Made by a program: the position numbers and the translations under genes. Below, in pieces: positions 1 to 64,000 of a stretch of 64,000 bases of DNA. Each line of letters opens with the position of its first letter. The stretch's first letter is position 1. This DNA is from a virus: the IMG/VR virus record IMGVR_UViG_3300035181_001003, positions 1 to 64,000 of that record; one strand, given 5' to 3'. The notes beneath the pieces are model-generated. The model was not told where the DNA came from and did no database searches. It was given only the letters and a program-made list of their open reading frames with translations.

Positions 1-4
1 TGCC

Positions 5-136
5 CTAACAAAAGTTTTCAGCTAGACATTCTTCTGCAGAAGAATGTCCGCCTCCCTTTGCCATCGCCATCAAAGTCCTTGAATCTGTGAATGTCTTCAC
101 AGATTCATCATACAATTCTGTTTTTCGGTGGTGCAA
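5..136 (-). CDS. Possible small ORF, 43 aa, TTG start
   Basis: After the stop of the gene at 155, an open frame starts with TTG at 136 and ends with TAG at 5-7. The translation is plausible protein (it contains MAMAKGGGHSS) but has no recognisable domain and no strong ribosome binding site. Two strong inverted repeats lie inside it, so it may instead be non-coding spacer. It is kept only because nothing else explains this end of the window. Confidence 0.2.
   Translation of the reverse strand: MHHRKTELYDESVKTFTDSRTLMAMAKGGGHSSAEECLAENFC
25..48. repeat. Perfect 24-bp palindrome
   Basis: The sequence from 25 to 48 equals its own reverse complement, centred on CTGCAG. It lies 3' of the gene at 155-595. 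A palindrome with no loop is a better candidate for a protein-binding or cruciform site than for a terminator. No T-run follows on either strand. Confidence 0.5.
81..106. repeat. Inverted repeat, 11-bp arms, 4-nt loop
   Basis: GAATCTGTGAA (81-91) and TTCACAGATTC (96-106) pair perfectly around TGTC. The position, about 50 bases past the stop of the preceding minus-strand gene, suits an RNA stem-loop acting as a 3' stabiliser or attenuator. No U-tract is present. Confidence 0.45.
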
Positions 137-154
137 TCACTTCATCTAACACGA

Positions 155-595
155 TTAGCTGATGAAGTTGCCGGTGGTCTTGTCAAGCTGAGCTTCTGCT
201 GGATTGACGAAGTCAGAACCAATCATCTTGTCTGTACCATAAGCTTGAACGGATTCAAGACTACCTGTTGAAGCACGAGCACCCTTAGGACGCTTGGACT
301 TAACGTTGTTTGAGTGGAAGAAATCAAGAGCATTCATACCATTTGAAAGGCGTGCCTGTGAAAGCAATTCCCATGCTTCGTACTTGTCAGCATGCTGAGA
401 AGAAACGATCTTCTTAATACGACCCTTGTCAATGTTGTGAAGAGCGTCAATTTCGATGTAGTAGATTGAACCGTCCTTAAACTTCTTGACAACCATAACT
501 TCCTTAAGAAGTCCAGAATCATCAACGTCGCACAAGAAAATGTGTGGAAGGGATGTTGGGGTTAGTTCGATTGTTTCGCGTGCTTGTGTTGCCAT
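155..595 (-). CDS. Unknown phage protein, 146 aa, late-promoter driven
   Basis: Soluble, charged protein with no signal peptide or membrane segment and no family I recognise. The start at 595 is supported by AAGGAG just upstream (AAAGGAGTCTCTATGG). A T4-type late promoter (TATAAATA on the minus strand) lies at 665-672, so the protein is probably made late and may be a virion, assembly or DNA-packaging-stage protein. The C-terminal third (about residues 96-146) is rich in Lys, Gly and Ser and is probably flexible. Function is not assigned. Confidence 0.85.
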   Translation of the reverse strand: MATQARETIELTPTSLPHIFLCDVDDSGLLKEVMVVKKFKDGSIYYIEIDALHNIDKGRIKKIVSSQHADKYEAWELLSQARLSNGMNALDFFHSNNVKSKRPKGARASTGSLESVQAYGTDKMIGSDFVNPAEAQLDKTTGNFIS

Positions 596-664
596 AGAGA
601 CTCCTTTAGTATATTGGGATAACGTGCATACGTTTTAAAAACCCAAGGTTGAATATTCACCTAA

Positions 665-672
665 TATTTATA
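665..672 (-). promoter_or_regulatory. T4-type late promoter TATAAATA
   Basis: TATTTATA on the plus strand reads TATAAATA on the minus strand, about 70 bases upstream of the ATG at 595. This is the full consensus recognised by the T4 late sigma factor gp55. The call rests on sequence match and position. Confidence 0.65.
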
Positions 673-696
673 GGGGTCGGGCTGACTGATAACAGG

Positions 697-1146
697 TTAT
701 TGAATTGACAGTCTTACACACGTCTTATCTTTAAAGCTATGATATGCTAGCACGATAAACGATTCCTGCTTAGGTTTAGGTATTGACACTCTGATATTCT
801 TTTTGATGACGCCAACAATTTCTTCTCCCCTATCAGTATTAAACAGAAGAAATCCACACACGAATACAACTACTGCAAAGATTATGAGCATGGCTGCTGC
901 AGCTGGTACAGTCATAGGCACAAGTTCATTTGCTGCAACATATGCTATCCAAGCAAGTAGCTCGCCAAATGGAACACCAATGCCTAACCCACCAACAAAT
1001 GCTGCTAGCGAGGCTACAATTACACCCTGTACAACGCGTTGTAAATAACTACAGAGATCAGGGTCAGTATCCCACTCGCAGTGATTACCATAAGTGACAG
1101 CAAGATGCCAATGCAAAGACTTCTTAGATAAATTGAATGCTTTCAT
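697..1146 (-). CDS. Small membrane protein, 149 aa
   Basis: The protein has a polar N-terminus (1-35), hydrophobic stretches at about 38-74 and 80-102 that should form two or three membrane helices, and a polar C-terminal tail with many Lys. Its ATG overlaps the stop of the RNase H gene (TAATG), so it is translationally coupled to it. No family recognised. A role at the host inner membrane is only inferred from the helices. Confidence 0.8.
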   Translation of the reverse strand: MKAFNLSKKSLHWHLAVTYGNHCEWDTDPDLCSYLQRVVQGVIVASLAAFVGGLGIGVPFGELLAWIAYVAANELVPMTVPAAAAMLIIFAVVVFVCGFLLFNTDRGEEIVGVIKKNIRVSIPKPKQESFIVLAYHSFKDKTCVRLSIQ

Positions 1147-2141
1147 TAAAACTCCAGTAATGCTTTCTTACGAACTGCAGAGGTCTCTTCTTTCAACGGA
1201 GACCTCTGGCCTGTTACACTGAACATATTAACAAACGCTGTAGAGTCTTCTGCAATTTGTTTTAAACCGAATTTTCCGCAGAATTTAGTAAATGCAAAGA
1301 AGGAGAATTTTCCGTGATTGACTAACTCGTGATCGAGAGTCTCTTCAATAACCTTCTTGATGTTGTCTGGTTGGCATTCAAGGTTCATGAGGCGATTGTT
1401 TTCCTCGAACAGATCGGATACGAGATAGGTTGTAACCTCATTAGTATCTGGATCTGTAAATGTCCATGTTTCATTCATCAGCTTGGTTAGTTCATAGTCG
1501 TCACTGAAAGCCTTTTGAAGACGCTTTGCTTGAACTCGTGGATACGCTGAGAAAACGTTATCTCCCTTATCTCCACGGAATGCTTTTTCAAACATAAAGT
1601 AATCTGCATCATCAACACCACAAGTGTCAATAAGGGTACGGGGCTTTCCATTGTCTGGATTAATGAGAGTGAATCCCTTGTGCTTCCAAAGCTGGACGAA
1701 GTCCTTATCTCCGGAAACACCGATTACCTCGTCACCTTGGGCTGTGAATCGACGGACATAGCCGCCAAAAAGATCGTCACCTTCAAGGAGTGGGTTTGAC
1801 AGACACACCAGGGAGGTGTGGTTGCGAGCTAGCTCTTCAAATGATTTAATTAGCTCAAAGAATGGTTCCATCGAGGAATCCTTCACACGATTTGCCTTGT
1901 ACACCTTTTTTGAGATACATTTTTCAGACTTCGTGTATTCCTTGCGCCAGTTGTTTGTACCTTCAAATGTTACAGCTACCTGATCTGGTTTGAATTGCTT
2001 GTAGTACTTGTTAAGTGAACGCAGTGCAACATGCATCGCAAGTCCAGCTTGTTCCTCAGGACTGCCGCCCTTGTTATGCATGCTGTTCGCAGCGTGTGCC
2101 CGAAATAGAATATTTGCGGTATCAAAAATCAAACGTTTCAT
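1146..2141 (-). CDS. rnh: RNase H / FEN-like 5'-3' exonuclease
   Basis: Homologue of T4 RNase H, the FEN-family nuclease that removes RNA primers from lagging-strand fragments. The acidic metal-binding residues of the family are visible: D7 in the first strand, EGDD at 120-123, SGDKD at 143-147, and RGDKGDN at 189-195 leading into the helix-hairpin-helix region. The length (331 aa) is close to T4 Rnh (305 aa). It lies in the same strand block as the clamp and polymerase. An early-type promoter at 2344-2373 would give it a 5' leader of about 200 nt. The C-terminal part is less conserved and presumably contacts single-strand-binding protein, as in T4. Confidence 0.93.
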   Translation of the reverse strand: MKRLIFDTANILFRAHAANSMHNKGGSPEEQAGLAMHVALRSLNKYYKQFKPDQVAVTFEGTNNWRKEYTKSEKCISKKVYKANRVKDSSMEPFFELIKSFEELARNHTSLVCLSNPLLEGDDLFGGYVRRFTAQGDEVIGVSGDKDFVQLWKHKGFTLINPDNGKPRTLIDTCGVDDADYFMFEKAFRGDKGDNVFSAYPRVQAKRLQKAFSDDYELTKLMNETWTFTDPDTNEVTTYLVSDLFEENNRLMNLECQPDNIKKVIEETLDHELVNHGKFSFFAFTKFCGKFGLKQIAEDSTAFVNMFSVTGQRSPLKEETSAVRKKALLEF

Positions 2142-2225
2142 TTAAATTCCTTAGGTAGGAGATATTCTCAAGCAAAGCTCATATTGTTTAACCCAAGAGG
2201 TATGTCCAATCGATGATATACTCTG

Positions 2226-2324
2226 TTATGATAGATAGGATAACGGGGTTCCGTCATTAAACCACTTAATTGATCCTAGCAGGATAGAATTAGTCTTGTT
2301 AAAAACCTCGGGGGCTTTCTTCAC
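2226..2324 (-). CDS. Possible leader peptide ORF, 32 aa, GTG start
   Basis: In the 212-base gap upstream of rnh, the minus strand holds an open frame from a GTG at 2324 to TAA at 2226. It contains GSIKWFNDGTPLSYLS, which reads like genuine coding sequence. The frame is open back to a TAG near 2358 but offers no ATG, and the ribosome binding site is weak. It could be a small gene, a leader peptide or a gene remnant. Confidence 0.25.
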   Translation of the reverse strand: MKKAPEVFNKTNSILLGSIKWFNDGTPLSYLS

Positions 2325-2343
2325 TTCGTTAAGTTCTACTTTT

Positions 2344-2373
2344 ATTATAACTCTTACCTATATGCAAGTAAAC
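2344..2373 (-). promoter_or_regulatory. Early-type promoter upstream of rnh
   Basis: On the minus strand GTTTAC (368-373 of the block) is followed after 18 bases by TATAAT (344-349), matching the T4 early consensus. It overlaps the last codons of the gene at 2354 and points to rnh. Confidence 0.6.
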
Positions 2374-2644
2374 CATAGAAGATGTCTTCTACGTCATCAC
2401 CATTCAGATGGCCCAGCTCAACGCTGCGATTGAGTAGAGGAGTCCATGTCGGCAGCCTGTCATTGATGTTTGCAGTAGCTCGAAGCTGAACTGCAACCTG
2501 AGCAGATGAGTAGCGTGTGATGGTCTGCATGATAGTTTGAAGCTTTTGCTCAAGTGGAGCAAAGTTATCTGATTCCATACACTTGAAGCGAAGTTCAAAA
2601 ATTTCATTCACGTTCGCTGATAGTTTGTTAAGATCATCTATCAC
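2354..2644 (-). CDS. Unknown protein, 96 aa, GTG start
   Basis: Mostly helical small protein with no recognised motif. The start is GTG at 2644, directly after the TAA of the gene at 2647, so translation is probably coupled. It belongs to a run of three small genes between the clamp and rnh. In T4-like genomes this neighbourhood often holds clamp-loader, translational-repressor or late-transcription factors, but I see no sequence evidence for any of these. Confidence 0.8.
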   Translation of the reverse strand: MIDDLNKLSANVNEIFELRFKCMESDNFAPLEQKLQTIMQTITRYSSAQVAVQLRATANINDRLPTWTPLLNRSVELGHLNGDDVEDIFYGLLAYR

Positions 2645-2646
2645 GA

Positions 2647-2952
2647 TTATCTCCGTAGGGTGTTTGCTTCACTTGTAAGGTGAGGAGTGCCTGATGGGTT
2701 GATGGTGTCTGATTGATTAGCCAGCTCTTCGGGAATCATCTGACTCATCATGAAGAACATTTGAACAGTTTCCTCGTCAGTGAGACCATGGAAGCCACGC
2801 CCATGAAGGTGCTTAATGAACGCTTTGTTCCAGCGCATTGAGAATCCAATGCGGCCATCAGCATCCATTCCACTTGTTTCAAAACAGCTCCATGGTTGCT
2901 TTGAACGAGATACAAGAAGCTCTTGCAGTTTGATTAGAAGTTTAGGTTTCAT
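2647..2952 (-). CDS. Unknown protein, 101 aa
   Basis: No recognised family. The N-terminal half has mixed charge and contains WSCFETSG; the C-terminal tail is Ser/Thr-rich and probably disordered. Its ATG overlaps the TGA of the gene at 2949 (ATGA), which indicates coupling within the replication operon. Confidence 0.8.
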   Translation of the reverse strand: MKPKLLIKLQELLVSRSKQPWSCFETSGMDADGRIGFSMRWNKAFIKHLHGRGFHGLTDEETVQMFFMMSQMIPEELANQSDTINPSGTPHLTSEANTLRR

Positions 2953-3314
2953 TTTCTGCTCAGCTTTGTTACGTTTGTTACTGCTCTGGTCACAAGTGGA
3001 CTAAGCTCTTCACGGATGAGATGTTTTAGAAGCATGTCGTAGATTGATTCCTCAAGCTCGGCAATAAGTCCTGCTGCATCTTCAGCGTAGAAAAGCACGC
3101 GCGACATTGGAATTACCTGCGTGGATGCCTTCTCTCCACGGGTTGCGTTTACGCTGATGTCAAAAGCACCAGACGGATTTGGAGCTACTTTTACCTCGAA
3201 GTTAAGACCCCATTTAGAAACAATGGCATTAGCTTCCGCTAGCTGTCGCTGAAGGTTCTTAATGGTTTGCACCATTCCCGTTTCTTGACCTGTATAGTTG
3301 AGACCTAGTTCCAT
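2949..3314 (-). CDS. Unknown protein, 121 aa
   Basis: Residues about 10-35 form a predicted amphipathic helix; the middle looks like beta strands and the C-terminal third is helical. It starts 3 bases after the clamp gene stop and shares an ATGA overlap with the next gene, so it is expressed with the polymerase-clamp operon. No family recognised. It is not obviously the T4 clamp-loader small subunit gp62. Confidence 0.8.
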   Translation of the reverse strand: MELGLNYTGQETGMVQTIKNLQRQLAEANAIVSKWGLNFEVKVAPNPSGAFDISVNATRGEKASTQVIPMSRVLFYAEDAAGLIAELEESIYDMLLKHLIREELSPLVTRAVTNVTKLSRK

Positions 3315-3317
3315 GAT

Positions 3318-4037
3318 TTATTCCTCTTTATCTGAATCGCCGATTTGCGGTAAAACAGCAACGCTGTGATCGTTGATTGTGGTTAAGATTGTTCCCATCT
3401 CACCGATGTCAAGTGTAGTCGTATCATTGTCCAACTTAGATTTTAGTAGAGCAACAAAGACTGTTGATTGATAGTAGTGAACAACGCTATCACTATCCGA
3501 TTTAACTCCAGTACAAAGAGTTACTGTAAACGTGTCATTTGATTCATCAGGGATGTCAAACTTTACCTCACCGCTTTTTCTGATGCTCATTGTGACTTTT
3601 TTGCAACTCATCACTCGAATAGCGTCAAGGATGGTTTTGATTTCTTCCTTTGTAAGAGTAATGACATTTGCTCGCGCATCGTTGAACTCTCCCTTGGGAA
3701 ACTTAATCAGCATGGTCGACGTGCAGCGGAATTGAACCTTGCTTCTACCAGCAGTAATGTCAAGCATCGCTATTTCACCACGTTCTGTTTCACGAGCTTC
3801 AATGATTGGGTCCTTACCCTTAAAGACAGCTAGTCGTGAGGCAAGGGTACTAACCCTAGAGATACCAATCTTCTGTGGAAATTTCGGTACGTTTGTGTTT
3901 GAAATAATGGCAAATGTTTTTTCAGGGTTCACACCCCGAACGTAACCATCTTCGAAAACAACGTTCTCGATACCGCCAACGGCCAACACCGACATGATGT
4001 TTTCCAGATTTAATGTGTCTTGCGATGAAAGTTTCAT
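3318..4037 (-). CDS. 45: Sliding clamp (gp45-like)
   Basis: Predicted DNA polymerase processivity clamp. It begins MKLSSQDTLNLENIMSV, much like T4 gp45 (MKLSKDTTALLKNF), has 239 aa against 228 for T4, shows the alternating beta pattern of clamp domains, and sits 3 bases downstream of the polymerase gene. In T4 the clamp also connects replication to late transcription through gp33 and gp55, which fits the late promoters in this window. Overall identity to T4 looks low, so the call rests on the N-terminus, size, fold pattern and position. Confidence 0.75.
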   Translation of the reverse strand: MKLSSQDTLNLENIMSVLAVGGIENVVFEDGYVRGVNPEKTFAIISNTNVPKFPQKIGISRVSTLASRLAVFKGKDPIIEARETERGEIAMLDITAGRSKVQFRCTSTMLIKFPKGEFNDARANVITLTKEEIKTILDAIRVMSCKKVTMSIRKSGEVKFDIPDESNDTFTVTLCTGVKSDSDSVVHYYQSTVFVALLKSKLDNDTTTLDIGEMGTILTTINDHSVAVLPQIGDSDKEE

Positions 4038-4040
4038 ATT

Positions 4041-6770
4041 TTAGAAAGTCAGTATTTTGTGTGTTAAAACGGATTGTGGAGAGGGAACATCCTTACCAAG
4101 GGCTGAGAATATCCCAGCCAGCTTGTTGTCAAACATCTTATCCTCTGTCATTTTTACATTGACTTGGAAGTTATCAAGGAACCAAGGCGGGAACTTTGAC
4201 AACTCAGATGGGAATGCAATTGTCTCAAAGCCAAATTCATTCTTCTTAAGGTAGAACTGAACCACTTTATCACCTGAATGGATTTCTTTTGAACCCTTAT
4301 CAAAGTGCTGAAGAGCTTTGTTGTAGTTCAAAGCTGCCTTCACATGACCTGGAATAGTTAGACTGCGCATTTTACCATTCTTATCCAAGGACTTCTGCGT
4401 TCCTGGGTTTAGATATTCAGCCATGTATTTGTCTAGACTATTTACTTGCTTTGCAACCCCTAGGGAGAAGATGCTGAGCTTATTCTTTTTCAGGATTTCA
4501 ATCCGCTGCTCATTTACATACTCCACCACCTCAGGATAAGAGCGACCTTCCAAAATCATATCGACCGTTTCTTTCAGGAATGCTTGAATCACTTTTGGGG
4601 TATCAGCTTTTTTAATTTCTGACCCCATGGACTTCATCTTGCTGACTGCGAATCCTTCCATGTCAACTACCTTGACCATGTACTTCTTCTTAGCCTGAAA
4701 CAATCCGCGAACACCAACAATTTCACGACCAGCCTTGATGAGTTGATCAAATTCTGGTTGGCACTTGAAAGCTTTTCGCATGAATGGTGGGAATGAAGCA
4801 TTCACACCGTCAGCAGCTGCGTCAGCAGCTTCGATTGCATCTTCCTTGTTAGTTGCATATGTCTTGTAGTAACAGGAGTCGGTATCACCGTAGATGATCG
4901 AGCCATTTGGTGAGAAGTATTCATGAACAAGCTTACCATCCTTGTCAGTAGTAGTTGTCTTGACCAACTTGTCAAGCCTGCCAGTGATGATCTCACCAAT
5001 GGTTTCGATCATGTGGGTTGTAATGGCGCGGCCAGAACCGGTAACAGAAGCTCCCATGCGCTCATCACCAAAACGGAATGCAATATTCAAAAGTGAACCA
5101 TAAAGCGAGTTCATAGAAATCTTCTTAGTTAGCTGGAGCAAGTCAAAATCTTCTTCTAGCTTTTGATACTCGGCCTTCTTAACTGGGTCCGTTTCATCCT
5201 TAGCAAGCTTAGCATACTTCTTCTTTTCAGCCTGTAATCTTTTCCTTTCAGAATACCAATATTGCAGAATGTCTGCTACAACACCGCGACCATTTCCTTG
5301 GTCAAACACTGTACCATATGCTGATACCGCAAGCTTGTTCTCAGTAAGAAACTCACCCCATTCTTCAGCAGTCTTAATTTCCTGCGTTCCATCTTCAAAG
5401 ATAAAGCAGTGACGCTTGGAGTTAGCATCCCTAATATCACGCCACGCATCTTCCTTGGCAGTGAATTGACCAACAATCTTTTCAGGAGAGATGTTAAGCG
5501 AGCGGATAACGTTCGGATATAGGGAGTTAATGTCAACAGAACCAATCCATTCATGCAAACCAATCCTGGGTGTCATAACAATTGCCCCCTCAACCTTGTT
5601 ATGACTGCCCATTACCTTGTCATGAACAATTTTATTCAGAACATTATGTGCATGATTAGTAATCCCAGTCTCAACATAAGACACCGTGCCGAGAACAGCA
5701 TCAAATAGAACCGTATTCTCGTGAGCCATTTGATTGGCGAGTGCGATGAATTTGAATTTATCGTTGAGCTGGACCAGCCCATCAACGTCTCGGAAGTTGT
5801 ATGCTACAAACAGAGGAAAGTCATAGTGATAAAGATCTTCAAGTGACCCTTCATATTCTAGCTTACCTACACCAACTTCTTCTTGAAGGATATTACCAAG
5901 CGCATATGATGTGCGACCTTCAAAGGTAAACTTCTGGAAAAGCTTCATGTAGTCAAGGTGGCTACGGCCAGAGAACTTATAGACTGGTTCTTCTGAACCA
6001 AAACGGTTTACCATCTCCTTCTTAGGAGGACGGGCACCGTAGTGTTCAAGCTTAGCTAGAAAGCTTTCACCCCCAGCAAGAAGCAATCTTTCTGCGATGT
6101 ATGGGATATCAAAGAATTCAGAGTTCCATCCAGAGATAATGTCAGCTTCTTCAATTGCCTGACACATCTTAGACAAGAGCTCATACTCCGTCATAACAAT
6201 TTCAATATCTGGAATACATCCATCACGCAGTTTCTTTTCACTAATGAGTGTAGTGATTGCATCATTAAGTGTGTGAAGAGAGTTGCCAGGTATATTAGTC
6301 CACAGAACACCATCCACCATAGGTGGAAGAACCAGTGTGATGAACTTTTTAGTCCATGATTGATAAATCGTTACTGCATTTATTTCTGCATAAGGATTTG
6401 TTGGACTTGCGAATCCTAACTTCTTAGAATAATTAACTTCGATATCAAGGAATGCAAAGTTGATTGGCGGAGCTGGTCTGTTATAGTAATAATCCATCAG
6501 CACCCGTTTCAGCGGGGTGAAGTCAGATTCAAACTTTCTAGGGAAATGTTTCTTAGCAGCTTCAAACTCATCACGAGAAGAGAACTCTGCGCGAAGAAGC
6601 TTATCGCCCCAAATACTTTCGTAGTCACCATCTTCATCAGGGACGTAGAAGTAATATGGGGGATTATATTTAACACGGAACAATGTGCCAGCTTTGTCGC
6701 GCTCCAGCACGATGATCTTGTCAGCCTTATAGTCGGCCCATGCTGCTACATAATTGCGATCAGAAGCCAT
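4041..6770 (-). CDS. 43: DNA polymerase, family B (gp43-like)
   Basis: Replicative DNA polymerase with 3'-5' proofreading. Exonuclease motifs: FLDIE (D109, E111), the SGWNSEFFDIPY region near 213-224, and YNFRDVD near 324-330. Polymerase motifs: DINSLYP with D413 (motif A), K549-ISMNSLYG (motif B), and YGDTDS at 627-632 (motif C). The length of 909 aa matches T4 gp43 (898 aa). The gene is intact and shows no intein or intron. It is followed at once by the clamp gene, as expected if the two are made together. Confidence 0.98.
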   Translation of the reverse strand: MASDRNYVAAWADYKADKIIVLERDKAGTLFRVKYNPPYYFYVPDEDGDYESIWGDKLLRAEFSSRDEFEAAKKHFPRKFESDFTPLKRVLMDYYYNRPAPPINFAFLDIEVNYSKKLGFASPTNPYAEINAVTIYQSWTKKFITLVLPPMVDGVLWTNIPGNSLHTLNDAITTLISEKKLRDGCIPDIEIVMTEYELLSKMCQAIEEADIISGWNSEFFDIPYIAERLLLAGGESFLAKLEHYGARPPKKEMVNRFGSEEPVYKFSGRSHLDYMKLFQKFTFEGRTSYALGNILQEEVGVGKLEYEGSLEDLYHYDFPLFVAYNFRDVDGLVQLNDKFKFIALANQMAHENTVLFDAVLGTVSYVETGITNHAHNVLNKIVHDKVMGSHNKVEGAIVMTPRIGLHEWIGSVDINSLYPNVIRSLNISPEKIVGQFTAKEDAWRDIRDANSKRHCFIFEDGTQEIKTAEEWGEFLTENKLAVSAYGTVFDQGNGRGVVADILQYWYSERKRLQAEKKKYAKLAKDETDPVKKAEYQKLEEDFDLLQLTKKISMNSLYGSLLNIAFRFGDERMGASVTGSGRAITTHMIETIGEIITGRLDKLVKTTTTDKDGKLVHEYFSPNGSIIYGDTDSCYYKTYATNKEDAIEAADAAADGVNASFPPFMRKAFKCQPEFDQLIKAGREIVGVRGLFQAKKKYMVKVVDMEGFAVSKMKSMGSEIKKADTPKVIQAFLKETVDMILEGRSYPEVVEYVNEQRIEILKKNKLSIFSLGVAKQVNSLDKYMAEYLNPGTQKSLDKNGKMRSLTIPGHVKAALNYNKALQHFDKGSKEIHSGDKVVQFYLKKNEFGFETIAFPSELSKFPPWFLDNFQVNVKMTEDKMFDNKLAGIFSALGKDVPSPQSVLTHKILTF

Positions 6771-6960
6771 AGCTCTCTACGACATGCATTTCTTTTACTT
6801 CGGCATCAGTAAAGCAGCCAAAGTTCCATACTGCTCGTGCAAAAGAACCTTGAGTAGCTACTTCTACTTGTTCTTTAATTTGCGCAAGATGCCCTTCATC
6901 AAGAGGACCTTTAGGGTCCTCAATGGTAAGTTCAAGCATTATAATGAGATTCTTTTTCAT
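6760..6960 (-). CDS. Unknown protein, 66 aa
   Basis: Small acidic protein of unknown function. It overlaps the polymerase start by 11 bases and begins at the stop of the gene at 6960, so it is part of the polymerase operon. No motif recognised. Confidence 0.75.
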   Translation of the reverse strand: MKKNLIIMLELTIEDPKGPLDEGHLAQIKEQVEVATQGSFARAVWNFGCFTDAEVKEMHVVESYGF

Positions 6961-7283
6961 TATTTGTTACCAACTGAGTTTGCATCTGTCAGGAGCTCGA
7001 TTACCTGAGTAAGCTTTTCAAGCTCATCGTGCTTCTGTTCGAAGTTGTTATTGAAATACAGAGAGACGATGTTGTTGAACATCTTAGCTTCAATGTTCAA
7101 AGTTTCGACGGCACGATCACGTAGGACCTTAATTGATTCCTGCTTATCAAGGATAGCAGCCTTTTCCTTGAGGACTTCATCTACAAAGCCTTGGAGCTTT
7201 GATTTCAATTCAGGGCTCTGCAAAACTGTTGCCATCTCAACGTATTGCTTCTTGCCACCTGGCACCAATTGATTTTTCTTCAT
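6960..7283 (-). CDS. Unknown helical protein, 107 aa
   Basis: Almost entirely helical with heptad-like spacing between about 25 and 95, probably a coiled coil. A good ribosome binding site (AGGAGAAAC) precedes the ATG at 7283. It is the first gene after the promoter-like sequence at 7324-7353 and leads into the polymerase and clamp operon. Function unknown. Confidence 0.8.
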   Translation of the reverse strand: MKKNQLVPGGKKQYVEMATVLQSPELKSKLQGFVDEVLKEKAAILDKQESIKVLRDRAVETLNIEAKMFNNIVSLYFNNNFEQKHDELEKLTQVIELLTDANSVGNK

Positions 7284-7323
7284 CTGAGTTTCTCCTATTA
7301 ATGATAAGTATGCCGTATGTCAT

Positions 7324-7353
7324 ATTATAACACACGAAGGGTGATATGTATAT
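7324..7353 (-). promoter_or_regulatory. Early-type promoter of polymerase operon
   Basis: TATAAT at 7324-7329 lies 18 bases from ATATAC at 7348-7353 on the minus strand. The -10 is perfect; the -35 matches T4 GTTTAC at four of six positions. Position is right for the genes from 7283 down to the polymerase. Confidence 0.5.
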
Positions 7354-7365
7354 CTGAATCAGATG

Positions 7366-7764
7366 CTACTGATATGTATCAATGCTAGCGTAATTGAAGG
7401 TCTTTATCTGGGAGAAGACCTCGTACTGTAGCTCTGATTTCTTCAGTCTCTCAGCGTCGGCTATAAAGCACTTCATGACGGTAAAGTCATCCCACTGTTC
7501 CTTCGGATCGTAGATTGCTGGCTCCTGCGAGTGGAGAGGATTAATCTTCACGAGAATTACACGCGGCTTGTTCTTGTGCAGCCGTTCTGCGGCATTAAGC
7601 ACCGCAAGAACTGAATTCATATCCTTCTCGCAATCAACAAGGTTTTCGTATTGCTTAGAAGTGATGAGCATTTCATTCACGTATGGGCATGCTTCCGCAA
7701 AGGTAGGTAAGTTTAGGAGACCAGCGCCAGAATTTATTTTGATATCGTAGCTGTATTGTAGCAT
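7366..7764 (-). CDS. Unknown protein, 132 aa
   Basis: Mixed alpha/beta protein beginning MLQYSYDIKINSGAG, with no recognised domain. It follows the gene at 7766 after only one base and probably ends the structural-type operon 8287-9828. Late-region neighbours suggest a virion or assembly role, which is only inference. Confidence 0.8.
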   Translation of the reverse strand: MLQYSYDIKINSGAGLLNLPTFAEACPYVNEMLITSKQYENLVDCEKDMNSVLAVLNAAERLHKNKPRVILVKINPLHSQEPAIYDPKEQWDDFTVMKCFIADAERLKKSELQYEVFSQIKTFNYASIDTYQ

Positions 7765-7765
7765 G

Positions 7766-8290
7766 CTAGTGAAGGTGAGGAGCAGATTTAGCTATCAGCG
7801 GGTTTGCATTTTCCTGCGCTTCAAGAATTTTTAGCTTAGAATATTCTTCCGGGTTAAAACCAACCTTACCCACCATCTTGAAGTCGTCGGAGCTTAGAGT
7901 CCATCTTGAAGAAACAAAATCACCAAGAGGATCAAATTCTTTCGTCATAGGAATTGCTATTTGACCCTGTTCCAGCTCATCTTCTATGTCAAGAGTCTGT
8001 TGTGCTTTTGCTATCTTTATCTTCTCAGCGTATTCGTTTTTTACCATTGGGAAGAATTCAGGGTTGAATTCAACTTCCTTAACTATCTTTGACGCATCTT
8101 TTTCGCTCAAGTTAATAAGAGTTTCGAAGGTGTGCTGCATTGCATTAAGCGCCCGCAAATCATCTCCTATGTCATTTGCCCCCATCATAATCTTTTCTAT
8201 GCCGTATTCTTCTCTCGGTATAAGCGTGTCGATGATGGAGCCAGTTAGCTCTACAATGTAGAAGCTCTTCGATACTTTATCAGCGATCAT
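7766..8290 (-). CDS. Unknown protein, 174 aa
   Basis: Helical protein with acidic central segment (about 95-115) and no recognised motif. Its ATG overlaps the TGA of the larger gene at 8287 (ATGA), so the two are coupled and may act together. Function unknown. Confidence 0.8.
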   Translation of the reverse strand: MIADKVSKSFYIVELTGSIIDTLIPREEYGIEKIMMGANDIGDDLRALNAMQHTFETLINLSEKDASKIVKEVEFNPEFFPMVKNEYAEKIKIAKAQQTLDIEDELEQGQIAIPMTKEFDPLGDFVSSRWTLSSDDFKMVGKVGFNPEEYSKLKILEAQENANPLIAKSAPHLH

Positions 8291-9399
8291 ACTGGTCCTA
8301 TAATTTTTACACCTGATAATCTTGTTGCGCTAGTGTCTGAAACAATTGCCGATGATGTCGCGTACGTGTCAGCTGTTATAAATGATGAGTTACTTAACAC
8401 TGCATTCTGAATCAATTTGAGTGGCGGGAATATTTCTCTTACAAAATTCGCATCAGCGTTTAGTTCCATGAACGTATTTTCTGATGTTGATAGATTAAAG
8501 TCTGCCTTTAGCAAGCTTATGTCTACATTATAATTCATGTAGCGGTCAACGTTTTCGAAAGGTGATGAGGCTAACAAGAAAACAGCAGGGCTTGAAACAA
8601 GCGTTGTTCCGAGCGCATCGTAAATTCCGTCAACCTTAAACTTGGCTGAGTTGGGAAGCGAGCTAACAGTAGAACAACTATAAACGAACCACTTTGCTCC
8701 AAAATTATCCTCTGCCCAATTTACATTTCCCCATGAACCAGAATTCGCTGTAATAGTAGCATCTTGATTTGCCGTGAACAGAAGGTCACGAGCAATAGTT
8801 GCCTTTTGAGAGTAAACGGTAACCTCGACGGCAGTTCCAATTGGAAGGATGTTCGAGAACGTTACAATGTTTGGAACCCACGAAGCAAAATCAGCTGGAA
8901 TGCTATCCACACCATTAACCCTAACGAAGACCCTGCCCTCATCAATAGCTGCTTGGGAGAACTTAAGAATCTTTCCATTTGTATCCTTGCCAGATACTGT
9001 ATTGCTCGCGGCAGTTAGAGTATATTGGTACTGTTGGTACGTAACGTCATCCGTGCGACGCTGAATTAATCGAAGAACAACTTGTTGGTTTGCAGCGACC
9101 CACGACTGTGCCGCCATGATTGCAACTGTAACTATTCCGGTTGATGATGTCGATAGGGAGAACGGTTGAGTTGCGATATCAGCTGGAACCACGACGTTTG
9201 AAACACCACGTGGATACCAATCAGTTAGGCCTGCTACGGGAGGGGTGACCTCGGCAGTAGATGTTTCACCGATGATCGTCATCCTCCCACTGCATCCCTT
9301 AGTAATGATGCAAAGGTTTGGAGACACCCGAGTGTTGTCTTGGAGGATGTCCTTAATTCGGCGGCAGACTGTGCATTGGTATTTTACGTAATTTATCAT
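8287..9399 (-). CDS. Putative virion protein with N-terminal zinc ribbon, 370 aa
   Basis: The first 40 residues carry CTVC followed by two further cysteines (NLC, GCSG), the spacing of a small zinc-binding ribbon. The rest is Ser/Thr/Val-rich beta sequence typical of phage structural proteins, with a GXW-type segment near 220. It forms an operon with 7766 and 7366. Assignment as a baseplate or neck-type virion component is inference from composition and neighbours; no T4 gene equivalent is recognised. Confidence 0.7.
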   Translation of the reverse strand: MINYVKYQCTVCRRIKDILQDNTRVSPNLCIITKGCSGRMTIIGETSTAEVTPPVAGLTDWYPRGVSNVVVPADIATQPFSLSTSSTGIVTVAIMAAQSWVAANQQVVLRLIQRRTDDVTYQQYQYTLTAASNTVSGKDTNGKILKFSQAAIDEGRVFVRVNGVDSIPADFASWVPNIVTFSNILPIGTAVEVTVYSQKATIARDLLFTANQDATITANSGSWGNVNWAEDNFGAKWFVYSCSTVSSLPNSAKFKVDGIYDALGTTLVSSPAVFLLASSPFENVDRYMNYNVDISLLKADFNLSTSENTFMELNADANFVREIFPPLKLIQNAVLSNSSFITADTYATSSAIVSDTSATRLSGVKIIGPV

Positions 9400-9644
9400 C
9401 AGCTCTTCTTGACTCTGTAATTTCTAAGGATATTACTCACATCATTGCAAGTGTAGGCATCACCGTTCTTAAAGTTAGACACAGTAACGCACTTGTCACC
9501 ATCAGTGATAACAACAAGCGGTAATTGAAGGTATTCCTTTACGGAGGTATTTATTACATCGACCCCTGCAGCAATTATGCCAGTTAGAATCGCCATAATA
9601 ATAAGCTGCGCAGTGGAAACTTGATAGTACTTAACTGTTTTCAC
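9399..9644 (-). CDS. Small protein with N-terminal membrane helix, 81 aa
   Basis: Residues about 12-32 are hydrophobic and form a single membrane anchor after a short Lys-containing N-terminus; the remainder is polar with two cysteines (CVTV, YTCND) that could form a disulfide outside the cytoplasm. Coupled by a one-base overlap with the gene at 8287. A signal-anchor or spanin-like role is possible but not supported further. Confidence 0.7.
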   Translation of the reverse strand: MKTVKYYQVSTAQLIIMAILTGIIAAGVDVINTSVKEYLQLPLVVITDGDKCVTVSNFKNGDAYTCNDVSNILRNYRVKKS

Positions 9645-9828
9645 TTGGTGCCTTTACTTCATAAAGCTGATCAGGCGATACCCACTTAACCCAGTCAAAG
9701 TCTCGTACAGGGGTAATCTCTGCAAGAATCATAATAGATGGAGGCTTGCCTGGAAGCTGCTTTACACTGCGCGTAGCTTCTCTCCCAGTCTTTTTGACCT
9801 CCACGCCTTCAAAAACGTAGGTTGTCAT
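9631..9828 (-). CDS. Unknown protein, 65 aa
   Basis: Small basic protein, predicted beta-rich. It overlaps both neighbours (14 bases with 9399-9644, 4 bases with the exonuclease gene), so it is part of the same transcript. No family recognised. Confidence 0.7.
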   Translation of the reverse strand: MTTYVFEGVEVKKTGREATRSVKQLPGKPPSIMILAEITPVRDFDWVKWVSPDQLYEVKAPSENS

Positions 9829-10457
9829 AGCTGTTCTAATGCAATATTTACAAGGCCTCGAATTCCTCTAGCAGTTGCTAAAGTCTGTTCCGCATCCTGG
9901 AGAGCATTATGCTTTCCGCGCTGTTCAAATCCCATCTTTTCGAAGAGCAGGTCTGACTTAAAAAGTCCCATCGTAACAAATCCGATAGGTGATGTATCAA
10001 GGATGACATGATGAAGTTGAATCCATGAAGTGAATTGCGTTTGCTTTTCAACAGAGAATTCAATCTCGATTTGATTTAACAGCTGATTTGTGAATCGGCG
10101 GTCAAATTCTGCGTTGTGACCCATGAACATCACTTTGCCGTCTGGACCCCAATACTTCATGATGAGTTCAGCTAACTTAATAGCAGCATCTTCTTGAGAG
10201 ATACCATTCTTCTCAAGGTATTCTTGGGACAACCCGTGAATTGCTTCTGCTTCTGCAGACCACTTCCATTTAGGATTTAACTTAATCTCTACATAGAGTG
10301 ATTCAACTGGTTCAAACGTTAGTGCATTGAAGACGATAGCACCGAAGGATAGACCTTGGTAGTCTTTAGAAGAGTCGCCTCCCCATGTAGCACCAGATGT
10401 TTCCCAGTCGATAACTAAGCCGAAATCAGGTGTAACCGGCTTTTTTAAAATAGACAT
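9825..10457 (-). CDS. DnaQ-like 3'-5' exonuclease, 210 aa
   Basis: DEDD-superfamily exonuclease. Exo I is DWETSG (D18, E20), Exo II is HNAEFDRRF (around 114-122) and Exo III is HNALQDAEQT (around 184-193), with His of the DEDDh type. Similar stand-alone exonucleases in phages degrade RNA or DNA ends (T4 DexA is a relative). The ATG at 10457 has AAGGAG upstream. A CATAAATA late-promoter variant lies at 10476-10483. It forms an operon with the small genes downstream. Confidence 0.9.
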   Translation of the reverse strand: MSILKKPVTPDFGLVIDWETSGATWGGDSSKDYQGLSFGAIVFNALTFEPVESLYVEIKLNPKWKWSAEAEAIHGLSQEYLEKNGISQEDAAIKLAELIMKYWGPDGKVMFMGHNAEFDRRFTNQLLNQIEIEFSVEKQTQFTSWIQLHHVILDTSPIGFVTMGLFKSDLLFEKMGFEQRGKHNALQDAEQTLATARGIRGLVNIALEQL

Positions 10458-10475
10458 TAAACTACTCCTTAAGGA

Positions 10476-10483
10476 TATTTATG
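10476..10483 (-). promoter_or_regulatory. Late-promoter variant CATAAATA
   Basis: One mismatch to TATAAATA, 19 bases upstream of the ATG of the exonuclease gene at 10457. Plausible weak late promoter for the operon 10457 to 7366, which contains structural-looking genes. Confidence 0.35.
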
Positions 10484-10588
10484 AAATGCGTTTATCAGCT
10501 TATTGATCCAATATCTAACTTACCATTTTATATTGGAAATAAGGGTGATTTAGACAGAGAGCAAGAGCAATAATGATGGGTAGTAGTT

Positions 10589-11185
10589 TCACAGTTTCAT
10601 CCGTGCAATAGAAATTGTTGTTTGAGCTTCTGCAATGCGAGTTGCAATACTTGTAGATTTGATTTCTGTTAGGGGCAGATTGCCTGACTCGATGAATTCC
10701 CGAATAGCAATATTCACGAAGGCTCTGCTTTCTAAGTCAGCACGATTTGGATCTGCCACAAATGAAACAGCATCAGATATAGGAACAAATAGAAAATTGC
10801 AATAGTTAGTTGCCATATCTCTACATGCCTTCTTATACACGACTGCTTGACGATCAGTCATATGGTCAATTAACAGTCTTCGGCACCACATCTCAGTGTA
10901 TGACCAAACATCTGCAGGAGTTCGTTCAACTAATACTATCTCACTGGTTTCAAGTGCTTCTTGATCTCGATCAAACATAGCATCGAGGATAGCATATTGA
11001 AGAGCCCACATGTTCGCTTTGGATTCTTGCGCTCTAGCTAGAGTATCCCAGCCCAGTGTTTTCTGTGCCGATCTGGATAGTTGCGCTTGATTAACTGGAT
11101 ACCCCAGGTCTTTAATACCTTTGATGATAGTACTCTTACCAGTTCCGTGTGTTCCACAGAGACCAACGATTCTTGCTTTTGACAT
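10589..11185 (-). CDS. P-loop NTPase, nucleotide-kinase-like (AAA_28 type)
   Basis: Walker A is GTHGTGKST (11-19) near the N-terminus, followed by a helical core and ERTPADVWSY near 100, the lid-region pattern of NadR/AAA_28-type kinases. Proteins of this family in T4-like phages are annotated as deoxynucleotide or nicotinamide-type kinases, usually without biochemical proof. Substrate cannot be read from sequence. The start is coupled to the gene at 11185 by a one-base overlap. Confidence 0.8.
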   Translation of the reverse strand: MSKARIVGLCGTHGTGKSTIIKGIKDLGYPVNQAQLSRSAQKTLGWDTLARAQESKANMWALQYAILDAMFDRDQEALETSEIVLVERTPADVWSYTEMWCRRLLIDHMTDRQAVVYKKACRDMATNYCNFLFVPISDAVSFVADPNRADLESRAFVNIAIREFIESGNLPLTEIKSTSIATRIAEAQTTISIARMKL

Positions 11186-11637
11186 TATCTATCCTTACAG
11201 ATTAATCCAGTTACGTCTGGATAAACGTGTGCGTTGTTATCTAAACGTGGAACATCATTGGTGTAGTATTTGCCAGCACTGGTACGAAAGAACTCTTGCT
11301 CCACATACCACCACCCCTCAGCTAAAGCATTTTCAATATCACCTGGATTCTTCGGCCCATATAGAATAAAGAATCCGTACTTAGCGTTGGGCCGAGGACC
11401 ATCATAGCACACTTTCTTAAACCGGTGCCCGATGGGATCGGTCCATGCTTGCACCATTGAGTCGAGCATTGCATCTTCAGTGATTTGCTGGACTTGAACT
11501 GCTTGCTTAGGCTCTTCTTTCTTCGTACTGGAAGAATTTAGCGAAACAAATGTAGTAATAACAAACACAGCAATCCCAATGCCGCCGCTGATTAGAACGC
11601 CGGGGTCATCGATTAACCCCTTAATAATTTTCTTCAT
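11185..11637 (-). CDS. Membrane-anchored unknown protein, 150 aa
   Basis: After a short Lys-rich N-terminus, residues about 12-33 form one hydrophobic helix; the rest is soluble. It sits between the PTH2-like gene (4-base overlap) and the kinase-like gene (1-base overlap). No family recognised. Confidence 0.75.
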   Translation of the reverse strand: MKKIIKGLIDDPGVLISGGIGIAVFVITTFVSLNSSSTKKEEPKQAVQVQQITEDAMLDSMVQAWTDPIGHRFKKVCYDGPRPNAKYGFFILYGPKNPGDIENALAEGWWYVEQEFFRTSAGKYYTNDVPRLDNNAHVYPDVTGLICKDR

Positions 11638-12107
11638 GCGAGTCTCGATGTCTTCAGAAGTTTGATAAGATTGAAGATCGCTTGATCAGAATTTTGAAGA
11701 GGGTTGTCAATCTTCTGGTCAAAGATATTGCGACCCTCGAATTTGACAGACTCAATATCTACCGAAGAATAATAATTAGCAGTGAAATAGTTCTCTGGGA
11801 CTACAATACCTACGCAGGTACGAATACCACCAAGTGAATCCTCATCTTCATAGAATGCAGTGCATGGTAATCCACTTTGAGAACAGATGACTGCTGTATT
11901 GTCAAGCATAGCATTATTACCACCATTCAAAACAATGAATGTCTTATGGTTGTCTGCCCAGTCTGCAACCATATCGCGAAGAGCAGTAAGACTATATTCC
12001 TGGTCACCATATTTGCGAACGAGATCAACTGCCATGTGACCTGTTTGGATACCCTTTTGGATATCAGATAAATACATCTGAACAAAACTATATAATCGGA
12101 GTTCCAT
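11634..12107 (-). CDS. Peptidyl-tRNA hydrolase II-like protein, 157 aa
   Basis: The arrangement resembles the PTH2 fold: an N-terminal strand followed by a QKGIQTGHMAVDLV helix (compare the GQ-x-AAQ-x-x-HA segment of PTH2), a central FIVLNGGNNAML strand-turn, then SGLPCTAFYEDEDSLGG and TCVGIVVP (compare the D-x-G-x-T region and final strand). Members occur in many T4-like phages as short proteins of unproven activity. First gene after the early promoter at 12148-12177. Confidence 0.5.
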   Translation of the reverse strand: MELRLYSFVQMYLSDIQKGIQTGHMAVDLVRKYGDQEYSLTALRDMVADWADNHKTFIVLNGGNNAMLDNTAVICSQSGLPCTAFYEDEDSLGGIRTCVGIVVPENYFTANYYSSVDIESVKFEGRNIFDQKIDNPLQNSDQAIFNLIKLLKTSRLA

Positions 12108-12147
12108 AGGTTCCTTGAAAATAAATATTCAACTTGTTATAATTGCT

Positions 12148-12177
12148 ATTATAACACGTGCCCGACTAGAAGAAAAC
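12148..12177 (-). promoter_or_regulatory. Early-type promoter
   Basis: GTTTTC at 12172-12177, 18 bases, TATAAT at 12148-12153 on the minus strand. It would serve the genes from 12107 downward. It lies immediately beside the truncated 5' end of the HNH relic at 12183. Confidence 0.6.
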
Positions 12178-12182
12178 TGTAG

Positions 12183-12509
12183 GACAAGTTAGTTAGAAAG
12201 CATCACACTTGCCCTATATTATTAGGTGGTTCTGATGATACTGATAACATAGTTAAACTTACTATTGGGGAACATTTTATCTATCACAGACTGTTGGTAA
12301 GATGGCACATCGAGCAAAAATAAAAAAGCAAATCTTTGTGGGTCTAAATAGACCCACACGACATTAATCACAATGAGATTGGGATAAAAGACTTTGCAAA
12401 TGCTAATAATTTACCTTGGAAATCAATTTCAAATAGTCTAACAACTAAAGTGCCAGTGCTGAAAGGAATAGCAAAAGGCTGGATAGCACTTTCTAAATGC
12501 AAAGCATAA
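12183..12509 (+). pseudogene. Decayed HNH homing endonuclease
   Basis: One plus-strand frame across the gap between 12107 and 12516 reads as an HNH homing endonuclease tail. It has KHHTCPILLGGSDDTDNIV and LTIGEHFIYHRLLV, matching the HH-x-x-P-x-x-x-GGSDD-x-x-N-x-V-x-LT-x-x-EHF-x-x-H-x-LL pattern, then a NUMOD1-like DNA-binding segment (IKDFANANNLPWKSIS, GIAKGW). Two in-frame TAA codons (12321, 12345) break it, it has no start and the N-terminal part is missing. The orientation is opposite to the phage genes, as for an insertion. Confidence 0.8.
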
Positions 12510-12515
12510 CTTGAA

Positions 12516-12824
12516 TTAGATATCGAACTCTTCTAGTTTGTAAATTACACCATCAATGACTAAAGATGGTCTTGAACGGATGATAACACGAATTGGAATC
12601 GTTTCTCCGTCAATAAGAATATCGCAGTGATTTAAATCAGGCGACATCTGCATCTCTTTAATAGACACACCAACATTGTCAAATGACATCTTGATGATGT
12701 CAAGCAGTGTTGTTGCACTGTGTGGGCCGTCACTAGCGATAAGCTCATTGAAGTCTTTGATTGCTGTGTATCCGTCAGGTACGGAGCAGGTGAAAAGGGT
12801 TTGGTATTTAAATTCTATGGTCAT
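12516..12824 (-). CDS. Unknown protein, 102 aa
   Basis: Alpha/beta protein with no recognised family. The start at 12824 is GTG- or ATG-type within a short upstream gap that contains GATAAATA (a weak late-promoter resemblance). It is isolated between the HNH relic and the frameshifted gene at 12868. Confidence 0.75.
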   Translation of the reverse strand: MTIEFKYQTLFTCSVPDGYTAIKDFNELIASDGPHSATTLLDIIKMSFDNVGVSIKEMQMSPDLNHCDILIDGETIPIRVIIRSRPSLVIDGVIYKLEEFDI

Positions 12825-12867
12825 AGTACTACCTTATGCGATAGACTTATTTATCAAACCAATGTCC

Positions 12868-13033
12868 TCAGTCTGTAATGGCCTCGACATTCTCATCAAG
12901 CCACTCTTCATCATATGAGAAGACTTCAAGCCCACATCCCATTCAATGCAGATATCCCATGACAATTTGGAACTTTCAGTGACTACCCAATGCAGCCATT
13001 ACATTCAACCTTTGTTCCTACTGGATATTTCAT
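12868..13033 (-). pseudogene. Frameshifted small gene (about 55 codons)
   Basis: The ATG at 13033 overlaps the RNA ligase stop (ATGA) and begins MKYPVGTKVECNGCIG. The reading then has to shift twice, near 12985 and near 12925, each at a GGG run, to continue as VVTESSKLSWDICIEW and EVFSYDEEWLDENVEAITD before TGA at 12868-12870. Together these give one coherent small protein with CxxC. The total length is two short of a multiple of three, as expected for two single-base losses. Confidence 0.6.
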
Positions 13034-14088
13034 TTTTCCTTTTCCAAAAATTTATTCGAAATTGCCTTGAACGAGAATCCACCGTCCATTCGCTTGAACA
13101 CCAATCCTTCCCTAATAGGGTTGTTAATCGACGGGCCATCAGCAAACTTTAGAAGGTCTTCAACATTGAAGATGCCAAGCTCAGCAAGAGTAACATTGTA
13201 GTGTAGGATAGGCACGTGATTCACAATATGTGCATCTGCGCCGCATTCCATAAGTTCAGCAAACAGAGCCTTTCTTTCATCAGGTGTCAGCTTACGCTGA
13301 TCATCAATGAACTGCGCTTCGAAGATAAAGAACTTTGTATCCTTGAAGTTTTCACGGTTGCCTTGGATACAAGGACCCATCAGCTCACCTTGAACTGCAA
13401 TGTTCTTACCCATCTTATCAAGAACAGCCTGAAGCATAGAACCCTGGAACATCTTAACAAACGAGTTGTCCTTGTTCTCTTCGTTAATCTCCAGTTCAAG
13501 GTTACGAGAGCAGACACCAGTGTCTTGCTGGAACTTGTAAGTAGTAATAGAAGAACCATCAAGCTTGATAGTAACTTCGTAGCGAGCATCCTTGTTGTCA
13601 ATGAAAATCTCATCGACAATGTTCTGGCAGCGCTCCTGATCAGTCTTGCGAATGAAGCTAGGGAACAGACCCTTCACTTGTCCAGCCATATTAGCAGGAA
13701 GAACTGGTTCCCACTTAATGATACCAAGTTGTTCTGACACGTCAGTACCAATGCATTCATCACCAATAGAAAAGACTTCTTCAGGCTTACCAAGCACAGA
13801 AAGTGGAAGCAGAAGACCCTGCGACAGAGCACCACGCAACTTTACCGTGCGAAGCTTCTCACCCTTAATGCCTTCATAGACCCGGGGTTCCTTTCCCTTT
13901 GACAGGAATGGAGCAAGCTCATGTGGCACCCAGCAATCGATTTCACACATCACTATTAAAGTATCTTCTTCAAAATCTCCTTTTTTCACGACTATTTCCC
14001 ACCCATCCACAACAGCAACTTCAATTGCATCTGCGCCGGGAATTGGTAATAGTTTTGAAATTTTTCTAATTGTTGCAAGTTTTCTCAT
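13030..14088 (-). CDS. RNA ligase, DRB0094 family
   Basis: ATP-dependent nucleic-acid ligase of the DRB0094 RNA ligase type. An N-terminal OB-like region (about 1-115) precedes the adenylation motif KLDGSS (K175 attacks ATP). EGLVFKRMDG (motif IV) and FKAISNKFL (motif V) follow near the C-terminus. I place the start at 14088 (MRKLATIRK) because AAAGGATAAAC precedes it; the frame stays open 12 codons upstream without a good ribosome binding site. It likely seals 3'-OH/5'-P nicks in RNA during repair. A second, unrelated RNA ligase lies only 2 kb away at 14855-17468. Confidence 0.9.
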   Translation of the reverse strand: MRKLATIRKISKLLPIPGADAIEVAVVDGWEIVVKKGDFEEDTLIVMCEIDCWVPHELAPFLSKGKEPRVYEGIKGEKLRTVKLRGALSQGLLLPLSVLGKPEEVFSIGDECIGTDVSEQLGIIKWEPVLPANMAGQVKGLFPSFIRKTDQERCQNIVDEIFIDNKDARYEVTIKLDGSSITTYKFQQDTGVCSRNLELEINEENKDNSFVKMFQGSMLQAVLDKMGKNIAVQGELMGPCIQGNRENFKDTKFFIFEAQFIDDQRKLTPDERKALFAELMECGADAHIVNHVPILHYNVTLAELGIFNVEDLLKFADGPSINNPIREGLVFKRMDGGFSFKAISNKFLEKEK

Positions 14089-14139
14089 ATGTTTATCCTT
14101 TTGAAATAGATGCTTGAATACCATCTTCTAGAGATATAC

Positions 14140-14400
14140 TTAAGGTGTTTTCTCCTTCAACAGTGTATATTCTGGAACCACTTGATTAGGATGTGGGTTC
14201 ATTCCTTCTTGCACTCTATAAAGAGCTTCTAGCTTTTCCTGCACGTTCTGGTATAAGGTGTTCGCAATGTTATATTCAGTTAAGAGCTCTTGCGGTACTT
14301 CCATCGACATTGACTTAGGCCCATATTGATGCACTGGATCTTGTTCAGTAACTGGCCACCAGCGCCAACCCTCGTCTATCTCAATATAAACTTTAACCAT
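14140..14400 (-). CDS. Unknown protein, 86 aa
   Basis: N-terminal strand rich in Trp (EGWRWWPV) followed by a long helix. Its start overlaps the stop of the gene at 14400. No family recognised; position between the two RNA ligase genes is the only context. Confidence 0.75.
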   Translation of the reverse strand: MVKVYIEIDEGWRWWPVTEQDPVHQYGPKSMSMEVPQELLTEYNIANTLYQNVQEKLEALYRVQEGMNPHPNQVVPEYTLLKEKTP

Positions 14401-14780
14401 TATAAAGCCTTTAGTGATTTAATTTCTGTAAAGAAAATAGCATCGCTAGTGTATTCATCATTCCAATACTTCATAAGTGGCTCATAATTTAATTTTATCC
14501 AATCACAAATATCATCTACTTCAGAATTTTTCAGTTTAACTTTTCCAGCAATAGGACTTGGATTTTTAGAAATATCTATTGCAAAATTATCAGAATCAGA
14601 AAAAGTTTTTATATTTGAAACTTTAATTCGTGGGCCGTGGTGTTCTTTAACAGACTGCTTTGTTGATACATAGATAACAACAGGAATACCGGAATCTGCT
14701 TCCTTTATTCTTGCCATCTCCATTATTTCAGATTCAGACAAAATGCATGTTTCTTCGTATTTTATTTCTGTTAACTTCAT
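14400..14780 (-). CDS. Unknown protein, 126 aa
   Basis: Soluble alpha/beta protein with no recognised motif. It lies between the split-ligase C half and the DRB0094-type ligase and is coupled to the gene at 14140 by a one-base overlap. AT-rich codon use is somewhat stronger than in its neighbours, hinting at later acquisition. Confidence 0.75.
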   Translation of the reverse strand: MKLTEIKYEETCILSESEIMEMARIKEADSGIPVVIYVSTKQSVKEHHGPRIKVSNIKTFSDSDNFAIDISKNPSPIAGKVKLKNSEVDDICDWIKLNYEPLMKYWNDEYTSDAIFFTEIKSLKAL

Positions 14781-14854
14781 ATCAAGTCCTTTACTTATCC
14801 TATTGCTATAGCGGCTTCAGCTCCACGATCCGATCCATCATTAACTTTCGCATC

Positions 14855-15850
14855 TCAATCTCCTTCAGCAATAGATGGCATCATGACTACTTGAGCCTGG
14901 CCGTACTTTTCCTTAAGGATATTCTTTTCAAAATAATCCTTGTAGTTAGGTTCTTGCCCACTAAATGCTCGCATCAGCAGAGAGAAGTACTTGTGGCTGT
15001 TATGTGCGATAGCAAAGGTCTTTCGATCCATGCCTTCACATGCCTTTACAGTTGAATCAACCAGCTTTCGCAGGACATTCAGCTCAGTAACCACATTTTG
15101 TTCGATCTCTAGGATACGGTCAATGTTCACGTTTTCAGAAACCAGCATTGCCTTCATGTCATCCAGACCCTCGTCTAGAACCAGCTGAGCAATATCGCGT
15201 TCGCGAATGAATGTCATAGCGTGGTGGCGCTTGATATACCAGTCGGTCTTCAGCTTGACCATGTTTCCATCTTCAAACTGAAATACCCAACCTTCTACAC
15301 CTTCAACATTTTCATGTAGCCACTTAGCACGCTCCATGTTAAATGCAGCAAGCTTGAACTTACCGTCTTCGTAGTCTTCTGGATACCAGTTGGCATCTTC
15401 AGAAGGGAAGACATTAGCAAACTCAACTTCTTCAACGACCTTCACGTTGAACTCTTCAGCCCACTTATGAAGGTCTTCAGATTCCATGTACACACCAGTT
15501 ACGTTATCGCGAATGTGAAGCAATTGTAGTTCAGCTTCTGGGTAGAAGAGAACGATGCGAGCAGAAGGAGCAGTCCATTCAAAGATCGCCGTTAAATTTT
15601 GAGCGGTGACAAAGTTCACAAAAGACAGGACATGATGTCCAGGCTGCTCATACATCCACTTTTCAGCAGCTAGTGCAACGGCTGAGCTAAATGTCTTCTT
15701 AGATTTTAGCTTAACACCCAGATCTGTATTCACAGTATGAATCAATGAGTTATGGACGAGAATACCGTTCGCAAAAAAGTTTTTAGTACCAGTCTGAATG
15801 TCATATCGGTCAGATTGACTTTTAACTTTGGAGATATTTAGAATTTTCAT
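14855..15850 (-). CDS. Split-intein C-part fused to C-terminal RNA ligase 1
   Basis: Residues 1-34 are a short C-intein: RYDIQTGTKNFFANG matches intein block F and ILVHN followed by S matches block G (penultimate His, terminal Asn, Ser at +1). From S35 on the sequence is the C-terminal part of a T4 Rnl1-type RNA ligase: SLIHTV continues the broken KxDG-S motif, EGWVFQFEDG is motif IV and VKLKTDWYIKRH is motif V. The C-extein is 297 aa. Joined to the 96-aa N-extein from 16881-17468 it gives about 393 aa, near T4 Rnl1 (374 aa). Without trans-splicing neither half has a complete active site. The start has only a weak ribosome binding site. Confidence 0.93.
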   Translation of the reverse strand: MKILNISKVKSQSDRYDIQTGTKNFFANGILVHNSLIHTVNTDLGVKLKSKKTFSSAVALAAEKWMYEQPGHHVLSFVNFVTAQNLTAIFEWTAPSARIVLFYPEAELQLLHIRDNVTGVYMESEDLHKWAEEFNVKVVEEVEFANVFPSEDANWYPEDYEDGKFKLAAFNMERAKWLHENVEGVEGWVFQFEDGNMVKLKTDWYIKRHHAMTFIRERDIAQLVLDEGLDDMKAMLVSENVNIDRILEIEQNVVTELNVLRKLVDSTVKACEGMDRKTFAIAHNSHKYFSLLMRAFSGQEPNYKDYFEKNILKEKYGQAQVVMMPSIAEGD

Positions 15851-15897
15851 ATAGTAGTACCATGCTGATGGAAAAACGTGATTATATTGCGTTTGTC

Positions 15898-15905
15898 TAT
15901 AAATA
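15898..15905 (+). promoter_or_regulatory. T4-type late promoter for the homing endonuclease
   Basis: TATAAATA on the plus strand, 36 bases upstream of the ATG at 15941. It is the only plus-strand perfect match I found. It lies inside the longer possible ORF that begins at 15878, which argues that 15941 is the true start. Confidence 0.6.
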
Positions 15906-15940
15906 GATTATATCATAAATCTATCGTGGAAATACATAGT

Positions 15941-16915
15941 ATGAAACCATATAAACCACTAACATGCCCAATCTGTGGAACTGCATCAAAATTGCCACAC
16001 TATAAAACTTGTGGTAAGGATTATCCCAAAAATGAGTTTAAACTACATGTGTTGACGTATAATCATTCAAAGATCAATCTATCTGATAAAGAATTGATAT
16101 ATAAGCTGTATGTTGAAGATGAACTTTCATCAGTTGATTTTTACAAAATGTTTAATGTCAATTTTAAGGTATTGAACTTTGTCTTAGATATGCATAGAAT
16201 TCCCAAACGAAATCTTGAGACAGCGAACAATACTAACTCAATTAAAAAGAAATATCGAGAAACATGTTTGACAAAATATGGCACTACAAATGCTCTGTCT
16301 AAAGGTTCAGTTGGATATATTACAAGACAAAGAACTCTTAAGGAACGTTACGGCATTGTTAATGTGTTTCAACTTACAGAGGTCAAAGACAAAATAACTA
16401 AAACTCATCTTGAACATTATGGTAAGAAAAGAGTTAATCCATACGAAAATCTCACCGATGAACAACTGTATATAATACATCAAAAGAAACAAAATACAAT
16501 GATCACTAATGGAACGTTACCACGATACTTTAAAATCAATAAACTTGAAACCCGTGTCGCTAACTGTTTAACTTTCCTTGGTGTTCCATTTCAATATTCA
16601 TTTTTTATCAAAAGATTTCAATATGATTTTTTGATAAACAATAATGTTGTTCTTGAAGTTCAAGGAGACTTCTGGCATGCTAACCCTAAATTTTACACGG
16701 AAAACAGTCTGTTAAACTTTCCAGGCAAAACAACTAAAATCGCCGCCAAGGATATTTGGAACAAAGATCTGAAGAAACGGAATATTGCGATCGAATCTGG
16801 ATATCGATATCTCTCGATCTGGGAGAATGATATAAACTCCAAAACAGATAATGAACTTGAACAATTCATTCTCACATTACTCAGTACAGTTTTTGAACTT
16901 CATCCTGTGTTGTGA
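15941..16915 (+). CDS. Vsr-like (EDxHD) homing endonuclease between intein halves
   Basis: 324-aa free-standing endonuclease. The N-terminus has a zinc-finger-like CPICG plus C24. The middle (about 105-165) has two KYGTTNA/RYGIVNVFQ repeats typical of DNA-binding segments in phage homing nucleases. The C-terminal catalytic domain is Vsr-like: E203, YDFL with D229, EVQGDFWH with E239, D243 and H246, and NKD near 276, consistent with the EDxHD family found with fractured genes. It is transcribed opposite to the ligase halves from its own TATAAATA. The start at 15941 has GTGGAA upstream. The 3' end overlaps the N-half gene by 35 bases. Confidence 0.9.
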   Translation: MKPYKPLTCPICGTASKLPHYKTCGKDYPKNEFKLHVLTYNHSKINLSDKELIYKLYVEDELSSVDFYKMFNVNFKVLNFVLDMHRIPKRNLETANNTNSIKKKYRETCLTKYGTTNALSKGSVGYITRQRTLKERYGIVNVFQLTEVKDKITKTHLEHYGKKRVNPYENLTDEQLYIIHQKKQNTMITNGTLPRYFKINKLETRVANCLTFLGVPFQYSFFIKRFQYDFLINNNVVLEVQGDFWHANPKFYTENSLLNFPGKTTKIAAKDIWNKDLKKRNIAIESGYRYLSIWENDINSKTDNELEQFILTLLSTVFELHPVL

Positions 16916-17468
16916 GCTGATCAACTCGAACATATCTCTCTTGATTGATACACCATACTAGGTGGTTTCCAGTTAATTTGATCTTGCTTCCATCCTCCAT
17001 TTCAAGTTCATACCAATCATTGTTATTTGGTTTAACTTCATGACCCAGAATAGGAGTCCACTGAACTTCATTCAAGACATGATTCCAGCCCATGACCAAC
17101 CCTGTGTAATTGGAGTCACACACATCCTTAATGGTCTTTGGGCCATCTATAGTGAATAGCACTGTATCTTCGTCACAGCATCCATCTCGCTTATCCATAA
17201 CTCGCACAACCTTTGACCAATCCAAGTTCTTTAGAAGGGTTTCTTCACGCTCATTCACGTTGAAGAACTTATGAAGAGGACGACCAACAACATCTGGACC
17301 GTCAAAAACGATACCACGACACTCACGCGCAGCAGCCGAGTCAAAGGTATCTGGACCAGAGACCATGTAGCAAAAGGAAGTGCAGCCATGACCGATGTGG
17401 GCTTCACGGATTTCTTCCTTGCACTTTACAAGTTCACGGAATTCTTCAACTTCGGTAATCTTTAACAT
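16881..17468 (-). CDS. N-terminal RNA ligase 1 fused to split-intein N-part
   Basis: Residues 1-96 are the N-terminal part of a T4 Rnl1-type RNA ligase (ARECRGIVFD upstream of the nucleotidyl motif, then MDKRDG with catalytic K93). At C97 an intein begins: CCDEDTV fits the block A pattern C-x-x-x-D-T, and KLTGNHLVW carries the block B T-x-x-H. The N-intein is 99 aa and ends at the stop. The break lies exactly between G and S of KxDGS. AAAGGAAA precedes the ATG and an early promoter lies at 17491-17520. The partner C-intein is at 15749-15850. Confidence 0.94.
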   Translation of the reverse strand: MLKITEVEEFRELVKCKEEIREAHIGHGCTSFCYMVSGPDTFDSAAARECRGIVFDGPDVVGRPLHKFFNVNEREETLLKNLDWSKVVRVMDKRDGCCDEDTVLFTIDGPKTIKDVCDSNYTGLVMGWNHVLNEVQWTPILGHEVKPNNNDWYELEMEDGSKIKLTGNHLVWCINQERYVRVDQLTTQDEVQKLY

Positions 17469-17490
17469 ACTATTTTCCTTTAGATAGGTT

Positions 17491-17520
17491 ATTATAACCT
17501 GATTTCTTAGGAATGTAAAC
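17491..17520 (-). promoter_or_regulatory. Early promoter of the split ligase
   Basis: GTTTAC (17515-17520), 18 bases, TATAAT (17491-17496) on the minus strand, a full T4 early match, 23 bases above the ligase N-half ATG. GTTAC motifs lie just upstream at 17527-17545, as at the other early promoters. Confidence 0.7.
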
Positions 17521-17568
17521 AGTTTGTTGGTTACTTTGTTACAGAATTTCGATTAGTTTTAGGTAACC

Positions 17569-17862
17569 TTATTTCACCAGCTGGTTTCTCAGCACAGCAA
17601 TTTGAGAATCCACGTCTGCAAGCCAAGCTTTTCCGGCTTCGGTTAAAGCAGCTTCTCTTAATCGGCGTGGTGTAACTGAAGCTTCTATGATTCCTATCTG
17701 TTCAAGCAGTGCAGCATTTCCAGTTTTTGGGGGAAATTTAAGAGCCTTTATGACTTCAACTTCATTGTCGGAAATGTTAACGGCATCTACTGGAAGAAGA
17801 TGTTCCATCTCTATGGAATCAAGCCAGTACACCTGGTTGTTGCTATCTTTGTAGTGTGGCAT
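17569..17862 (-). CDS. Putative tail-fibre assembly or tip-associated protein, 97 aa
   Basis: Begins MPHYKDSNNQVYWLDSIEM, a pattern common in short proteins encoded directly after phage tail-fibre genes and thought to help fibre assembly; the C-terminal part is helical. It is the last gene of the fibre block 20004-17569. Family membership is inferred from the N-terminal pattern and position only. Confidence 0.5.
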   Translation of the reverse strand: MPHYKDSNNQVYWLDSIEMEHLLPVDAVNISDNEVEVIKALKFPPKTGNAALLEQIGIIEASVTPRRLREAALTEAGKAWLADVDSQIAVLRNQLVK

Positions 17863-17871
17863 TTTTAGTCC

Positions 17872-19230
17872 TTAATAAAGTTCAACCCAGCTTGCCGTAT
17901 TGTTATGGTCATTTGTTACATAGTACCAACCATTCGCAGGAACAACAAATGACATTGGATAGAAAGTTCCACCATTAGTAGTGTCTGAGTGGGTTGCCGC
18001 GACTTGAAGTCCATTTACAACAGCAGTGCACTGTCCAGATGGACCACCAGATGAACCGGGGGTGTAGATAACCATCCAAGGACGGCCATCATTTGCAGGA
18101 TTATAGTATGCAGTACCGAAAGAGCGAGCACCATTTACGTTATGCCAAGATTGTCCAGCACCAATACCACTTCCTGAGGCACCTGATGCAGCAGATGTTA
18201 CACGACCATAACTGTCAAGAACAACGGTGGCATTGGTAAATGTTCCGCCACCATGAATTGCGGCCATGTTTAGTTGGGCAGTACCACCCTGTCCAATTAC
18301 ACCCCCACCAGCAAGAGCACCAACACCTTGAACAGTAAGAGTTCCGGCTCCAGCACTTGTAATTCTACCATAGGCATCAACGTTGATGTTGGCCATTCCG
18401 TAGTAGCCAGCAGCTACCCCAGAGGCAGCGAGATCAAGAGTAGCTGTTCCAGTTGATGTAATTGTGCCACCACCAGTTATTCTTCCAGCAGCTCCAGCAA
18501 CAGTAACGCTTGTTACACCATGAGCATCAACGTACTGCTTAGTGGCAGCATGCATGGCTGCTGTTGGATTTGCACTTAGAACAAGATTGCCAGTCATCGT
18601 ATCACCGGCTTTGTTTACAGGGGTGTAACCCAGTGCTGATATTATGTTAGATGGTGAGCTACTTGAAATGTAGGAGTTTGGATTTGAAGCCGAGTATGGC
18701 GTAAAACCAAGAGCAGTAACAACGTTCTGGTAGGTAATGCTAGAGATGTAGTTGTACGGGTTCGTGCTTGGATATGGTGTGTAGCCAAGAGCTGAAATTA
18801 CATTGGCAGAAGTAATACCAGAGATATATCCACTTGGATTCGTTGCGTTATATGGCGTATAACCAAGAGCTGAAATAACCGATGATGAACTTGGAGCGCT
18901 ACTGATGTCAACCCAGCCAATGCCATTTCCAGGGTAGTGAATGGTTAGATTTGAAACGTGTAGTGGATCAACGCACAAATAAAGAACACCATCTACTGGG
19001 TTAAACCAAAGCTGCCCAATGGTTGGGTTTGCTGGTTGATTAGCGGATGCGAAATTCTCAAGTAGACGAATGATATTTTGCTGTTCAATCGGTCCATAGT
19101 TTTTAACCCCAGTCCCAACAAGGGCAAGAGAGGATGCTTCGTTGTTTACGTTTTTTGTTTGGATGGTGATAGTTGACTTACCAAGAATACCCTCGGTACC
19201 ACCGCTTGACCATGAAATCGTGTCTGCCAT
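17872..19230 (-). CDS. Tail-fibre protein with ALGYTP repeats, 452 aa
   Basis: The N-terminal domain (about 1-110) starts DTISWSSGGTEGILGKSTI and contains a NPTIGQLWFNP motif; the neighbouring gene 19243-20004 has the same domain, so the two are paralogues. Residues about 115-215 carry five ALGYTP repeats. Then a KAGDTMTGNL motif and Gly-rich beta repeats (GRITGGGT, GRITSAGAG) lead to a C-terminal domain likely to bind the host surface. It is Gly/Ser/Thr-rich throughout. Transcribed late from 20081-20088. Confidence 0.85.
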   Translation of the reverse strand: MADTISWSSGGTEGILGKSTITIQTKNVNNEASSLALVGTGVKNYGPIEQQNIIRLLENFASANQPANPTIGQLWFNPVDGVLYLCVDPLHVSNLTIHYPGNGIGWVDISSAPSSSSVISALGYTPYNATNPSGYISGITSANVISALGYTPYPSTNPYNYISSITYQNVVTALGFTPYSASNPNSYISSSSPSNIISALGYTPVNKAGDTMTGNLVLSANPTAAMHAATKQYVDAHGVTSVTVAGAAGRITGGGTITSTGTATLDLAASGVAAGYYGMANINVDAYGRITSAGAGTLTVQGVGALAGGGVIGQGGTAQLNMAAIHGGGTFTNATVVLDSYGRVTSAASGASGSGIGAGQSWHNVNGARSFGTAYYNPANDGRPWMVIYTPGSSGGPSGQCTAVVNGLQVAATHSDTTNGGTFYPMSFVVPANGWYYVTNDHNNTASWVELY

Positions 19231-19242
19231 ATTGTCTCCAAA

Positions 19243-20004
19243 TTAAGAGTAGACCGCTGGGAATACTTGGTTCCACCCACCCGCAGCATAGATTGAAATG
19301 ATTGAACCAGCGACCTTTATGTCTCCATCAACTGGATCTGTAGGATTAATGGCGGCAGCAGTACCTCCTCTAAGGCTTACTCCAGCGAAGGTGGGCATGT
19401 CTGTGGTCTTAAGACCAGTAATGTCAGCTTGAGCGAGGGCAACTGCCCCCGTCTTACCAGCAACTGACTGCACAGGAGCTTGAGCGGCACTAATGTAGCT
19501 ATTAGGATTGGCTGCATTATATGGGATGTAGCCAAGAGCATTAGTGATATTTGTAGAGCTTACTGAAGCAATGTATCCATTAGGATTTGTTTCAGTTGGG
19601 TATGGTGTGTAACCAAGTGCATTGATAATACTGGACGCGAGCACCGTAATTGGACCAGACGTAGCACCAATGTTACCTATATTGATCCACCCCTTACCAT
19701 TTGACTGATAGAAAAGTGTCTGTCCTGGCGTTTGAGCGAGCTCGGCGCAGCAGTAAAGAGCAGCATCAGTTGGATTGAACCAAAGCTGTCCCACTGTAGG
19801 ATTAACAGGAGGAATGACGGAAGCAAAGTTCTCAAGCAAGCGGATGAAGTTCTGCTGCTGAATTTGCCCGTATTGGGTGCCTTTTCCCGTGAGGGTAAGT
19901 GTAGTAGATGTTGTGTCGAGCGTTTGCTGCGGGATAGAAATTGCTGTTTTCCCAGCAATACCCTCAGCGTTGTTGCTTGACCAGGTAACTGTATAAGTCG
20001 TCAT
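19243..20004 (-). CDS. Tail-fibre protein, 253 aa, paralogue of the next gene
   Basis: It shares the N-terminal domain (TWSSNNAEGIAGKTAI, NPTVGQLWFNP) and the ALGYTP/ALGYIP repeats (about 130-170) of the 452-aa protein, but ends in a short Gly-rich segment. It may be an alternative or shorter fibre subunit. Residues about 205-253 include the GG-x-AA-x-NP-x-DP-x-DGDI pattern found in many fibre proteins. First gene after the late promoter at 20081-20088. Confidence 0.8.
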   Translation of the reverse strand: MTTYTVTWSSNNAEGIAGKTAISIPQQTLDTTSTTLTLTGKGTQYGQIQQQNFIRLLENFASVIPPVNPTVGQLWFNPTDAALYCCAELAQTPGQTLFYQSNGKGWINIGNIGATSGPITVLASSIINALGYTPYPTETNPNGYIASVSSTNITNALGYIPYNAANPNSYISAAQAPVQSVAGKTGAVALAQADITGLKTTDMPTFAGVSLRGGTAAAINPTDPVDGDIKVAGSIISIYAAGGWNQVFPAVYS

Positions 20005-20080
20005 TAGTACTCCTTAGTGCCGCTTCACTAAATTAAGGTACTGCTCAAAAGGCGGTGATAATTAAGCAGCATAATCAGAG

Positions 20081-20088
20081 TATTTATA
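20081..20088 (-). promoter_or_regulatory. T4-type late promoter TATAAATA
   Basis: Perfect consensus on the minus strand, 77 bases above the ATG at 20004, driving the two fibre genes and the 97-aa gene. Confidence 0.7.
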
Positions 20089-20095
20089 CGAAACG

Positions 20096-20127
20096 CTGGG
20101 CTGATCCCTCCTTTGAAATCAGCCCAG
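20096..20127 (-). terminator. Hairpin 3' of phoH
   Basis: CTGGGCTGAT (20096-20105) and ATCAGCCCAG (20118-20127) form a 10-bp stem with a 12-nt loop, 24 bases past the phoH stop. The T-run that follows is short (CGTTTCG), so termination may be partial. It separates the phoH transcript from the late fibre operon. Confidence 0.5.
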
Positions 20128-20151
20128 GTCTATTGATGAAGTGCTAGCTAC

Positions 20152-20961
20152 TTACTGTAGTGCGATACCCTGAGGCTCGTCTATGAATGAGTGTCTAGCG
20201 CCAATTACCCGTGCGGGGTTTTCAGCTTGTTTCTTTGGTTCAGGTGCGTCTAGCAAAGTAAGTATTCTCTGAACCATTGACGAACGAACAACGTCTCTGT
20301 TTAGGAATTCTATATAGTTGATATTTGCGTCCCTCCCCTTAAGTTTGCGAATAATATACTGAAGCCCATTTTCCCAATCGGCTCCAGCGTCCCTTGGCTT
20401 CACCAAGTCGGTTTGACTTAGATCACCATTGATAGCGAAGATGCTATCATAACCCTGTCTTGTGACGAACATTCTTATCTGCTCAACAGTTGCATTTTGA
20501 GCTTCATCGAGAATAACGAAAGCATTGTTGAAGGTTCTCCCGCGCATGAATGCTAGTGGTGCAACTTCAATCTTTCCAGACTCAACTAACTTTTTAGCCA
20601 TTGTCGGACCTACATGGTCCTCAATAGCGTCCATAAGTGGAAGTAGATATGGATCTAACTTCTCTTCCAAAGTACCAGGCAAGAATCCCAAGTGTTCGCC
20701 AGCCTCTACTACAGGACGTGTAAGAATAATCTTATTGACGTGATTGTCAATGAGCTTTTTAACGGCGATGTGGGTGACGAGGTAGGTTTTTCCTGAACCA
20801 GCTGGACCACTACAGATCGTAAGGGGCTGTTCTTGGAGCGATTCGATGTACATCTCTTGCGTAAAGTTTTTCGCTTTGAGTTGTTGTCTAACTTTGACTT
20901 TTGTGCCTGCTGATGTTTCAGGGACAGGTTGTGGATAGCGCTGTTTACGCTTAGCTGTCAT
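20152..20961 (-). CDS. phoH: PhoH-like ATPase
   Basis: P-loop ATPase of the PhoH family, common in T4-like phages of aquatic bacteria. Walker A is GPAGSGKT (52-59), TRPVVEAGEHLGFLPG and VILDEAQN (Walker B) are the family signatures, and FLNRDVVRSSMVQRIL is the conserved C-terminal segment. At 269 aa it is a full-length catalytic domain; it lacks the PIN domain of PhoH2. The cellular role of phage PhoH is not settled. Confidence 0.95.
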   Translation of the reverse strand: MTAKRKQRYPQPVPETSAGTKVKVRQQLKAKNFTQEMYIESLQEQPLTICSGPAGSGKTYLVTHIAVKKLIDNHVNKIILTRPVVEAGEHLGFLPGTLEEKLDPYLLPLMDAIEDHVGPTMAKKLVESGKIEVAPLAFMRGRTFNNAFVILDEAQNATVEQIRMFVTRQGYDSIFAINGDLSQTDLVKPRDAGADWENGLQYIIRKLKGRDANINYIEFLNRDVVRSSMVQRILTLLDAPEPKKQAENPARVIGARHSFIDEPQGIALQ

Positions 20962-21061
20962 TAAGGTACTCCTTAATTGGTTTGGTTGATAAAGTCAATC
21001 ACCGGGCAATGTTCAGCTATTGAGAGTCCTACTCCTTTCTTAGTTAAAATGTTACGGGAAA

Positions 21062-21454
21062 TTAGTCTTGTCTGCGCAATACCCAGCGAACCCATTCATT
21101 CATCTGCATCCCAGAGTTACAGTACGGATTGGATTCAAAGCTCGCCGGATTAGCAAGCTGTTGAAGGAGCCAGTGTGCCATTTGAACAGAGTCAGTGGGG
21201 GAAAGATTCTTGACAGCTTCTACCAGCTCAGCACTTGTTGCCATCGCGTATGAATTAAGGTCTCGAGGCCAACGAGTTGGCCCACCATCCTTAAACATGC
21301 TGATGAGGCCAGCCATAATGAAGTTTTGGACGTTGTTTGTGACCTTACCAGCAGAAATAACCTGCTCCAATGTTATAGATATGTGCACTGGAATTACGCC
21401 TTCTGCAAGATTGTATTCACCGACATTCACTTGTTTAATTTCATTGAGTCTCAT
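21062..21454 (-). CDS. Unknown late protein, 130 aa
   Basis: Mostly helical in the C-terminal half, with many Asn and Gln. I place the start at 21454 (MRLNEIKQ) because TAGGGAATAGA precedes it. An ATG eight codons upstream lacks a site and lies only about 12 bases below the expected transcript start of the late promoter at 21496-21503. No family recognised. The promoter suggests a late, possibly structural, role. Confidence 0.75.
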   Translation of the reverse strand: MRLNEIKQVNVGEYNLAEGVIPVHISITLEQVISAGKVTNNVQNFIMAGLISMFKDGGPTRWPRDLNSYAMATSAELVEAVKNLSPTDSVQMAHWLLQQLANPASFESNPYCNSGMQMNEWVRWVLRRQD

Positions 21455-21495
21455 TCTATTCCCTATAAAGAGCTGCACATCTGCATTTTCTTGTT

Positions 21496-21503
21496 TATTT
21501 ATA
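21496..21503 (-). promoter_or_regulatory. T4-type late promoter TATAAATA
   Basis: Perfect match on the minus strand upstream of the gene starting at 21454. It sits in the divergent region between this gene and the plus-strand gene at 21568. Confidence 0.65.
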
Positions 21504-21567
21504 CCCTTCCCACCGCAAACTGATATACTGGATTCATTAAATATCTACATATCATAGGAGATAAACT

Positions 21568-21783
21568 ATGTCAGAAGATAAAGAAGCCATTGTAATCCCA
21601 CCTAAATCAGATTGGCCTGGGATGTCAGTCCAGCAGTTGATAGACGTGCGGATGCAGATGACCGACCGTTACTACAACATGAAAGGCATCAATGCTTCAT
21701 TCACTAACCAATACCTACGATTTATTTCTGAGATCGAGGCATTGATTTCCGCGAAGTCACAGGAGCAGGAAGTTCAAGATTAA
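21568..21783 (+). CDS. Small plus-strand protein, 71 aa
   Basis: One of the few plus-strand genes. TAGGAGATAAACT gives a strong ribosome binding site before the ATG. The protein is acidic and helical with no recognised family. Its last 62 bases overlap the 3' end of clpP in the opposite direction, so both genes share coding DNA. TTAAATA (about 21538) upstream is a possible degenerate late promoter. Confidence 0.75.
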   Translation: MSEDKEAIVIPPKSDWPGMSVQQLIDVRMQMTDRYYNMKGINASFTNQYLRFISEIEALISAKSQEQEVQD

Positions 21784-22366
21784 AGTGCGGCAGTTCATCT
21801 ACCACATGATCTACAATTCCGAACTTCTTGCATTCGCTCGGAGACAACCAGCGGTCAGAAGGACCGAACAAGATGTCCTTGATTTGCTTGTCCTTTAAGT
21901 TTGTGAATGTCTTGAAGTGATGAAGGAACTGTTGCTCCATGTAGAGCTCAGCCTTATAGACAGAAATAATTTCATGGAATTTTCCATCAGTATGATCTGA
22001 GAATTGGTGTGCCATTACTTGAGTGTTCTTAGTCATGTAGCGCTTACCCTTAGCTCCTGCGCAGAGCATAAGGACCCCCATTGACATAATGTTTCCAAGA
22101 CCCACAGTTCTTATTGGAAGCTTAGACACTTGCATAATGTCTATAAGACCAAAACCTCCAGCAACATCACCACCTACGCTATTAATGTAGAGTGTTAGGT
22201 CCCGTCTGTCTGGGAAAATTTGATTTGCCTTTAGGATAAATTCAACCGCACTGGACGTGGTATCATTATCCACCTCCCCAAAAAACATATGGGAGCCGAA
22301 AGACTCTAACGATATATCGTTAAAATCAATTCTGCTCCCATCGGAATTCTCAAGATAATTTTTCAT
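21722..22366 (-). CDS. clpP: ClpP-like serine protease
   Basis: ATP-dependent Clp protease proteolytic subunit homologue, 214 aa. The catalytic triad is visible: S95 in GNIMSMGVLML, H120 in QVMAHQF and D171 in GPSDRWLSPSE. The oxyanion strand YINSVGGDV also matches. The C-terminal 25 residues extend beyond the usual fold. No ClpX/ClpA partner is seen here, so it may use a host unfoldase or process phage proteins. It overlaps the plus-strand gene 21568-21783 at its 3' end. Confidence 0.92.
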   Translation of the reverse strand: MKNYLENSDGSRIDFNDISLESFGSHMFFGEVDNDTTSSAVEFILKANQIFPDRRDLTLYINSVGGDVAGGFGLIDIMQVSKLPIRTVGLGNIMSMGVLMLCAGAKGKRYMTKNTQVMAHQFSDHTDGKFHEIISVYKAELYMEQQFLHHFKTFTNLKDKQIKDILFGPSDRWLSPSECKKFGIVDHVVDELPHFNLELPAPVTSRKSMPRSQK

Positions 22367-22367
22367 T

Positions 22368-22871
22368 CTAAGTCCATAGGTGCTTTCGTATTGCTAAAAG
22401 ACGATGCAGCATTTCGTCAATCTTCTTATCGTTAGCATCGTCAGCTTCGAGTGAGGTGTCATCACATGACATCCAAACTTCTTTAGGCAGTTCATATTTC
22501 TTATCTTTGTACCATTCGTACAGAGCAAACACTTCTTCATCTATCATCACTCTGGAAATAGCGTTACTCATACGAGCAATCTTCTCACCAGCTGAGCAGT
22601 TGCCTGAAAAGTAATTTTCTTCAATGTAGGCGGGGCTGCGCTTTTTCAAAATGGCTGTTCTCATCGCTTCACGATTAGTAAAGCGCTTTTTCATTTCATA
22701 GTCATTGGTGAAAGGGTGTTCAAGTTCTACAAAGTCAACCAAAATCTGAAACATTGCGTGAAACATGACGTGATCTCGATCGCACCAAGTTCTTGGGAGG
22801 TGCTGGATTTTCACCACGTTGTATGGTCTAAAGTAGCTACGAATAGTGTAGAAAACGTCTGAGAGTTTCAT
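22368..22871 (-). CDS. Conserved phage protein of unknown function, 167 aa
   Basis: It begins MKLSDVFYTIRSYFRPYN with LPRTWCDRDHVMFHAMF, a sequence type I associate with conserved hypothetical proteins of large phages. Mostly helical. One base separates it from clpP, so they are cotranscribed. GATAAATA near 22877 is a weak late-promoter resemblance. No function can be assigned. Confidence 0.8.
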   Translation of the reverse strand: MKLSDVFYTIRSYFRPYNVVKIQHLPRTWCDRDHVMFHAMFQILVDFVELEHPFTNDYEMKKRFTNREAMRTAILKKRSPAYIEENYFSGNCSAGEKIARMSNAISRVMIDEEVFALYEWYKDKKYELPKEVWMSCDDTSLEADDANDKKIDEMLHRLLAIRKHLWT

Positions 22872-22924
22872 GATGTATTTATTTATCCTAAAGGGTAGAA
22901 GCCGTGCATCAGCAATTTCACAAT

Positions 22925-22954
22925 GTGAAAAGGGCTCCCAGGAGCCCTTTTCAC
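22925..22954 (-). terminator. Strong hairpin terminator, 14-bp perfect stem
   Basis: GTGAAAAGGGCTCC (22925-22938) pairs with GGAGCCCTTTTCAC (22941-22954) around two bases. A GC-rich core followed by TTTT within the arm suits Rho-independent termination in either direction. It lies just past the stop of the membrane protein at 22970. Confidence 0.75.
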
Positions 22955-22969
22955 GGGGTTTATTGACCT

Positions 22970-23410
22970 TTACTGATTGTTGCGCGGAGGGGTCAAGAAC
23001 AGAACAGACCTTATTACTCCCTCTCCCATTACTATGGCCCAGTAAAATACAATCGCTTGGGGTATCCAGAAGTAAAAGTGCTTTGGAATATCACGGTACA
23101 CTACAAACACAATTTTTGAGAGAGCCCAGAAAGCATGAAATGGGAGTGTAAAAAGAACGTGCCCAAGAGTTTCATTAGGAGTTGGCATCATGAACCAGTC
23201 TAAATTCTGGTTAGCAAAAACCAATTCAATGTGATTTTGGAAGATAGCCCATTCGGCATTAGTACTAAACAGGTATTCAAGACTGAGTGACATAATAACA
23301 GCGCAGGACATACCTATCGCGGCCTGGGCAAGGAAAAACAGAACTATAAGGGTGCGAGTCATTCCGCAACCTGCAAGAATGGCTATTACTGAAAAAACGA
23401 GGATAAGCAT
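22970..23410 (-). CDS. Polytopic membrane protein, 146 aa
   Basis: Four hydrophobic segments are visible (about 3-20, 25-48, 80-100 and 108-130 from the 23410 start), so it should be an inner-membrane protein. The start at 23410 has AAAGGGC upstream; the longer frame to 23473 would run into the early promoter at 23444-23473. No family recognised. Monocistronic, between an early promoter and a strong terminator. Confidence 0.75.
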   Translation of the reverse strand: MLILVFSVIAILAGCGMTRTLIVLFFLAQAAIGMSCAVIMSLSLEYLFSTNAEWAIFQNHIELVFANQNLDWFMMPTPNETLGHVLFTLPFHAFWALSKIVFVVYRDIPKHFYFWIPQAIVFYWAIVMGEGVIRSVLFLTPPRNNQ

Positions 23411-23443
23411 AATGCCCTTTCTGTTTGTTTGTTTGTTAAGGCA

Positions 23444-23473
23444 ATTATACCCCATAACCTGCAGAAAGTACAC
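23444..23473 (-). promoter_or_regulatory. Early promoter (GTGTAC-18-TATAAT)
   Basis: GTGTAC at 23468-23473 and TATAAT at 23444-23449 on the minus strand, with the CAGGTTATGGGG spacer shared with the promoter at 60074. Serves the membrane protein at 23410. Confidence 0.7.
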
Positions 23474-23480
23474 TGTTTTG

Positions 23481-24221
23481 TTACTTAAGGATGATTTTAG
23501 AACGTTTTATCTTAAAAATAGGTCCGGTTGAAACATTATTCACTGTTTCAGCTACTTTCTTGACTTTTTTTTCACTGTTTCCTGGTTCTATTGACTTAAG
23601 TAAACCCATCTTAACTGGAGGTGTAGCATTTGCTACAACTTCCTTATCTTGAGACGTGGATTTAGAAACTGGTTTCTTTACAGTAGTAGATTTGAAAATG
23701 GATTTCACATCAGCGACGGTAACCTTCTTACGTGCAGGCGGAACTGCTTTTTCAACCGACTTAAGCAGCGAGTTAACGACCTTAGGCTGAGCTGGAGCTT
23801 CAACTGTAACTGCAGGCTCTGGAGCTGGTGGCGAAACTCCTGGCATTGGAGGAACGACTGGCTCTGGGGTTGGTACTTCAGCTGGCTCTGGGGTTGGTAC
23901 TTCAGCTGGCTTTACCTCTGGATGAATTTCAATCTCATCACCAACTTCACCGGTAATGGAAGCAACTCCCTTAAATGGGGTGAATAAACGATTGTTGAGA
24001 AGAACATTGATGGCAATACTCACCTCACCTTCACCAAAAAGGTGACCTGGGTTATCGATAAGTGCAATCCAATCATCTCCATCCTGCTTAGCTGAGAAGC
24101 TTTGCGACTTGGAATTCTTTTCAAGAACGACAGACACAGACTGAGGAGCACTTGAAGTACCAGCTACACCAACCTTGAAGGTCAGTTCTATTTGTTTGTT
24201 GGAAGGGAATGACAATTCCAT
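23481..24221 (-). CDS. Putative structural protein with PTPEP linker, 246 aa
   Basis: Start placed at 24221 (MELSFPSNKQIELTFKV) with AGGA upstream, because the longer frame abuts the late promoter at 24249. The N-terminal 100 residues look like a beta-sandwich, followed by a Pro-rich linker with tandem PAEVPTPE repeats (about 108-150) and a basic C-terminal half with Lys-rich repeats (SLLKSVEKA, GLLKSIEPG). The layout suggests a virion or scaffold-type protein. The late promoter supports that; exact role unknown. Confidence 0.7.
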   Translation of the reverse strand: MELSFPSNKQIELTFKVGVAGTSSAPQSVSVVLEKNSKSQSFSAKQDGDDWIALIDNPGHLFGEGEVSIAINVLLNNRLFTPFKGVASITGEVGDEIEIHPEVKPAEVPTPEPAEVPTPEPVVPPMPGVSPPAPEPAVTVEAPAQPKVVNSLLKSVEKAVPPARKKVTVADVKSIFKSTTVKKPVSKSTSQDKEVVANATPPVKMGLLKSIEPGNSEKKVKKVAETVNNVSTGPIFKIKRSKIILK

Positions 24222-24248
24222 TTTAAAGAATCCTGAATTTGATAGCAA

Positions 24249-24256
24249 TATTTATA
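24249..24256 (-). promoter_or_regulatory. T4-type late promoter TATAAATA
   Basis: Perfect consensus on the minus strand, 28 bases above the ATG at 24221. It overlaps the 3' end of the GIY-YIG relic at 24252-24537. Confidence 0.7.
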
Positions 24257-24537
24257 CATACTGGCATTTGAAACCTTTATGTTGCTTCGGCCTGCCGTTC
24301 TTAGCAATGATAGTCATATTTCCCTGATTAAGCGAGCGTGCTTTACAGAAGCTATTCAGATTAGAAATAACCTGTTCCTCACCAGATGGAAAAATAATCT
24401 TAATTTCTCTTGTTCAATAATTTACTTAGTCGTGTTTGCTTTGATTGAAGATGAGATTTGGCCCAATGGCCCTTGCCAACATATATTAGTGAATCGTTCT
24501 TAGGATTAAACCAAATGTAGCAGTAGAAATTATGCAT
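24252..24537 (-). pseudogene. Decayed GIY-YIG homing endonuclease
   Basis: The ATG at 24537 begins MHNFYCYIWFNPKNDSLIYV then GKGH: the FY-x-Y-(x11)-YVGKG start of the GIY-YIG nuclease domain. This frame stops at TAA (24400-24402). In another frame the remaining 145 bases encode a typical C-terminal DNA-binding segment (IIFPSGEEQVISNLNSFC, RPKQHKGFKC). Most of the nuclease domain between the two is missing, so an internal deletion plus frameshift has destroyed the gene. It overlaps the 3' end of the gene at 24530. Confidence 0.75.
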
Positions 24538-24910
24538 TTAGAACGTGCATTCTAAAATCAGTAATACTTACTTGTTCGTCTATTTGATCAGAAACTGATA
24601 TACCGTAAACAGTTACCACAGGATCAAAGCTTGGGCGTTCAAGTATCTGACTGAAGGTCTGCCCAGCAAACTGGATAGTGACCGACACGTGCGACTGTTC
24701 AAGGTTAGTGATCTCAACATCATCGTCTCTATCAGCATCTCTTCTGAAGATGCTCATAGGAACCTGCGTTACAGGATTAACGTGCTGTGGATGTCCACGC
24801 TCACCTATAACAGGAACTGGTGGACGCAGACTATCAATGATAGCCTGCCGACGTCTTCCACACAGGGTGTTAATTGTGAACTCGTTAATCGAGCAGGCGT
24901 TAATTGACAT
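24530..24910 (-). CDS. Putative virion structural protein, 126 aa
   Basis: It begins MSINACSINEFTINTLC and continues as a beta-rich protein without membrane segments. Proteins with this kind of N-terminus occur in the structural region of T4-like phages, but I cannot name a T4 equivalent. It directly follows the peptidase-like gene at 24911. Confidence 0.6.
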   Translation of the reverse strand: MSINACSINEFTINTLCGRRRQAIIDSLRPPVPVIGERGHPQHVNPVTQVPMSIFRRDADRDDDVEITNLEQSHVSVTIQFAGQTFSQILERPSFDPVVTVYGISVSDQIDEQVSITDFRMHVLNA

Positions 24911-25546
24911 TTATCTCTTTATTTCAAGAACAACCTCAAAGTCTGGGCAGTCTCTGAACATTTGAGGAGTAAGATTGTTGATCTTATTTATCATGCGATC
25001 AAAGTTGGCAAAGTCGGTTGCATAGTTTTGTTCACCTTGAAGAGCATCTCTAACTAATTCAACACAACTTACTGCTTTATCATTTGAAAGATCAAATAGC
25101 GTATCATATGGTTTACCGACTTCTGATTTTGCTTTGTCTAGAACTAATGTCCATTGGTCAATTGACATATTACGTGGCTTCAGAAGAGCAACCCCATCAC
25201 AGTCGCCAAATACTTCATCAAACGTGGAATACTTTGACCCAACTCCAACAGCCTCAACCAAACGGAAATCTTCTTTTCCTGGGGCATCACCTTCAAGATT
25301 CATGCATACATGGCCATAAGTGCTCCATCTTCCTGTACAGCAGAATCCAGCCAAGCTAATTGCATAAGTTGACAAATGATTACTATGTCGTGTAGCAATA
25401 ATGTAATAATCTTTTTCGAGCATAGACATGATCAGTGCTTTATCCGCATCTGTAATTGGATGAGTTTGTTTCCAATTAATTTTACCGATAGTAGATGAAA
25501 TCCAATTCACCAACCATCCAAAATACTTTCTAAGAAAATCTTGCAT
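24911..25546 (-). CDS. Permuted papain-fold (YiiX/NlpC-P60-like) peptidase, 211 aa
   Basis: The order of catalytic residues is that of the permuted papain fold: His in YGHVCMNL, an acidic residue in VEAVGVG, and Cys in SCVELVRDAL after GKPYDTLFDL. Members hydrolyse amide or thioester bonds in peptidoglycan, lipoproteins or lipids. An N-terminal hydrophobic stretch (about 1-22) may associate with membrane or virion. In this fibre-gene context a role in cell-wall penetration is plausible but unproven. Confidence 0.6.
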   Translation of the reverse strand: MQDFLRKYFGWLVNWISSTIGKINWKQTHPITDADKALIMSMLEKDYYIIATRHSNHLSTYAISLAGFCCTGRWSTYGHVCMNLEGDAPGKEDFRLVEAVGVGSKYSTFDEVFGDCDGVALLKPRNMSIDQWTLVLDKAKSEVGKPYDTLFDLSNDKAVSCVELVRDALQGEQNYATDFANFDRMINKINNLTPQMFRDCPDFEVVLEIKR

Positions 25547-25548
25547 AG

Positions 25549-26049
25549 TTATTCTCCATACACTTTAGGCCAACCTTGTGAAAAATCATATGTATCTGGG
25601 TGAGATGAAGCCATCATAGCTACTCTATGATGCTCCGCAACTCCGAAGATTACCATATCCTGTGTTGCAACAGCAAAGAACAATTGCTGCGCCAACTGTG
25701 GGGTCATAGGAATGAATGAACCATCCATAGTCTTCCACATAATGCCTGGCGGCATATTCGTCCCCATCATAACTAATCCCAGTTGTTGAATACGGGAGAA
25801 GTCATCTGAGTTAAACCATTTGTCTACAACGAAAGTACCTAATACTTTACGTTGATCTCTGTACGTTTGAATTTCTTTCCACTTGTTATTCTGAAGAACC
25901 TTTATAAGATATGGATCTAATTCTGATTTTGGTGGTATAGGATCGCCGCTAACATGCATTAGATTATTATACTCGTATGCTGAGCCGTCAGCAGTAGCGC
26001 CCACATTAGGGAAAAATTGTGATATGACGTCAATGTAGCTAGCAGCCAT
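25549..26049 (-). CDS. Putative structural protein, 166 aa
   Basis: Soluble alpha/beta protein lying between the peptidase-like gene and a fibre gene; its ATG overlaps the fibre gene stop by one base. No recognised domain. Assigned to the virion only from its position. Confidence 0.65.
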   Translation of the reverse strand: MAASYIDVISQFFPNVGATADGSAYEYNNLMHVSGDPIPPKSELDPYLIKVLQNNKWKEIQTYRDQRKVLGTFVVDKWFNSDDFSRIQQLGLVMMGTNMPPGIMWKTMDGSFIPMTPQLAQQLFFAVATQDMVIFGVAEHHRVAMMASSHPDTYDFSQGWPKVYGE

Positions 26050-26939
26050 TATAGAATCTCCCCTATTTCGAATGCAGTAACCATTTGGGCTGGAAGTGCT
26101 GTTGACATTTGGTTCCAGTATAATGTTCCGGTACCAGATGTAACTCCTATGCGTGCACTAAATGTCAGAGCTGCTGTTGATACCGATGGCTGTGCTAAGT
26201 TGATAGCAATACAAACTGGCTGATTAGCTAATGCTGATGAAACAACAAGAGACATGCCTATGCAGGTTGTCCCAGAATAAATGGCAAGATAGATAGGAAC
26301 TGATACAGTAGAATATGCGACAGTGAATGCGCAACGAATAACGAATTTAGAAGCTGCAGAGATAGGTGTGACCGATTGTGACCATACCTGGAATCCTTGA
26401 GCAGTTGTTGGAGCAGTTGAACCTAATGTCCAGCGAATACCGCTAGTCATTGCACCAGATGATTGCGGGATTGCTCCAGTAATATACTGAAGCACTTTAC
26501 CCAAAGGCTGCCACACTGCCCCATTAAATTGTTCTGCATAGTTGAGCGTGGAATTCCAACGTGTTTGACCATTGTTAGGAGCAACCGGCCGCTGGGCTGT
26601 TGTGCCCGTGGGGAATGTAAGACCGCCAAAACCTGGCATAATTGCATTATCAGCTAGACCAATTGTCGCTGCACCAGCCGATGACAAAACAGTTGTTTCA
26701 TTTGCTTTAGGAGAGAGAGTAAGATTACTACCTACCTCATCCCACGTAGCACCGTTGTCTCTAAAGATACCTAATACTGACGTGTCGATAAACATTCTTC
26801 CAGCAACACCAGCGGTTGGTCTAACACTTGCTATGCCAGAAGATAATGATGGCACTGTACCGTCGTTCAAGACAACAGGGCTACCATTGACGGTTGGTGC
26901 TGATGCAAATGAATACGTACCTAAAACTTCCGTTGTCAT
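26049..26939 (-). CDS. Tail-fibre/tip-like protein, 296 aa
   Basis: Gly/Ser/Thr/Val-rich beta protein. It contains GLTFPTGTTAQRPVAPNNGQTRWNS, whose core TTAQRP-x-x-x-x-G-x-x-R-x-N is repeated in the fibre proteins at 27654, 29106 and 31713 and occurs in many phage and prophage fibres. The C-terminal 140 residues resemble a jelly-roll ligand-binding domain. It overlaps the LamG-like gene by 4 bases. Confidence 0.7.
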   Translation of the reverse strand: MTTEVLGTYSFASAPTVNGSPVVLNDGTVPSLSSGIASVRPTAGVAGRMFIDTSVLGIFRDNGATWDEVGSNLTLSPKANETTVLSSAGAATIGLADNAIMPGFGGLTFPTGTTAQRPVAPNNGQTRWNSTLNYAEQFNGAVWQPLGKVLQYITGAIPQSSGAMTSGIRWTLGSTAPTTAQGFQVWSQSVTPISAASKFVIRCAFTVAYSTVSVPIYLAIYSGTTCIGMSLVVSSALANQPVCIAINLAQPSVSTAALTFSARIGVTSGTGTLYWNQMSTALPAQMVTAFEIGEIL

Positions 26940-27652
26940 AATACTGGCCTTATATTTGAATCTGCATATGAAGCTATGTAAGTATAAGTTATAGCTGTTC
27001 CATTGCCGGAATAAAGCATAGGATTATTGTGTCCTGACAGATCAACTGCACCTGTCACAGTAGCTCCCTCTGCTAATTCATCAAACTCATATCTAACAAT
27101 TTCTCCATAAAAAATACCATTACGCGTACCAGCAGAATTATAAATTGTTAATAGTTCGTCAGCAGATAAAGTTCTGCCATAATAACTATATGCATCTAAT
27201 GTATACGTTGCTGTCTCATAAGCATTACCTGTTGGTGGGTACCCATTGATATAAATTTGGGTGAATGTCCCAGTAACTGTATTGCCCGTAGTTGTATTTA
27301 GTAGAACCCCATTAAGATATAATCTATGCGAAGTACCATCGAATGTATATGTAACCATCGCATATTTGTTGCTAAATGGTGTCATGACACCATTTGTGCT
27401 GGTTACTAACATTGTCCCCCCATATGTCCAGACAGCTAAATCTCCGGCGCCATTGCGCGTGCCAATCTGTAATCCTGTTGTAGGTGTACCAGTTAAGGGG
27501 GTGCCGTCGTACATACCAACAAAGCTAGATACTGTCCCAGCATTCCAATTTGCATTGATCCAGATATTTATAGTGTAGGGATCAATCGATCTTAGAAAAT
27601 TGGCGCCAGCCACATACATGTGCGAGTTTGACGAATTAAGCTTAATAGCCAT
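26936..27652 (-). CDS. LamG/concanavalin-like fibre-associated protein, 238 aa
   Basis: The alternating pattern YTINIWINANW, YAMVTYTFDGTSHRLYLNG and AYSYYGRTLSADEL is the classical LamG-like jelly-roll (the W-x-x-x signature, the YLNG turn and the R-x-L-x-x-x-E terminal motif). These domains bind glycans. Located among tail-fibre genes, it likely contributes to receptor recognition. One base separates it from the next fibre gene. Confidence 0.75.
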   Translation of the reverse strand: MAIKLNSSNSHMYVAGANFLRSIDPYTINIWINANWNAGTVSSFVGMYDGTPLTGTPTTGLQIGTRNGAGDLAVWTYGGTMLVTSTNGVMTPFSNKYAMVTYTFDGTSHRLYLNGVLLNTTTGNTVTGTFTQIYINGYPPTGNAYETATYTLDAYSYYGRTLSADELLTIYNSAGTRNGIFYGEIVRYEFDELAEGATVTGAVDLSGHNNPMLYSGNGTAITYTYIASYADSNIRPVL

Positions 27653-27653
27653 A

Positions 27654-29093
27654 TTACGAGAACTCCAGTGTAAGCTCTGCTAGTAAGAATGCAAATGCAA
27701 GGTTGGTGCCAGTAAAACCGCTAGTAGGTCTAGTCATTTCAAACTGATACAAGTTACCAGCAGTTAATCCTAGGGAGGATAATGTAAGTGTTTGATTAAA
27801 ATACTGAAAGAATGCATTCGTTGGAATCACATTATTTGCTAGATTGGAGCCAGACCACATTCCCATAGCAGCACCACTTGGGATCAATCTGTTGTATAAC
27901 TTGAACATTACAACAGATGATGCTGTGGGTGCTGTGGCTGGACGACCTTTAAGTCTAATAGTTACCTGTGTAGCGCCCTGTGGGATGGAGCACATGAAGC
28001 CAACACCAGTTTCGGTAGTATTTGAAAATGAACGAACGTTAAATGCAGGATTTGCTGGGTCAGTTGTTACAGGGGATAAACCATTAACAGCAAAGTCTGT
28101 GCTATTAACAGAGTCTAATGAGTTAGCAAAATAAGTATAACGTGCACCAATGGTAATATTCGAAACACCTGCACCACCATCTGTCACATTAACGGCCTGA
28201 CCAACAAAATTTAATTTTGTTGCTGCTGTATTAACTGTTACACCACCAAGAGCAGTGATAACTGCTGAAGGAGTAGCTACACCTGTGATTGATGACCCAA
28301 ATGCTACTACAACTACTCTAAGTGTTCTAGAGTTTCCAGTAACTTGAACCCGGACATTATTAGCAGAAGTAAGTGTAACTAGATCTGGTTGAACAACAAT
28401 ATTTGTTGAACTGTCAAAGACTGTTACGACCACACTATATGTTCCCAAATTATGAGGGAAATCTGCATAGTAAGTTGTTCCAGAAATAAGTGTCCATGCC
28501 TGCCCACCAGTCTGCCCGAATCCGATTAATCCCGCTGCACTTCCAGCGCCATCAGAGTTAGAATTTACCCAGCGAGAACCATTATAAGTAAGATACTGCC
28601 CAGCAGTAGCTGAAGTTATCGTTACATCATTTAAATCATTCTGCGCTAGACCAATTGTTCTGAATGTAGGTGTTCCTGCGTTTCCAGATGGAGCGGCAAA
28701 AAACGTATTGGCTGCTTGAGATGCAAGAGCTGCTGTTAGTGTTCCAGATGAAGTAACTGGCGAACCACTGACAGAAAAAATTGATGGTAATGACAGAGCA
28801 ACTGAAGTTACTGTACCAGTACCTGCAGCTGAAATGGTTGAGACACCATTTGACGTAGCAATAGAAATGCCTGTACCTGCAGCGATTGCTCCCTGCGACA
28901 TCCAAGTAGTTCCTGTATAGTATTCTAATTGAGAAGTATCAGTATTAATACGGATGGAACCAGCAACAGGAGTAGATGTTCTGCTCGCAGTAGCACCAGC
29001 TGGGATATTAACTCCAGCTGTTCCGCCTAAGGTAATTGAATCTACCCCTGATGTCCAAGGGTAGATTACTTCAAAGCTGTGGTCAAATTCCAC
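27654..29093 (-). CDS. Tail-fibre protein, 479 aa
   Basis: N-terminal MEFDHSFEVIYPWTSG, then a TTAQRP-like turn (RTSTPVAGSIRINTDTSQLEYY), the module TVTSVALSLPSIFSVSGSPV shared almost word for word with the 864-aa fibre, and a distinct C-terminal beta domain (about 340-479) likely to be the tip. Shared modules indicate exchange or duplication within the locus. Confidence 0.8.
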   Translation of the reverse strand: MEFDHSFEVIYPWTSGVDSITLGGTAGVNIPAGATASRTSTPVAGSIRINTDTSQLEYYTGTTWMSQGAIAAGTGISIATSNGVSTISAAGTGTVTSVALSLPSIFSVSGSPVTSSGTLTAALASQAANTFFAAPSGNAGTPTFRTIGLAQNDLNDVTITSATAGQYLTYNGSRWVNSNSDGAGSAAGLIGFGQTGGQAWTLISGTTYYADFPHNLGTYSVVVTVFDSSTNIVVQPDLVTLTSANNVRVQVTGNSRTLRVVVVAFGSSITGVATPSAVITALGGVTVNTAATKLNFVGQAVNVTDGGAGVSNITIGARYTYFANSLDSVNSTDFAVNGLSPVTTDPANPAFNVRSFSNTTETGVGFMCSIPQGATQVTIRLKGRPATAPTASSVVMFKLYNRLIPSGAAMGMWSGSNLANNVIPTNAFFQYFNQTLTLSSLGLTAGNLYQFEMTRPTSGFTGTNLAFAFLLAELTLEFS

Positions 29094-29105
29094 TTTTACT
29101 TCCTA

Positions 29106-31700
29106 TTAGTTAGTTACAACAACTGCCTTAACAGAAGCAACCCAGCGGATTGTCTTAGCTGCTTCGCCAGTAACTGTTACCTTGATAGAACCATTTGTTG
29201 TATCAGCTGATACGCTGCAATCCCAGCCTACGTTTGTTTCACCAAGAACAGTCTTAGATGGAGTACCCGTAAGAGCTGTAGAAGCTGAGGTTGTATCCTT
29301 ACGGATGTTACCTTCGAACTTATAGCCAGCAGCACCACCAGTAGCATCAGTGCGACGTGCTGTTACCATAATCGTGAATGATGCTGCAGAGTTATTAGGA
29401 AGAACAAAACGCTGGGTGCCAGTTACACCGTCAAGGAACAATTCAGTTGCTGTTGCAGTTGTTGTAATGTTGCGAAGCAATGCTTCAACTTCTTGTGCAT
29501 CACCAGCTGTAGCGAATGAACCACTAGCAGAGACGAAGCTTCCTGGAAGAGTTGCAGAAGAACCAGAACCAACTGCTACAGAGTTTGCAGCTGCAGCTGA
29601 AGAACCAGAACCAATAGCAACTGCATTAGCACCAGCAGCTATAGGAGCTGTAGGAGTAGATGGATTTTCGACATAAAGCTTGATTGGAAGATCAGCATAT
29701 GCAAGAGCACGGAATGTAGGAGCACCAGCAGAACCATTAGGAGCTGCGAATACTGTGTTAGCTGTTTGTGAAGCAAGAGCTGCTGTCAAAGTACCTGTCG
29801 TTGTAACTGGAGAACCAGATATTGCGAAGATAGCAGGAAGAGCAAGAGCAACAGAAGTTACGCCAGTGTTGTTAACCGTGACTGCACCTGTAGCACCTGA
29901 TACAGAAATACCAGTACCAGCAACAATGGATGTAACACCAGTGTTAGCGATAGTGACTGCACCTGTAGCACCTGATACAGAAATACCGGCCCCTGCAACA
30001 TTTGATGTAACGCCAAGGTTGGTAAGTGTGATAGAACCAGCTGCATTAATTACGCCAATTTGGCCAGCAGTACCAGTGATTGTTGCAAGAACTGGTGCAC
30101 CGCCGGTTGAGCTGATAAGGATCTGTCCATTTGTGCCAGCAGCAGTAGAAGAAAGGATACCTCCAGCGCCCGCATAAACGTGACCATTAGCTGTAAGAGC
30201 TGTGTCAGTGATGTTGGCAAAAGTTGGTGAAGATGTGGTAGCGATTGACTGTGGCAATGTAAGAGTGATTGCACCAGTTGTAGCAGCACCCGTAGTACCA
30301 TTTACCATAACCTGGTTAGCAGTACCAGCAACAGAAAGAACACCAGTGTTGGTAACAGTCACAGCGCCTGTAGCAGATACATTAGCTGAAAGACCAGTAT
30401 TAGATGTGAAAGCTGTTACGCCGGTATTTGCAAGTGTAATAGAACCGGCAGCATTAGTAACAGAAACACCAGTACCAGCTGTAAGAGTAGTACGCGTGAA
30501 GCTTGTGCCATTACCAATATCAATTTGACCATTGGCTGGGGTAGTCGTAAGACCGGTACCACCAAGAGCAATAGATACTGGAGCAGTAATTGCAAAGGAA
30601 TTGCCAGTAAGTGTAAGACCCGCACCCGCAACGTATGTATTAGAACCAGAGAACTGAGACCACACAAGTGATGTAGTATCAAGAGTAATAATGTCTACAG
30701 TTTGTGTCCAGCCTGTATTAGCTTGTGAGGTACCCTGAGTAACATAAACAGCAGCGCCAACAAGTTCAGAAGCAGCGTCAGCATCCAAAGAGCGGGTCCA
30801 AGCACCAGTTGAAGCAATATAAATACCATTTGCTGAACCGGCAGTTTGGTTCTTGACAAGAACGCGATCACCAGCAACAGTAGTATATCCATCAATTGCT
30901 TGAAGACCTGAAAGAGTGATGTTACCAGTTGTAGCAGCTGCAACTTCTTGCTTCCAAGAAAGACCTGCAATAGCTTGGTCAATATAGTTCTTGTTAGCAG
31001 CATCAGTGCCAGCAACTGGAGTGCCTACGTTAGAGATAACGAAGCCACCCATGTTAAGGTTGCCACCCATGGTATCGCCAGCTTTATTTACTGGAGTATA
31101 ACCAAGAGCCGTTGTGATGTTAGCTGAAGTAGCAGCACCAGTAGATGTTACACGACCGAATGTATCAGTAGTGATCTGACCAAAGAAGCCAGCAACTGGA
31201 GTACCAGCTGTTGCGAGGTTGATTGTTGGAGCACCAGTAGTGCCGGAGCCATTGGTAACAACGATATTACCAGCAGTACCAGCGATGGTAACAGCAGAGA
31301 TAACACCTGCATTGTTAACAGTCAAACCAGAAGTTGCCAATGAAGACAAGCTTGAAAGGATTGGTGCTAAAGTGAATGTAAGAGTACCAGATGAAGTGAT
31401 TGGAGAACCACCAACTGTAAGACCCGTTGAACCGGTAGCAGTAATAGAAGTTACAGTACCACCGGTTTGCTGAACCCACGCTGTGCCATTGTAGTACTCA
31501 AGGTCAGAAATATCTGAGTTGTAACGCAATGCACCGGCTACACCGGCTGGACGTTGTGCTGTAGTACCAGCTGTTAAAACAACTGCACCTGTACCTACGA
31601 TTGAAAGAACGCCAGCTACTCCGCCAAGAGGAGGAGTAGTTGTTACGTCAAGTGTTTGAAGGCCGGTGAGAATAGTACCGGTATCGTGATTGAAATCCAT
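29106..31700 (-). CDS. Large repetitive tail-fibre protein, 864 aa
   Basis: Very Ala/Gly/Thr/Val/Ser-rich. It has a TTAQRP N-terminal turn, an ALGYTPVNKAGDTMGG attachment-type motif (about 200), a conserved GDRVLVKNQT...NGIY module (about 265-350), many TGAVTVTNTGV repeats, then a YadA-head-like stretch (AVAIGSGSSAAAANSVAVGS, about 685) and a C-terminal domain of about 150 residues. The 1235-aa neighbour has the same architecture, so they arose by duplication. Expected to form a trimeric beta-helical fibre. Confidence 0.88.
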   Translation of the reverse strand: MDFNHDTGTILTGLQTLDVTTTPPLGGVAGVLSIVGTGAVVLTAGTTAQRPAGVAGALRYNSDISDLEYYNGTAWVQQTGGTVTSITATGSTGLTVGGSPITSSGTLTFTLAPILSSLSSLATSGLTVNNAGVISAVTIAGTAGNIVVTNGSGTTGAPTINLATAGTPVAGFFGQITTDTFGRVTSTGAATSANITTALGYTPVNKAGDTMGGNLNMGGFVISNVGTPVAGTDAANKNYIDQAIAGLSWKQEVAAATTGNITLSGLQAIDGYTTVAGDRVLVKNQTAGSANGIYIASTGAWTRSLDADAASELVGAAVYVTQGTSQANTGWTQTVDIITLDTTSLVWSQFSGSNTYVAGAGLTLTGNSFAITAPVSIALGGTGLTTTPANGQIDIGNGTSFTRTTLTAGTGVSVTNAAGSITLANTGVTAFTSNTGLSANVSATGAVTVTNTGVLSVAGTANQVMVNGTTGAATTGAITLTLPQSIATTSSPTFANITDTALTANGHVYAGAGGILSSTAAGTNGQILISSTGGAPVLATITGTAGQIGVINAAGSITLTNLGVTSNVAGAGISVSGATGAVTIANTGVTSIVAGTGISVSGATGAVTVNNTGVTSVALALPAIFAISGSPVTTTGTLTAALASQTANTVFAAPNGSAGAPTFRALAYADLPIKLYVENPSTPTAPIAAGANAVAIGSGSSAAAANSVAVGSGSSATLPGSFVSASGSFATAGDAQEVEALLRNITTTATATELFLDGVTGTQRFVLPNNSAASFTIMVTARRTDATGGAAGYKFEGNIRKDTTSASTALTGTPSKTVLGETNVGWDCSVSADTTNGSIKVTVTGEAAKTIRWVASVKAVVVTN

Positions 31701-31712
31701 TTAGGAACTCCC

Positions 31713-34700
31713 CTAGTTTGTAACTTCTGTTGTTTCTACTACAGCGAACCATCTGATTGATTGCCCGGTAGCACCTTTTACTGTCAATTTTAAAGACCCC
31801 TGAGTTGGATCAACTGAAGCTGATACATCCCATGAAGAGTCGCTGCGAGCCAAGATTTCCTTGGTAGGATTTCCTAGCATAGTGATACTATTTAGAGATG
31901 CGCCACAGTAAGTCACACCCTTAATTTTGAAACCTGCATGATCTGAACTATCAGTGCGGTGCGCAATAATAGTTGCTTCCCACACCCAGGTCATATCAGA
32001 AGCAAGCTGCAGTCTTTCTGAACCATTAGTTCCATCTAAGAACATCTCTGCAGTGAGTGCATTAATAGTTCCAGTTCTAAGAAGATATTTGCCTGCTTGT
32101 GCATCGCCCTGAGTTGCAAAACGACCATTAGCTTGAGTGATACCTGGCAATCTAGAAAGAGATTGCACACCAAGTGCAATCGAATCATGAGCATCAGCGG
32201 TTGCAGCAGAGCCAAGAGCAATAGAATTGATTCCCACTGCAACAGGTGGAACTTCTGATACATGATGCTCAGCATAAAGCTTAGGAGTAACAGAACCATT
32301 TACCCAATTAGTACCATCAAATACTAGTGAATCACCAGCTAATGGAGTGGGAACAACGGCATTAGCTAGGTCACCAAGATTAACAGTGCCAAGATCAATA
32401 GAAGGATTGCCAGCACTACCATCGCCATTAGTTACAACAATCTTTGGAGTTGTTGCTACTATAGTACGAATAACTCCACTTGTTCCATTCTTTACCATTA
32501 ACCCATTAAATGGAGAGTTTACAACTCCAGTTAGAATGGTATTTAACGGCTGCGCATCTGTAATTCCATATCCAGCTAATGTAGTTGGAGTAAGGTTGAT
32601 TACGGACCAAGGAATTGTTGTTGCACCAGATGTTACACGGCCGAAAATATCAGTAGTAACTTTGTAATAATTACCAGGTGTTCCTACTGTTGATAGATCC
32701 AACCCAATATTTCCAGCAGTTCCCATTGGGTTAGTAATAGAAATGGTGCTAGCACCAGAAACTATTGATCTAGCTGTATATGTATTAGAAGCAGTGCGAG
32801 TTACAAATCCTAGAGCACTTAGAGCTGATAATCCTTGAAGCTCAGCACTCAAAGTAAGTTGGATAGAACCACTTGAAGTTACTGGACCGCCTGTAGAAGT
32901 AATTCCTGTTGAACCAAGAACATCAACTGAAGTTACTGTACCATTGTTAACTGTCTCGAAATTAATTTCATTGTCTGTTGAAGTAACAATGATATTTGTT
33001 CCGGTGAATGTCTTGTACTCTAAACCATTCGCTGCAACATTTACAGCAAGTACTTGGTTAGAAGTACCAAGTGTAGTTAGATTAGTACCACCCTTAGTAA
33101 TGGCTAAAGTGCCACTGATATTATTTAGATCGAGGTTAGCTTCAACAACATCAACTGTTGGGTTGCCAATAATACCATCACCATCAATAACTGAAACCTT
33201 TGAGGAGCCAGCAATTATAGCGCGAGAGAAAGCAAGATCACCATCCTTGATGACAATACCATTACCTAAACCAGTGACTGCAGTAATATACGAATTTAGT
33301 GGCTGCGCATCTGTAATTCCATATCCAGCTAAGGTATTTGGATTTGTGCCAGCAGTTACACGCCCTTTTGTATCTACTGTTACAGAAGTATAAGTGCCTG
33401 CTTCAACACCTGTTGCAGAAAGTGTTGTAGTAATCGCATTAGTACCACTACCGCTAACATCACCACCAAGAACAATTGTCTGGTTGTTCGTCAGGTAGGG
33501 GATAGTTGATGCAAGGATTACTTGGCCCTGTGCATTTACACTAAAATTATTATAGCCGGCACCAGGTGAAACAGCTGTGTTAGCAATTGAAACTACATTA
33601 CCATTCTTAGTAAGACCAGTACCAGCTTGAATGATGCCAGCAGAACTGAACTGCACCCATTCAATTGCTGTTGTGCCAAGTGAACCACCGGATATAGCTG
33701 TAGAAATCCAGCCAGTATCTTGAAGAGTATTACCCTCTTCAACGAATGTAAATGCTGCAGGAACTTCTGCCCAATCATCAACATCTGCTGCGCGTGCCCA
33801 AGAAGCTGCATCAACAACATAGATACCATTTTCAGCTGGAGCTGATTGGTTCTTTACGAGAACTCTATCACCAGTTACAAGAACAATGCCATCTATTGTT
33901 TGCTCACCACTAAGCGTGACATTAGCAGTTGTAGCAGCTTTAACAGATGCTTTTACCTGCAAGCCTTGAATAGCGTTATCAACATAATGCTTAGTAGCGA
34001 GATGGAAAGGCTGAGTTGGATCTGCTGCAACTGTTACTTCTGCAAAGACTGGAGATGCTGTTGCATCAATATTCTGTGGAAGAGAAAGAGTTACGTAGCC
34101 CGTACCAAGTGTAGGAGTTACTGCAACTTGATTGGCTGTTCCAGTTATCTTTAAGACACCTGTATTGGAGATAAGAATCTGCTGTGGTGTTGGCGCAAGG
34201 TTGATGCCATTACCACCAACTAGCTCTTTATATTCTAACTCTGTTCCAGTAGTAGCAACGCCAAGAAGTGTATTAGCATTGCCTATTGTGCTACGACCTG
34301 TACCACCAAATTGAGTATTGATGACGGTACCTTCCCAGATACCAGAATTAATAACGCCAACAGTTGAAATAGAAGATTGACCTACATAAGCAGAGTCAAT
34401 ATCAATAGTTGGACTGCCACTGATGCCATCACCATTCGTAACAGCAACTCTACCGGTAGTTCCATTTATAGTTCGTGTAGTCCATGTATCAGTTGCTATA
34501 CGAGTAGCAAAACCTAAACCATTAAGACCTTCAACACTGGCCAAATCATTGGCTAATGAAAGAACAATTGTCCCTGAAGTAGTGATAGGAGAACCAGATA
34601 CTTGAATGCCAGATGATGGAGCATTTACCGCAATAGAAGTTACAGTACCACCAGTAGATGGATCAACTTGAACCCACACAGTGCCATCAAAATATTCTAA

Positions 34701-35420
34701 ACGAGACGTAGTTGCATTGAAGCGAGTATAACCCGTTATATCAACACGCTGGGCAGTAGTGCCGGAAGGAGGAATGAAACCCTCTGTGCCTGGCAATGTG
34801 AGCATTGACGTTGGAAGAGATATGACTGGATTGCCAGTAACTCCACTACCGTTAAGAATGCTAATTTGATTTGCTGTGCCAGTAATAGTTCTACCAGCAA
34901 ATGTATCAGGAGCAGTCTGAACTAAAATACCATTGGTATTAAAGACAGCTAAAGCTGATAAAGTTTGATCTAACGGCTGTGCATCTGTAATTCCATATCC
35001 GCTAAGAGTAGTTGGATTAGAAGCAGAAATTACACGACCTTTTGAATCAGTAGTAATCTTTGTGTAGGTACCAGGAGTACCTACATCTGAAAGGTCTAAT
35101 AGAAGAGTCTCATTGCCACCACTATTGATGACATCTTTAATGAGTGCAGCAGCAACTACTAACTTAGAGTTAAGATAGTTGGGCGTCGTATCAGTTGATG
35201 AAATCTTTACGGCTTCGGAAAGTCCTTGAGAAAAACCGATCCAATCTGTATCGAGAGGACCGATCTTCTGAAATAACTGTCCATTTTGACGAATGAACAG
35301 CGAACCTAATGGAGCTGTTTCACCAGCAATACTAGGGTCCGTTGTTCCTGTGAAAATACCTACAAGATCATCAAGGCTGATACCACCTTCAGCTGAGAAT
35401 GAGAGACTGATATCCGCCAC
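31713..35420 (-). CDS. Very large tail-fibre protein, 1235 aa
   Basis: Longest gene here. Three GYGITDAQPL repeats, four TVTSI/TSVDV-type modules, a GDRVLVKNQS...NGIYVV module (about 525-600), a YadA-like SIALG-x-x-A-x-A-x-x-SIALG stretch (about 1065) and a C-terminal domain homologous to that of the 864-aa fibre (EMFLDG, RTDSSDHAGFK, WFAVVE). The modular repeats and intact frame over 3.7 kb mark it as the main long fibre. It is uninterrupted, which argues against a high random sequencing-error rate. Confidence 0.9.
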   Translation of the reverse strand: MADISLSFSAEGGISLDDLVGIFTGTTDPSIAGETAPLGSLFIRQNGQLFQKIGPLDTDWIGFSQGLSEAVKISSTDTTPNYLNSKLVVAAALIKDVINSGGNETLLLDLSDVGTPGTYTKITTDSKGRVISASNPTTLSGYGITDAQPLDQTLSALAVFNTNGILVQTAPDTFAGRTITGTANQISILNGSGVTGNPVISLPTSMLTLPGTEGFIPPSGTTAQRVDITGYTRFNATTSRLEYFDGTVWVQVDPSTGGTVTSIAVNAPSSGIQVSGSPITTSGTIVLSLANDLASVEGLNGLGFATRIATDTWTTRTINGTTGRVAVTNGDGISGSPTIDIDSAYVGQSSISTVGVINSGIWEGTVINTQFGGTGRSTIGNANTLLGVATTGTELEYKELVGGNGINLAPTPQQILISNTGVLKITGTANQVAVTPTLGTGYVTLSLPQNIDATASPVFAEVTVAADPTQPFHLATKHYVDNAIQGLQVKASVKAATTANVTLSGEQTIDGIVLVTGDRVLVKNQSAPAENGIYVVDAASWARAADVDDWAEVPAAFTFVEEGNTLQDTGWISTAISGGSLGTTAIEWVQFSSAGIIQAGTGLTKNGNVVSIANTAVSPGAGYNNFSVNAQGQVILASTIPYLTNNQTIVLGGDVSGSGTNAITTTLSATGVEAGTYTSVTVDTKGRVTAGTNPNTLAGYGITDAQPLNSYITAVTGLGNGIVIKDGDLAFSRAIIAGSSKVSVIDGDGIIGNPTVDVVEANLDLNNISGTLAITKGGTNLTTLGTSNQVLAVNVAANGLEYKTFTGTNIIVTSTDNEINFETVNNGTVTSVDVLGSTGITSTGGPVTSSGSIQLTLSAELQGLSALSALGFVTRTASNTYTARSIVSGASTISITNPMGTAGNIGLDLSTVGTPGNYYKVTTDIFGRVTSGATTIPWSVINLTPTTLAGYGITDAQPLNTILTGVVNSPFNGLMVKNGTSGVIRTIVATTPKIVVTNGDGSAGNPSIDLGTVNLGDLANAVVPTPLAGDSLVFDGTNWVNGSVTPKLYAEHHVSEVPPVAVGINSIALGSAATADAHDSIALGVQSLSRLPGITQANGRFATQGDAQAGKYLLRTGTINALTAEMFLDGTNGSERLQLASDMTWVWEATIIAHRTDSSDHAGFKIKGVTYCGASLNSITMLGNPTKEILARSDSSWDVSASVDPTQGSLKLTVKGATGQSIRWFAVVETTEVTN

Positions 35421-35439
35421 AAGACGTAACCTTTAAAAA

Positions 35440-36840
35440 TTAAACAATAACACCAACTCTACGTGCGATAACATTGACTGCGCCTGTTGATGCAACCCGA
35501 AGACGAAGATCAGTTCCACTAAGGTCAACAGTAACTGTCAAGCCCATAATAGAAGCACCAATCTTAAGGGTAGCATAGCGTGTATAGTCTGCAGATACAC
35601 CATTTGAAACAGCATAAACTTCTGTAGAGTAAACATTTGTTGGGTCAGCAGCATTCTCAACTCTTACCAACCATTTAGCGCTAGCTGCACCGACTGCAGT
35701 ATCAACTGTTTGAACCGCAGTGATATTAGTAACTGCAACTTGCTTGCTTGTTGTAGCAATTGCTGTATCAAGAGCTTGAACGTTAGCATTGGTGCTAACA
35801 GCTGGTGATACATACTGTCCAGCAAGAACATTAGCACCAATCTGTGTATCAAGAGCTTGAATATTTTGGTTAATTTTTGCTGTTGGATCTACAAAGTTGC
35901 CAACTGCAACATTAGGACCAAGTTCGCTGTCAAGAGTTGTGATAGCAGCAGAAAGCTTTTCACCAGCAGTAATGAAGTTACCAGCTGCAAGTGTTACACC
36001 AGTGAAGGTATCAAGAGCTTGGATATTTTTGTTAACAGTATTTGCTGGGGAGATGTGGTTACCAGCAGAAACATTAGCACCAATTTCTGTATCAAGAGCT
36101 TGAATGTTAGCATTTACAGTATTAGCTGGAGTAACATATGCGCCAAGATTTACATTAGCACCAATTTCACCATCTAATGCGCCGATAGCAACTTCAAGAT
36201 TTGACCCATCAGCAATGAAGTTTGTTGTGCTGTAAGTTGGAAGAACGTTACCAGAACCAGACTTACCAACGAAAGCGCGAATGTAACCTTCTTCGTCAAG
36301 AGAAGATTGGTCAGTAAGAACCCACTGAGTACCATTGTAAACGAATGTCTTACCAGCGGATGTACCAGATTGAATGTAGGTTGCATCACCAGAAGATTCT
36401 TGGTTGCTGTCTTCTGTGAATGTTCCTGTTGCTTGGTTGTAAATATAGATGTTCTTACCAAGACCACCAACGATAGCAGAGAAAAGAACTCTACCACCAT
36501 CTGTAACTGTTACACCATCAACAACGATTGGCGATGTTGCTGTGGACGTTGGAAGAACTGTAGCTACGTTATCACGAACGATAGCTGGTTCTCTCCAAGA
36601 AATAGTAGCACCAACGGCGTCGTTGACATACTTTTCAGATGCCATCTTTTGCCATTTGACAACACCAACACCAGAAGCAATCTTCGTGTAAAGGGAACCG
36701 TCGGTGTTGTCTTGATATGTTGAACCTACTGGTGCAATTGATGTATCACCTGCTGCGCCTGGTGCTCCAGAACCCTGAAGTATTTGTACTGTTTCATCGA
36801 GCTCCAGGCCACGCTCAATGCGGAAAAAATCTTGTGACAT
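35440..36840 (-). CDS. Fibre-like protein with NIQALDTEIGANV repeats, 466 aa
   Basis: N-terminal domain (SQDFFRIERGLELDETVQILQGSGAPG) followed by a GSTYQDNTDGSLYTKI motif common at the base of phage fibres. Residues about 200-365 hold at least five repeats of roughly 32 aa built on N-x-x-IQALDT-x-IGANV-x-AG-x-x-x-SP. The C-terminal 90 residues form a separate beta domain. Probably a connector or shaft protein between baseplate and the large fibres. Confidence 0.8.
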   Translation of the reverse strand: MSQDFFRIERGLELDETVQILQGSGAPGAAGDTSIAPVGSTYQDNTDGSLYTKIASGVGVVKWQKMASEKYVNDAVGATISWREPAIVRDNVATVLPTSTATSPIVVDGVTVTDGGRVLFSAIVGGLGKNIYIYNQATGTFTEDSNQESSGDATYIQSGTSAGKTFVYNGTQWVLTDQSSLDEEGYIRAFVGKSGSGNVLPTYSTTNFIADGSNLEVAIGALDGEIGANVNLGAYVTPANTVNANIQALDTEIGANVSAGNHISPANTVNKNIQALDTFTGVTLAAGNFITAGEKLSAAITTLDSELGPNVAVGNFVDPTAKINQNIQALDTQIGANVLAGQYVSPAVSTNANVQALDTAIATTSKQVAVTNITAVQTVDTAVGAASAKWLVRVENAADPTNVYSTEVYAVSNGVSADYTRYATLKIGASIMGLTVTVDLSGTDLRLRVASTGAVNVIARRVGVIV

Positions 36841-36913
36841 TTAGTGTCTCCTAAAAATTAGCCCGACAAACGAGCAGTTGAGTTTATAAATCTTATTTAT
36901 TAGATATGGTCTG

Positions 36914-37678
36914 TTATAGTGAAAGATGTGCCACTGATACAGTAACGGACATAAGCGGCTCAGAATTTGTCCAAGCTAGCGCAAGCGTGTTGTTTGCTTG
37001 GTCCAGGACAATGTTAATCGATCCAAGGAAGTCATATCCAATCCTGTTAGTTCTTGTCCAGTCAACTGTTTCATTAGTGGTGTCAACTAACCCTTGAATA
37101 ATAGCTAATACTTCAAATGTTTGAGCTAAGCCATTGGCAGGACAGAAGAGAGTTACCCAGAACTTATGACCTCTTTTAAGATCAGAGTAGGGAATTGGGG
37201 TAGAGACTGATGTTGTCCAAGCTGGATCAACTACTACAGGGTCTTGGTTAGAACCAGAGATGCTTCCACCAGTTCCAGGAGAGCCGGGATCGCCTTTATC
37301 TCCCTTGTCGCCTTTATCTCCCTTAGGACCAGGGATAGCATCCGGCTGAAGGAACGCTTGCCGCATAGTTTCAGCTGTAACTCTATGATCAACAAGAGTA
37401 TCGCCTGCAGCCCAGTCTTGTGCTATCGTTCCTTCTTGGCCGCGGCCAGCCGCGTCGATGATGAGCGTATCGCCAGCACGTGCGATGATTTTTACAATTT
37501 CACGCTTAGATGGGTTGGCTACGTCTTCAAGCGTAACAAGAAAGAACTCGCCAGGATTTAATGGGAGCGGAAATTCAGCGCCAAGACCCGGCTGAACCTG
37601 AATAGATGTAGCTGAAATTCCAAGAGGCGCGTTTAAAAGTGAAACCGCGTTATTCGCGAATAGCTGCAATAGACTCAT
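36914..37678 (-). CDS. Tail protein with collagen-like segment, 254 aa
   Basis: The N-terminal domain (about 1-115) contains LNAPLGISATSIQV and FFLVTLED, a pattern of phage baseplate or fibre-base domains; it is followed by a collagen-like stretch (PGPKGDKGDKGDKGDPGSPG, about 117-137) and a C-terminal beta domain. The collagen-like part indicates trimerisation. It overlaps the gene at 37675 by ATGA. Confidence 0.8.
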   Translation of the reverse strand: MSLLQLFANNAVSLLNAPLGISATSIQVQPGLGAEFPLPLNPGEFFLVTLEDVANPSKREIVKIIARAGDTLIIDAAGRGQEGTIAQDWAAGDTLVDHRVTAETMRQAFLQPDAIPGPKGDKGDKGDKGDPGSPGTGGSISGSNQDPVVVDPAWTTSVSTPIPYSDLKRGHKFWVTLFCPANGLAQTFEVLAIIQGLVDTTNETVDWTRTNRIGYDFLGSINIVLDQANNTLALAWTNSEPLMSVTVSVAHLSL

Positions 37679-37893
37679 TGTACAGAGCCTCCAAATTCTT
37701 CAGCAAGCTTACTTAGAGCCGAAATGCTCTTTGGTTTTACTTGGGATACCCTTGTTTCAAATTGTTCAGCATCAATATAGGGAATCAGAACTGTGGCCTT
37801 TTCAAAGCCCATCTCAACTTCAAAAAGCTGATACTTTACCTTTGGCGTCTTAGCGTCTTCCGCTAATCCCGATATTAACCCAAATTTTGACAT
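37675..37893 (-). CDS. Small unknown protein, 72 aa
   Basis: Alpha/beta protein with no recognised motif. Its stop overlaps the start of the collagen-like tail gene (ATGA), so the two are coupled and it may be a small virion or assembly factor. Confidence 0.75.
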   Translation of the reverse strand: MSKFGLISGLAEDAKTPKVKYQLFEVEMGFEKATVLIPYIDAEQFETRVSQVKPKSISALSKLAEEFGGSVQ

Positions 37894-37918
37894 GGCACTT
37901 CCACATTGATTCTATTAT

Positions 37919-38146
37919 TTAGTGCAGAAAGGCAAAAAGCAGCGTCCCGATTGAGACCACTATGGCCGTGGCTGAAACTACCATAACAGCTAGAAACCTT
38001 GACTTCAAGTCTGACATTTGAGCCTGAGCATCAATAACAGCGCATTGGTAATCAGCACATGTGTGTTTTAGCTTCTTAACATCATCTTCAAGAAAGTTTT
38101 TAAATTCATCGTGTGTTACAATTTCCTGTCCGAGTAATTTAGCCAT
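37919..38146 (-). CDS. Small protein with C-terminal membrane helix, 75 aa
   Basis: A helical polar N-terminal part (1-48) is followed by one hydrophobic segment (about 52-72) ending close to the C-terminus, a tail-anchored layout. This topology is also seen in holins with one helix, but nothing else supports a lysis role. One base separates it from the upstream gene. Confidence 0.7.
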   Translation of the reverse strand: MAKLLGQEIVTHDEFKNFLEDDVKKLKHTCADYQCAVIDAQAQMSDLKSRFLAVMVVSATAIVVSIGTLLFAFLH

Positions 38147-38147
38147 T

Positions 38148-38648
38148 TCAAACTCCAGTATAGTGCTTGTAGTATTTTAAAAATTCTTCACGATTAAAGG
38201 CACTGCCACCAAGAGCTGGCGTGATGTCAAGTATCTGCTTTAAACGATGGTAAACACCATTAGAGTCCTTCACAAAGAGTCCTTTGTTAATTCCGAGGGA
38301 TTTTGATTTGAGCTTCAAGCTATCAACCTCCGCCTTCTCCTTGCCTACATCATCATCGTCAGAGATGTTGTCGGTAAGAACGACTATCTTGTCGTCTGGT
38401 TGTGGGAGCTGCTGAAGACGCTTTATCTTTCCAAGTGCTTGGAAAATCTTAGCACCCTTCAAATAGTCTACCTTGGTCCCATTGATTGACGCGATGTCAA
38501 AGAAGTAAACAAGTGCAACACCTCCACCATCAACTGGTTTAGCGTAGACAGCTGGACCACCATCCTTATAGTTGGTGTACTCAACTACCTTGTACTTAGC
38601 ACCATCCCTTGTTTCAATGGTATCTTTATAGAGCGGAACTACTAACAT
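38148..38648 (-). CDS. Unknown protein, 166 aa
   Basis: N-terminal beta-rich part (about 1-75), a highly acidic DDDD segment near 100 and a basic C-terminal half. Likely structural from its neighbours. No family recognised. Confidence 0.7.
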   Translation of the reverse strand: MLVVPLYKDTIETRDGAKYKVVEYTNYKDGGPAVYAKPVDGGGVALVYFFDIASINGTKVDYLKGAKIFQALGKIKRLQQLPQPDDKIVVLTDNISDDDDVGKEKAEVDSLKLKSKSLGINKGLFVKDSNGVYHRLKQILDITPALGGSAFNREEFLKYYKHYTGV

Positions 38649-38660
38649 GTTTGTCCTAGG

Positions 38661-38993
38661 TTAAACTGGAATGACTCTATAAACTTTAGAAGAACCTTCT
38701 GGCTCTAAGTCATAAAGACGATCTACCTCATCTTGGGCTTCATCTTCTGTTACGAAGACAGCAAGCTCTTTACCAATAAAGTCGCCACCATCATCGATGA
38801 TACCACCGTGAACAGCGTACTCTTCACCATTACCCTCTTGAGCAATTTCTTCCTCACGAAGCTGTCGAATGTAATTCTTGAAGCTAACGCGTGAGCCTCT
38901 TGATTCAAGAACCGCTTCCTCATTGTAGACCTTTTGTTTCTTCTTAATGCCTGCCCGTGGCTGGTGATGTTCGTATTCTGAGCTTTTAGCCAT
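38661..38993 (-). CDS. Unknown protein, 110 aa
   Basis: Basic N-terminus (1-30), a helix with VSFKNYIRQLREEE (about 35-50), then an acidic beta-rich C-terminal half. First gene after the CATAAATA late-promoter variant at 39021-39028. Late virion function is only inferred. Confidence 0.7.
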   Translation of the reverse strand: MAKSSEYEHHQPRAGIKKKQKVYNEEAVLESRGSRVSFKNYIRQLREEEIAQEGNGEEYAVHGGIIDDGGDFIGKELAVFVTEDEAQDEVDRLYDLEPEGSSKVYRVIPV

Positions 38994-39020
38994 ATCTCCT
39001 AATCCTCTTGATTAACATTT

Positions 39021-39028
39021 TATTTATG
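39021..39028 (-). promoter_or_regulatory. Late-promoter variant CATAAATA
   Basis: One mismatch to the late consensus, 28 bases above the ATG at 38993. Would drive the 38.9-36.9 kb late genes. Confidence 0.4.
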
Positions 39029-39037
39029 GGTGTCAGG

Positions 39038-40162
39038 TTACTTAGCACCCTTCATCACTGTCAGCTGAATCTGGGTAGGTTTAGCTGATCCCTTTCCTCT
39101 TGGGTTTCTAACCTCAAGCTTAAAGTTCATAGTGACGCTATGCAGGTAGATGTTGATCTGCTTTCTATCCTTTGACGGATAACAAATCTTCGTCACAACA
39201 AGGTCCTTGAGAAGTGATTTATTGACGTAGTCAGCATCGATCTTTAGCGCCTTAAAGTCCTTACCCGTGTGGCGGAGATAGTAGTAGTTCGAACCCCACA
39301 TTTTCTGCATAATCTTGTGAACAGCTGATTCTGACGTTACCTTCTTTGACATTTCCTCAACATCATCAAAGTCAAGGTCATCACCACTTTGTGATGCTTC
39401 CAAACCAGCGGTAATTTTCTTTGGGTCAAGACCAAATGGAGCTAGCCACGTCTTCCATTCTGAAGAGTTAGTGTTGACAGTTAAGTCGTCATTGAATGCA
39501 GCTGATAGGCCGAACTGCCCAACAGTTTTACCATCTTGATTCTTTATTGAGATGTACTTCTTATCTCCATTCTTTAGCTCGACGATAACATCAGCGATGA
39601 TCTTACCAATATCATCTGGTGATAAGTCTCCCGAGCGCTTAGTGGAACCAGAACGAGCTGTAACATTCGCGATGTTCGTGATCTTAAAGACGGGGTCTAC
39701 CTTTTCAAGGGCCTTGAAAGCAGCTTCTGCTTCTTCAGAGCTTTCAATTCCACCAACCAAGTTGTCCATCTTTACTAGTATATCCTTCTCAAAGTTCTCA
39801 CCTTTGTTACCACCCCGAGCTACGACTACATCGTAGATAATTCCTTCACACTCAAATGAAACGCTTGAAAACTTGCTTGAATTGGCTGATAGATCATTTG
39901 TCTTGGCATTAGAGATACCAAGCTTCTTTGCATCTGGTGTCTTAAGAACCTTCTCAATGCGAGCTAGGATTAGGTCAAGCTCATCATCCTTGTCAGTTGG
40001 CTTAACACGAATCTGGTATTGGTTAGAAATGTTATAGTCTGAACCGCGCTTGCCTCTCATCTCCTCAACACCTGCCTTATTGCAGATGAATGGGACAAGA
40101 AATTCTGCAGCCTTTGCTGCCTCGGTAGGCGCTCGCTCTATAAGAAATTGGAGTAGTTTCAT
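39038..40162 (-). CDS. Putative injected protein with nuclease-like core, 374 aa
   Basis: The N-terminus MKLLQFLIERAPTEAAK resembles the capsid-targeting peptides of T4 internal proteins (MKTYQEFIAEA type, cut after a Leu/Ile-x-Glu site). The middle has D202-x-IVELKNGDKKYISIKNQDG, the D-x(n)-V-x-LK-x-G-x-x-x-IS-x-K pattern seen in PD-(D/E)xK-like phage proteins; catalytic activity is not certain. Its ATG overlaps the stop of the ADP-ribosyltransferase gene (ATGA). I read it as a late protein possibly packaged with DNA. Confidence 0.55.
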   Translation of the reverse strand: MKLLQFLIERAPTEAAKAAEFLVPFICNKAGVEEMRGKRGSDYNISNQYQIRVKPTDKDDELDLILARIEKVLKTPDAKKLGISNAKTNDLSANSSKFSSVSFECEGIIYDVVVARGGNKGENFEKDILVKMDNLVGGIESSEEAEAAFKALEKVDPVFKITNIANVTARSGSTKRSGDLSPDDIGKIIADVIVELKNGDKKYISIKNQDGKTVGQFGLSAAFNDDLTVNTNSSEWKTWLAPFGLDPKKITAGLEASQSGDDLDFDDVEEMSKKVTSESAVHKIMQKMWGSNYYYLRHTGKDFKALKIDADYVNKSLLKDLVVTKICYPSKDRKQINIYLHSVTMNFKLEVRNPRGKGSAKPTQIQLTVMKGAK

Positions 40163-42141
40163 TTAATATCCTGAATGTCAGATTGTAATTGTTCAAGCAT
40201 CTGAATCATTTCGTAATTGCGGTACGCCTTACGAATTAGGTTCAACATCATCTTTATTGCTTCATTTAGATCACCTGGTTTTGCTACACCAATCTTATTG
40301 TAGAAGGCATTTACTACTTCATCGATGACCGGTTTCTGCTTTGCCGAGCCAAACATTGCGAACCCTGCTGGTACAGGAAGATCAATGCCCAGCGCGCTAG
40401 CAAGATTACCAAATGCAACTTGTCCCTCACGATCAACTATTCTTCCCTGAAGTAGTAGCTGCTTTTCAAGGTCAGCAAGATCGTAGCACTTAATGGTTGC
40501 ACGGTACTCTTCACTGGAAAGTTCGTGCATCTTACCCTTAGCATTTGGATTTTTATCTGACTTGAACTTTGAATGATTGATGGTGTTTCTGAAACGCGTA
40601 ACTACCTTCTTAAGCGACTGAACCTTTTCACGAAGCTCATCACTGTGAGCATACTTGTCATTGAGTAGATCATCATCTTGCAGATAATCAAGGTTGTGCT
40701 TGTAGAAGTCAAGCAGCTTATCATAGGCGTGAAGCGTTGCGGTCGTTGCACTGTTGAGAATAAGCTTCTTAAAGAGGGAGGTATTGTTAAGAATTTTTAC
40801 TGAACTCGAACCCCAAATGTTCTGCTTTAATTCCTTAGCTGATACGTCTATGAGATCGCTAACCTTAAAGGTTTGTGAAAGCTCTTCGGTCGCCTTGATA
40901 GCTTTGCTGACTGGCAGGTCTTCATCAGCAGCCGTGCTCATCGATGGGTCAACTTCACCATTGACAGTGAACTTGTGAACGACTCTGGTAAGGTATTCGC
41001 CTGGCTGAAGAAGCATCTCACCTTCATTACCATGCTTGCCATTAAGCGTTACTAACTGGGTGTCCAAAAGTATGTCTTCTGGATTCGCGAATGTCGAAAT
41101 AACGTAGCCAAGGGCTCCATCTATCTCGTGCTTTTCGATTTGACTGTCAAACCATCCCATCATAGCACTAACGTGACTTGATGCAGGTCCGTACTTTGCA
41201 AATTGGATCGCAATGCTCTTGTCAGTTGTCCAGCTGGAAGGACGGTCCCACTTAAGGTCAACTTCACGTCCACCTTCACGTATTGTCTTTAGGAATTTTA
41301 GACCATCACCAATCTCAAGGGTGCCATCGTACTTTTCGCGCGACCCAAGATCGCTGTTGTTAAACAGCAGACCACGGTAAAGAAGGACTCTCTTGTTCGG
41401 CCTAACCCCTGGAAGGCTTTTCAGCTCAGCTAAAGCCCACTTTGGTAAGTTAAAGTAGCGACCTGATGTATTGATCCACTTACTAAGCTCACGCTTGAGT
41501 TCAGCTGACATTGATCCGCGATCTACTGCGGAGTACTCCTTGAAAACAATGTTAACCATGTCCTGAATTTGATAAAGGTCTGCTTGGGTAAGATCCTTGC
41601 CCTGCTTCTTCTTAAGATCGTCAAACTCTAACTTGTTAATTTCCTTGATGCTGTGACGTGCTGCAATGAAATCTCTTACTTCTTGGTTGTTGAAGAAGTA
41701 GTACTTAAGGGTTGCAAGAAAACCGTCCTTGTCTCTGATGTTCTCAAGTGACAAGTCCTTGTCGAAGATAATAGCTGCACGCTTATCCTTCTTGATAGCC
41801 TTCTTGAGATCAGAAATTTTAAGGGAACTTGCTTCCTGAAGAAGTTTTAAGAGATACATTTTTGAGTTTATCTGAGCAGAATCGATAAAACTATTTATGA
41901 AATCCTGCTCGTAAATCCAAAGGGTTCGAGGCTTATCCTTGTGTTCTGGCTTAGCAAATACTGCTTCAATGATGTCTGAGATGATAGCCAAATCACCACC
42001 TCCTAAACCAGCACCTATTAAAGGGTAGTGAATAGTCATCCTGCAGCCATCTGGATCGAGGTATTGAATACTTTCTGACGCTGACGCTACCTGTTCAAAG
42101 CACTTCTGAACAGCTTGGTAGCTAACGTACTTCGTTCCCAT
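40159..42141 (-). CDS. Macro-domain remnant fused to ADP-ribosyltransferase, 660 aa
   Basis: Residues 1-62 are the C-terminal half of a macro domain (TKYVSYQAVQ, YPLIGAGLGGGD). A helical linker follows, then an ADP-ribosyltransferase fold with the R-S-ExE signature: R256 in LLYRGLL, S302/S303 in PSSWTTDKSIAIQFA, and EGE at 373-375. The last 260 residues are helical and unrecognised. T4 Alt and Mod enzymes use this fold on host proteins. The N-terminal half of the macro domain lies upstream (42142-42394) but is broken by a stop and a frameshift. The nominal ATG at 42141 has no ribosome binding site. Confidence 0.7.
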   Translation of the reverse strand: MGTKYVSYQAVQKCFEQVASASESIQYLDPDGCRMTIHYPLIGAGLGGGDLAIISDIIEAVFAKPEHKDKPRTLWIYEQDFINSFIDSAQINSKMYLLKLLQEASSLKISDLKKAIKKDKRAAIIFDKDLSLENIRDKDGFLATLKYYFFNNQEVRDFIAARHSIKEINKLEFDDLKKKQGKDLTQADLYQIQDMVNIVFKEYSAVDRGSMSAELKRELSKWINTSGRYFNLPKWALAELKSLPGVRPNKRVLLYRGLLFNNSDLGSREKYDGTLEIGDGLKFLKTIREGGREVDLKWDRPSSWTTDKSIAIQFAKYGPASSHVSAMMGWFDSQIEKHEIDGALGYVISTFANPEDILLDTQLVTLNGKHGNEGEMLLQPGEYLTRVVHKFTVNGEVDPSMSTAADEDLPVSKAIKATEELSQTFKVSDLIDVSAKELKQNIWGSSSVKILNNTSLFKKLILNSATTATLHAYDKLLDFYKHNLDYLQDDDLLNDKYAHSDELREKVQSLKKVVTRFRNTINHSKFKSDKNPNAKGKMHELSSEEYRATIKCYDLADLEKQLLLQGRIVDREGQVAFGNLASALGIDLPVPAGFAMFGSAKQKPVIDEVVNAFYNKIGVAKPGDLNEAIKMMLNLIRKAYRNYEMIQMLEQLQSDIQDIK

Positions 42142-42394
42142 TCTGCCGTAGTTGAGCTGTGTTATGCAGTTTGCTATGAACAGGCTTGGAGTGACGGGGC
42201 GATAGAATAACCTGTCCCATTAGATCAGCAGGCTTGTTTTTCTGACAGGCTTCAACATAATCACCATAGGCTTGCGGATATCTCTACTTGATGTGAAGAG
42301 CTGTGCCCGAACCCATAACACCCTGTGCATTGCACCCATGAACGATGATGCCATATTGGGCATCAAGAATGTCACCAAATTTAATTTGTTTCAT
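42142..42394 (-). pseudogene. Broken N-terminal half of macro domain
   Basis: The ATG at 42394 starts MKQIKFGDILDAQYGIIVHG then CNAQGVMGSGTALHIK, a textbook macro-domain N-terminus (ADP-ribose binding). TAG at 42284-42286 interrupts it, after which RYPQAYGDYVEACQKNKPAD and LMGQVILSP continue in frame. Near 42193-42203, at a CCCC run, the reading must shift to continue as VTPSLFIANCITQLNYGRMG into the 660-aa frame. Intact, the fusion protein would have been about 745 aa. Its 5' end overlaps the gene at 42381. Confidence 0.75.
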
Positions 42395-42803
42395 AGATAG
42401 CTTTATTCGCCGCCGCGTTATCTTTAAATTCAGACATGCGAGCTTCTGAATAATTAGAGAAGCCAATTATTTCTCTAACATAAGCTGATACTTCAGATGG
42501 AAGTCCGTGTCTAGAAGCTAAGACAGATCCGATTAATTGATCAATGATTGGAGTACCATCTAAATTGATAGTACCCCAAGGCATTGCGTCTCTAGCAGCT
42601 GTATCACGCAGGGATTTTACAGCTTGCTTTGTAGAGAATTGAATATCCTTAGGACAAATATAGATCCAGTAATCATACTGCTTTTCAGCTGTAGGCTTAA
42701 GCATGAAGGATATTCCTCCATTAATACCTGGAACTAACTGGGCTGTAGTTCTATCAAAGAACTGTCGGCGGAGATGTCTAAAGATTTCAAGATTATCGGT
42801 CAT
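42381..42803 (-). CDS. Unknown protein, 140 aa
   Basis: The start at 42803 (MTDNLEIFRHL) follows GAAGAAGAAC; the longer frame to 42839 would run deeper into the upstream gene. Alpha/beta protein with a YDYWIYICPKDIQFS strand region and no recognised family. It overlaps the macro-domain start by 14 bases. Confidence 0.7.
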   Translation of the reverse strand: MTDNLEIFRHLRRQFFDRTTAQLVPGINGGISFMLKPTAEKQYDYWIYICPKDIQFSTKQAVKSLRDTAARDAMPWGTINLDGTPIIDQLIGSVLASRHGLPSEVSAYVREIIGFSNYSEARMSEFKDNAAANKAIYETN

Positions 42804-43164
42804 GTTCTTCTTCAAATGTTTCAAGTGTGGTGAAAACATTTTCTTCGAACAGCGTAAAGAAATCCATGTTGCTCACGATGGACTGGATTCTCTTATCGCT
42901 ACCACAAAGACCTTTAGGATTGTCTGGCATACCTTCCCACCAAATGGCGCAGAAGTCATCATCCACGTCTTGCTCACCATATGAAATAGTGCTCGTTCCA
43001 TCTGGAACAAAGTGCCATGAGAGCTTGTTGTAGCAACCAGGTTCCTCGACATCAGCAACAAGTCCCTGAATCCAGAAGTAGACCTTCTTAGGGACTGACT
43101 TCAAGAGTTCTTCTGATACAGTGTCTTCAGGAAAGAAGGAATCGATTGAGGATTTTGAATTCAT
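42793..43164 (-). CDS. Unknown protein, 123 aa
   Basis: Acidic protein with Trp-rich beta segments (YFWIQGL, WHFVPDG, CAIWWEGMPDN). No family recognised. Overlaps the next gene by a few codons, so they are cotranscribed. Confidence 0.75.
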   Translation of the reverse strand: MNSKSSIDSFFPEDTVSEELLKSVPKKVYFWIQGLVADVEEPGCYNKLSWHFVPDGTSTISYGEQDVDDDFCAIWWEGMPDNPKGLCGSDKRIQSIVSNMDFFTLFEENVFTTLETFEEEHDR

Positions 43165-43176
43165 ACTTTTATTATG

Positions 43177-43378
43177 TTAAAGCCGTTTAATGTTTGGGAA
43201 ATTTTTACTATTTGCTCGATACCATAAGGTCTCTTGTTTAAGTCCGGTTGCTTCTGCTGCATCTCTTCTATGAGAATATTCTGTTCCATCTACTAACATT
43301 CGTCTTGCATTTGCAGACATTAATTCCTGATATCGTAAATTTTCTTTCTTAAGTAATGATTTATAGGAGTAGCAGTCA
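43177..43378 (-). pseudogene. Homing-endonuclease C-terminal remnant behind td
   Basis: Directly after the thymidylate synthase stop, an open frame encodes SLLKKENLRYQELMSANARR and a NUMOD1/IENR1-like segment (VDGTEYSHRRDAAEATGL, TLWYRANSKNFP). These are DNA-binding tails of HNH and GIY-YIG homing nucleases. The nuclease domain is absent. The frame extends into td without a plausible start. Either a remnant or a tiny stand-alone DNA-binding protein. Confidence 0.6.
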
Positions 43379-44299
43379 AACTGCCATTTGATATTTGATC
43401 TCAGGGTGGTGTTTATATCCAACAACTTCAAAATCGGACATTTTAAAGTCATCTATATTTTTTATAGCTGGGTTAATTTTTAGTTCAGGAAAATCATATG
43501 GGGCGCGTGATATCTGTTCTTCTATACCATCTAAATGATTGAGATACAGATGAGTGTCTCCCAATGTCATAATTAATTCACCTACTTGCAAATTCACAAC
43601 TTGGGCAACCATATGCGTTAATATTGCATAAGACGCAATATTAAACGGCAAACCAAGTGCAACATCTACAGAGCGCATGTAGACTTGGCAAGACAGCTTG
43701 TCTGTACGAGCATTGACATGGAACTGGGCAAACATATGGCACGGTGGAAGAGCCATGTTATCCATTGCCCCAACATTGAATGCTGTTAGAACCATTCGAC
43801 GTGATGCTGGTTCCTTTTTGATAGTCTCTACAATAGTCTTAAGCTGGTCGAACTGCTTTACTAGAACCTTTGCGCCATAGTAAGTGTGGCCACCTTCGGG
43901 GTGGGATAGAACATCATTGGAACCACGGAGCTCTGAGTGAGTCCAATTACGCCACTGAGTGCCATAAACACGCCCAAGATCACCAGGAAACTTAGCCTTA
44001 GGCTTCCAGTAATCGGCATTTGCGTTAGCAGTCCAGATGGTGGTGCGGCTTGGGTCACGAGTACCATAGGTAATTTCAGCAAGACGGCGTTCATCAGAAC
44101 TTCCTTCTACAAACCAAAGAATTTCACCAAGGATAGGTTTAAAGTAAGTCTGTTTGGTGGTAATCAGTGGGAATCCCTTTTCAAGGTCTCCACGAATCTG
44201 ACGTCCGAAGAGTGAGCGTGTTCCTACTTTAGTGCGATCAATACGATCATCACCATTTTTCATAACGTCATTGCATAGGTCTAAGTATTGTTGTTCCAT
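43376..44299 (-). CDS. td: Thymidylate synthase (ThyA type)
   Basis: Makes dTMP from dUMP with methylene-tetrahydrofolate. The catalytic PPCH (C187) and the RRMVLTAFNVGAMDNMALPP, GDTHLYLNHL and EVVGYKHHPEI motifs are present. The length of 307 aa is slightly more than T4 Td (286). Unlike T4 td it has no intron, but a homing-endonuclease remnant follows it at once. A CATAAATA-like sequence lies at 44324-44331. Confidence 0.96.
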   Translation of the reverse strand: MEQQYLDLCNDVMKNGDDRIDRTKVGTRSLFGRQIRGDLEKGFPLITTKQTYFKPILGEILWFVEGSSDERRLAEITYGTRDPSRTTIWTANANADYWKPKAKFPGDLGRVYGTQWRNWTHSELRGSNDVLSHPEGGHTYYGAKVLVKQFDQLKTIVETIKKEPASRRMVLTAFNVGAMDNMALPPCHMFAQFHVNARTDKLSCQVYMRSVDVALGLPFNIASYAILTHMVAQVVNLQVGELIMTLGDTHLYLNHLDGIEEQISRAPYDFPELKINPAIKNIDDFKMSDFEVVGYKHHPEIKYQMAV

Positions 44300-44326
44300 A
44301 TTTTCTATTCGTTATAGGTTTTGTAT

Positions 44327-44863
44327 TTATGCTGCTCTGACCAGAAATCCTCTGCGGTCTAACTCTGCGAAGGCCATGACCATAATGCAGTATGTCATGT
44401 TGTGAATAGGTCCTATTTCGGTTTCTTTGTCTCGATTACCAGCGACATTTAGAATGCCTATATCATTTGCTATGAGCCACTCAACTATCTCTAGTGTATG
44501 TTCGATAGATGGTGGTATTTGAAGGTACGGCTTCTGATATTTTCTGTTGAGATTGTGTGTAAGCGTTACGCCAGGAGAATTGAAATTAGATGCGACAACT
44601 AAAGTGCCTTCAGCTGCAACAACATTCCATTCAGTGCGTGCATGATACGTAACACTTGAATGCTCCTTTAGACCAAACTCTGCCAGGTCGGGCCTTGGGC
44701 CGTGATGGGTGCGCCATCCATGAGGAGCATACCCACCAGTCTTTATGCCATGATCTCGTGCAGCTGTAATACCTGCTCTATCTGCCCCACACTGGCCGCC
44801 ACTTATTACCTTATGAAGTCCTCTATAATCAAATGCAAGAATCTGTGTATTTTGCAACGACAT
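44327..44863 (-). CDS. SLOG-fold protein (putative molybdenum carrier / cpYpsA family)
   Basis: VISGGQCGADRAGITAA, APHGWRTHHGPRPDL and GTLVVASNFNSPGVTLT are the signature blocks of the family annotated as putative molybdenum carrier (PF12694), a Rossmann-like nucleotide-binding SLOG fold. Relatives are proposed to bind or sense nucleotides; activity unproven. 178 aa is normal for the family. It overlaps the J-domain gene by 35 bases. Confidence 0.85.
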   Translation of the reverse strand: MSLQNTQILAFDYRGLHKVISGGQCGADRAGITAARDHGIKTGGYAPHGWRTHHGPRPDLAEFGLKEHSSVTYHARTEWNVVAAEGTLVVASNFNSPGVTLTHNLNRKYQKPYLQIPPSIEHTLEIVEWLIANDIGILNVAGNRDKETEIGPIHNMTYCIMVMAFAELDRRGFLVRAA

Positions 44864-45467
44864 TTAATTCTTCCTTATCGTATTCATGTAATTGTTTTAT
44901 ATCTGGGACTAACCTAAGGTAGCAATCACCACGCTCCGGGTCTTCTGTATTCTTCCAATAACCACCCTGCGCCAATTTCAGAATGCTATTTGCTCTGAAA
45001 CCTGGGTGGATGTAAGCCTTCTTAGTGCCACCAAGAATAGGAACATCAACCCAACCACCAAGGATCATCTTGAATGGACTAAGTTTGAAGTCTTTCATGA
45101 CATCACCTTTGGGATAATCATCACCCCAACGTGGAGACCATGATTCAGAAGTGATTTCAATCACAACATCATTTTCAAGAACATCGCCTGGATAAACACC
45201 GGGGCGTATTACAAACACGCGTCCATCCAATTCCTTGATGCAGCCACTGAATGCTTCCTCTAAAGTAATTGTTATTACCTCAGTCTTAGTCTTGGTTAAA
45301 GGTGAGAGGGTTTCAAAAGCTTCTTTGATGAGCTTGAACTTCTCTTCATTTCCACCTTGCTTATCAGGGTGATATTGCTGTGCAAGCTTTCTATAAGCCT
45401 TTTGTGCTTGCTCAAAATTGGCTGAGGTGTCTATCCCTAGTAGCTTATAAGCCAGTTCAGTCTTCAT
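44829..45467 (-). CDS. DnaJ-type J-domain protein, 212 aa
   Basis: N-terminal J domain (about 1-60) with the HPD motif in YHPDKQGGN, which stimulates Hsp70 ATPase. A C-terminal region (about 65-205) resembles DnaJ substrate-binding domains, without the zinc-finger and Gly/Phe regions. The start at 45467 forms an ATGA overlap with the upstream stop. It probably recruits host DnaK for phage replication or assembly. Confidence 0.88.
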   Translation of the reverse strand: MKTELAYKLLGIDTSANFEQAQKAYRKLAQQYHPDKQGGNEEKFKLIKEAFETLSPLTKTKTEVITITLEEAFSGCIKELDGRVFVIRPGVYPGDVLENDVVIEITSESWSPRWGDDYPKGDVMKDFKLSPFKMILGGWVDVPILGGTKKAYIHPGFRANSILKLAQGGYWKNTEDPERGDCYLRLVPDIKQLHEYDKEELNVVAKYTDSCI

Positions 45468-45631
45468 GCCCACAGTTTCACGATTGTCCATTCAGCTGTT
45501 TTAGAAACGAATAGCTGCTCAAGTGCATATTGTGCATCACCCTTACTATCGAACTCAATGAGCTGTTGAGATACAGCCCGCCCACCATCAAAGCTTCCTA
45601 CTGCACGGATAACAACCAAAATCTTATACAT
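45464..45631 (-). CDS. Small unknown protein, 55 aa
   Basis: The start at 45631 (MYKILVVIRA) has AAGGA upstream; the longer frame does not. Predicted strand-helix-strand protein. Its TGA overlaps the J-protein ATG, so it is translated with it. No family recognised. Confidence 0.75.
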   Translation of the reverse strand: MYKILVVIRAVGSFDGGRAVSQQLIEFDSKGDAQYALEQLFVSKTAEWTIVKLWA

Positions 45632-45850
45632 ATTTGCATTCCTTATAGAGAGATTAGCATAAATCAGAGGTCTATTGTTACTGAACAACAAAGGTATTAT
45701 ATCATTACATAATCAACAACCCGGGTATATTGAAAACACCAAGAATAATTTAGTATTTCTATCTGCTAGACAACATTATGTCTGTCATTTACTCTTAGTA
45801 AGGATGGTTGGCAGTTCATTACGTTCCAAGACGTCCTGGGCACTTCACCA

Positions 45851-45888
45851 AATGCTCATCAGATAGAAAAGCAAATCTGATGAGCATT
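45851..45888 (-). terminator. Hairpin 3' of topoisomerase medium subunit
   Basis: AATGCTCATCAGAT (45851-45864) and ATCTGATGAGCATT (45875-45888) form a 14-bp perfect stem with a 10-nt loop, 22 bases past the stop of the gene at 45910. The U-run is weak. It is a likely terminator for the topoisomerase transcript. Confidence 0.65.
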
Positions 45889-45909
45889 CTCAGAAAATAG
45901 CTAATACAC

Positions 45910-47289
45910 TCAAGGAATATTGGATGAGGAAAAAACTTTTAGCTCTCGAGAATACATTGCCTTAGCAGTATCTTCTTCAAGACTAGCAAGTTGTTTTCTG
46001 AACTCATCTAGTTCGTCTTCAAGCTCTTTTATTTTATCCTTAGTTAAATTCCAAAGAGCCATCGACAACAGACGGTCATACTCATTAAATTCATTTTTGA
46101 TAAGGAGTTCAATCAACTCTTTCTTACCAGTATTTTTAAAGAGTACAGTATTCTTCAGATAAAAATTAATGAACCTGATTTTCATAGAGGACCAATGAAT
46201 GGATTCCTTAGCATCAGCAATAAGCTTCTGACGCCGAACTTCATACTGGCTCAGGCGCCACGGGACAAATGCTTCAACTATTGCTTCAACAGAATCAAAG
46301 CGCTTTAGAACTCCATCAACATCCCAAAGAGTCAGATTTTCTGTATCACGAGAGATGAGCTTGAACTTCTTGTAAAGTTCTTCTTCAGGCAAAGCAGTCA
46401 GTGAGCGAGGAACAGTGATAGTGAAGTCGAATCCATCTTCAGTGGAACGGTCTTCCCAATCCTTGATCAACTCAGCATCTTCCATCTTGTTCAAGTGGGA
46501 TTTGTATTGGTCGAGATACACTCCAACTGGAAGCTCTGTGACCTTGATGGTGGTTGAGTTAACCACTTGAAGCTTGCCAGTAATAACAACTTGCCCAGTT
46601 TCTGGATTGCGAGTGATGTTGCCACTAAATCCATTGTACCAGGGGGTCAAGGTACCAGGCTTCAGCTTCTTACCAGCCAGAACATTTAAGCACGCAGCAG
46701 CAATCTCTTTAGGATTGTATGCCATGATAACACAAGCGTGTCCAGTTCCGGTACCTTGCGCACCATTAATCAATGACAAAGGAAGGATTGGAAGATAGGT
46801 TTTTGGTTCAATCTTCTCACCATCGGTTTCATTGTGAACCAGGATGGCATCATCTGCCTTAGGAAAGAGTGCGCGAAAGAATGTAGAGAGCTTCGTCTCA
46901 ATATAACGAGGAGCAGCTGCTTCAGAAGTCAAACGAGAACCAAACTGTCCTTCAGGGACAAAGAGGTTCATGTTGTTCGAACCAGGATAATCGTTTGCAA
47001 GACCAATGATAGTTGATGTAAGGCTGCCAATGCCGTGGTGATAGTCAGTGGACGCGGCAACTGCAGCAGATAACCGCTCTACGTTTAATAGTCCAGCATT
47101 TTCTCCTCTAAGAAATGTGCCATATACTGCTTTTCGCTGAGCAGGTTTTAATCCGTCCGTCAAAAGTGGAATACTTCTAACGTTATCATATAGTGAAAAT
47201 TCTTTAAATGCCGTATTAAAAAAGTGTCGGGCTGGGATACAGCGAACCTTAAGATTGCCAGTATCAGTAGGTGTATGTTTTGTAACCAT
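45910..47289 (-). CDS. 52: Type II DNA topoisomerase, medium (cleavage) subunit
   Basis: T4 gp52-like DNA-cutting subunit, 459 aa (T4: 442). The active-site tyrosine is Y129 in SEAAAPRYIET; DGLKPAQRKAVYG and YHHGIGSL are the conserved winged-helix and tower blocks of the GyrA/ParC family. A coiled-coil C-terminus (about 400-455) lacks the GyrA beta-pinwheel, as in phage enzymes. The ATG has no ribosome binding site and lies 6 bases from a TATAAT, so it may be leaderless or read from upstream. Confidence 0.95.
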   Translation of the reverse strand: MVTKHTPTDTGNLKVRCIPARHFFNTAFKEFSLYDNVRSIPLLTDGLKPAQRKAVYGTFLRGENAGLLNVERLSAAVAASTDYHHGIGSLTSTIIGLANDYPGSNNMNLFVPEGQFGSRLTSEAAAPRYIETKLSTFFRALFPKADDAILVHNETDGEKIEPKTYLPILPLSLINGAQGTGTGHACVIMAYNPKEIAAACLNVLAGKKLKPGTLTPWYNGFSGNITRNPETGQVVITGKLQVVNSTTIKVTELPVGVYLDQYKSHLNKMEDAELIKDWEDRSTEDGFDFTITVPRSLTALPEEELYKKFKLISRDTENLTLWDVDGVLKRFDSVEAIVEAFVPWRLSQYEVRRQKLIADAKESIHWSSMKIRFINFYLKNTVLFKNTGKKELIELLIKNEFNEYDRLLSMALWNLTKDKIKELEDELDEFRKQLASLEEDTAKAMYSRELKVFSSSNIP

Positions 47290-47294
47290 ATAGT

Positions 47295-47324
47295 ATTATA
47301 ACCTGTTCTTTAACGGAAGTAATC
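47295..47324 (-). promoter_or_regulatory. Possible promoter adjoining gene 52 start
   Basis: TATAAT at 47295-47300 and GATTAC at 47319-47324, 18 bases apart on the minus strand. Transcription from it would begin at about the ATG of gene 52. Confidence 0.4.
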
Positions 47325-47329
47325 TTGTA

Positions 47330-49276
47330 TTAGGCTGCTTCAACTATGAAGTCTTCAAAGTTATCGGCAGGAGTCTCGAGCCAGGCCTTACGGTCATCAG
47401 CGCGTTCTCCATTGAAAGCAAGGTCAAGAGCTTGCTTGTCATCCTGCCCATCCATTGTAATCTGGAACAGATATTGATTCAAGTTTTCCATGTATGGGAT
47501 AAAGTCATTGGTCTTTGTCGTACCCAATCCTTTATAGTAGCGATGTGACCAACCCTTTGCCTTCTGACCGTCTTTCTTTACCCAATCCTTGAATTCACGT
47601 TCAGTAAAGAACTCAATAACTTCCTTGTTCTTCAAAACAACCTTCACAACAGGAGTACGGAGGATGTGAATGAACCCAAGCTCGAACAATTCAGGCCAGA
47701 ATGTATCGAATACATTCATGAGCAGACCGGCAATGTGGGAGCCGTCAACGTCAGCATCGGTGGCAAACGCAACCTTACCGAAGCGGAGTTCAGACAGAGA
47801 GTTAACCTTCTCACCGATACGAAGACCGATGATAGTCAGAATCTTCTGGATTTCATTTGGCTCAGACTTACCGTCCTTCTTCTTATCAAGTCCAAGTACT
47901 CGAGCAATATCCTTTTCACGGACATTCAATGGCTTACCCTTCAGAGGGAATGTACCAATGAAGTTAGTCTTACCACGAGCAGCGAACAAAGACTTAGCCG
48001 CAGAATCTCCTTCAGCCAAGAACAGAACGCACTTAGTGCGGTCCTTCTTTTCGAGAGCATCGCAGAACTTATCAACACGACGAGGGTCAGCCTTATCAGT
48101 ATCCTTGTTAAGCTTGCGCAGGTCCTTCATCTGTTCCTGGTGGGCCTTAGCTTCTGCCCAATCCAGAATTGATTGGATGATCGTCGACTTGACAATCTTG
48201 TTGATCATCTTGTCTGGAACTTCCCAGCTTGTCTTGTAATCGCTAACAGCTGAAATCATATTCTCTTTTGTCTGTGAAGAGAACTTAGGGCGATTAATGT
48301 TGGCAGCAATGTAGACACGGAAGTGATCACGAATTTGAGCTGGGGTAACATCGATTTTGTGCTTTTTCTTAATGAACTCGCGGACAGCATTTGCAATCTG
48401 CATCGTCACGTACAGAATATGGGTACCGCCTTGGTATGTTTCAACTGAGTTCACAAAGCTTACATGCTCAAATCCGTCGCTCGAAGAGATACCAACCTTC
48501 CAATCTGGAGTTGAATCAACAACATAGTCAGTAGCATAGAGTGCAACATAATCCTCGAAGTCTCGAATCATAATACGTTCACCATTGATATAGAACTTTA
48601 CACCAATGTTACATGCAGCAGCATCAACAACCTTCTTCATCATACGAAGACGATTGCCTTCATTCAACCCTTTCAGGTTGAAGAACTCGTAATCAGGGGT
48701 AAAGGTAATCTTTGTGCGATTCTTGTTATCAGCCTTTATGGTAGGTTCGTCACGCTCGCGCATACCCTTCCGGAAGTCTTGCTTGAACAACTTCTTACCA
48801 TCACAACTTTCGATTCTGAAATGTGAAGAGAGAACATTTGTGAGGGTTGAACCTACACCGTTGGTTCCAATAAGCTGTTGATCTTCATCATCGTTGAAGT
48901 TTGAACCAGCACGAAGATTAGAGAACACTGTCTCAGCAATATACTTACCAGTTTGCTCATGAATCTGAACGGGAATTCCGCGACCGTTGTCTTGAACTGA
49001 AATGCTTCCATCATCCTCAAAGGATACACGAATAGAATCGAGTGTCTCTGGTGCTCGACGAGATTCGTCAATAGCATTATCGAGAATTTCTGAGAAGATT
49101 TTTACCAATGCTGGGATGTAGTTGATGTCTCGCTTCACCATCTTCTTGGTTTCGAGATCATAAACCCATTCCATTGCTTGCTGTTCTGCTGTAGAACCAG
49201 CATACATACCAGTCCGTTTACGGATGTGCTCAATTTCGTCTAGAACCTGGTACGTCTGTTTTGCGTATTTTGTCAT
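47330..49276 (-). CDS. 39: Type II DNA topoisomerase, large (ATPase) subunit
   Basis: T4 gp39-like subunit, 648 aa, here in one piece (in T4 it is split into gp39 and gp60). The GHKL ATPase motifs are EILDNAID (64-71), DNGRGIPV (96-103) and TNGVGS; the Toprim domain has LAEGDSAAKS and DADVDGSH. Works with gp52 to remove positive supercoils ahead of replication forks. Transcribed from the early promoter at 49308-49337. Confidence 0.96.
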   Translation of the reverse strand: MTKYAKQTYQVLDEIEHIRKRTGMYAGSTAEQQAMEWVYDLETKKMVKRDINYIPALVKIFSEILDNAIDESRRAPETLDSIRVSFEDDGSISVQDNGRGIPVQIHEQTGKYIAETVFSNLRAGSNFNDDEDQQLIGTNGVGSTLTNVLSSHFRIESCDGKKLFKQDFRKGMRERDEPTIKADNKNRTKITFTPDYEFFNLKGLNEGNRLRMMKKVVDAAACNIGVKFYINGERIMIRDFEDYVALYATDYVVDSTPDWKVGISSSDGFEHVSFVNSVETYQGGTHILYVTMQIANAVREFIKKKHKIDVTPAQIRDHFRVYIAANINRPKFSSQTKENMISAVSDYKTSWEVPDKMINKIVKSTIIQSILDWAEAKAHQEQMKDLRKLNKDTDKADPRRVDKFCDALEKKDRTKCVLFLAEGDSAAKSLFAARGKTNFIGTFPLKGKPLNVREKDIARVLGLDKKKDGKSEPNEIQKILTIIGLRIGEKVNSLSELRFGKVAFATDADVDGSHIAGLLMNVFDTFWPELFELGFIHILRTPVVKVVLKNKEVIEFFTEREFKDWVKKDGQKAKGWSHRYYKGLGTTKTNDFIPYMENLNQYLFQITMDGQDDKQALDLAFNGERADDRKAWLETPADNFEDFIVEAA

Positions 49277-49307
49277 GATTGGCTTTGTGTCAACGTTGTT
49301 ATAATAG

Positions 49308-49337
49308 ATTATAAACTAGCCTAATAAGGAAGTAAAC
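49308..49337 (-). promoter_or_regulatory. Early promoter of the topoisomerase genes
   Basis: GTTTAC (49332-49337), 18 bases, TATAAT (49308-49313) on the minus strand. A full T4 early match 31 bases above the gene 39 ATG. Confidence 0.7.
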
Positions 49338-49355
49338 TGTGAGTCGTTGAGTCGT

Positions 49356-49900
49356 CCTAGAAAAATTATTCAACCTGTATGTGAGATGTGCGTAGAATCA
49401 ACACTTCACTAGTGCTATAATGGGAGGTATTGTTTTCCGAGAACGTGCTCAAGTTACTGTAGAGGTAAACTTATATCTATAGGAAAATCAAAATTAGTAG
49501 ATGGCCTGAAATTTTCAGTAGTATCCGCACGGAAAACTGCTATTACAAGAAAACAGAATGATGGATATTTAGAAGCAGCACAAAAGAGACTAAACACTAT
49601 AAAATTTGATGAAAATTTTTTTCTCAGAAAATAAGAGTCGGGATGACCAGACCGGTTTATCTCGAGCTCAAAGCGGAGCTAATAATGACGTACTAACTAA
49701 AACAGTTAATAGTTAATAGTGATATTGTTTCTCCTGTGCTGCGTTCAGATTTCGAAAACTATAAAAGAGAAGTTTGGAAAATAACTAGAAAACAAAACTT
49801 AGAACAACTTCCAAATATTGAAAAGCGAGGTCACATAAGTAAAACAAGGGTGACACCCAACGAGATATGCAGTACCATACAAAAGAAATATCTGGCGTAA
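49356..49900 (+). pseudogene. Decayed HNH homing endonuclease (plus strand)
   Basis: The 632-base gap between 49276 and 49909 holds plus-strand coding remains in three successive frames. 49356-49634 has paired cysteines (PVCEMC, then RYCFPRTCSSYC), a zinc-finger start seen in HNH homing nucleases, interrupted by TAG at 49410. 49630-49713 continues in a second frame (SRAQSGANNDVL). 49718-49900 continues in a third (FENYKREVWKITRKQ, LPNIEKRG), the segment that precedes the HNH core. The HNH core itself is lost. Opposite in orientation to all neighbouring genes. Confidence 0.7.
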
Positions 49901-49908
49901 ACTTGAGA

Positions 49909-50184
49909 TTAGGTTACGTCAAAATGTTTACGAAGATGTTGTGCTACTTTCATAATGCCAGCCTTTTGTCCTATGTGAATACCCACATCTCGCAGAGTTT
50001 CACCTTCGGCAGGAGGTGTATCATTAAGCTGGTACCAAACCTTCTGTGTCTCTTTGAGAACTTCTTTGAGAAGCAAATTAGCAAACTTTTCTTTGTTAAA
50101 GACAGATGACATTGCATCCCAATCTCGCTCATGAGGAACTTGATCGTAAGATTGCTCAATAAGCTTTTTTATCTTCTCGTTCAT
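49909..50184 (-). CDS. Unknown protein, 91 aa
   Basis: Start placed at 50184 (MNEKIKKLIEQS), two bases after the stop of the small zinc protein at 50186. The protein is helical with ETLRDVGIHIGQKAGIMKV. Last gene of the early operon that starts at 51171. No family recognised. Confidence 0.75.
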   Translation of the reverse strand: MNEKIKKLIEQSYDQVPHERDWDAMSSVFNKEKFANLLLKEVLKETQKVWYQLNDTPPAEGETLRDVGIHIGQKAGIMKVAQHLRKHFDVT

Positions 50185-50185
50185 T

Positions 50186-50323
50186 TCAACCACCATGTGT
50201 TCGTGTTAATCCACAATGAGTGCATCGCTCTACCTGACATGCATCATCTTCATGTTCTACTTCCATTGTATGTAAGCATGAGAACTGCTTCCACCATAGA
50301 GCAAATCTTTCTTTCAAACTCAT
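50186..50323 (-). CDS. Small zinc-ribbon-like protein, 45 aa
   Basis: Intact short gene starting at the ATG that overlaps the preceding stop (TAATG). It has C16-LH in FSCLHTMEVE and C34-THC in ERCTHCG, the CLH...CxxCG layout of small phage zinc-ribbon proteins (DUF1660-like). DNA, RNA or protein binding cannot be told apart. Confidence 0.65.
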   Translation of the reverse strand: MSLKERFALWWKQFSCLHTMEVEHEDDACQVERCTHCGLTRTHGG

Positions 50324-50505
50324 TATTCTCCAAGCCTTTCCTTGATACGAGCCATAGCCATGTAGATAGCAGATTGCTCTTCAACAATCCGTCGCTCTTC
50401 ATTAGTGTAGAACGATGGGGTGCAGCTATTGCTGTTCTCTACAGCTCGGCGTTGATCTTGGATATAACTAGCAAGACATTCTTCAATGAATTCGATATCG
50501 TTCAT
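50323..50505 (-). CDS. Small helical protein, 60 aa
   Basis: Two helices with acidic character, no recognised family. Overlaps the stop of the HD-domain gene by 4 bases and couples to the zinc-ribbon gene (TAATG). Confidence 0.75.
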   Translation of the reverse strand: MNDIEFIEECLASYIQDQRRAVENSNSCTPSFYTNEERRIVEEQSAIYMAMARIKERLGE

Positions 50506-50945
50506 ACTACCACCTTGAGGTTCAGACGCGTTTCAATGTCGGCATAGAACTTCATGTACTTTGCCATTCGAGCAGTGTCCTTGTTGGTAATACCCCTCAA
50601 GCGCCGGGTATCTGTGTTATGGCGGAGGTCGCATTTCTTGACCTTCATAGCATCCACACTGCCGAATACATCTGCTTGGTATTCTTCATAGGTTTGACCA
50701 GGAACTTTTGTCAAGCAGCGGATACCTTCGATGACATGTTCAGACATTCCCTCATCTCGGAGGAACTTGTAAGTCGTAGAAGTATCTTCAATGACATCGT
50801 GCCCAACTGCAATACATTGGAGTTCTTCATCATCCTCTTTGAGAGAGGACATCACTTGCAATGGATGCAAGATATAGGGGTTGCCACCTTTGTCGAACTG
50901 TCCTGCATGGGCATTCGTTGCGATGACAATCATCTTGGAAAGCAT
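50502..50945 (-). CDS. HD-domain (p)ppGpp hydrolase-like protein (MESH1 type), 147 aa
   Basis: HAGQFDKGGNPYILHPLQV, VGHDVIEDT and KKCDLRHN are the His/Asp metal-binding blocks of the RelA/SpoT hydrolase and MESH1 family. The start at 50945 (MLSKMIVIA) has AAAGGTG upstream; a TTG ten codons upstream lies inside the previous gene. A phage enzyme of this type could lower the stringent-response alarmone during infection; the substrate is inferred from family. Confidence 0.85.
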   Translation of the reverse strand: MLSKMIVIATNAHAGQFDKGGNPYILHPLQVMSSLKEDDEELQCIAVGHDVIEDTSTTYKFLRDEGMSEHVIEGIRCLTKVPGQTYEEYQADVFGSVDAMKVKKCDLRHNTDTRRLRGITNKDTARMAKYMKFYADIETRLNLKVVV

Positions 50946-50958
50946 TTCACCTTTTTCA

Positions 50959-51171
50959 TCAGAATCTTCCTTCAAGTGGATGGGCTTTTACGATACCAGG
51001 ATTGGGGAAACCACCGAAACCTTCACAAGGACTTTCAATGCCATCACTCTTTGGGATGAAGCCGTAGTTCTTTTGAACATATTCGACAACTTCAAAGAGG
51101 GTAGGATCATTACCATCGAAGATAAGAGTGACCCATCCATCTAGGTAGTTCTTACTTGAATCGTAGATCAT
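50959..51171 (-). CDS. Unknown protein, 70 aa
   Basis: Predicted beta-alpha protein with a Gly/Pro-rich C-terminal part (EGFGGFPNPG). First gene after the early promoter at 51202-51231. No family recognised. Confidence 0.75.
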   Translation of the reverse strand: MIYDSSKNYLDGWVTLIFDGNDPTLFEVVEYVQKNYGFIPKSDGIESPCEGFGGFPNPGIVKAHPLEGRF

Positions 51172-51201
51172 TTATTCCTCAGTATCATCAATTTATGATT
51201 T

Positions 51202-51231
51202 ATTATACACTGCAACCTGGCAAAAGTACAC
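51202..51231 (-). promoter_or_regulatory. Early promoter (GTGTAC-18-TATAAT)
   Basis: GTGTAC at 51226-51231 and TATAAT at 51202-51207 on the minus strand with the shared CAGGTTGCAGTG spacer. Heads the operon 51171 to 49909. Confidence 0.75.
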
Positions 51232-51244
51232 AGTTATTTGCAAA

Positions 51245-51268
51245 AGAAGTGTAACTTGTTACACTTCT
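51245..51268 (-). terminator. GTTACAC hairpin terminator at operon boundary
   Basis: AGAAGTGTAAC (51245-51255) and GTTACACTTCT (51258-51268) form an 11-bp perfect stem around TT. On the minus strand TTTTGC follows. It overlaps the last codons of the phosphoesterase gene and sits just upstream of the next early promoter. Confidence 0.6.
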
Positions 51269-52065
51269 ACAAAGAATGGACCTTTTTTGTACTTATTGTA
51301 TTGAGAGTTAGGACCAAATTCGCGAGGATATCCCATCGGGTTAGCAATAGCACGTGTCTTCTCAATCACAGTATCTCCGCAGTCATGCGTATGACCATAG
51401 ATCCAGATTGGGGGTGCATAATCCTCGTGCAAAATGTCATCGCATTCTGCTGCAAAGCCACCATTAATATGGTTTCCAAATCGTGGATGACACAGCGAAT
51501 AGCTGGGCATGTGATGGGTAATCACAACGGGCCGAACTCCACCCTTCCATTCCGTCAGCAGCCGAACAATCTCTTTCTTCTGTCGCTTGTGGTACATCTC
51601 CATCAGACTAACGGTGAAGGGACTTTGTCCGTGGCGAATCAAACGGAAGTCATTCATTGCAGAACCAACCATCGCACGTTCTTGTAGAGTACGCCCACCC
51701 TCGGTCCACATGGTTGCGAAGATGAAAGGTTGCCCTTCAAGGATGTAGAAGCCGACCCTATCATTCGCCCATTGAGTTCGAGTCAGAACCTCAGTAAAGC
51801 GATCATCCAGGGTTTTGTTCCAAGCATGATACTCATGTCGGTAATATTCATGGTTACCCGGAATATAGATGACTTGGCGGAATCGAACCTCAACCAATCG
51901 CAGAAAATCCAGCAGCTGGTTAGGATCGGCAGAGATGTCACCTGCCAAAATGAGTACTGATTCTGCATCTTGTGGGTCAGATGGAAGAACATCAACAATT
52001 AAAGACTCCATGTTGCACCCGCGAAAGGCTTCAAGATGCAGATCAGATGCGATACGAATTTTCAT
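51259..52065 (-). CDS. Calcineurin-like metallophosphoesterase, 268 aa
   Basis: Metal-binding motifs in order: SDLHLE (D8, H10), AGDISADP, GNHEYYRH, THHMPS and YGHTHDC. The family splits phosphodiesters or phosphomonoesters; nucleic-acid or nucleotide substrates are likely but not provable here. It overlaps the gene at 52062 by four bases. A second, unrelated phosphoesterase lies at 54077. Confidence 0.9.
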   Translation of the reverse strand: MKIRIASDLHLEAFRGCNMESLIVDVLPSDPQDAESVLILAGDISADPNQLLDFLRLVEVRFRQVIYIPGNHEYYRHEYHAWNKTLDDRFTEVLTRTQWANDRVGFYILEGQPFIFATMWTEGGRTLQERAMVGSAMNDFRLIRHGQSPFTVSLMEMYHKRQKKEIVRLLTEWKGGVRPVVITHHMPSYSLCHPRFGNHINGGFAAECDDILHEDYAPPIWIYGHTHDCGDTVIEKTRAIANPMGYPREFGPNSQYNKYKKGPFFVEV

Positions 52066-52280
52066 TGTCCAATCCTCGAAACAACTTCTGCCTTGCTATC
52101 TTGGAGCTTGATGAGAAGAGAACGATAGGCCTGTAAATAAGTGTCCATTCCAGGGTCAGTTAGAACTTCTTTTTCAAGTTCTGCAATCTTTTCACGGAGT
52201 TCTTTTTCTTTTATGCGATGACGAGCGATGTCGGCATTGAGGCCTTTAGTCTTGGACCAGAAGAAACCGCGCTTCATCAT
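52062..52280 (-). CDS. Coiled-coil protein, 72 aa
   Basis: Start at 52280 (MMKRGFFWSK) with AGGGGTAGT upstream and an ATGA overlap with the preceding stop. Residues about 15-60 form a strong coiled coil (RHRIKEKELREKIAELEKE). Function unknown. Confidence 0.75.
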   Translation of the reverse strand: MMKRGFFWSKTKGLNADIARHRIKEKELREKIAELEKEVLTDPGMDTYLQAYRSLLIKLQDSKAEVVSRIGQ

Positions 52281-52516
52281 ACTACCCCTACTATAACTTT
52301 CAGCTTCCAAACTGTTAAGCAGTAAATGGTCAGATTATCGGTTGATTTGGTAGTGTGAATTGAGAACCACAAAGTCTGAAGTTTATCGCCAACTAGCTGA
52401 GACCAGCAATCTGCAGCCCGCCGCCATTCACCCATCAATCTTCCGAACTTGAATTCATGACCGGGGTTTGGGCAAGGCTTCAAGTCAAAGATTTTTCGAA
52501 GCTCGTCATTCGTCAT
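52277..52516 (-). CDS. Unknown protein, 79 aa
   Basis: Contains MTNDELRKIFDLKPCPNPG at the N-terminus, suggestive of a short helix and a single Cys-Pro turn, then a beta-rich C-terminal part. ATGA overlaps on both sides place it in the tightly packed early operon. No family recognised. Confidence 0.75.
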   Translation of the reverse strand: MTNDELRKIFDLKPCPNPGHEFKFGRLMGEWRRAADCWSQLVGDKLQTLWFSIHTTKSTDNLTIYCLTVWKLKVIVGVV

Positions 52517-52719
52517 TTTATTCTCTCAACTAATGCTTGTGCATCCCTAATATGTTCTATGTCATCAAAGGCAGCCGCAATTAAGAGGGAACGAATTTTA
52601 GCAAACTCAATGCCTCCCTTTTCAACTACTTCATCTGCTTCTTCTTGTGTCTCGCACGCCCAAAGAATGCTGGCAATCTTGCACTGCTCATCGGTAAGAT
52701 TATCGAGTTGAACGGCCAT
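52513..52719 (-). CDS. Unknown protein, 68 aa
   Basis: Helical protein (QCKIASILWACETQEEADEV). Overlaps the next gene by four bases. Likely small regulatory or inhibitory protein; function unknown. Confidence 0.75.
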   Translation of the reverse strand: MAVQLDNLTDEQCKIASILWACETQEEADEVVEKGGIEFAKIRSLLIAAAFDDIEHIRDAQALVERIK

Positions 52720-52721
52720 TT

Positions 52722-52850
52722 TTACTCTACTTGAAATTCGATTACACTGGTTTGGCGGATAAATTCGCCATCAATGTCAATGTATGTATGCGAGGAAAGA
52801 TTTTCCTTAATTGGCATTTTAACTTCTTCCATAACTATTTCAACATCCAT
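52722..52850 (-). CDS. Small protein, 42 aa
   Basis: Intact short gene: the ATG at 52850 begins MDVEIVMEEVKMPIKE and the frame ends at TAA (52722-52724), one base pair short of the next start. Early-type TATAAT sequences lie at 52883-52888 and 52862. First gene of the operon 52850-51259. No family recognised. Confidence 0.65.
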   Translation of the reverse strand: MDVEIVMEEVKMPIKENLSSHTYIDIDGEFIRQTSVIEFQVE

Positions 52851-52882
52851 TTTTAATTTCTATTATAATCAACTGATAAGTA

Positions 52883-52888
52883 ATTATA
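52883..52888 (-). promoter_or_regulatory. Early-promoter-like -10 with degenerate -35
   Basis: TATAAT with the shared CAGGTTGCAGTG spacer, but the expected GTGTAC position reads GCAAAA. The plus strand beyond it carries an inverted copy of the spacer (GCAACCTG...CAGGTTGC). Probably a weakened copy of the early promoter. Confidence 0.45.
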
Positions 52889-52970
52889 CACTGCAACCTG
52901 CGTACTTTTTGCCAGGTTGCAAAAAGATTTTACAAATAAGTTTGTCAAATACTCGAGAAAAGTGTTACAC

Positions 52971-53675
52971 GTGAAAGTTTTTGAACTATTCTGCCCTCGT
53001 GCAATCCATAACCTGGCTGACCCTAAAGATAAAGAAGTCACTAAGGTTAGTAAGGTTGAAGGCCTGGCTACCATTTTGAAAGCATAGTGTTCTGACATTA
53101 TTAATGCTTACAAAGAAGCAGGTCACTGCATCTACTCCTATGGGGCTGAATGTAGTATATGAAGGTTTTGTGGCCTATACAGCTCCACTTGTATTCTTGA
53201 AATTAGCTACTCAAGCTGACAGGTCTGAAGATTTACAGCAAATCAGGAAGTATGTAGAAGCTGATGCCCACTTGCCACACCAGTGATTAAATTCAAAATT
53301 AACCCTGAGTTCGATGGCACTCATAATAAGCCGGGTGAATTATGGAAGTCTCCTGGTGCAAGCAAAGGATCAATACCTCCAAGAAAGATATTAGCTACTT
53401 ATACTGACAAGGAAGGCCACACTAACCGTATAGTATGACAAACGCCGGAGGGTGAAGAGACTGCTATGGGCATGCAGCGATTTGGGACAAGGGCTATCAC
53501 TAACCCTGATGGGAAGATGAAGAAGGGCAGTTATTGGATGGCCTTCCCCTAGAAAGGCTAGAACATTCCAAATAAGGAATGGAAGAAGTTATCACGGGAA
53601 GATAGAGCAGCGCTTGACGTTAAACAACAAGCTACTGCATACCAACCATTATCAACTCAATTTGACCACTTTTAA
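52971..53675 (+). pseudogene. Decayed plus-strand gene of unknown function (about 235 codons)
   Basis: One plus-strand reading from GTG at 52971 to TAA at 53673-53675 gives coherent protein (KVFELFCPRAIHNLADPKDK, PPRKILATYTDKEGHTNRIV, KMKKGSYWMAFP). It has in-frame stops at 53085, 53160, 53436, 53550 and 53559 and a central stretch (53161-53267) in the +1 frame between two compensating shifts. No family recognised and no endonuclease motif. Its end overlaps the 3' end of the Nudix gene. Confidence 0.65.
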
Positions 53676-54080
53676 CATGTCAATAATACCCGGGTGAAGA
53701 GGTGATGGAAGATCGTTAGCATTGCACCAAATGTAATCAATATTTTCCCAGTTGAGTGTAGGTTCAAATTCATCCCACACATCGCCAATATAGTTAGTGT
53801 AGGTAAACTTACCATTGTTGAAAGTGAAAACTTTCTTTAGCTTAACAGCATTTGAATATCCAGCTTCTTCTTTGAGCTCGCGAATAACTGCTTCTTCAGC
53901 TGTTTCACCCGGATCAATCTCACCACCGAAGCCTGCCCAGGTTCGGGGCTGCATAACACGATTACCACGCTGCACGAATAGATAACGATTAGATTTAACT
54001 GAGTGCAGGATAACGCCTGCAGCTTTAAAATCTGGCTTCAATTCAAGTGTGCAGGCAAGCTCGCACGTGAAGTTTGTCAT
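53652..54080 (-). CDS. Nudix hydrolase, 142 aa
   Basis: The Nudix box runs from 52 to 74 (GGEIDPGETAEEA, then RELKEEAG) with all G, E and R positions kept. Family enzymes split nucleoside diphosphates linked to other groups. T4 NudE and mutT-like phage proteins are analogous, but the substrate cannot be read here. Overlaps the phosphoesterase gene by four bases. Confidence 0.93.
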   Translation of the reverse strand: MTNFTCELACTLELKPDFKAAGVILHSVKSNRYLFVQRGNRVMQPRTWAGFGGEIDPGETAEEAVIRELKEEAGYSNAVKLKKVFTFNNGKFTYTNYIGDVWDEFEPTLNWENIDYIWCNANDLPSPLHPGIIDMLKVVKLS

Positions 54081-54661
54081 AGTTCTTTCTTCTCGTTTTC
54101 TGTTTTGCGGTTTGAACGAATATTATCAGGTTCTCCAGCAGGGATACTATCGAGCGTCTTCTTAATTGTTTCCCACCTAACTGGTGCATAATGGTTAGCA
54201 TCAACACCTACATCATATCGACGGACTTTGCCATCTATAGGTTGAGGACTATGCACATGACCATGAAGCATATAGGAACCGTGAAAAGCTTTGTTCCAGG
54301 AATGCATTGGGTAATGGCACATATGAACCATAATACCGTCAATGTGCTCAGTGTAAAGTTCAGGAAGAATTTCCTCGAATAGATCCTGAATAGGTTTTTG
54401 ATTACGAATAACCTTGTCATGGTTTCCATAGACTAATCTCTTTTTACCATTTAGACGATTGAGGATAGTCTTTGCTTCTTCTTGATTGCAGAAGAAGACA
54501 TCCCCCAAAATGTAGATGATGTCATCAGGCTTGACTGCAAGGTTCCAGTTGTAAATCAACGCTTCGTCCATTTGGCGAGCAGACTGGTACGGTCGGTTGC
54601 AATATCCGATAATACGTTCATGACCCCAGTGGAGGTCAGATGTAAAAAACTTATTTGCCAT
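54077..54661 (-). CDS. Metallophosphoesterase, 194 aa
   Basis: Motifs SDLHWGHERI (D9, H11), GDVFF, GNHDK, HMCHYPMHSW and HGHVHSPQ define a YfcE/phage-type metallophosphoesterase. The H-x-x-x-Y-P-M-x-W segment is typical of phage calcineurin-like enzymes. Substrate unknown. Overlaps the gene at 54651 by 11 bases. Confidence 0.92.
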   Translation of the reverse strand: MANKFFTSDLHWGHERIIGYCNRPYQSARQMDEALIYNWNLAVKPDDIIYILGDVFFCNQEEAKTILNRLNGKKRLVYGNHDKVIRNQKPIQDLFEEILPELYTEHIDGIMVHMCHYPMHSWNKAFHGSYMLHGHVHSPQPIDGKVRRYDVGVDANHYAPVRWETIKKTLDSIPAGEPDNIRSNRKTENEKKEL

Positions 54662-54884
54662 TTCTCAATCGTTCTATTTCATTTGCAGCTTCTTCAAGAA
54701 GATCAGCAATACGATCAGGCTTACCTTCTTGCACGCTCTTACGTGTAGAAATCTGTCTGCGAATTTCTGCTCGCTTGCGAAGCCGAAAAACCAAATCGTC
54801 GCTAATCAGCTCTTTAGCTCTTCGCTCAATGCGTTTCTGTCTATGTACGTTGATGCTTTCAAGTATTTCAGTCAGTGTTATCAT
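54651..54884 (-). CDS. Helical basic protein, 77 aa
   Basis: Arg/Lys-rich helices (RQKRIERRAKELI, RLRKRAEIRRQI) suggest nucleic-acid binding, with an acidic C-terminal helix. The ATG lies inside the 3' end of the frameshifted gene 54868-55094. No family recognised. Confidence 0.7.
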   Translation of the reverse strand: MITLTEILESINVHRQKRIERRAKELISDDLVFRLRKRAEIRRQISTRKSVQEGKPDRIADLLEEAANEIERLRNGK

Positions 54885-55094
54885 TTGTCATTATAGCTTC
54901 ACGCAGTATTTGGAAGTCTGCAGAAAGCCGCAAACTTATATCTTCAAGAGACCCCTGGATATACCGAATTGAACTAGCAATTCAGTAGCATTAGAGGTAG
55001 GCATGCCATTTACTATCACATTGTAAAGATTACGCAGCTCACCCAGACGGATAATCTGGGTCTCTACTGCATCAAGTAGTTCAAAGGCGGACAT
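54868..55094 (-). pseudogene. Frameshifted small gene (about 75 codons)
   Basis: The ATG at 55094 begins MSAFELLDAVETQIIRLGEL and runs to SNATE near 54980. The literal frame then gives a short unrelated tail ending at 54936. A shift of one base (GAATT where GAAATT is expected) continues as IASSIRYIQGSLEDISLRLS and ADFQILREAI to TGA at 54868-54870. The joined sequence reads as one helical protein, so one base was probably lost in an A run. Confidence 0.55.
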
Positions 55095-55095
55095 G

Positions 55096-55269
55096 TCAGT
55101 AGGTCTCTTTGATGACGTCAAACCGGTCCTTAGGATACTTCTCAATGAAGGCTGGATCCCTCACAAACTCGTTGTATGCCTTGGCTTCAAAGAAGACCTT
55201 CTTGAAAACACTGATGTGGCTGCCCTTAGGGCAAACGGTCAGATAAATCGATGTTGCTTTTCCGCCCAT
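55096..55269 (-). CDS. Small protein, 57 aa
   Basis: Intact short gene with a strong ribosome binding site (AAAGGAAAATATC) before the ATG at 55269 and TGA at 55096-55098, which is directly followed by the next ATG. It begins MGGKATSIYLTVCPKG. Predicted strand-helix fold. No family recognised. Confidence 0.75.
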   Translation of the reverse strand: MGGKATSIYLTVCPKGSHISVFKKVFFEAKAYNEFVRDPAFIEKYPKDRFDVIKETY

Positions 55270-55301
55270 GATATTTTCCTTTGATGCGTTAAACTATTTA
55301 C

Positions 55302-55376
55302 TTACCAGCTAATCGTCATGCAGTCACCATCAGAACTGAGAACTTCAAAACCATCAATAGTAAATGCCTGCGTGAT
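55302..55376 (-). pseudogene. Possible small gene with mutated start, 24 codons
   Basis: After AAGGAAAG on the minus strand comes ATC rather than ATG, then a coherent frame TQAFTIDGFEVLSSDGDC to TAA at 55302-55304. A single base change could have destroyed the start codon. Very short, so it may be chance. Confidence 0.25.
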
Positions 55377-55385
55377 TTTCTTTCC

Positions 55386-55847
55386 TTAAGCAATCAGGGT
55401 AGCAATAGCAGCGGTGAGAGCAACAGCTTCCATCTTTTCGGGAGCTGCGATACCCAGCATTTCAGCTTGGTGGTTGAGCTTCACACGGTTGGCTTCAACC
55501 AATGCGATACCCTTACCCTTGATAACCGAAGCATTCCAGATTGGACCGAAGCTGAAGCGAACTCCATTGACTGCAGCAACCTTGATGCGAGCACCCTTAG
55601 GGCTAGACTTGATTTTCAGAACCTTCTCAATAGGTTCAGCAGTAATTGCCTTGACAAGGCTCACAATGCAGAGATTGCCTTCAGCATTAACTCGATCTTC
55701 GGCCATAGCAACCATGCGAGCGAAGTACTTGTCATCAGCCTTCACGTTTGCTGGGATGTAGTTAGCAATGCGGTTCAGGAGCCCCATTGCGATAGTGTCT
55801 TGTTCATTGTAACGGAGACCAGTGATTTCAGCGATTTGTTTCAGCAT
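55386..55847 (-). CDS. Unknown protein, 153 aa
   Basis: Ala/Val/Ile-rich alpha/beta protein; begins MLKQIAEITGLRYNEQDTIA. The C-terminal 30 residues are a hydrophobic helix-rich tail (MEAVALTAAIATLIA). Directly after the early promoter at 55881-55910. No family recognised. Confidence 0.8.
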   Translation of the reverse strand: MLKQIAEITGLRYNEQDTIAMGLLNRIANYIPANVKADDKYFARMVAMAEDRVNAEGNLCIVSLVKAITAEPIEKVLKIKSSPKGARIKVAAVNGVRFSFGPIWNASVIKGKGIALVEANRVKLNHQAEMLGIAAPEKMEAVALTAAIATLIA

Positions 55848-55880
55848 TTTAAACTTTCTAAGTTAATCAATCGATAAGTA

Positions 55881-55910
55881 ATTATACACTAAACCTGACA
55901 AAATGTACAC
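55881..55910 (-). promoter_or_regulatory. Early promoter (GTGTAC-18-TATAAT)
   Basis: GTGTAC at 55905-55910 and TATAAT at 55881-55886 on the minus strand; CAGGTTTAGTG spacer of the family. Heads the operon 55847 to 53652. Confidence 0.75.
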
Positions 55911-55921
55911 AGTTTTGCAGT

Positions 55922-56140
55922 TTAAGTGTAACAAAGTGTAACATTCATGTCTGCTGTCATCAAGATGTCTCGGGTTTCTACCTTCCCCATCCAAGGGAAG
56001 CGGACACGCATAGAACTAGCATTCAGATTCAAGGTGAGAATTGCAGCTTCAATCTTAGTATTGACGTAATATTCATGCCATTTTCCACCTCAGCAATCGC
56101 TTGATTGAGAAACTGCTGTTTTCACAATGGTAAGTTTTCG
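55922..56140 (-). pseudogene. Frameshifted small gene remnant
   Basis: In the gap 55848-56151 the minus strand reads FLNQAIAEVENG in one frame and then WHEYYVNTKIEAAILTLNL and SSMRVRFPWMGKVETRDIL in another, ending at TAA 55922-55924. Neither part has a start codon with a ribosome binding site. Together they look like one lost protein of about 70 residues with one frameshift near 56085. Confidence 0.45.
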
Positions 56141-56151
56141 TTTGAAGTTTA

Positions 56152-56262
56152 TTATAGTTCTCCACCAATTAAAAATTCGGCATAGTCAGCATCGAAGGTT
56201 TCCCAAGGGACAATAGAAACAGTTTCCACAAAATGGAGATATTCGTTATTGAAAGTGGACAT
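56152..56262 (-). CDS. Small acidic protein, 36 aa
   Basis: Intact short gene whose ATG overlaps the preceding stop (TAATG). It reads MSTFNNEYLHFVETVSIVPW and ends GGEL before TAA at 56152. No family recognised; the coupling makes translation likely. Confidence 0.6.
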   Translation of the reverse strand: MSTFNNEYLHFVETVSIVPWETFDADYAEFLIGGEL

Positions 56263-56555
56263 TACATACTCCAATAGGTCTCTGAACTAGGGTCACAGCA
56301 GAGAGGGGTGTTTACAGACTGAACTACTGGCTTACCAGACATCAAACTGCAAACCGTTTCTGTCTTCTCGATCTTCTTGAACTCGGACATTTCCATGATG
56401 GAAAACTTCGAAGGATCGATCTTGCCAGCCTTGGTAAGCTTGGTCATTGCAGTCTTTGCGGCACCTTCATCAGCATACTTTGCATCTTGCCAATAACCTT
56501 GGCGCCACACACGAAAGAATTCGGTAGTTTCGGTGTTGAAGATGACATAAGACAT
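56262..56555 (-). CDS. Unknown phage protein, 97 aa
   Basis: Begins MSYVIFNTETTEFFRVWRQG, a strand-rich start, with two Cys near the C-terminus (CSLMSG, PLCCDP). I recognise this as a type of small protein recurring in T4-like phages but know no function. Confidence 0.75.
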   Translation of the reverse strand: MSYVIFNTETTEFFRVWRQGYWQDAKYADEGAAKTAMTKLTKAGKIDPSKFSIMEMSEFKKIEKTETVCSLMSGKPVVQSVNTPLCCDPSSETYWSM

Positions 56556-56561
56556 TTGGAT

Positions 56562-56723
56562 TTACTCCTTGACTTCGGTTTCGGGCTTCTTGTAAAGCAC
56601 AGTAACCGGACCAGGCAACATGCGCTTTTTAGCAGCAGTACTGGGCTTCAAGACCAAGGAAGAAATCTTCTTTTGTTCTTTGGTTTGAGGAGCTGGACTA
56701 CGAGAAACAAAGATTGAGGACAT
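56562..56723 (-). CDS. Small basic protein, 53 aa
   Basis: Intact short gene directly after the early promoter at 56756-56785. It begins MSSIFVSRSPAPQTKEQKKI and is rich in Lys, Pro and Ser, so probably disordered. Stop TAA is 6 bases before the next ATG. No family recognised. Confidence 0.65.
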   Translation of the reverse strand: MSSIFVSRSPAPQTKEQKKISSLVLKPSTAAKKRMLPGPVTVLYKKPETEVKE

Positions 56724-56755
56724 AAAATACTTTCTGCATTTGTTAAAGATAAGTA

Positions 56756-56785
56756 ATTATACACTACAACCTGCTAAATGTACAC
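56756..56785 (-). promoter_or_regulatory. Early promoter (GTGTAC-18-TATAAT)
   Basis: GTGTAC at 56780-56785 and TATAAT at 56756-56761 on the minus strand. The 50 bases upstream, with four GTTACA copies, are nearly identical to the region upstream of the promoter at 61986. Confidence 0.75.
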
Positions 56786-56791
56786 ACTTAT

Positions 56792-56843
56792 TTAGGTTAT
56801 TTTGTAACCAAAATGTGTAACAATTCTTGTAACTTTGTAACAA
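56792..56843. repeat. GTTACA-rich repeat, near-identical copy at 62019-62070
   Basis: TTGTAACCAAAATGTGTAAC is found in both copies and the match extends over about 45 bases. Each copy holds four TGTAAC motifs (GTTACA on the minus strand) and lies just upstream of an early promoter. Smaller clusters are at 17527, 51245, 55928 and 60122. Confidence 0.7.
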
Positions 56844-56846
56844 GAT

Positions 56847-57161
56847 TTAGGTCAATTTACCTTCTACGACTTCGATTTTCAAGGCTCCCTCTTTTTTAGC
56901 TTCCTCGAGCCAAAAGCTGCATACAGTCATCATGTACATGCTCATCTTCTGAGTACTTTTATGACACTTGTAGGTGCTTCCGCTCTCGCACAAGAACTCG
57001 TAGTGATTTTGGAATTCAGATATGGTGTTGATCATTGAGCTGAGCTTCCAACTATCAGAGCCAGCAAAACCACCATACCATCCAGCAAATACCTTGCGAA
57101 CAGTTTCATTTTCAGTTGTGAATTCTAGCACTACCCAAACATCTGGATTGTAAATTGACAT
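56847..57161 (-). CDS. Unknown protein, 104 aa
   Basis: Begins MSIYNPDVWVVLEFTTENET with GWYGGFAGSDSWKLSS, a pattern of a small phage beta/alpha fold I cannot name. Several Cys (FLCESGSTYKCHKS) may bind zinc. Its ATG overlaps the stop of the broken gene upstream (TAATG). Confidence 0.75.
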   Translation of the reverse strand: MSIYNPDVWVVLEFTTENETVRKVFAGWYGGFAGSDSWKLSSMINTISEFQNHYEFLCESGSTYKCHKSTQKMSMYMMTVCSFWLEEAKKEGALKIEVVEGKLT

Positions 57162-57402
57162 TATGGTTCCCGTCCGATACCCATGGCATCTTCAAATTCT
57201 GTGTTAGTAAATTCTTCTTGTATTTGGTGGTAGTCCCCATGCGTATGAACATATGGTGGAGGAGTTGGTTTGTCACGCTTAATACAACGCGGGTCTCCCC
57301 GTGTCGTGTAAGCCATTTACCATCAAACATATTTGTTTTGTCTGCGCCAACAGCAACAGCCCTGTGACAAACAGAGCAGACGGGTTAATATTTGTTTCTC
57401 AT
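57161..57402 (-). pseudogene. Broken zinc-ribbon gene (about 80 codons)
   Basis: The ATG at 57402 overlaps the preceding stop (ATGA) and reads MRNKY, then TAA (57385-57387), then PVCSVCHRAVAVGADKTNMF and DGKWLTRHGETR in frame. A 2-base shift near 57290 continues as CIKRDKPTPPPYVHTHGDYH to TAA at 57161-57163. With both faults repaired it would be a zinc-ribbon protein with CxxC and a further Cys. A shorter 51-aa ORF from an ATG at 57316 remains open. Confidence 0.6.
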
Positions 57403-57629
57403 TTTGAATTCTTTCCAGCTTCAAAACCATCCTTGTATGCTTGATCAATTGACACCCATTCATCAGCATCTTCAGGTGACACTTCACTTAATGCATCTTT
57501 AGCCCAAGATAATACTAGAGCATTTTCTTTATTGCAATGTTCCTGCATTCTGGGGTGCCAATTATTAGCGGCTCTAAAATGAAAATAGTCGAACATGGCT
57601 TTGGCCCCAGCCCTAAAGTCGTCTGTCAT
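57399..57629 (-). CDS. Unknown protein, 76 aa
   Basis: Helical protein (DFRAGAKAMFDYFHF, DQAYKDGFEAGKNSK) resembling the small helical DGYDAG/FEAG proteins repeated in this region (58323). Four-base overlaps on both sides. Function unknown. Confidence 0.75.
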   Translation of the reverse strand: MTDDFRAGAKAMFDYFHFRAANNWHPRMQEHCNKENALVLSWAKDALSEVSPEDADEWVSIDQAYKDGFEAGKNSK

Positions 57630-57823
57630 TTTACAAACCTTGGCATAGGATCAAACGGTGTGAGTTCAAAGTGCTCAAGCATTGGGATGAGCTCTTCAAT
57701 CTTATCTAGAGGGTGGTGCTCTACAACTTTATGCGCACCATCAACTAGCAGAAAATAAAGGCTTGTGGTGCCTTCTTTGATCTGCTTACTGAAGATAAAT
57801 TTCAAATCATCCAAGGTCATCAT
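57626..57823 (-). CDS. Unknown protein, 65 aa
   Basis: Small alpha/beta protein, coupled by ATGA-type overlaps to both neighbours. No family recognised. Confidence 0.7.
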   Translation of the reverse strand: MMTLDDLKFIFSKQIKEGTTSLYFLLVDGAHKVVEHHPLDKIEELIPMLEHFELTPFDPMPRFVK

Positions 57824-58221
57824 GGTACCTTCACAAAACTTACATCACTAAAGCTAAATGTATGCCGACGATCTTGCTCCAAGAGGATAACTTCACCAGC
57901 ACTATTGATCCAGCTCTCGTCTAGAAATTCTACTTCAACCCGAAAGCCTTTTCCATCGCACGACACGTGCTTCACTATAGCTAGTGACCCGGGCTTGAGA
58001 TAGTGCGAACAGCTGACCCATCCAGACGGCATAGGATCTGGGGCCTTCAATAGCATCACAGTATCGCCAGGCCAAAAAGGCGCAAAACGATTCATCAAGT
58101 ATTCATAGGCGCCCACCATCTGTTCCACATAGATGGTTGCTTGCCCATGTGATAGAAGTTCTTGCACCTCAGCCAGCTTTTTCATTGCTGTTAGGAAGGG
58201 TGCATACGGTTCTTTGCTCAT
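57820..58221 (-). CDS. Unknown protein, 133 aa
   Basis: Helical N-terminal half (about 1-45) and a beta-barrel-like C-terminal half (WPGDTVMLLKAPDP, GSLAIVKHVSCDGKGFRVEV) that resembles an SH3/KOW-type barrel. Start placed at 58221 because GAGGAA has proper spacing there. Function unknown. Confidence 0.7.
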   Translation of the reverse strand: MSKEPYAPFLTAMKKLAEVQELLSHGQATIYVEQMVGAYEYLMNRFAPFWPGDTVMLLKAPDPMPSGWVSCSHYLKPGSLAIVKHVSCDGKGFRVEVEFLDESWINSAGEVILLEQDRRHTFSFSDVSFVKVP

Positions 58222-58322
58222 TTTCATTCCTCATCTTTATCTTAACATTTATGATTGCACTGGAGACCTTGATGTCTTCCATATTCTTTATCTTATCAAA
58301 CTATTTTTGTTAGCTCGTTCTA

Positions 58323-58547
58323 TTATAGACCAAACAATGCTCTAGCAGAACTTGCAGCCTGGGCCAGACCTGCATCATAGCCATCGTCGAACTCATCAGT
58401 ATTATGATCACCACAAGTTACAGCATCAAACTCTTCACAAAGACGTTCAATGATCAGCTTACAGAATTTATTCTGGCCAATGTGTTCAACCATAAATCGG
58501 GCTTCATCAACTGACCAGTAGTCTTGGGCTCTGTCCTTAGCTAACAA
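58323..58547 (-). CDS. Unknown protein, 74 aa
   Basis: Helical protein with an acidic EFDDGYDAG turn. Related in style to 57399 but not clearly homologous. No family recognised. Confidence 0.7.
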   Translation of the reverse strand: MLAKDRAQDYWSVDEARFMVEHIGQNKFCKLIIERLCEEFDAVTCGDHNTDEFDDGYDAGLAQAASSARALFGL

Positions 58548-58551
58548 TTCT

Positions 58552-58794
58552 TTAATCAGAAGCTGAGTCTTTTTTCAATCCAAGAGTTTGCGGGGAGTGG
58601 TCGATTCGGTCAATACCATCTCCACTATAGAAGAAAGCATCTTCATCTTCGATGGTAACACAAAGATCAACATGATGAATATCATAGTCAATAAAGGTAT
58701 GATCAGGACCATAAACACGAAAAACATATCCCCCTCCTTCATGGCCAAAAGTTCTCAACAGATGCCCGCTAACTTTGTTTGCAGATTTAATCAT
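58552..58794 (-). CDS. Unknown protein, 80 aa
   Basis: Beta-rich protein with GGGYVFRVYGPDHTFIDYDI. Four bases separate it from the next gene. No family recognised. Confidence 0.7.
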   Translation of the reverse strand: MIKSANKVSGHLLRTFGHEGGGYVFRVYGPDHTFIDYDIHHVDLCVTIEDEDAFFYSGDGIDRIDHSPQTLGLKKDSASD

Positions 58795-58875
58795 TACCAG
58801 TTATCCTCTTCTTCCAGTTGTTGCAAAGCTTCATCATGCTCAGGCATTTGTGATCTTGGGAATACTGTATGACAT

Positions 58876-59073
58876 TTATTCGACCTTTGATACTGGAGAA
58901 CCCACAAGTTCCAAAATCTGATAACTGATAATCAAGCCCTCTTCGAGCATTCTATCTCCTAATTCATTGAGCAGATAGACACTATCTTCCTCTGCAAGAA
59001 GATAGTCTTTGTCGGTATGCATGAGACGAACTCGGCCATCGAGATGCTCGGCCATGATTGTAAAGTGTCTCAT
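58876..59073 (-). CDS. Unknown protein, 65 aa
   Basis: Strand-helix-strand protein; its ATG overlaps the stop of the AAA+ gene (TAATG), so it is translated with it and may act with it. No family recognised. Confidence 0.75.
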   Translation of the reverse strand: MRHFTIMAEHLDGRVRLMHTDKDYLLAEEDSVYLLNELGDRMLEEGLIISYQILELVGSPVSKVE

Positions 59074-60038
59074 TATGCAGCATTCAACAGGTATTCTGCC
59101 CGCCGTTCCCAGTTATCTCCACGACCTGCAACCTTCGTAACAGCAATCAAAGTCCGCAGATTCAAATCCGTGGCTTCATCTTTCATCTTGTCGAGGAAAG
59201 CAAGAGCCATTTTCTTGGTGTTCAATTCGTATTCAGGCAAGAAGTCATCCCCCTTGATGATAGCTCCCATGCGTTCAATCTTCTGAGCAGTCGTCATGGA
59301 CAAATCAACACATATTGCACGAGACCGGATAGCTTGATCGATTTTGTAGAGTGGGAAATTCGAGATGAAGATCACACCACCAGTGAATTCAAACGAGCGA
59401 GGAAGATCATCGTCACCGAAAGACTCGGCATTCCAAGAAATGATGCGACGATCATAGGAATCGAGAGCACCTTTCAAAAGGTTCAGGGCAACAGGGTCAC
59501 GGAGAATAGAATCACAGTCATCGAAGATCACAATACGATTACGGTTTTCGTAGAGAGTGCGGTAGAGACCCTTAGCAGTCGAGTAGCCTTTGACTACTGA
59601 GTAAATCTTCGCAGACACAGAAGGATTCAAAAGGGAGTCAGATCCGAACCCGACCAGATCAGCAGTATTTTGGAGACCGGCATTTTGAAGGGCTTTGTTG
59701 ACTGTGAAAGTTTTTCCAAGACCACCTTCACCAGTTACGATAACTGAAGCACAGGTGTGGTCAGCAACCATGTTAACAAAGTCGGTCATAAAGTCGAAAC
59801 GTTCATTGATCGAAAAACGATCAACCTTCTCGGTCTTTCCAGTTGTAACATTCACAGTAGCTTCGCCAACCTCACGAACTTCAGTTACACCCGCAGCTAC
59901 GGCTTTAGTGCAACGACCGGAGCGGATATTACCTATCACATAGTCCTTGTTAGGAGAGGAAGCCAGAATCTTTCCGTTGAAGGAGGCCACCCACTTGTTT
60001 GTGGAGGTCTGAAAGGAGAGAGTAGCAACATGGGACAT
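59073..60038 (-). CDS. AAA+ ATPase, 321 aa
   Basis: Residues about 85-290 form an AAA+ core: Walker A in TGEGGLGKT, Walker B RIVIFDDCD, sensor-1-like FISNFPL and an arginine-finger region AIRSRAICVDL. The N-terminal 80 residues are unrelated. The pattern resembles phage helicase-loader or DnaC-like ATPases, but the function could also be defence-related or chaperone. First gene after the early promoter at 60074-60103. Confidence 0.85.
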   Translation of the reverse strand: MSHVATLSFQTSTNKWVASFNGKILASSPNKDYVIGNIRSGRCTKAVAAGVTEVREVGEATVNVTTGKTEKVDRFSINERFDFMTDFVNMVADHTCASVIVTGEGGLGKTFTVNKALQNAGLQNTADLVGFGSDSLLNPSVSAKIYSVVKGYSTAKGLYRTLYENRNRIVIFDDCDSILRDPVALNLLKGALDSYDRRIISWNAESFGDDDLPRSFEFTGGVIFISNFPLYKIDQAIRSRAICVDLSMTTAQKIERMGAIIKGDDFLPEYELNTKKMALAFLDKMKDEATDLNLRTLIAVTKVAGRGDNWERRAEYLLNAA

Positions 60039-60073
60039 CTGATAAACTTTCTAAGTTAATTAACTGATAGGTT

Positions 60074-60103
60074 ATTATACCCCATAACCTGAGCTTTGAA
60101 CAC
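60074..60103 (-). promoter_or_regulatory. Early promoter (GTGTTC-18-TATAAT)
   Basis: GTGTTC at 60098-60103 and TATAAT at 60074-60079 on the minus strand, with the spacer CAGGTTATGGGG as at 23444. Heads the AAA+ operon. Confidence 0.7.
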
Positions 60104-60121
60104 AGTTATTTACAAAAGAAG

Positions 60122-60137
60122 TGTAACAATTGTTACA
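60122..60137 (-). terminator. GTTACA palindrome at operon boundary
   Basis: TGTAACAATTGTTACA is a perfect 16-bp palindrome followed on the minus strand by CTTCTTTTG. It lies 20 bases past the stop of the AbrB-like gene, matching the layout at 51245-51268. Terminator or operator. Confidence 0.5.
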
Positions 60138-60156
60138 TTCTGTCCAAAAGTATTGT

Positions 60157-60318
60157 TTAAGGAACAATGACTTTAGTCAATTTTACAGATCCGTCTTCCT
60201 GTACAGACCAGTTTACAGCATCTCCCTCTTTTAGGTCAAGAGAGCTCAGTACTTCCTGAGGCAATGGCAGAATGACATCATCACCATCCTCGATTAGTTC
60301 TACAGTGAATGATTTCAT
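60157..60318 (-). CDS. AbrB/SpoVT-like small protein, 53 aa
   Basis: Intact short gene not overlapped by others. It begins MKSFTVELIEDGDDVILPLP, then QEVLSSLDLKEGDAVNWSV and EDGSVKLTKV: the swapped-hairpin beta pattern of AbrB/MazE-type DNA-binding domains. It may be a transcription regulator, or the antitoxin-like half of a pair; no toxin gene is adjacent. Confidence 0.75.
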   Translation of the reverse strand: MKSFTVELIEDGDDVILPLPQEVLSSLDLKEGDAVNWSVQEDGSVKLTKVIVP

Positions 60319-60729
60319 TTAGACCACCTTTGCAAAAATTTTGTCTTTGTATGCAGGATCAAATGTTACGTTTTTGTAATCAATCGTAATCAATCCCTTG
60401 CGCTTCAGTGATTCACACGTAACCACATTCACAAAATAGCAGAGGTTTGACATCCGCTCATTCTCATCATTGTTGAAAATGCTATCACCTTCACCACTTG
60501 CGACAATCTCTGCAAGTATAATGACGTCGTTGATGACACGATCATCAGACAACTTGTCGAATGATTGCACCAAACCTTCCAAGTCAGATTCGCTCAAGCC
60601 TTGAATGAACTCAGCAAGCGTCAGGTACTGTTGAGTTTTCAGCTCCATGGCAGTCAGCTTGGTCAAAGCCGAGATACTGGGATCACTCAGCACCTTGTCA
60701 TAATTTACGGTGAATAGTTCTTTAGACAT
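60319..60729 (-). CDS. Unknown protein, 136 aa
   Basis: Helical protein beginning MSKELFTVNYDKVLSDPSIS; the C-terminal half contains a winged-helix-like segment (VTCESLKRKGLITIDY). Overlaps the HNH gene by 8 bases. DNA-binding is possible but not shown. Confidence 0.7.
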   Translation of the reverse strand: MSKELFTVNYDKVLSDPSISALTKLTAMELKTQQYLTLAEFIQGLSESDLEGLVQSFDKLSDDRVINDVIILAEIVASGEGDSIFNNDENERMSNLCYFVNVVTCESLKRKGLITIDYKNVTFDPAYKDKIFAKVV

Positions 60730-61354
60730 TTGCAGTTTCCGTTAGGTCAGCTTTCTTAAACACTGGCACAGCTTGAGTATTTTCCCATTTCTGGTTCATC
60801 TCACGAACATCTTTCAAAGTACGTGTAATTCCGTTGTCCTTGTTAAGTTGTATTTGCGGCAAGCTATACATGAGGTGAGCATTCTTATGACTGCCAATCT
60901 CAACCAGCTCAGCCAAACTCAGATAATTGCCTTTAGCAGCATTGCACTTTTGACACATGCACTGAGCATTCCACAGCCGGTTTGAACCACCTAGAGACTT
61001 AGGGATGATGTGATCCCACGTCATCATGACTTCAAAACCATCTTCTGTGAGAGCATACAGATTGAGACTGTACTTGCTAGCCAAATCTTTCTTGTGGCGT
61101 TCAATGTAGAAGTGATTACCTTTCAGGCCGCATTTAACGCAAGCAGTTTGACCATTTGCGATCATACGGATGCGAGTAGATTGCGGATCAGTGATACCCT
61201 CAACTTCAACACCATGGAGATTCTTCTGTTTGATGTGGTTGATAACATACATACCTTCTTCGAAGGTGAAGGTAGCAACCCGGTGGAAAACTGTCTTGGG
61301 CTTGAAGGTATGTCGCCGCATACCAGGCAGAAAGGTTTCTTGATTTTGAAACAT
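60722..61354 (-). CDS. HNH endonuclease, 210 aa
   Basis: The HNH core is MMTWDHIIPKSLGGSNRLWN then CMCQKCNAAKGN, with two CxxC pairs (CVKC near 92 and CQKC near 165) binding structural zinc. No homing DNA-binding tail is visible, so it may be a stand-alone phage nuclease. AGGAGAATAA precedes the ATG. It lies in the early operon 61980 to 60157. Confidence 0.88.
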   Translation of the reverse strand: MFQNQETFLPGMRRHTFKPKTVFHRVATFTFEEGMYVINHIKQKNLHGVEVEGITDPQSTRIRMIANGQTACVKCGLKGNHFYIERHKKDLASKYSLNLYALTEDGFEVMMTWDHIIPKSLGGSNRLWNAQCMCQKCNAAKGNYLSLAELVEIGSHKNAHLMYSLPQIQLNKDNGITRTLKDVREMNQKWENTQAVPVFKKADLTETANV

Positions 61355-61651
61355 TTATTCTCCTGCATGAGCCAGGCGAGCTGCACGTTTTTGCTTCTTA
61401 GCAACTGTCTTGGCTAAGAAGAATTCATCATCATCGAATGTCGCAGCAATAATGTCATCAGTGTAAGCATCGAAACCTTCATACCATTCATGGCACAGAA
61501 CTTCAAAGGTTTTGAGATCAAAGCCGGGAAATTCCTTCATGATCTCAGCAAACTTTACGCAAGTAGCAGTAGCACGAGGACGTTCAGCTTTTCGAGCAGC
61601 ATAACCAGCTTCAAAGAGAGCATCACGTTGAGACATAGTAATGGGCATCAT
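61355..61651 (-). CDS. Unknown protein, 98 aa
   Basis: Helical protein with an acidic centre (DDDEFF) and a Lys/Arg-rich C-terminus (AKKQKRAARLAHAGE). Adjoins the HNH gene without gap. No family recognised. Confidence 0.7.
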   Translation of the reverse strand: MMPITMSQRDALFEAGYAARKAERPRATATCVKFAEIMKEFPGFDLKTFEVLCHEWYEGFDAYTDDIIAATFDDDEFFLAKTVAKKQKRAARLAHAGE

Positions 61652-61980
61652 ACAGTATTCAAGGCCGGGCGGCCTTCTTTCTTCAGTTGGGTTTCGAGAG
61701 TGTGGGCTGCAGCCTTACCACGAACAAAGCAAATGATTTCCTTGTGGAAAACTTCTGGACCATACTTACGAATGGATTCGCAAAGCTTCCAGCCTTTGTC
61801 TTGATTGAAGGCACGACCTACGTGACGTGACCAACGAGCAGCTAAAGTTTCCTTGCCCGAACGATCTACACAAACAGCCAGACCAATGTAGGTTTCCGAG
61901 GTAACGCAGTTAGTAAGAAGATAGATGATGTGAGATCTATCGGTTCTACGCTTTCTGGAGGACTTTAGCTTTTTGGTCAT
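61648..61980 (-). CDS. GIY-YIG domain protein, 110 aa, possibly leaderless
   Basis: HIIYLLTNCVTSETYIGLAV and RWSRHVGRAF are the GIY-YIG core; GKAAAHTLETQLKKEG supplies the conserved Glu region. It has only the nuclease domain and no homing DNA-binding tail. The -10 of the promoter at 61986 lies 6 bases before the ATG and no ribosome binding site is present, so the mRNA should be leaderless. Confidence 0.8.
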   Translation of the reverse strand: MTKKLKSSRKRRTDRSHIIYLLTNCVTSETYIGLAVCVDRSGKETLAARWSRHVGRAFNQDKGWKLCESIRKYGPEVFHKEIICFVRGKAAAHTLETQLKKEGRPALNTV

Positions 61981-61985
61981 AAGTA

Positions 61986-62015
61986 ATTATACCCTACAAC
62001 CTGAGGAAAGTACAC
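61986..62015 (-). promoter_or_regulatory. Early promoter (GTGTAC-18-TATAAT)
   Basis: GTGTAC at 62010-62015 and TATAAT at 61986-61991 on the minus strand. Heads the operon 61980 to 60157. The upstream 50 bases repeat those at 56792. Confidence 0.75.
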
Positions 62016-62018
62016 AGT

Positions 62019-62070
62019 TTTCAGGTTATTTTGTAACCAAAATGTGTAACAATTCTTGTAACTCTGTTAC
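62019..62070. repeat. GTTACA-rich repeat (copy of 56792-56843)
   Basis: Near-identical to 56792-56843 including TTGTAACCAAAATGTGTAAC, and likewise upstream of an early promoter. Its left end overlaps the last codons of the gene at 62067. Confidence 0.7.
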
Positions 62071-63098
62071 AGTTTTGCTATGAGTTCTTTTGACTTAGAT
62101 CTAAGCATCTCTTTTGTAGCTTCAGCTCTATTCTTCGCATCAACAGTAGCTGCTTTCTCAAATTTCGATGCATTTGCTGCATCTTCTGCCTTAGCAATAT
62201 AGGATGCCTTGACTTTCGATATAAAATCAGAGTAGTCTTTAATATGTTTCAAATCGCCCTGGCCCCACATATTATTAAGCTCAAAAGACTTGCCCATTCC
62301 GCGAACAGCATTTGCTAAATCGTCGAATTTAATATCTCCTCTCTTCATACCGGGGTTTGAATTAAGTAGTGGAGCAATTTTCGGTTTGCTTCCAGTAGCA
62401 TGAGTGCGATTGTATAGGTAATTGAAAGTATCTAAAGCAAAATGTCCAATATCAGTTGTAATAGTATTAACGCTATCAACCTTTATTTTCTTAAATGGAA
62501 CCATTTCACCATCAATATGTTTTACTTGAACACCAGAAGTGCCAATACTTACATTTAATAACTCACTTAATGAAGCATAAAGGAATCCCATTAGAGCTCC
62601 CTTTAATCCATACTCGGGGGTCATACGATGGGTAGTCCAATCCTCAGTCTCAGTAAATGCTGCTACTAAATCTACTTGCGCCCACTTATCATCTCCTACT
62701 GAGACGGTAATATTAGTTCCATTTTCAGAACCACCATCGTAAATGTAAGAAGGTTTTTCATCCTTAATGAATGAGATAACCATTTGACGATATAGGGATT
62801 GATTCTTGCTCTCAGTTGTCCCTTGAATACGTGGCATTGAAAAGATAATATCAATGTCTCCATATTCTTTATCTGGATGCTCCTTCAAATCTCTTTCAAG
62901 ATATGCAGTTGAACCGATTGGCTTACCAATTTTAATAGGAGCATAATCGTGCGTCTTCAAATAAGCATTAAACTCTTTTTCGAATTTAGGCATATTAGCT
63001 AATGCTTTCTTTGCTGTAGCTGGGGTAAGCTTTACGTCTTGCGTAATAGTCTTAGACCAACCGCCCATTTCGGTAATAAATTGCTTGAAGGAAATCAT
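62067..63098 (-). CDS. Nucleotidyltransferase-fold protein, putative internal head protein, 343 aa
   Basis: Start placed at 63098 (MISFKQFITEMGGWSK), two bases after the preceding stop; a longer upstream frame lies inside the neighbouring gene. The N-terminus resembles the T4 capsid-targeting peptide (K/S-F-x-x-F-I-x-E). Residues about 62-90 carry IGSTAYLERD and YGDIDIIFSM, the G-S/D-x-D signature of nucleotidyltransferases, and WAQVDLVAAF gives the third acid. C-terminal helices are basic. I infer a protein packaged and injected with DNA; which nucleotide or substrate it uses is unknown. Confidence 0.65.
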   Translation of the reverse strand: MISFKQFITEMGGWSKTITQDVKLTPATAKKALANMPKFEKEFNAYLKTHDYAPIKIGKPIGSTAYLERDLKEHPDKEYGDIDIIFSMPRIQGTTESKNQSLYRQMVISFIKDEKPSYIYDGGSENGTNITVSVGDDKWAQVDLVAAFTETEDWTTHRMTPEYGLKGALMGFLYASLSELLNVSIGTSGVQVKHIDGEMVPFKKIKVDSVNTITTDIGHFALDTFNYLYNRTHATGSKPKIAPLLNSNPGMKRGDIKFDDLANAVRGMGKSFELNNMWGQGDLKHIKDYSDFISKVKASYIAKAEDAANASKFEKAATVDAKNRAEATKEMLRSKSKELIAKL

Positions 63099-63099
63099 T

Positions 63100-63405
63100 T
63101 TAGGATGCCATCTCTCTGCAAGTTTTAAATCCAGCGTAAAAAGACTTCTCATCAAATGAGATAGGGCTTCCGCCACCATAATACATCTTGTTGAAAATTT
63201 CTTTTGGATCTCCTGATGGATCTGCTTGACAACAAAACCATCCGATTTGCCATCCCATGATGTCATACTTCTTTTCACCACCTGCTTGAATGAAAGCAGG
63301 CTTCATTCGTGGGTCAGTAGGAATAACTTCTTTCTTCTTGAAAAATTTCTTCACCTTATCAAGTATAGGACCTTCTTGAACGAACTGTTTGAATGAAGTT
63401 TTCAT
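63100..63405 (-). CDS. Putative internal head protein, 101 aa
   Basis: The start at 63405 (MKTSFKQFVQEGPILDKVKK) matches the capsid-targeting style of T4 internal proteins (MKTYQEFIAEA). A TATAAATA lies 83 bases upstream (63488-63495), consistent with late expression. The remainder has a basic KKFFKKKE segment and a compact IGWFCCQADPSGDPKE domain. Its ATG overlaps the homing-endonuclease stop (ATGA). Confidence 0.6.
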   Translation of the reverse strand: MKTSFKQFVQEGPILDKVKKFFKKKEVIPTDPRMKPAFIQAGGEKKYDIMGWQIGWFCCQADPSGDPKEIFNKMYYGGGSPISFDEKSFYAGFKTCREMAS

Positions 63406-64000
63406 ATTATGCACCTAAAATTTGGTGATCTCCGACTATTTTGACCAGAACCTAAAGCTTTAACCATTTGACTTACTGATTGATAGATATTTATACCATC
63501 TACAGTACATTGGCGGGTTTTTGGCTTTTTATGAGGTTTTCGCATATTAGATTTGGCTTCTTCAGAGTGCTTTTTACCAATGCGATCTTGTCTAATATTC
63601 TCTTTAGCTTCTTCTGATACAGGTTTTCTATCTACCCCAGATTTAAACTTCTTTCCCTTTAGAGACTTAGAGATATTCAAACATGTTTCTTCTGTTCTCT
63701 TCTGCCCAGTACCACCTTCTGATATTTTCTTCTTGTGCTCTTCAGTTAAAGTTTTACCGGTTAGAGAAGCTCTAATCTTTTCTCTTGCTTCTGGGGTATG
63801 AGTATAACTGTTGTTTGCTTTTCGAGTAGCTACTACTTTTTCATACCACTCTTTAGTGCGAACATATTGCTTAGAAGCTTTAGAAAGTTTAGCTGACGTT
63901 TCTTCTTTAGTAGCTGGTCTATCATAATAGCCTTCACCACCAGGTCCGCAGTTCATACACTTTGGATCCTTTCTTAGTTCAGCAGTAATAAGTTCTCTTT
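63402..64000 (-). CDS. GIY-YIG/NUMOD3 homing endonuclease, 5' end outside window
   Basis: The frame stays open past 63956 to the window edge, so the N-terminal nuclease domain lies beyond it. CMNCGPGGEGYYDR is the end of a GIY-YIG domain; then come four or more NUMOD3 repeats (TPEAREKIRASLTGKTLTEE, RTEETCLNISKSLKGKKF, VSEEAKENIRQDRIGKKHSE) and a C-terminal NUMOD1-like segment (VDGINIYQSVSQMVKALG). It is inserted directly before the internal head protein genes. Confidence 0.85.
   Translation of the reverse strand, partial: RELITAELRKDPKCMNCGPGGEGYYDRPATKEETSAKLSKASKQYVRTKEWYEKVVATRKANNSYTHTPEAREKIRASLTGKTLTEEHKKKISEGGTGQKRTEETCLNISKSLKGKKFKSGVDRKPVSEEAKENIRQDRIGKKHSEEAKSNMRKPHKKPKTRQCTVDGINIYQSVSQMVKALGSGQNSRRSPNFRCII
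63488..63495 (-). promoter_or_regulatory. T4-type late promoter TATAAATA inside endonuclease gene
   Basis: Perfect consensus on the minus strand within the 3' coding end of the GIY-YIG endonuclease, 83 bases above the internal-head-protein ATG at 63405. Confidence 0.6.

What the first reader, a model, noticed from the sequence alone, without database searches (positions are those of the whole stretch)
14855..17468. RNA ligase 1 gene fractured by a split intein with an endonuclease between the halves
The N half ends the ligase at KRDG and begins an intein at Cys (block A, block B). The C half begins with intein blocks F and G ending HN and continues with SLIHT, exactly restoring KxDGS. Block pattern, extein junction and combined length (about 393 aa) agree. 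This is the fractured-gene arrangement described by Dassa et al. (2009) for helicase, IMP dehydrogenase and ribonucleotide reductase genes. I know of no RNA ligase host for it. The cut sits in the catalytic motif, so ligase activity depends on trans-splicing.
Basis: partly seen in the sequence, partly recalled or inferred. Interest (0 to 1): 0.95.

Follow-up and report, generated by a model that had tools for sequence, protein, structure and literature searches.

The report
Phage RNA ligase rejoined by intein
In this uncultured phage, the gene for an RNA-joining enzyme is cut in two, inside its active site, by a selfish DNA element; the two protein halves carry matching pieces of a protein-splicing element that should weld them back together, and related elements sit at the same motif in many other phage nucleic-acid ligases.

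Summary
Two minus-strand genes (17468..16881, 15850..14855) encode complementary parts of a T4 RNA ligase 1 (RnlA) family protein, TIGR02308 columns 32-104 and 104-349. They end and begin with the parts of a class-1-type split intein (99 + 34 aa), cut between KRDG and S of the catalytic KxDGS motif. Between them lies a Vsr/EDxHD homing endonuclease gene, on the opposite strand. A syntenic relative (L013) has the intact, intein-free ligase; three further lineages share the arrangement, endonuclease antisense. Silent-site divergence suggests that intein and endonuclease moved together, apart from the host gene. Beyond the finding: a search with intein N parts alone found 40 loci, all 40 in nucleic-acid ligases (RnlA 11, other RNA ligases 17, ATP-dependent DNA ligase 11, NAD-dependent 1), 39 at the KxDG/KxHG motif. 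One RnlA carries a contiguous form. The arrangement itself ('fractured genes', Dassa et al. 2009, recalled) and Vsr-split inteins in phage PolB are known. An RNA-ligase host I did not find in nine searches of an open-access library that lacks the Dassa paper. Trans-splicing is inferred, not shown.

The parts
17181..17468 (-). N extein of RnlA-type RNA ligase 1 (96 aa, ends DKRDG with the nucleotidyl-accepting Lys)
   Evidence: TIGR02308 cols 32-104, PF09511 and phrog_562 matches; T4 Rnl1 2c5u match
16884..17180 (-). IntN, N-terminal part of split intein (99 aa, Cys1, block B T-G-N-H); stop codon 16881-16883
   Evidence: TIGR01445 intein_Nterm 97-171 (below its cut-off: 20.9 against 24.5 bits), PF14890 (below cut-off), NrdJ-1 8ubs via profile A3 E 3e-11
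15941..16915 (+). Vsr/EDxHD homing endonuclease gene, antisense to the ligase halves (ATG 15941; 324 aa; upstream GTG at 15878 less likely)
   Evidence: profile A4 matches I-Bth0305I 3r3p E 2.3e-6 and Vsr 1cw0 3.3e-5; AF2 model pLDDT 88, top PDB fold hit 3r3p, TM 0.74 by target; putative catalytic E203, D229, H246, D276
15749..15850 (-). IntC, C-terminal part of split intein (34 aa, ends ILVHN)
   Evidence: TIGR01443 intein_Cterm above cut-off, 24.0 against 15.6 bits; NrdJ-1 8ubs residues 120-149
14858..15748 (-). C extein of RnlA-type RNA ligase 1 (297 aa, starts SLIHT; stop 14855-14857)
   Evidence: TIGR02308 cols 104-349, PF09511, PF20819 T4_Rnl1_C, phrog_562; 2c5u E 1.4e-22
15851..15940 (.). 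divergent intergenic stretch between endonuclease and C-half gene, with a 24-bp stretch (15892-15915) shared with L011 that holds TGATATAAT (- strand, 15907-15915) and TATAAATA (+ strand, 15898); possible promoter for the C half
   Evidence: inference; the sigma-70 scan did not list a promoter there

Best explanation
A mobile cassette (IntN, endonuclease gene, IntC) has inserted precisely between the codons for G and S of the KxDGS adenylation motif of a phage RNA ligase 1 gene. The two half-genes are translated separately; IntN and IntC associate, fold into an active class-1 intein and splice in trans (Cys1 attack, transfer to Ser+1, Asn cyclisation), giving a scarless 393-aa ligase. The Vsr/EDxHD endonuclease cuts intein-free ligase alleles of co-infecting phages near this motif, and repair copies the cassette in. 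Shown here: sequence anatomy, family memberships, empty site, a lateral-transfer signal, purifying selection on IntN, IntC and endonuclease. Inferred: splicing in trans, target cleavage, dependence of ligase activity on splicing.
For: RnlA profile columns and intein N/C models meet at the junction; both halves match T4 Rnl1 and NrdJ-1 structures. Catalytic ligase motifs as I recall them for T4 Rnl1 are matched in the exteins (K of KRDG; IFEWTAP; VEGW; KLK). Intein: Cys1, TGNH, HN, Ser+1, IntN charge -9 and IntC +3. Empty site: L013, same gene order, N extein 92% identical, C extein directly following. Same architecture in L011 (identical to L012), L017, L165 (identical to L166). Identical 4-fold sites, window vs L011: IntN+HEG+IntC 67/132, exteins 29/104, Fisher p 0.0005; exteins window vs empty L013 64/127. 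dN/dS about 0.1 in IntN, HEG and IntC (0.13/1.26, 0.11/1.08, 0.08/0.78). HEG family.
Against: No experiment. PF14890 and intein_Nterm scores are below their curated cut-offs. Block F has Lys where I recall His in many inteins (TKNFF). The C half lies behind an antisense gene, so it needs its own promoter or read-through; the promoter scan gave none there. The AF2 model of the contiguous relative L005 was poor (pLDDT 63.8), so the intein fold was not confirmed by structure prediction. The 4-fold-site test rests on one pair of intein-bearing genes; the HEG is AT-rich (GC 0.32), which raises chance identity, and dS between the exteins was not computable (saturated).
Confidence: 0.91

Rival explanations
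1. Gene-in-pieces without splicing: an endonuclease split the gene and the halves work as a non-covalent complex, as reported for a ribonucleotide reductase (Friedrich et al. 2007, seen only as cited in PMC10448857).
For: An endonuclease gene does lie between two intact half genes.
Against: Both halves carry intein parts with intact splicing residues under purifying selection; the cut lies inside the KxDG^S motif, so a break there would have to be tolerated in the active site.
Confidence: 0.04
2. Decayed relic: the intein no longer splices and the ligase is dead, its work taken over by the second RNA ligase in the window (DRB0094 type, 14124..13030).
For: A second RNA ligase of another family is 0.7 kb downstream, so loss could be tolerated.
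Against: Both frames are open; dN much lower than dS in both intein halves against L011; the C extein keeps catalytic motifs.
Confidence: 0.05
3. Assembly artefact or chimera in a metagenomic contig.
For: The relatives with this arrangement are metagenomic contigs; the second identical record is probably the same virus.
Against: Same order in diverged contigs: L011/L012 (two contigs, identical over 12,591 bases), L017 and L165/L166.
Confidence: 0.01
4. The split intein is no mere parasite but a control switch: ligase appears only once both halves are made and splicing conditions (for example reducing state, a Cys-Cys start) are right.
For: Splicing inside the catalytic motif makes activity conditional; Cys-Cys at intein positions 1-2 recurs in L011, L005, L096, L098, L119.
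Against: Most RnlA relatives have no intein (90 of 101 distinct N exteins run on); Leu at position 2 in L017, L165, L097, L101; the lateral-transfer signal fits a parasite.
Confidence: 0.1

Closest known systems
Fractured genes with split inteins and a new (Vsr-type) endonuclease family (Dassa et al. 2009, NAR 37:2560; content recalled, seen only in citations and reference lists; text not held)
   Same: Conserved enzyme gene broken by a split intein with a free-standing Vsr-like endonuclease gene between the halves
   Different: Host is RNA ligase 1, cut in its catalytic motif; endonuclease on the opposite strand. Whether the 2009 set holds ligases or antisense cases could not be checked.
Aeromonas phage Aes508 split PolB (two intein-bearing PolB parts with a VSR-domain ORF between; JN377894, annotated as such)
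   Same: T4-like phage (Straboviridae); split intein, VSR-domain ORF between the halves
   Different: Host gene is DNA polymerase; endonuclease on the same strand. The PolB intein of Aeromonas phage Aes123 is called cysteine-less (PMC11923092, abstract start seen); here Cys1
Pseudomonas phage MIJ3 split PolB with HNH endonuclease (PMC6892783, passages seen)
   Same: Split intein with endonuclease gene between halves in a jumbo phage
   Different: HNH, not Vsr, endonuclease; PolB host
NrdJ-1 split intein (PDB 8ubs)
   Same: Closest solved intein by sequence; IntN/IntC sizes alike
   Different: Ribonucleotide reductase host; NrdJ inteins L137, L139 lie apart from the ligase inteins in the tree (98/97)
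I-Bth0305I (PDB 3r3p), EDxHD homing endonuclease
   Same: Catalytic domain fold and sequence profile
   Different: Annotated as mobile intron protein; here an N-terminal Cys/His zinc-finger-like part, and a different target is expected

Membership tests
T4 RnlA / RNA ligase 1 (TIGR02308, phrog_562) | Extein sequence covers the family profile without gap at the break | tested here: met
   columns 32-104 and 104-349; each half alone is below the whole-protein cut-off of 242.25 bits
T4 RnlA / RNA ligase 1 (TIGR02308, phrog_562) | C-terminal T4_Rnl1_C domain | tested here: met
   PF20819 39.6 bits, cut-off 27
T4 RnlA / RNA ligase 1 (TIGR02308, phrog_562) | RNA ligase activity | not testable with these tools
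   needs an assay
Class 1 split intein | Cys/Ser 1, block B TxxH, C-terminal His-Asn, Cys/Ser/Thr +1 | tested here: met
   C97, TGNH, HN34, S35
Class 1 split intein | Break at the usual endonuclease site, IntN about 100 aa and IntC about 35 aa | tested here: met
   99 and 34 aa; contiguous relative L005 joins the two parts at the same place; what is usual is recalled and in a passage of PMC12707363
Class 1 split intein | Splicing in trans | not testable with these tools
   needs co-expression
Fractured gene (Dassa type) | Free-standing endonuclease gene between the intein halves | tested here: met
   15941..16915
Fractured gene (Dassa type) | Intein-free alleles of the same gene exist | tested here: met
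   L013/L003, syntenic, precise empty site
Fractured gene (Dassa type) | Endonuclease on the same strand as the host gene (seen in most relatives here; not known to be defining) | tested here: not met
   of 33 split loci with ligase or ligase-like hosts, 29 have an ORF of 100 aa or more in the gap; the longest is same-strand in 26, antisense in 3 (window's twin L010, L011, L017); L165 is a fourth antisense case outside the 29
EDxHD / Vsr homing endonuclease | Catalytic residues and fold of I-Bth0305I | tested here: met
   profile E 2.3e-6, fold E 2.7e-4, TM 0.74 by target; D229, H246, D276 invariant in the 22 aligned sequences, E203 not; which residues are catalytic is recalled
EDxHD / Vsr homing endonuclease | Cuts the intein-free allele | not testable with these tools
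   needs cleavage assay

The most novel reading that the evidence does not exclude
There is a ligase-dedicated lineage of split inteins with Vsr-type endonucleases that lives in the adenylation motif KxDG/KxHG of phage nucleic-acid ligases and has moved between distinct ligase families (RnlA, Rnl2/DRB0094-like, ATP-dependent and even NAD-dependent DNA ligase) through that shared motif; the window belongs to a branch that flipped its endonuclease to the opposite strand.
Probability: 0.6. Interest if true: 0.75.

Novelty: new member of a known kind. Interest (0 to 1): 0.62.

Why it matters
It adds RNA ligase 1, a standard molecular-biology enzyme and a phage RNA-repair protein, to the hosts of fractured genes, with the break inside the active site, so trans-splicing becomes a precondition of catalysis (inferred). 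The wider set gives many candidate natural split inteins for protein engineering, a natural experiment (contiguous, split, split without endonuclease, empty) on how inteins become split, and a case in which an element seems to have spread across distinct enzyme families through one shared catalytic motif.

Tried and rejected
Named phage isolates: tblastn of the window's IntN against 50,697 phage records gave 16 records at E 0.01: 8 Salmonella phages annotated DNA helicase, 2 Gordonia annotated terminase, 6 without annotation under the match (4 Prevotella Lak phages, 1 Streptococcus phage, 1 uncultured). Of the 6 I read three (Lak-B4, helicase-like; the Streptococcus phage, host gene not identified; LR745208, DnaX-like); none reads as a ligase. 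The contiguous relative's intein gave 15 records, none annotated as ligase; the IntN of L121 gave none. So isolates with this host were not found.

Structure of the contiguous relative L005 as a stand-in for the joined intein: model too poor to use; no fold search made with it.

A T4-like late promoter (TATAAATA) for the endonuclease: 8 in the window against about 6 in 20 shuffles, not supported. An extended -10 box (TGNTATAAT) is mildly enriched, 7 against 2.7, 2 of 100 shuffles as high; a weak lead only.

One origin for all RnlA-hosted inteins: not shown; they need 3 changes on the tree, and one clade is not rejected either (p-AU 0.35). Placement of L017 varied: open, with window and L011.

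Literature: nine searches of the open-access library; for several only the top 20-25 of more papers were listed (20 of 32, 25 of 26, 25 of 85, 20 of 1,413, 25 of 657). I saw titles, abstract starts and, for nine papers, passages around my terms; no RNA- or DNA-ligase fractured gene was seen. The Dassa 2009 paper is not held, so absence from print is not established.
Full report
What is there. On the minus strand, 17468..16881 encodes 195 aa and 15850..14855 encodes 331 aa; between them, on the plus strand, 15878..16915 is open. The first protein is an RnlA N part (residues 1-96, ending DKRDG) followed by an intein N part (97-195); the second is an intein C part (1-34, ending ILVHN) followed by the rest of RnlA (35-331). 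Curated models agree with these borders: TIGR02308 columns 32-104 and 104-349, intein_Nterm from residue 97, intein_Cterm to residue 35. Pfam gives RNA_lig_T4_1 on both halves and T4_Rnl1_C on the second; PHROGs gives phrog_562, RNA ligase and tail fibre attachment catalyst, on both. The PDB gives T4 Rnl1 and the NrdJ-1 split intein for both halves. IntN scores are below the curated cut-offs of PF14890 and TIGR01445; IntC is above that of TIGR01443 and below that of PF14890.

The endonuclease. A profile of 22 sequences (A4) matches I-Bth0305I (3r3p, E 2.3e-6) and Vsr (1cw0, 3.3e-5). The AlphaFold2 model (mean pLDDT 88.1, pTM 0.46) has 3r3p as its best PDB fold match (E 2.7e-4, TM 0.74 by target length, 0.25 by query length); mitoribosomal chains of Toxoplasma follow with similar E-values but rmsd of 18 to 23, and I disregard them. 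The gene is antisense to the ligase and overlaps the end of the N-half gene by 35 bp; tail-to-tail overlap is seen in L011, L017 and L165 as well (coordinates).

Relatives with and without the element. L013/L003 (contig IMGVR_UViG_3300045971_000208) keeps the same gene order on both sides (matches of 37 to 89% identity) and has an uninterrupted ligase, N extein 92% and C extein 66-70% identical, joined exactly at the site. L011 (identical to L012), L017 and L165 (identical to L166) have the same N half, antisense endonuclease and C half. Among the loci fetched, 101 distinct RnlA-type N exteins (profile E 1e-5) reach the KxDG end; 6 carry IntN, 90 run on for at least 150 aa, 5 end sooner without IntN. 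The diverged RnlA hosts L096, L098, L119 and L005 do not appear among the 6, so that profile undercounts.

Mobility. Between window and L011, identical 4-fold sites are 5/27 and 24/77 in the two exteins but 15/28, 46/93 and 6/11 in IntN, endonuclease and IntC; pooled 29/104 against 67/132, p 0.0005. The window's exteins are as close to the empty L013 (64/127) as its cassette is to that of L011. So intein halves and endonuclease share a history that differs from the host gene's, as homing predicts. dN/dS is near 0.1 in all three parts. Caveats: few sites, one pair, AT-rich endonuclease (GC 0.32 against 0.42 for the window).

The wider family. A profile of IntN alone (A3: window, L011, L017, L005) against viral contigs gave 40 loci (L092-L131, several of them repeats of one virus or near-identical contigs). 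The residues before the intein are K-x-D-G, K-x-H-G or (two loci) K-x-D-G-E-N in 39 of 40; in L106 the intein sits at a second site (DEER^C) of a DRB0094-like RNA ligase. Each of the 40 has a ligase-family hit in its C or N extein, directly or through another locus on the same or an identical stretch: RnlA phrog_562 in 11 (L092-L098, L100-L102, L119), other RNA ligases by PF09414 or phrog_968 in 17 (L099, L103-L106, L108-L115, L118, L120, L122, L123), ATP-dependent DNA ligase in 11 (L107, L116, L117, L124-L131), NAD-dependent DNA ligase in 1 (L121). Weakest: L099, only by its PHA02142 OB-fold domain, which the window's own DRB0094 ligase also has, and L118, by its N extein alone. Outside the 40: L142 (bacterial MAG contig), L138, L148, L151 with PF09414; L150 by reading; L136 has KLDG^C but no family hit.

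Results against exclusiveness. Searches with the C half or the endonuclease brought in non-ligase hosts: NrdJ (L137, phrog_367; L139 by reading), DnaE (L152), terminases (L007-L009, L140, L141) and an aminotransferase (L006), the last two by reading. L138, an Rnl2-type ligase with a long contiguous intein at the same KIHG^C site, falls with the non-ligase inteins (98/92, long branch; outside the ligase set). So the motif has probably been hit by more than one intein lineage, and the broader intein fold is not confined to ligases.

Tree. With IntN+IntC joined, the other ligase inteins fall on one side of a branch from NrdJ, DnaE and UvsW inteins (98/97; 90/80 with eight outgroup rows). One search left out L138, the long rows L006 and L007, L155, and the near repeats L112, L118, L122, L127 and L129; its bootstrap had not settled. 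The four antisense-endonuclease RnlA inteins group together (95/95). L103 (Rnl2-like RNA ligase) and L121 (NAD DNA ligase) pair (96/83; 80/79, 94/85), which suggests transfer between ligase families. Most deep forks within the ligase set are open.

Intermediate forms. L005 holds a contiguous mini-intein at the same RnlA site; L106 and L115 have split inteins with a gap too short for an endonuclease (512 and 510 bp for the whole insert); L101 has a short endonuclease ORF with R where others have H. Together with empty alleles these look like stages of an invasion, loss or splitting cycle, whose direction is not established.

How it most likely works. Trans-splicing restores the ligase; the break inside the lysine motif means neither half should work alone (inference from Rnl1 chemistry, recalled). 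The window has a second RNA ligase (DRB0094 type), so temporary loss may be tolerated. The C half needs its own transcription start or read-through: a 24-bp stretch conserved with L011 between endonuclease and C half holds an extended -10 box, a weak lead, while the consensus scan shows no promoter there.

Phage. The window encodes PolB and two topoisomerase II subunits by PHROGs; with RnlA this fits a T4-related large phage (inference). The record is 88,308 bases; a 239-kb contig is identical over the 13 kb fetched.

Novelty. The arrangement is known (Dassa et al. 2009, recalled; PolB of Aes508; MIJ3). RNA ligase 1 as host, and the ligase-centred lineage, did not turn up in nine literature searches, partly listed, of a library that lacks that paper. 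I therefore file the window as a new member of a known kind with an unusual antisense endonuclease, and give the cross-family lineage as the most novel reading.

Noticed in passing
window 13030..14124 (-): A second, intact RNA ligase (DRB0094 family, TIGR02306) reads KTDQER/CQNI, the cognate empty site at which L148-L151 carry a split intein (KTDEER^C or KTDEVR^C ... HN^CQNL).
   Followed up: partly
L005:5440-6960: RnlA-type ligase with a contiguous mini-intein and no endonuclease at the same KxDG^S site.
   Followed up: partly
L121:3617-6985: NAD-dependent DNA ligase fractured at KIDG^C by a related split intein with a Vsr-type endonuclease.
   Followed up: partly
L106 and L115: Split inteins whose halves are separated by a gap too short for an endonuclease (whole inserts 512 and 510 bp): perhaps split inteins that lost the endonuclease.
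   Followed up: no
L099:3416-4303: N half of a DRB0094-like ligase with IntN at KVDG^C but no IntC found within the locus.
   Followed up: partly
L155:3536-6512 (Prevotella phage Lak-B4): Helicase-like gene apparently split by an intein, in an unannotated 550-kb phage genome.
   Followed up: no
L142 (CASEYV010000001.1): A contig of a bacterial metagenome-assembled genome carries an RNA ligase fractured at EKVHG^C; possibly phage DNA.
   Followed up: no
window 17872..20004 (-): Two neighbouring genes beside the ligase encode similar, perhaps tail-fibre-like proteins with repeated GYTPY motifs (about 46-47% identical in part).
   Followed up: no
L157:3962-4921 (LR756501.1): A relative of the endonuclease stands alone in a 735-kb phage genome, with no intein part found in the locus; an uninterrupted ligase-like ORF with KMDGEN lies about 3 kb away.
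   Followed up: partly
L138:451-2457: Rnl2-type RNA ligase with a long contiguous intein (about 350 aa) at the same KIHG^C site, from another intein lineage in the trees.
   Followed up: partly
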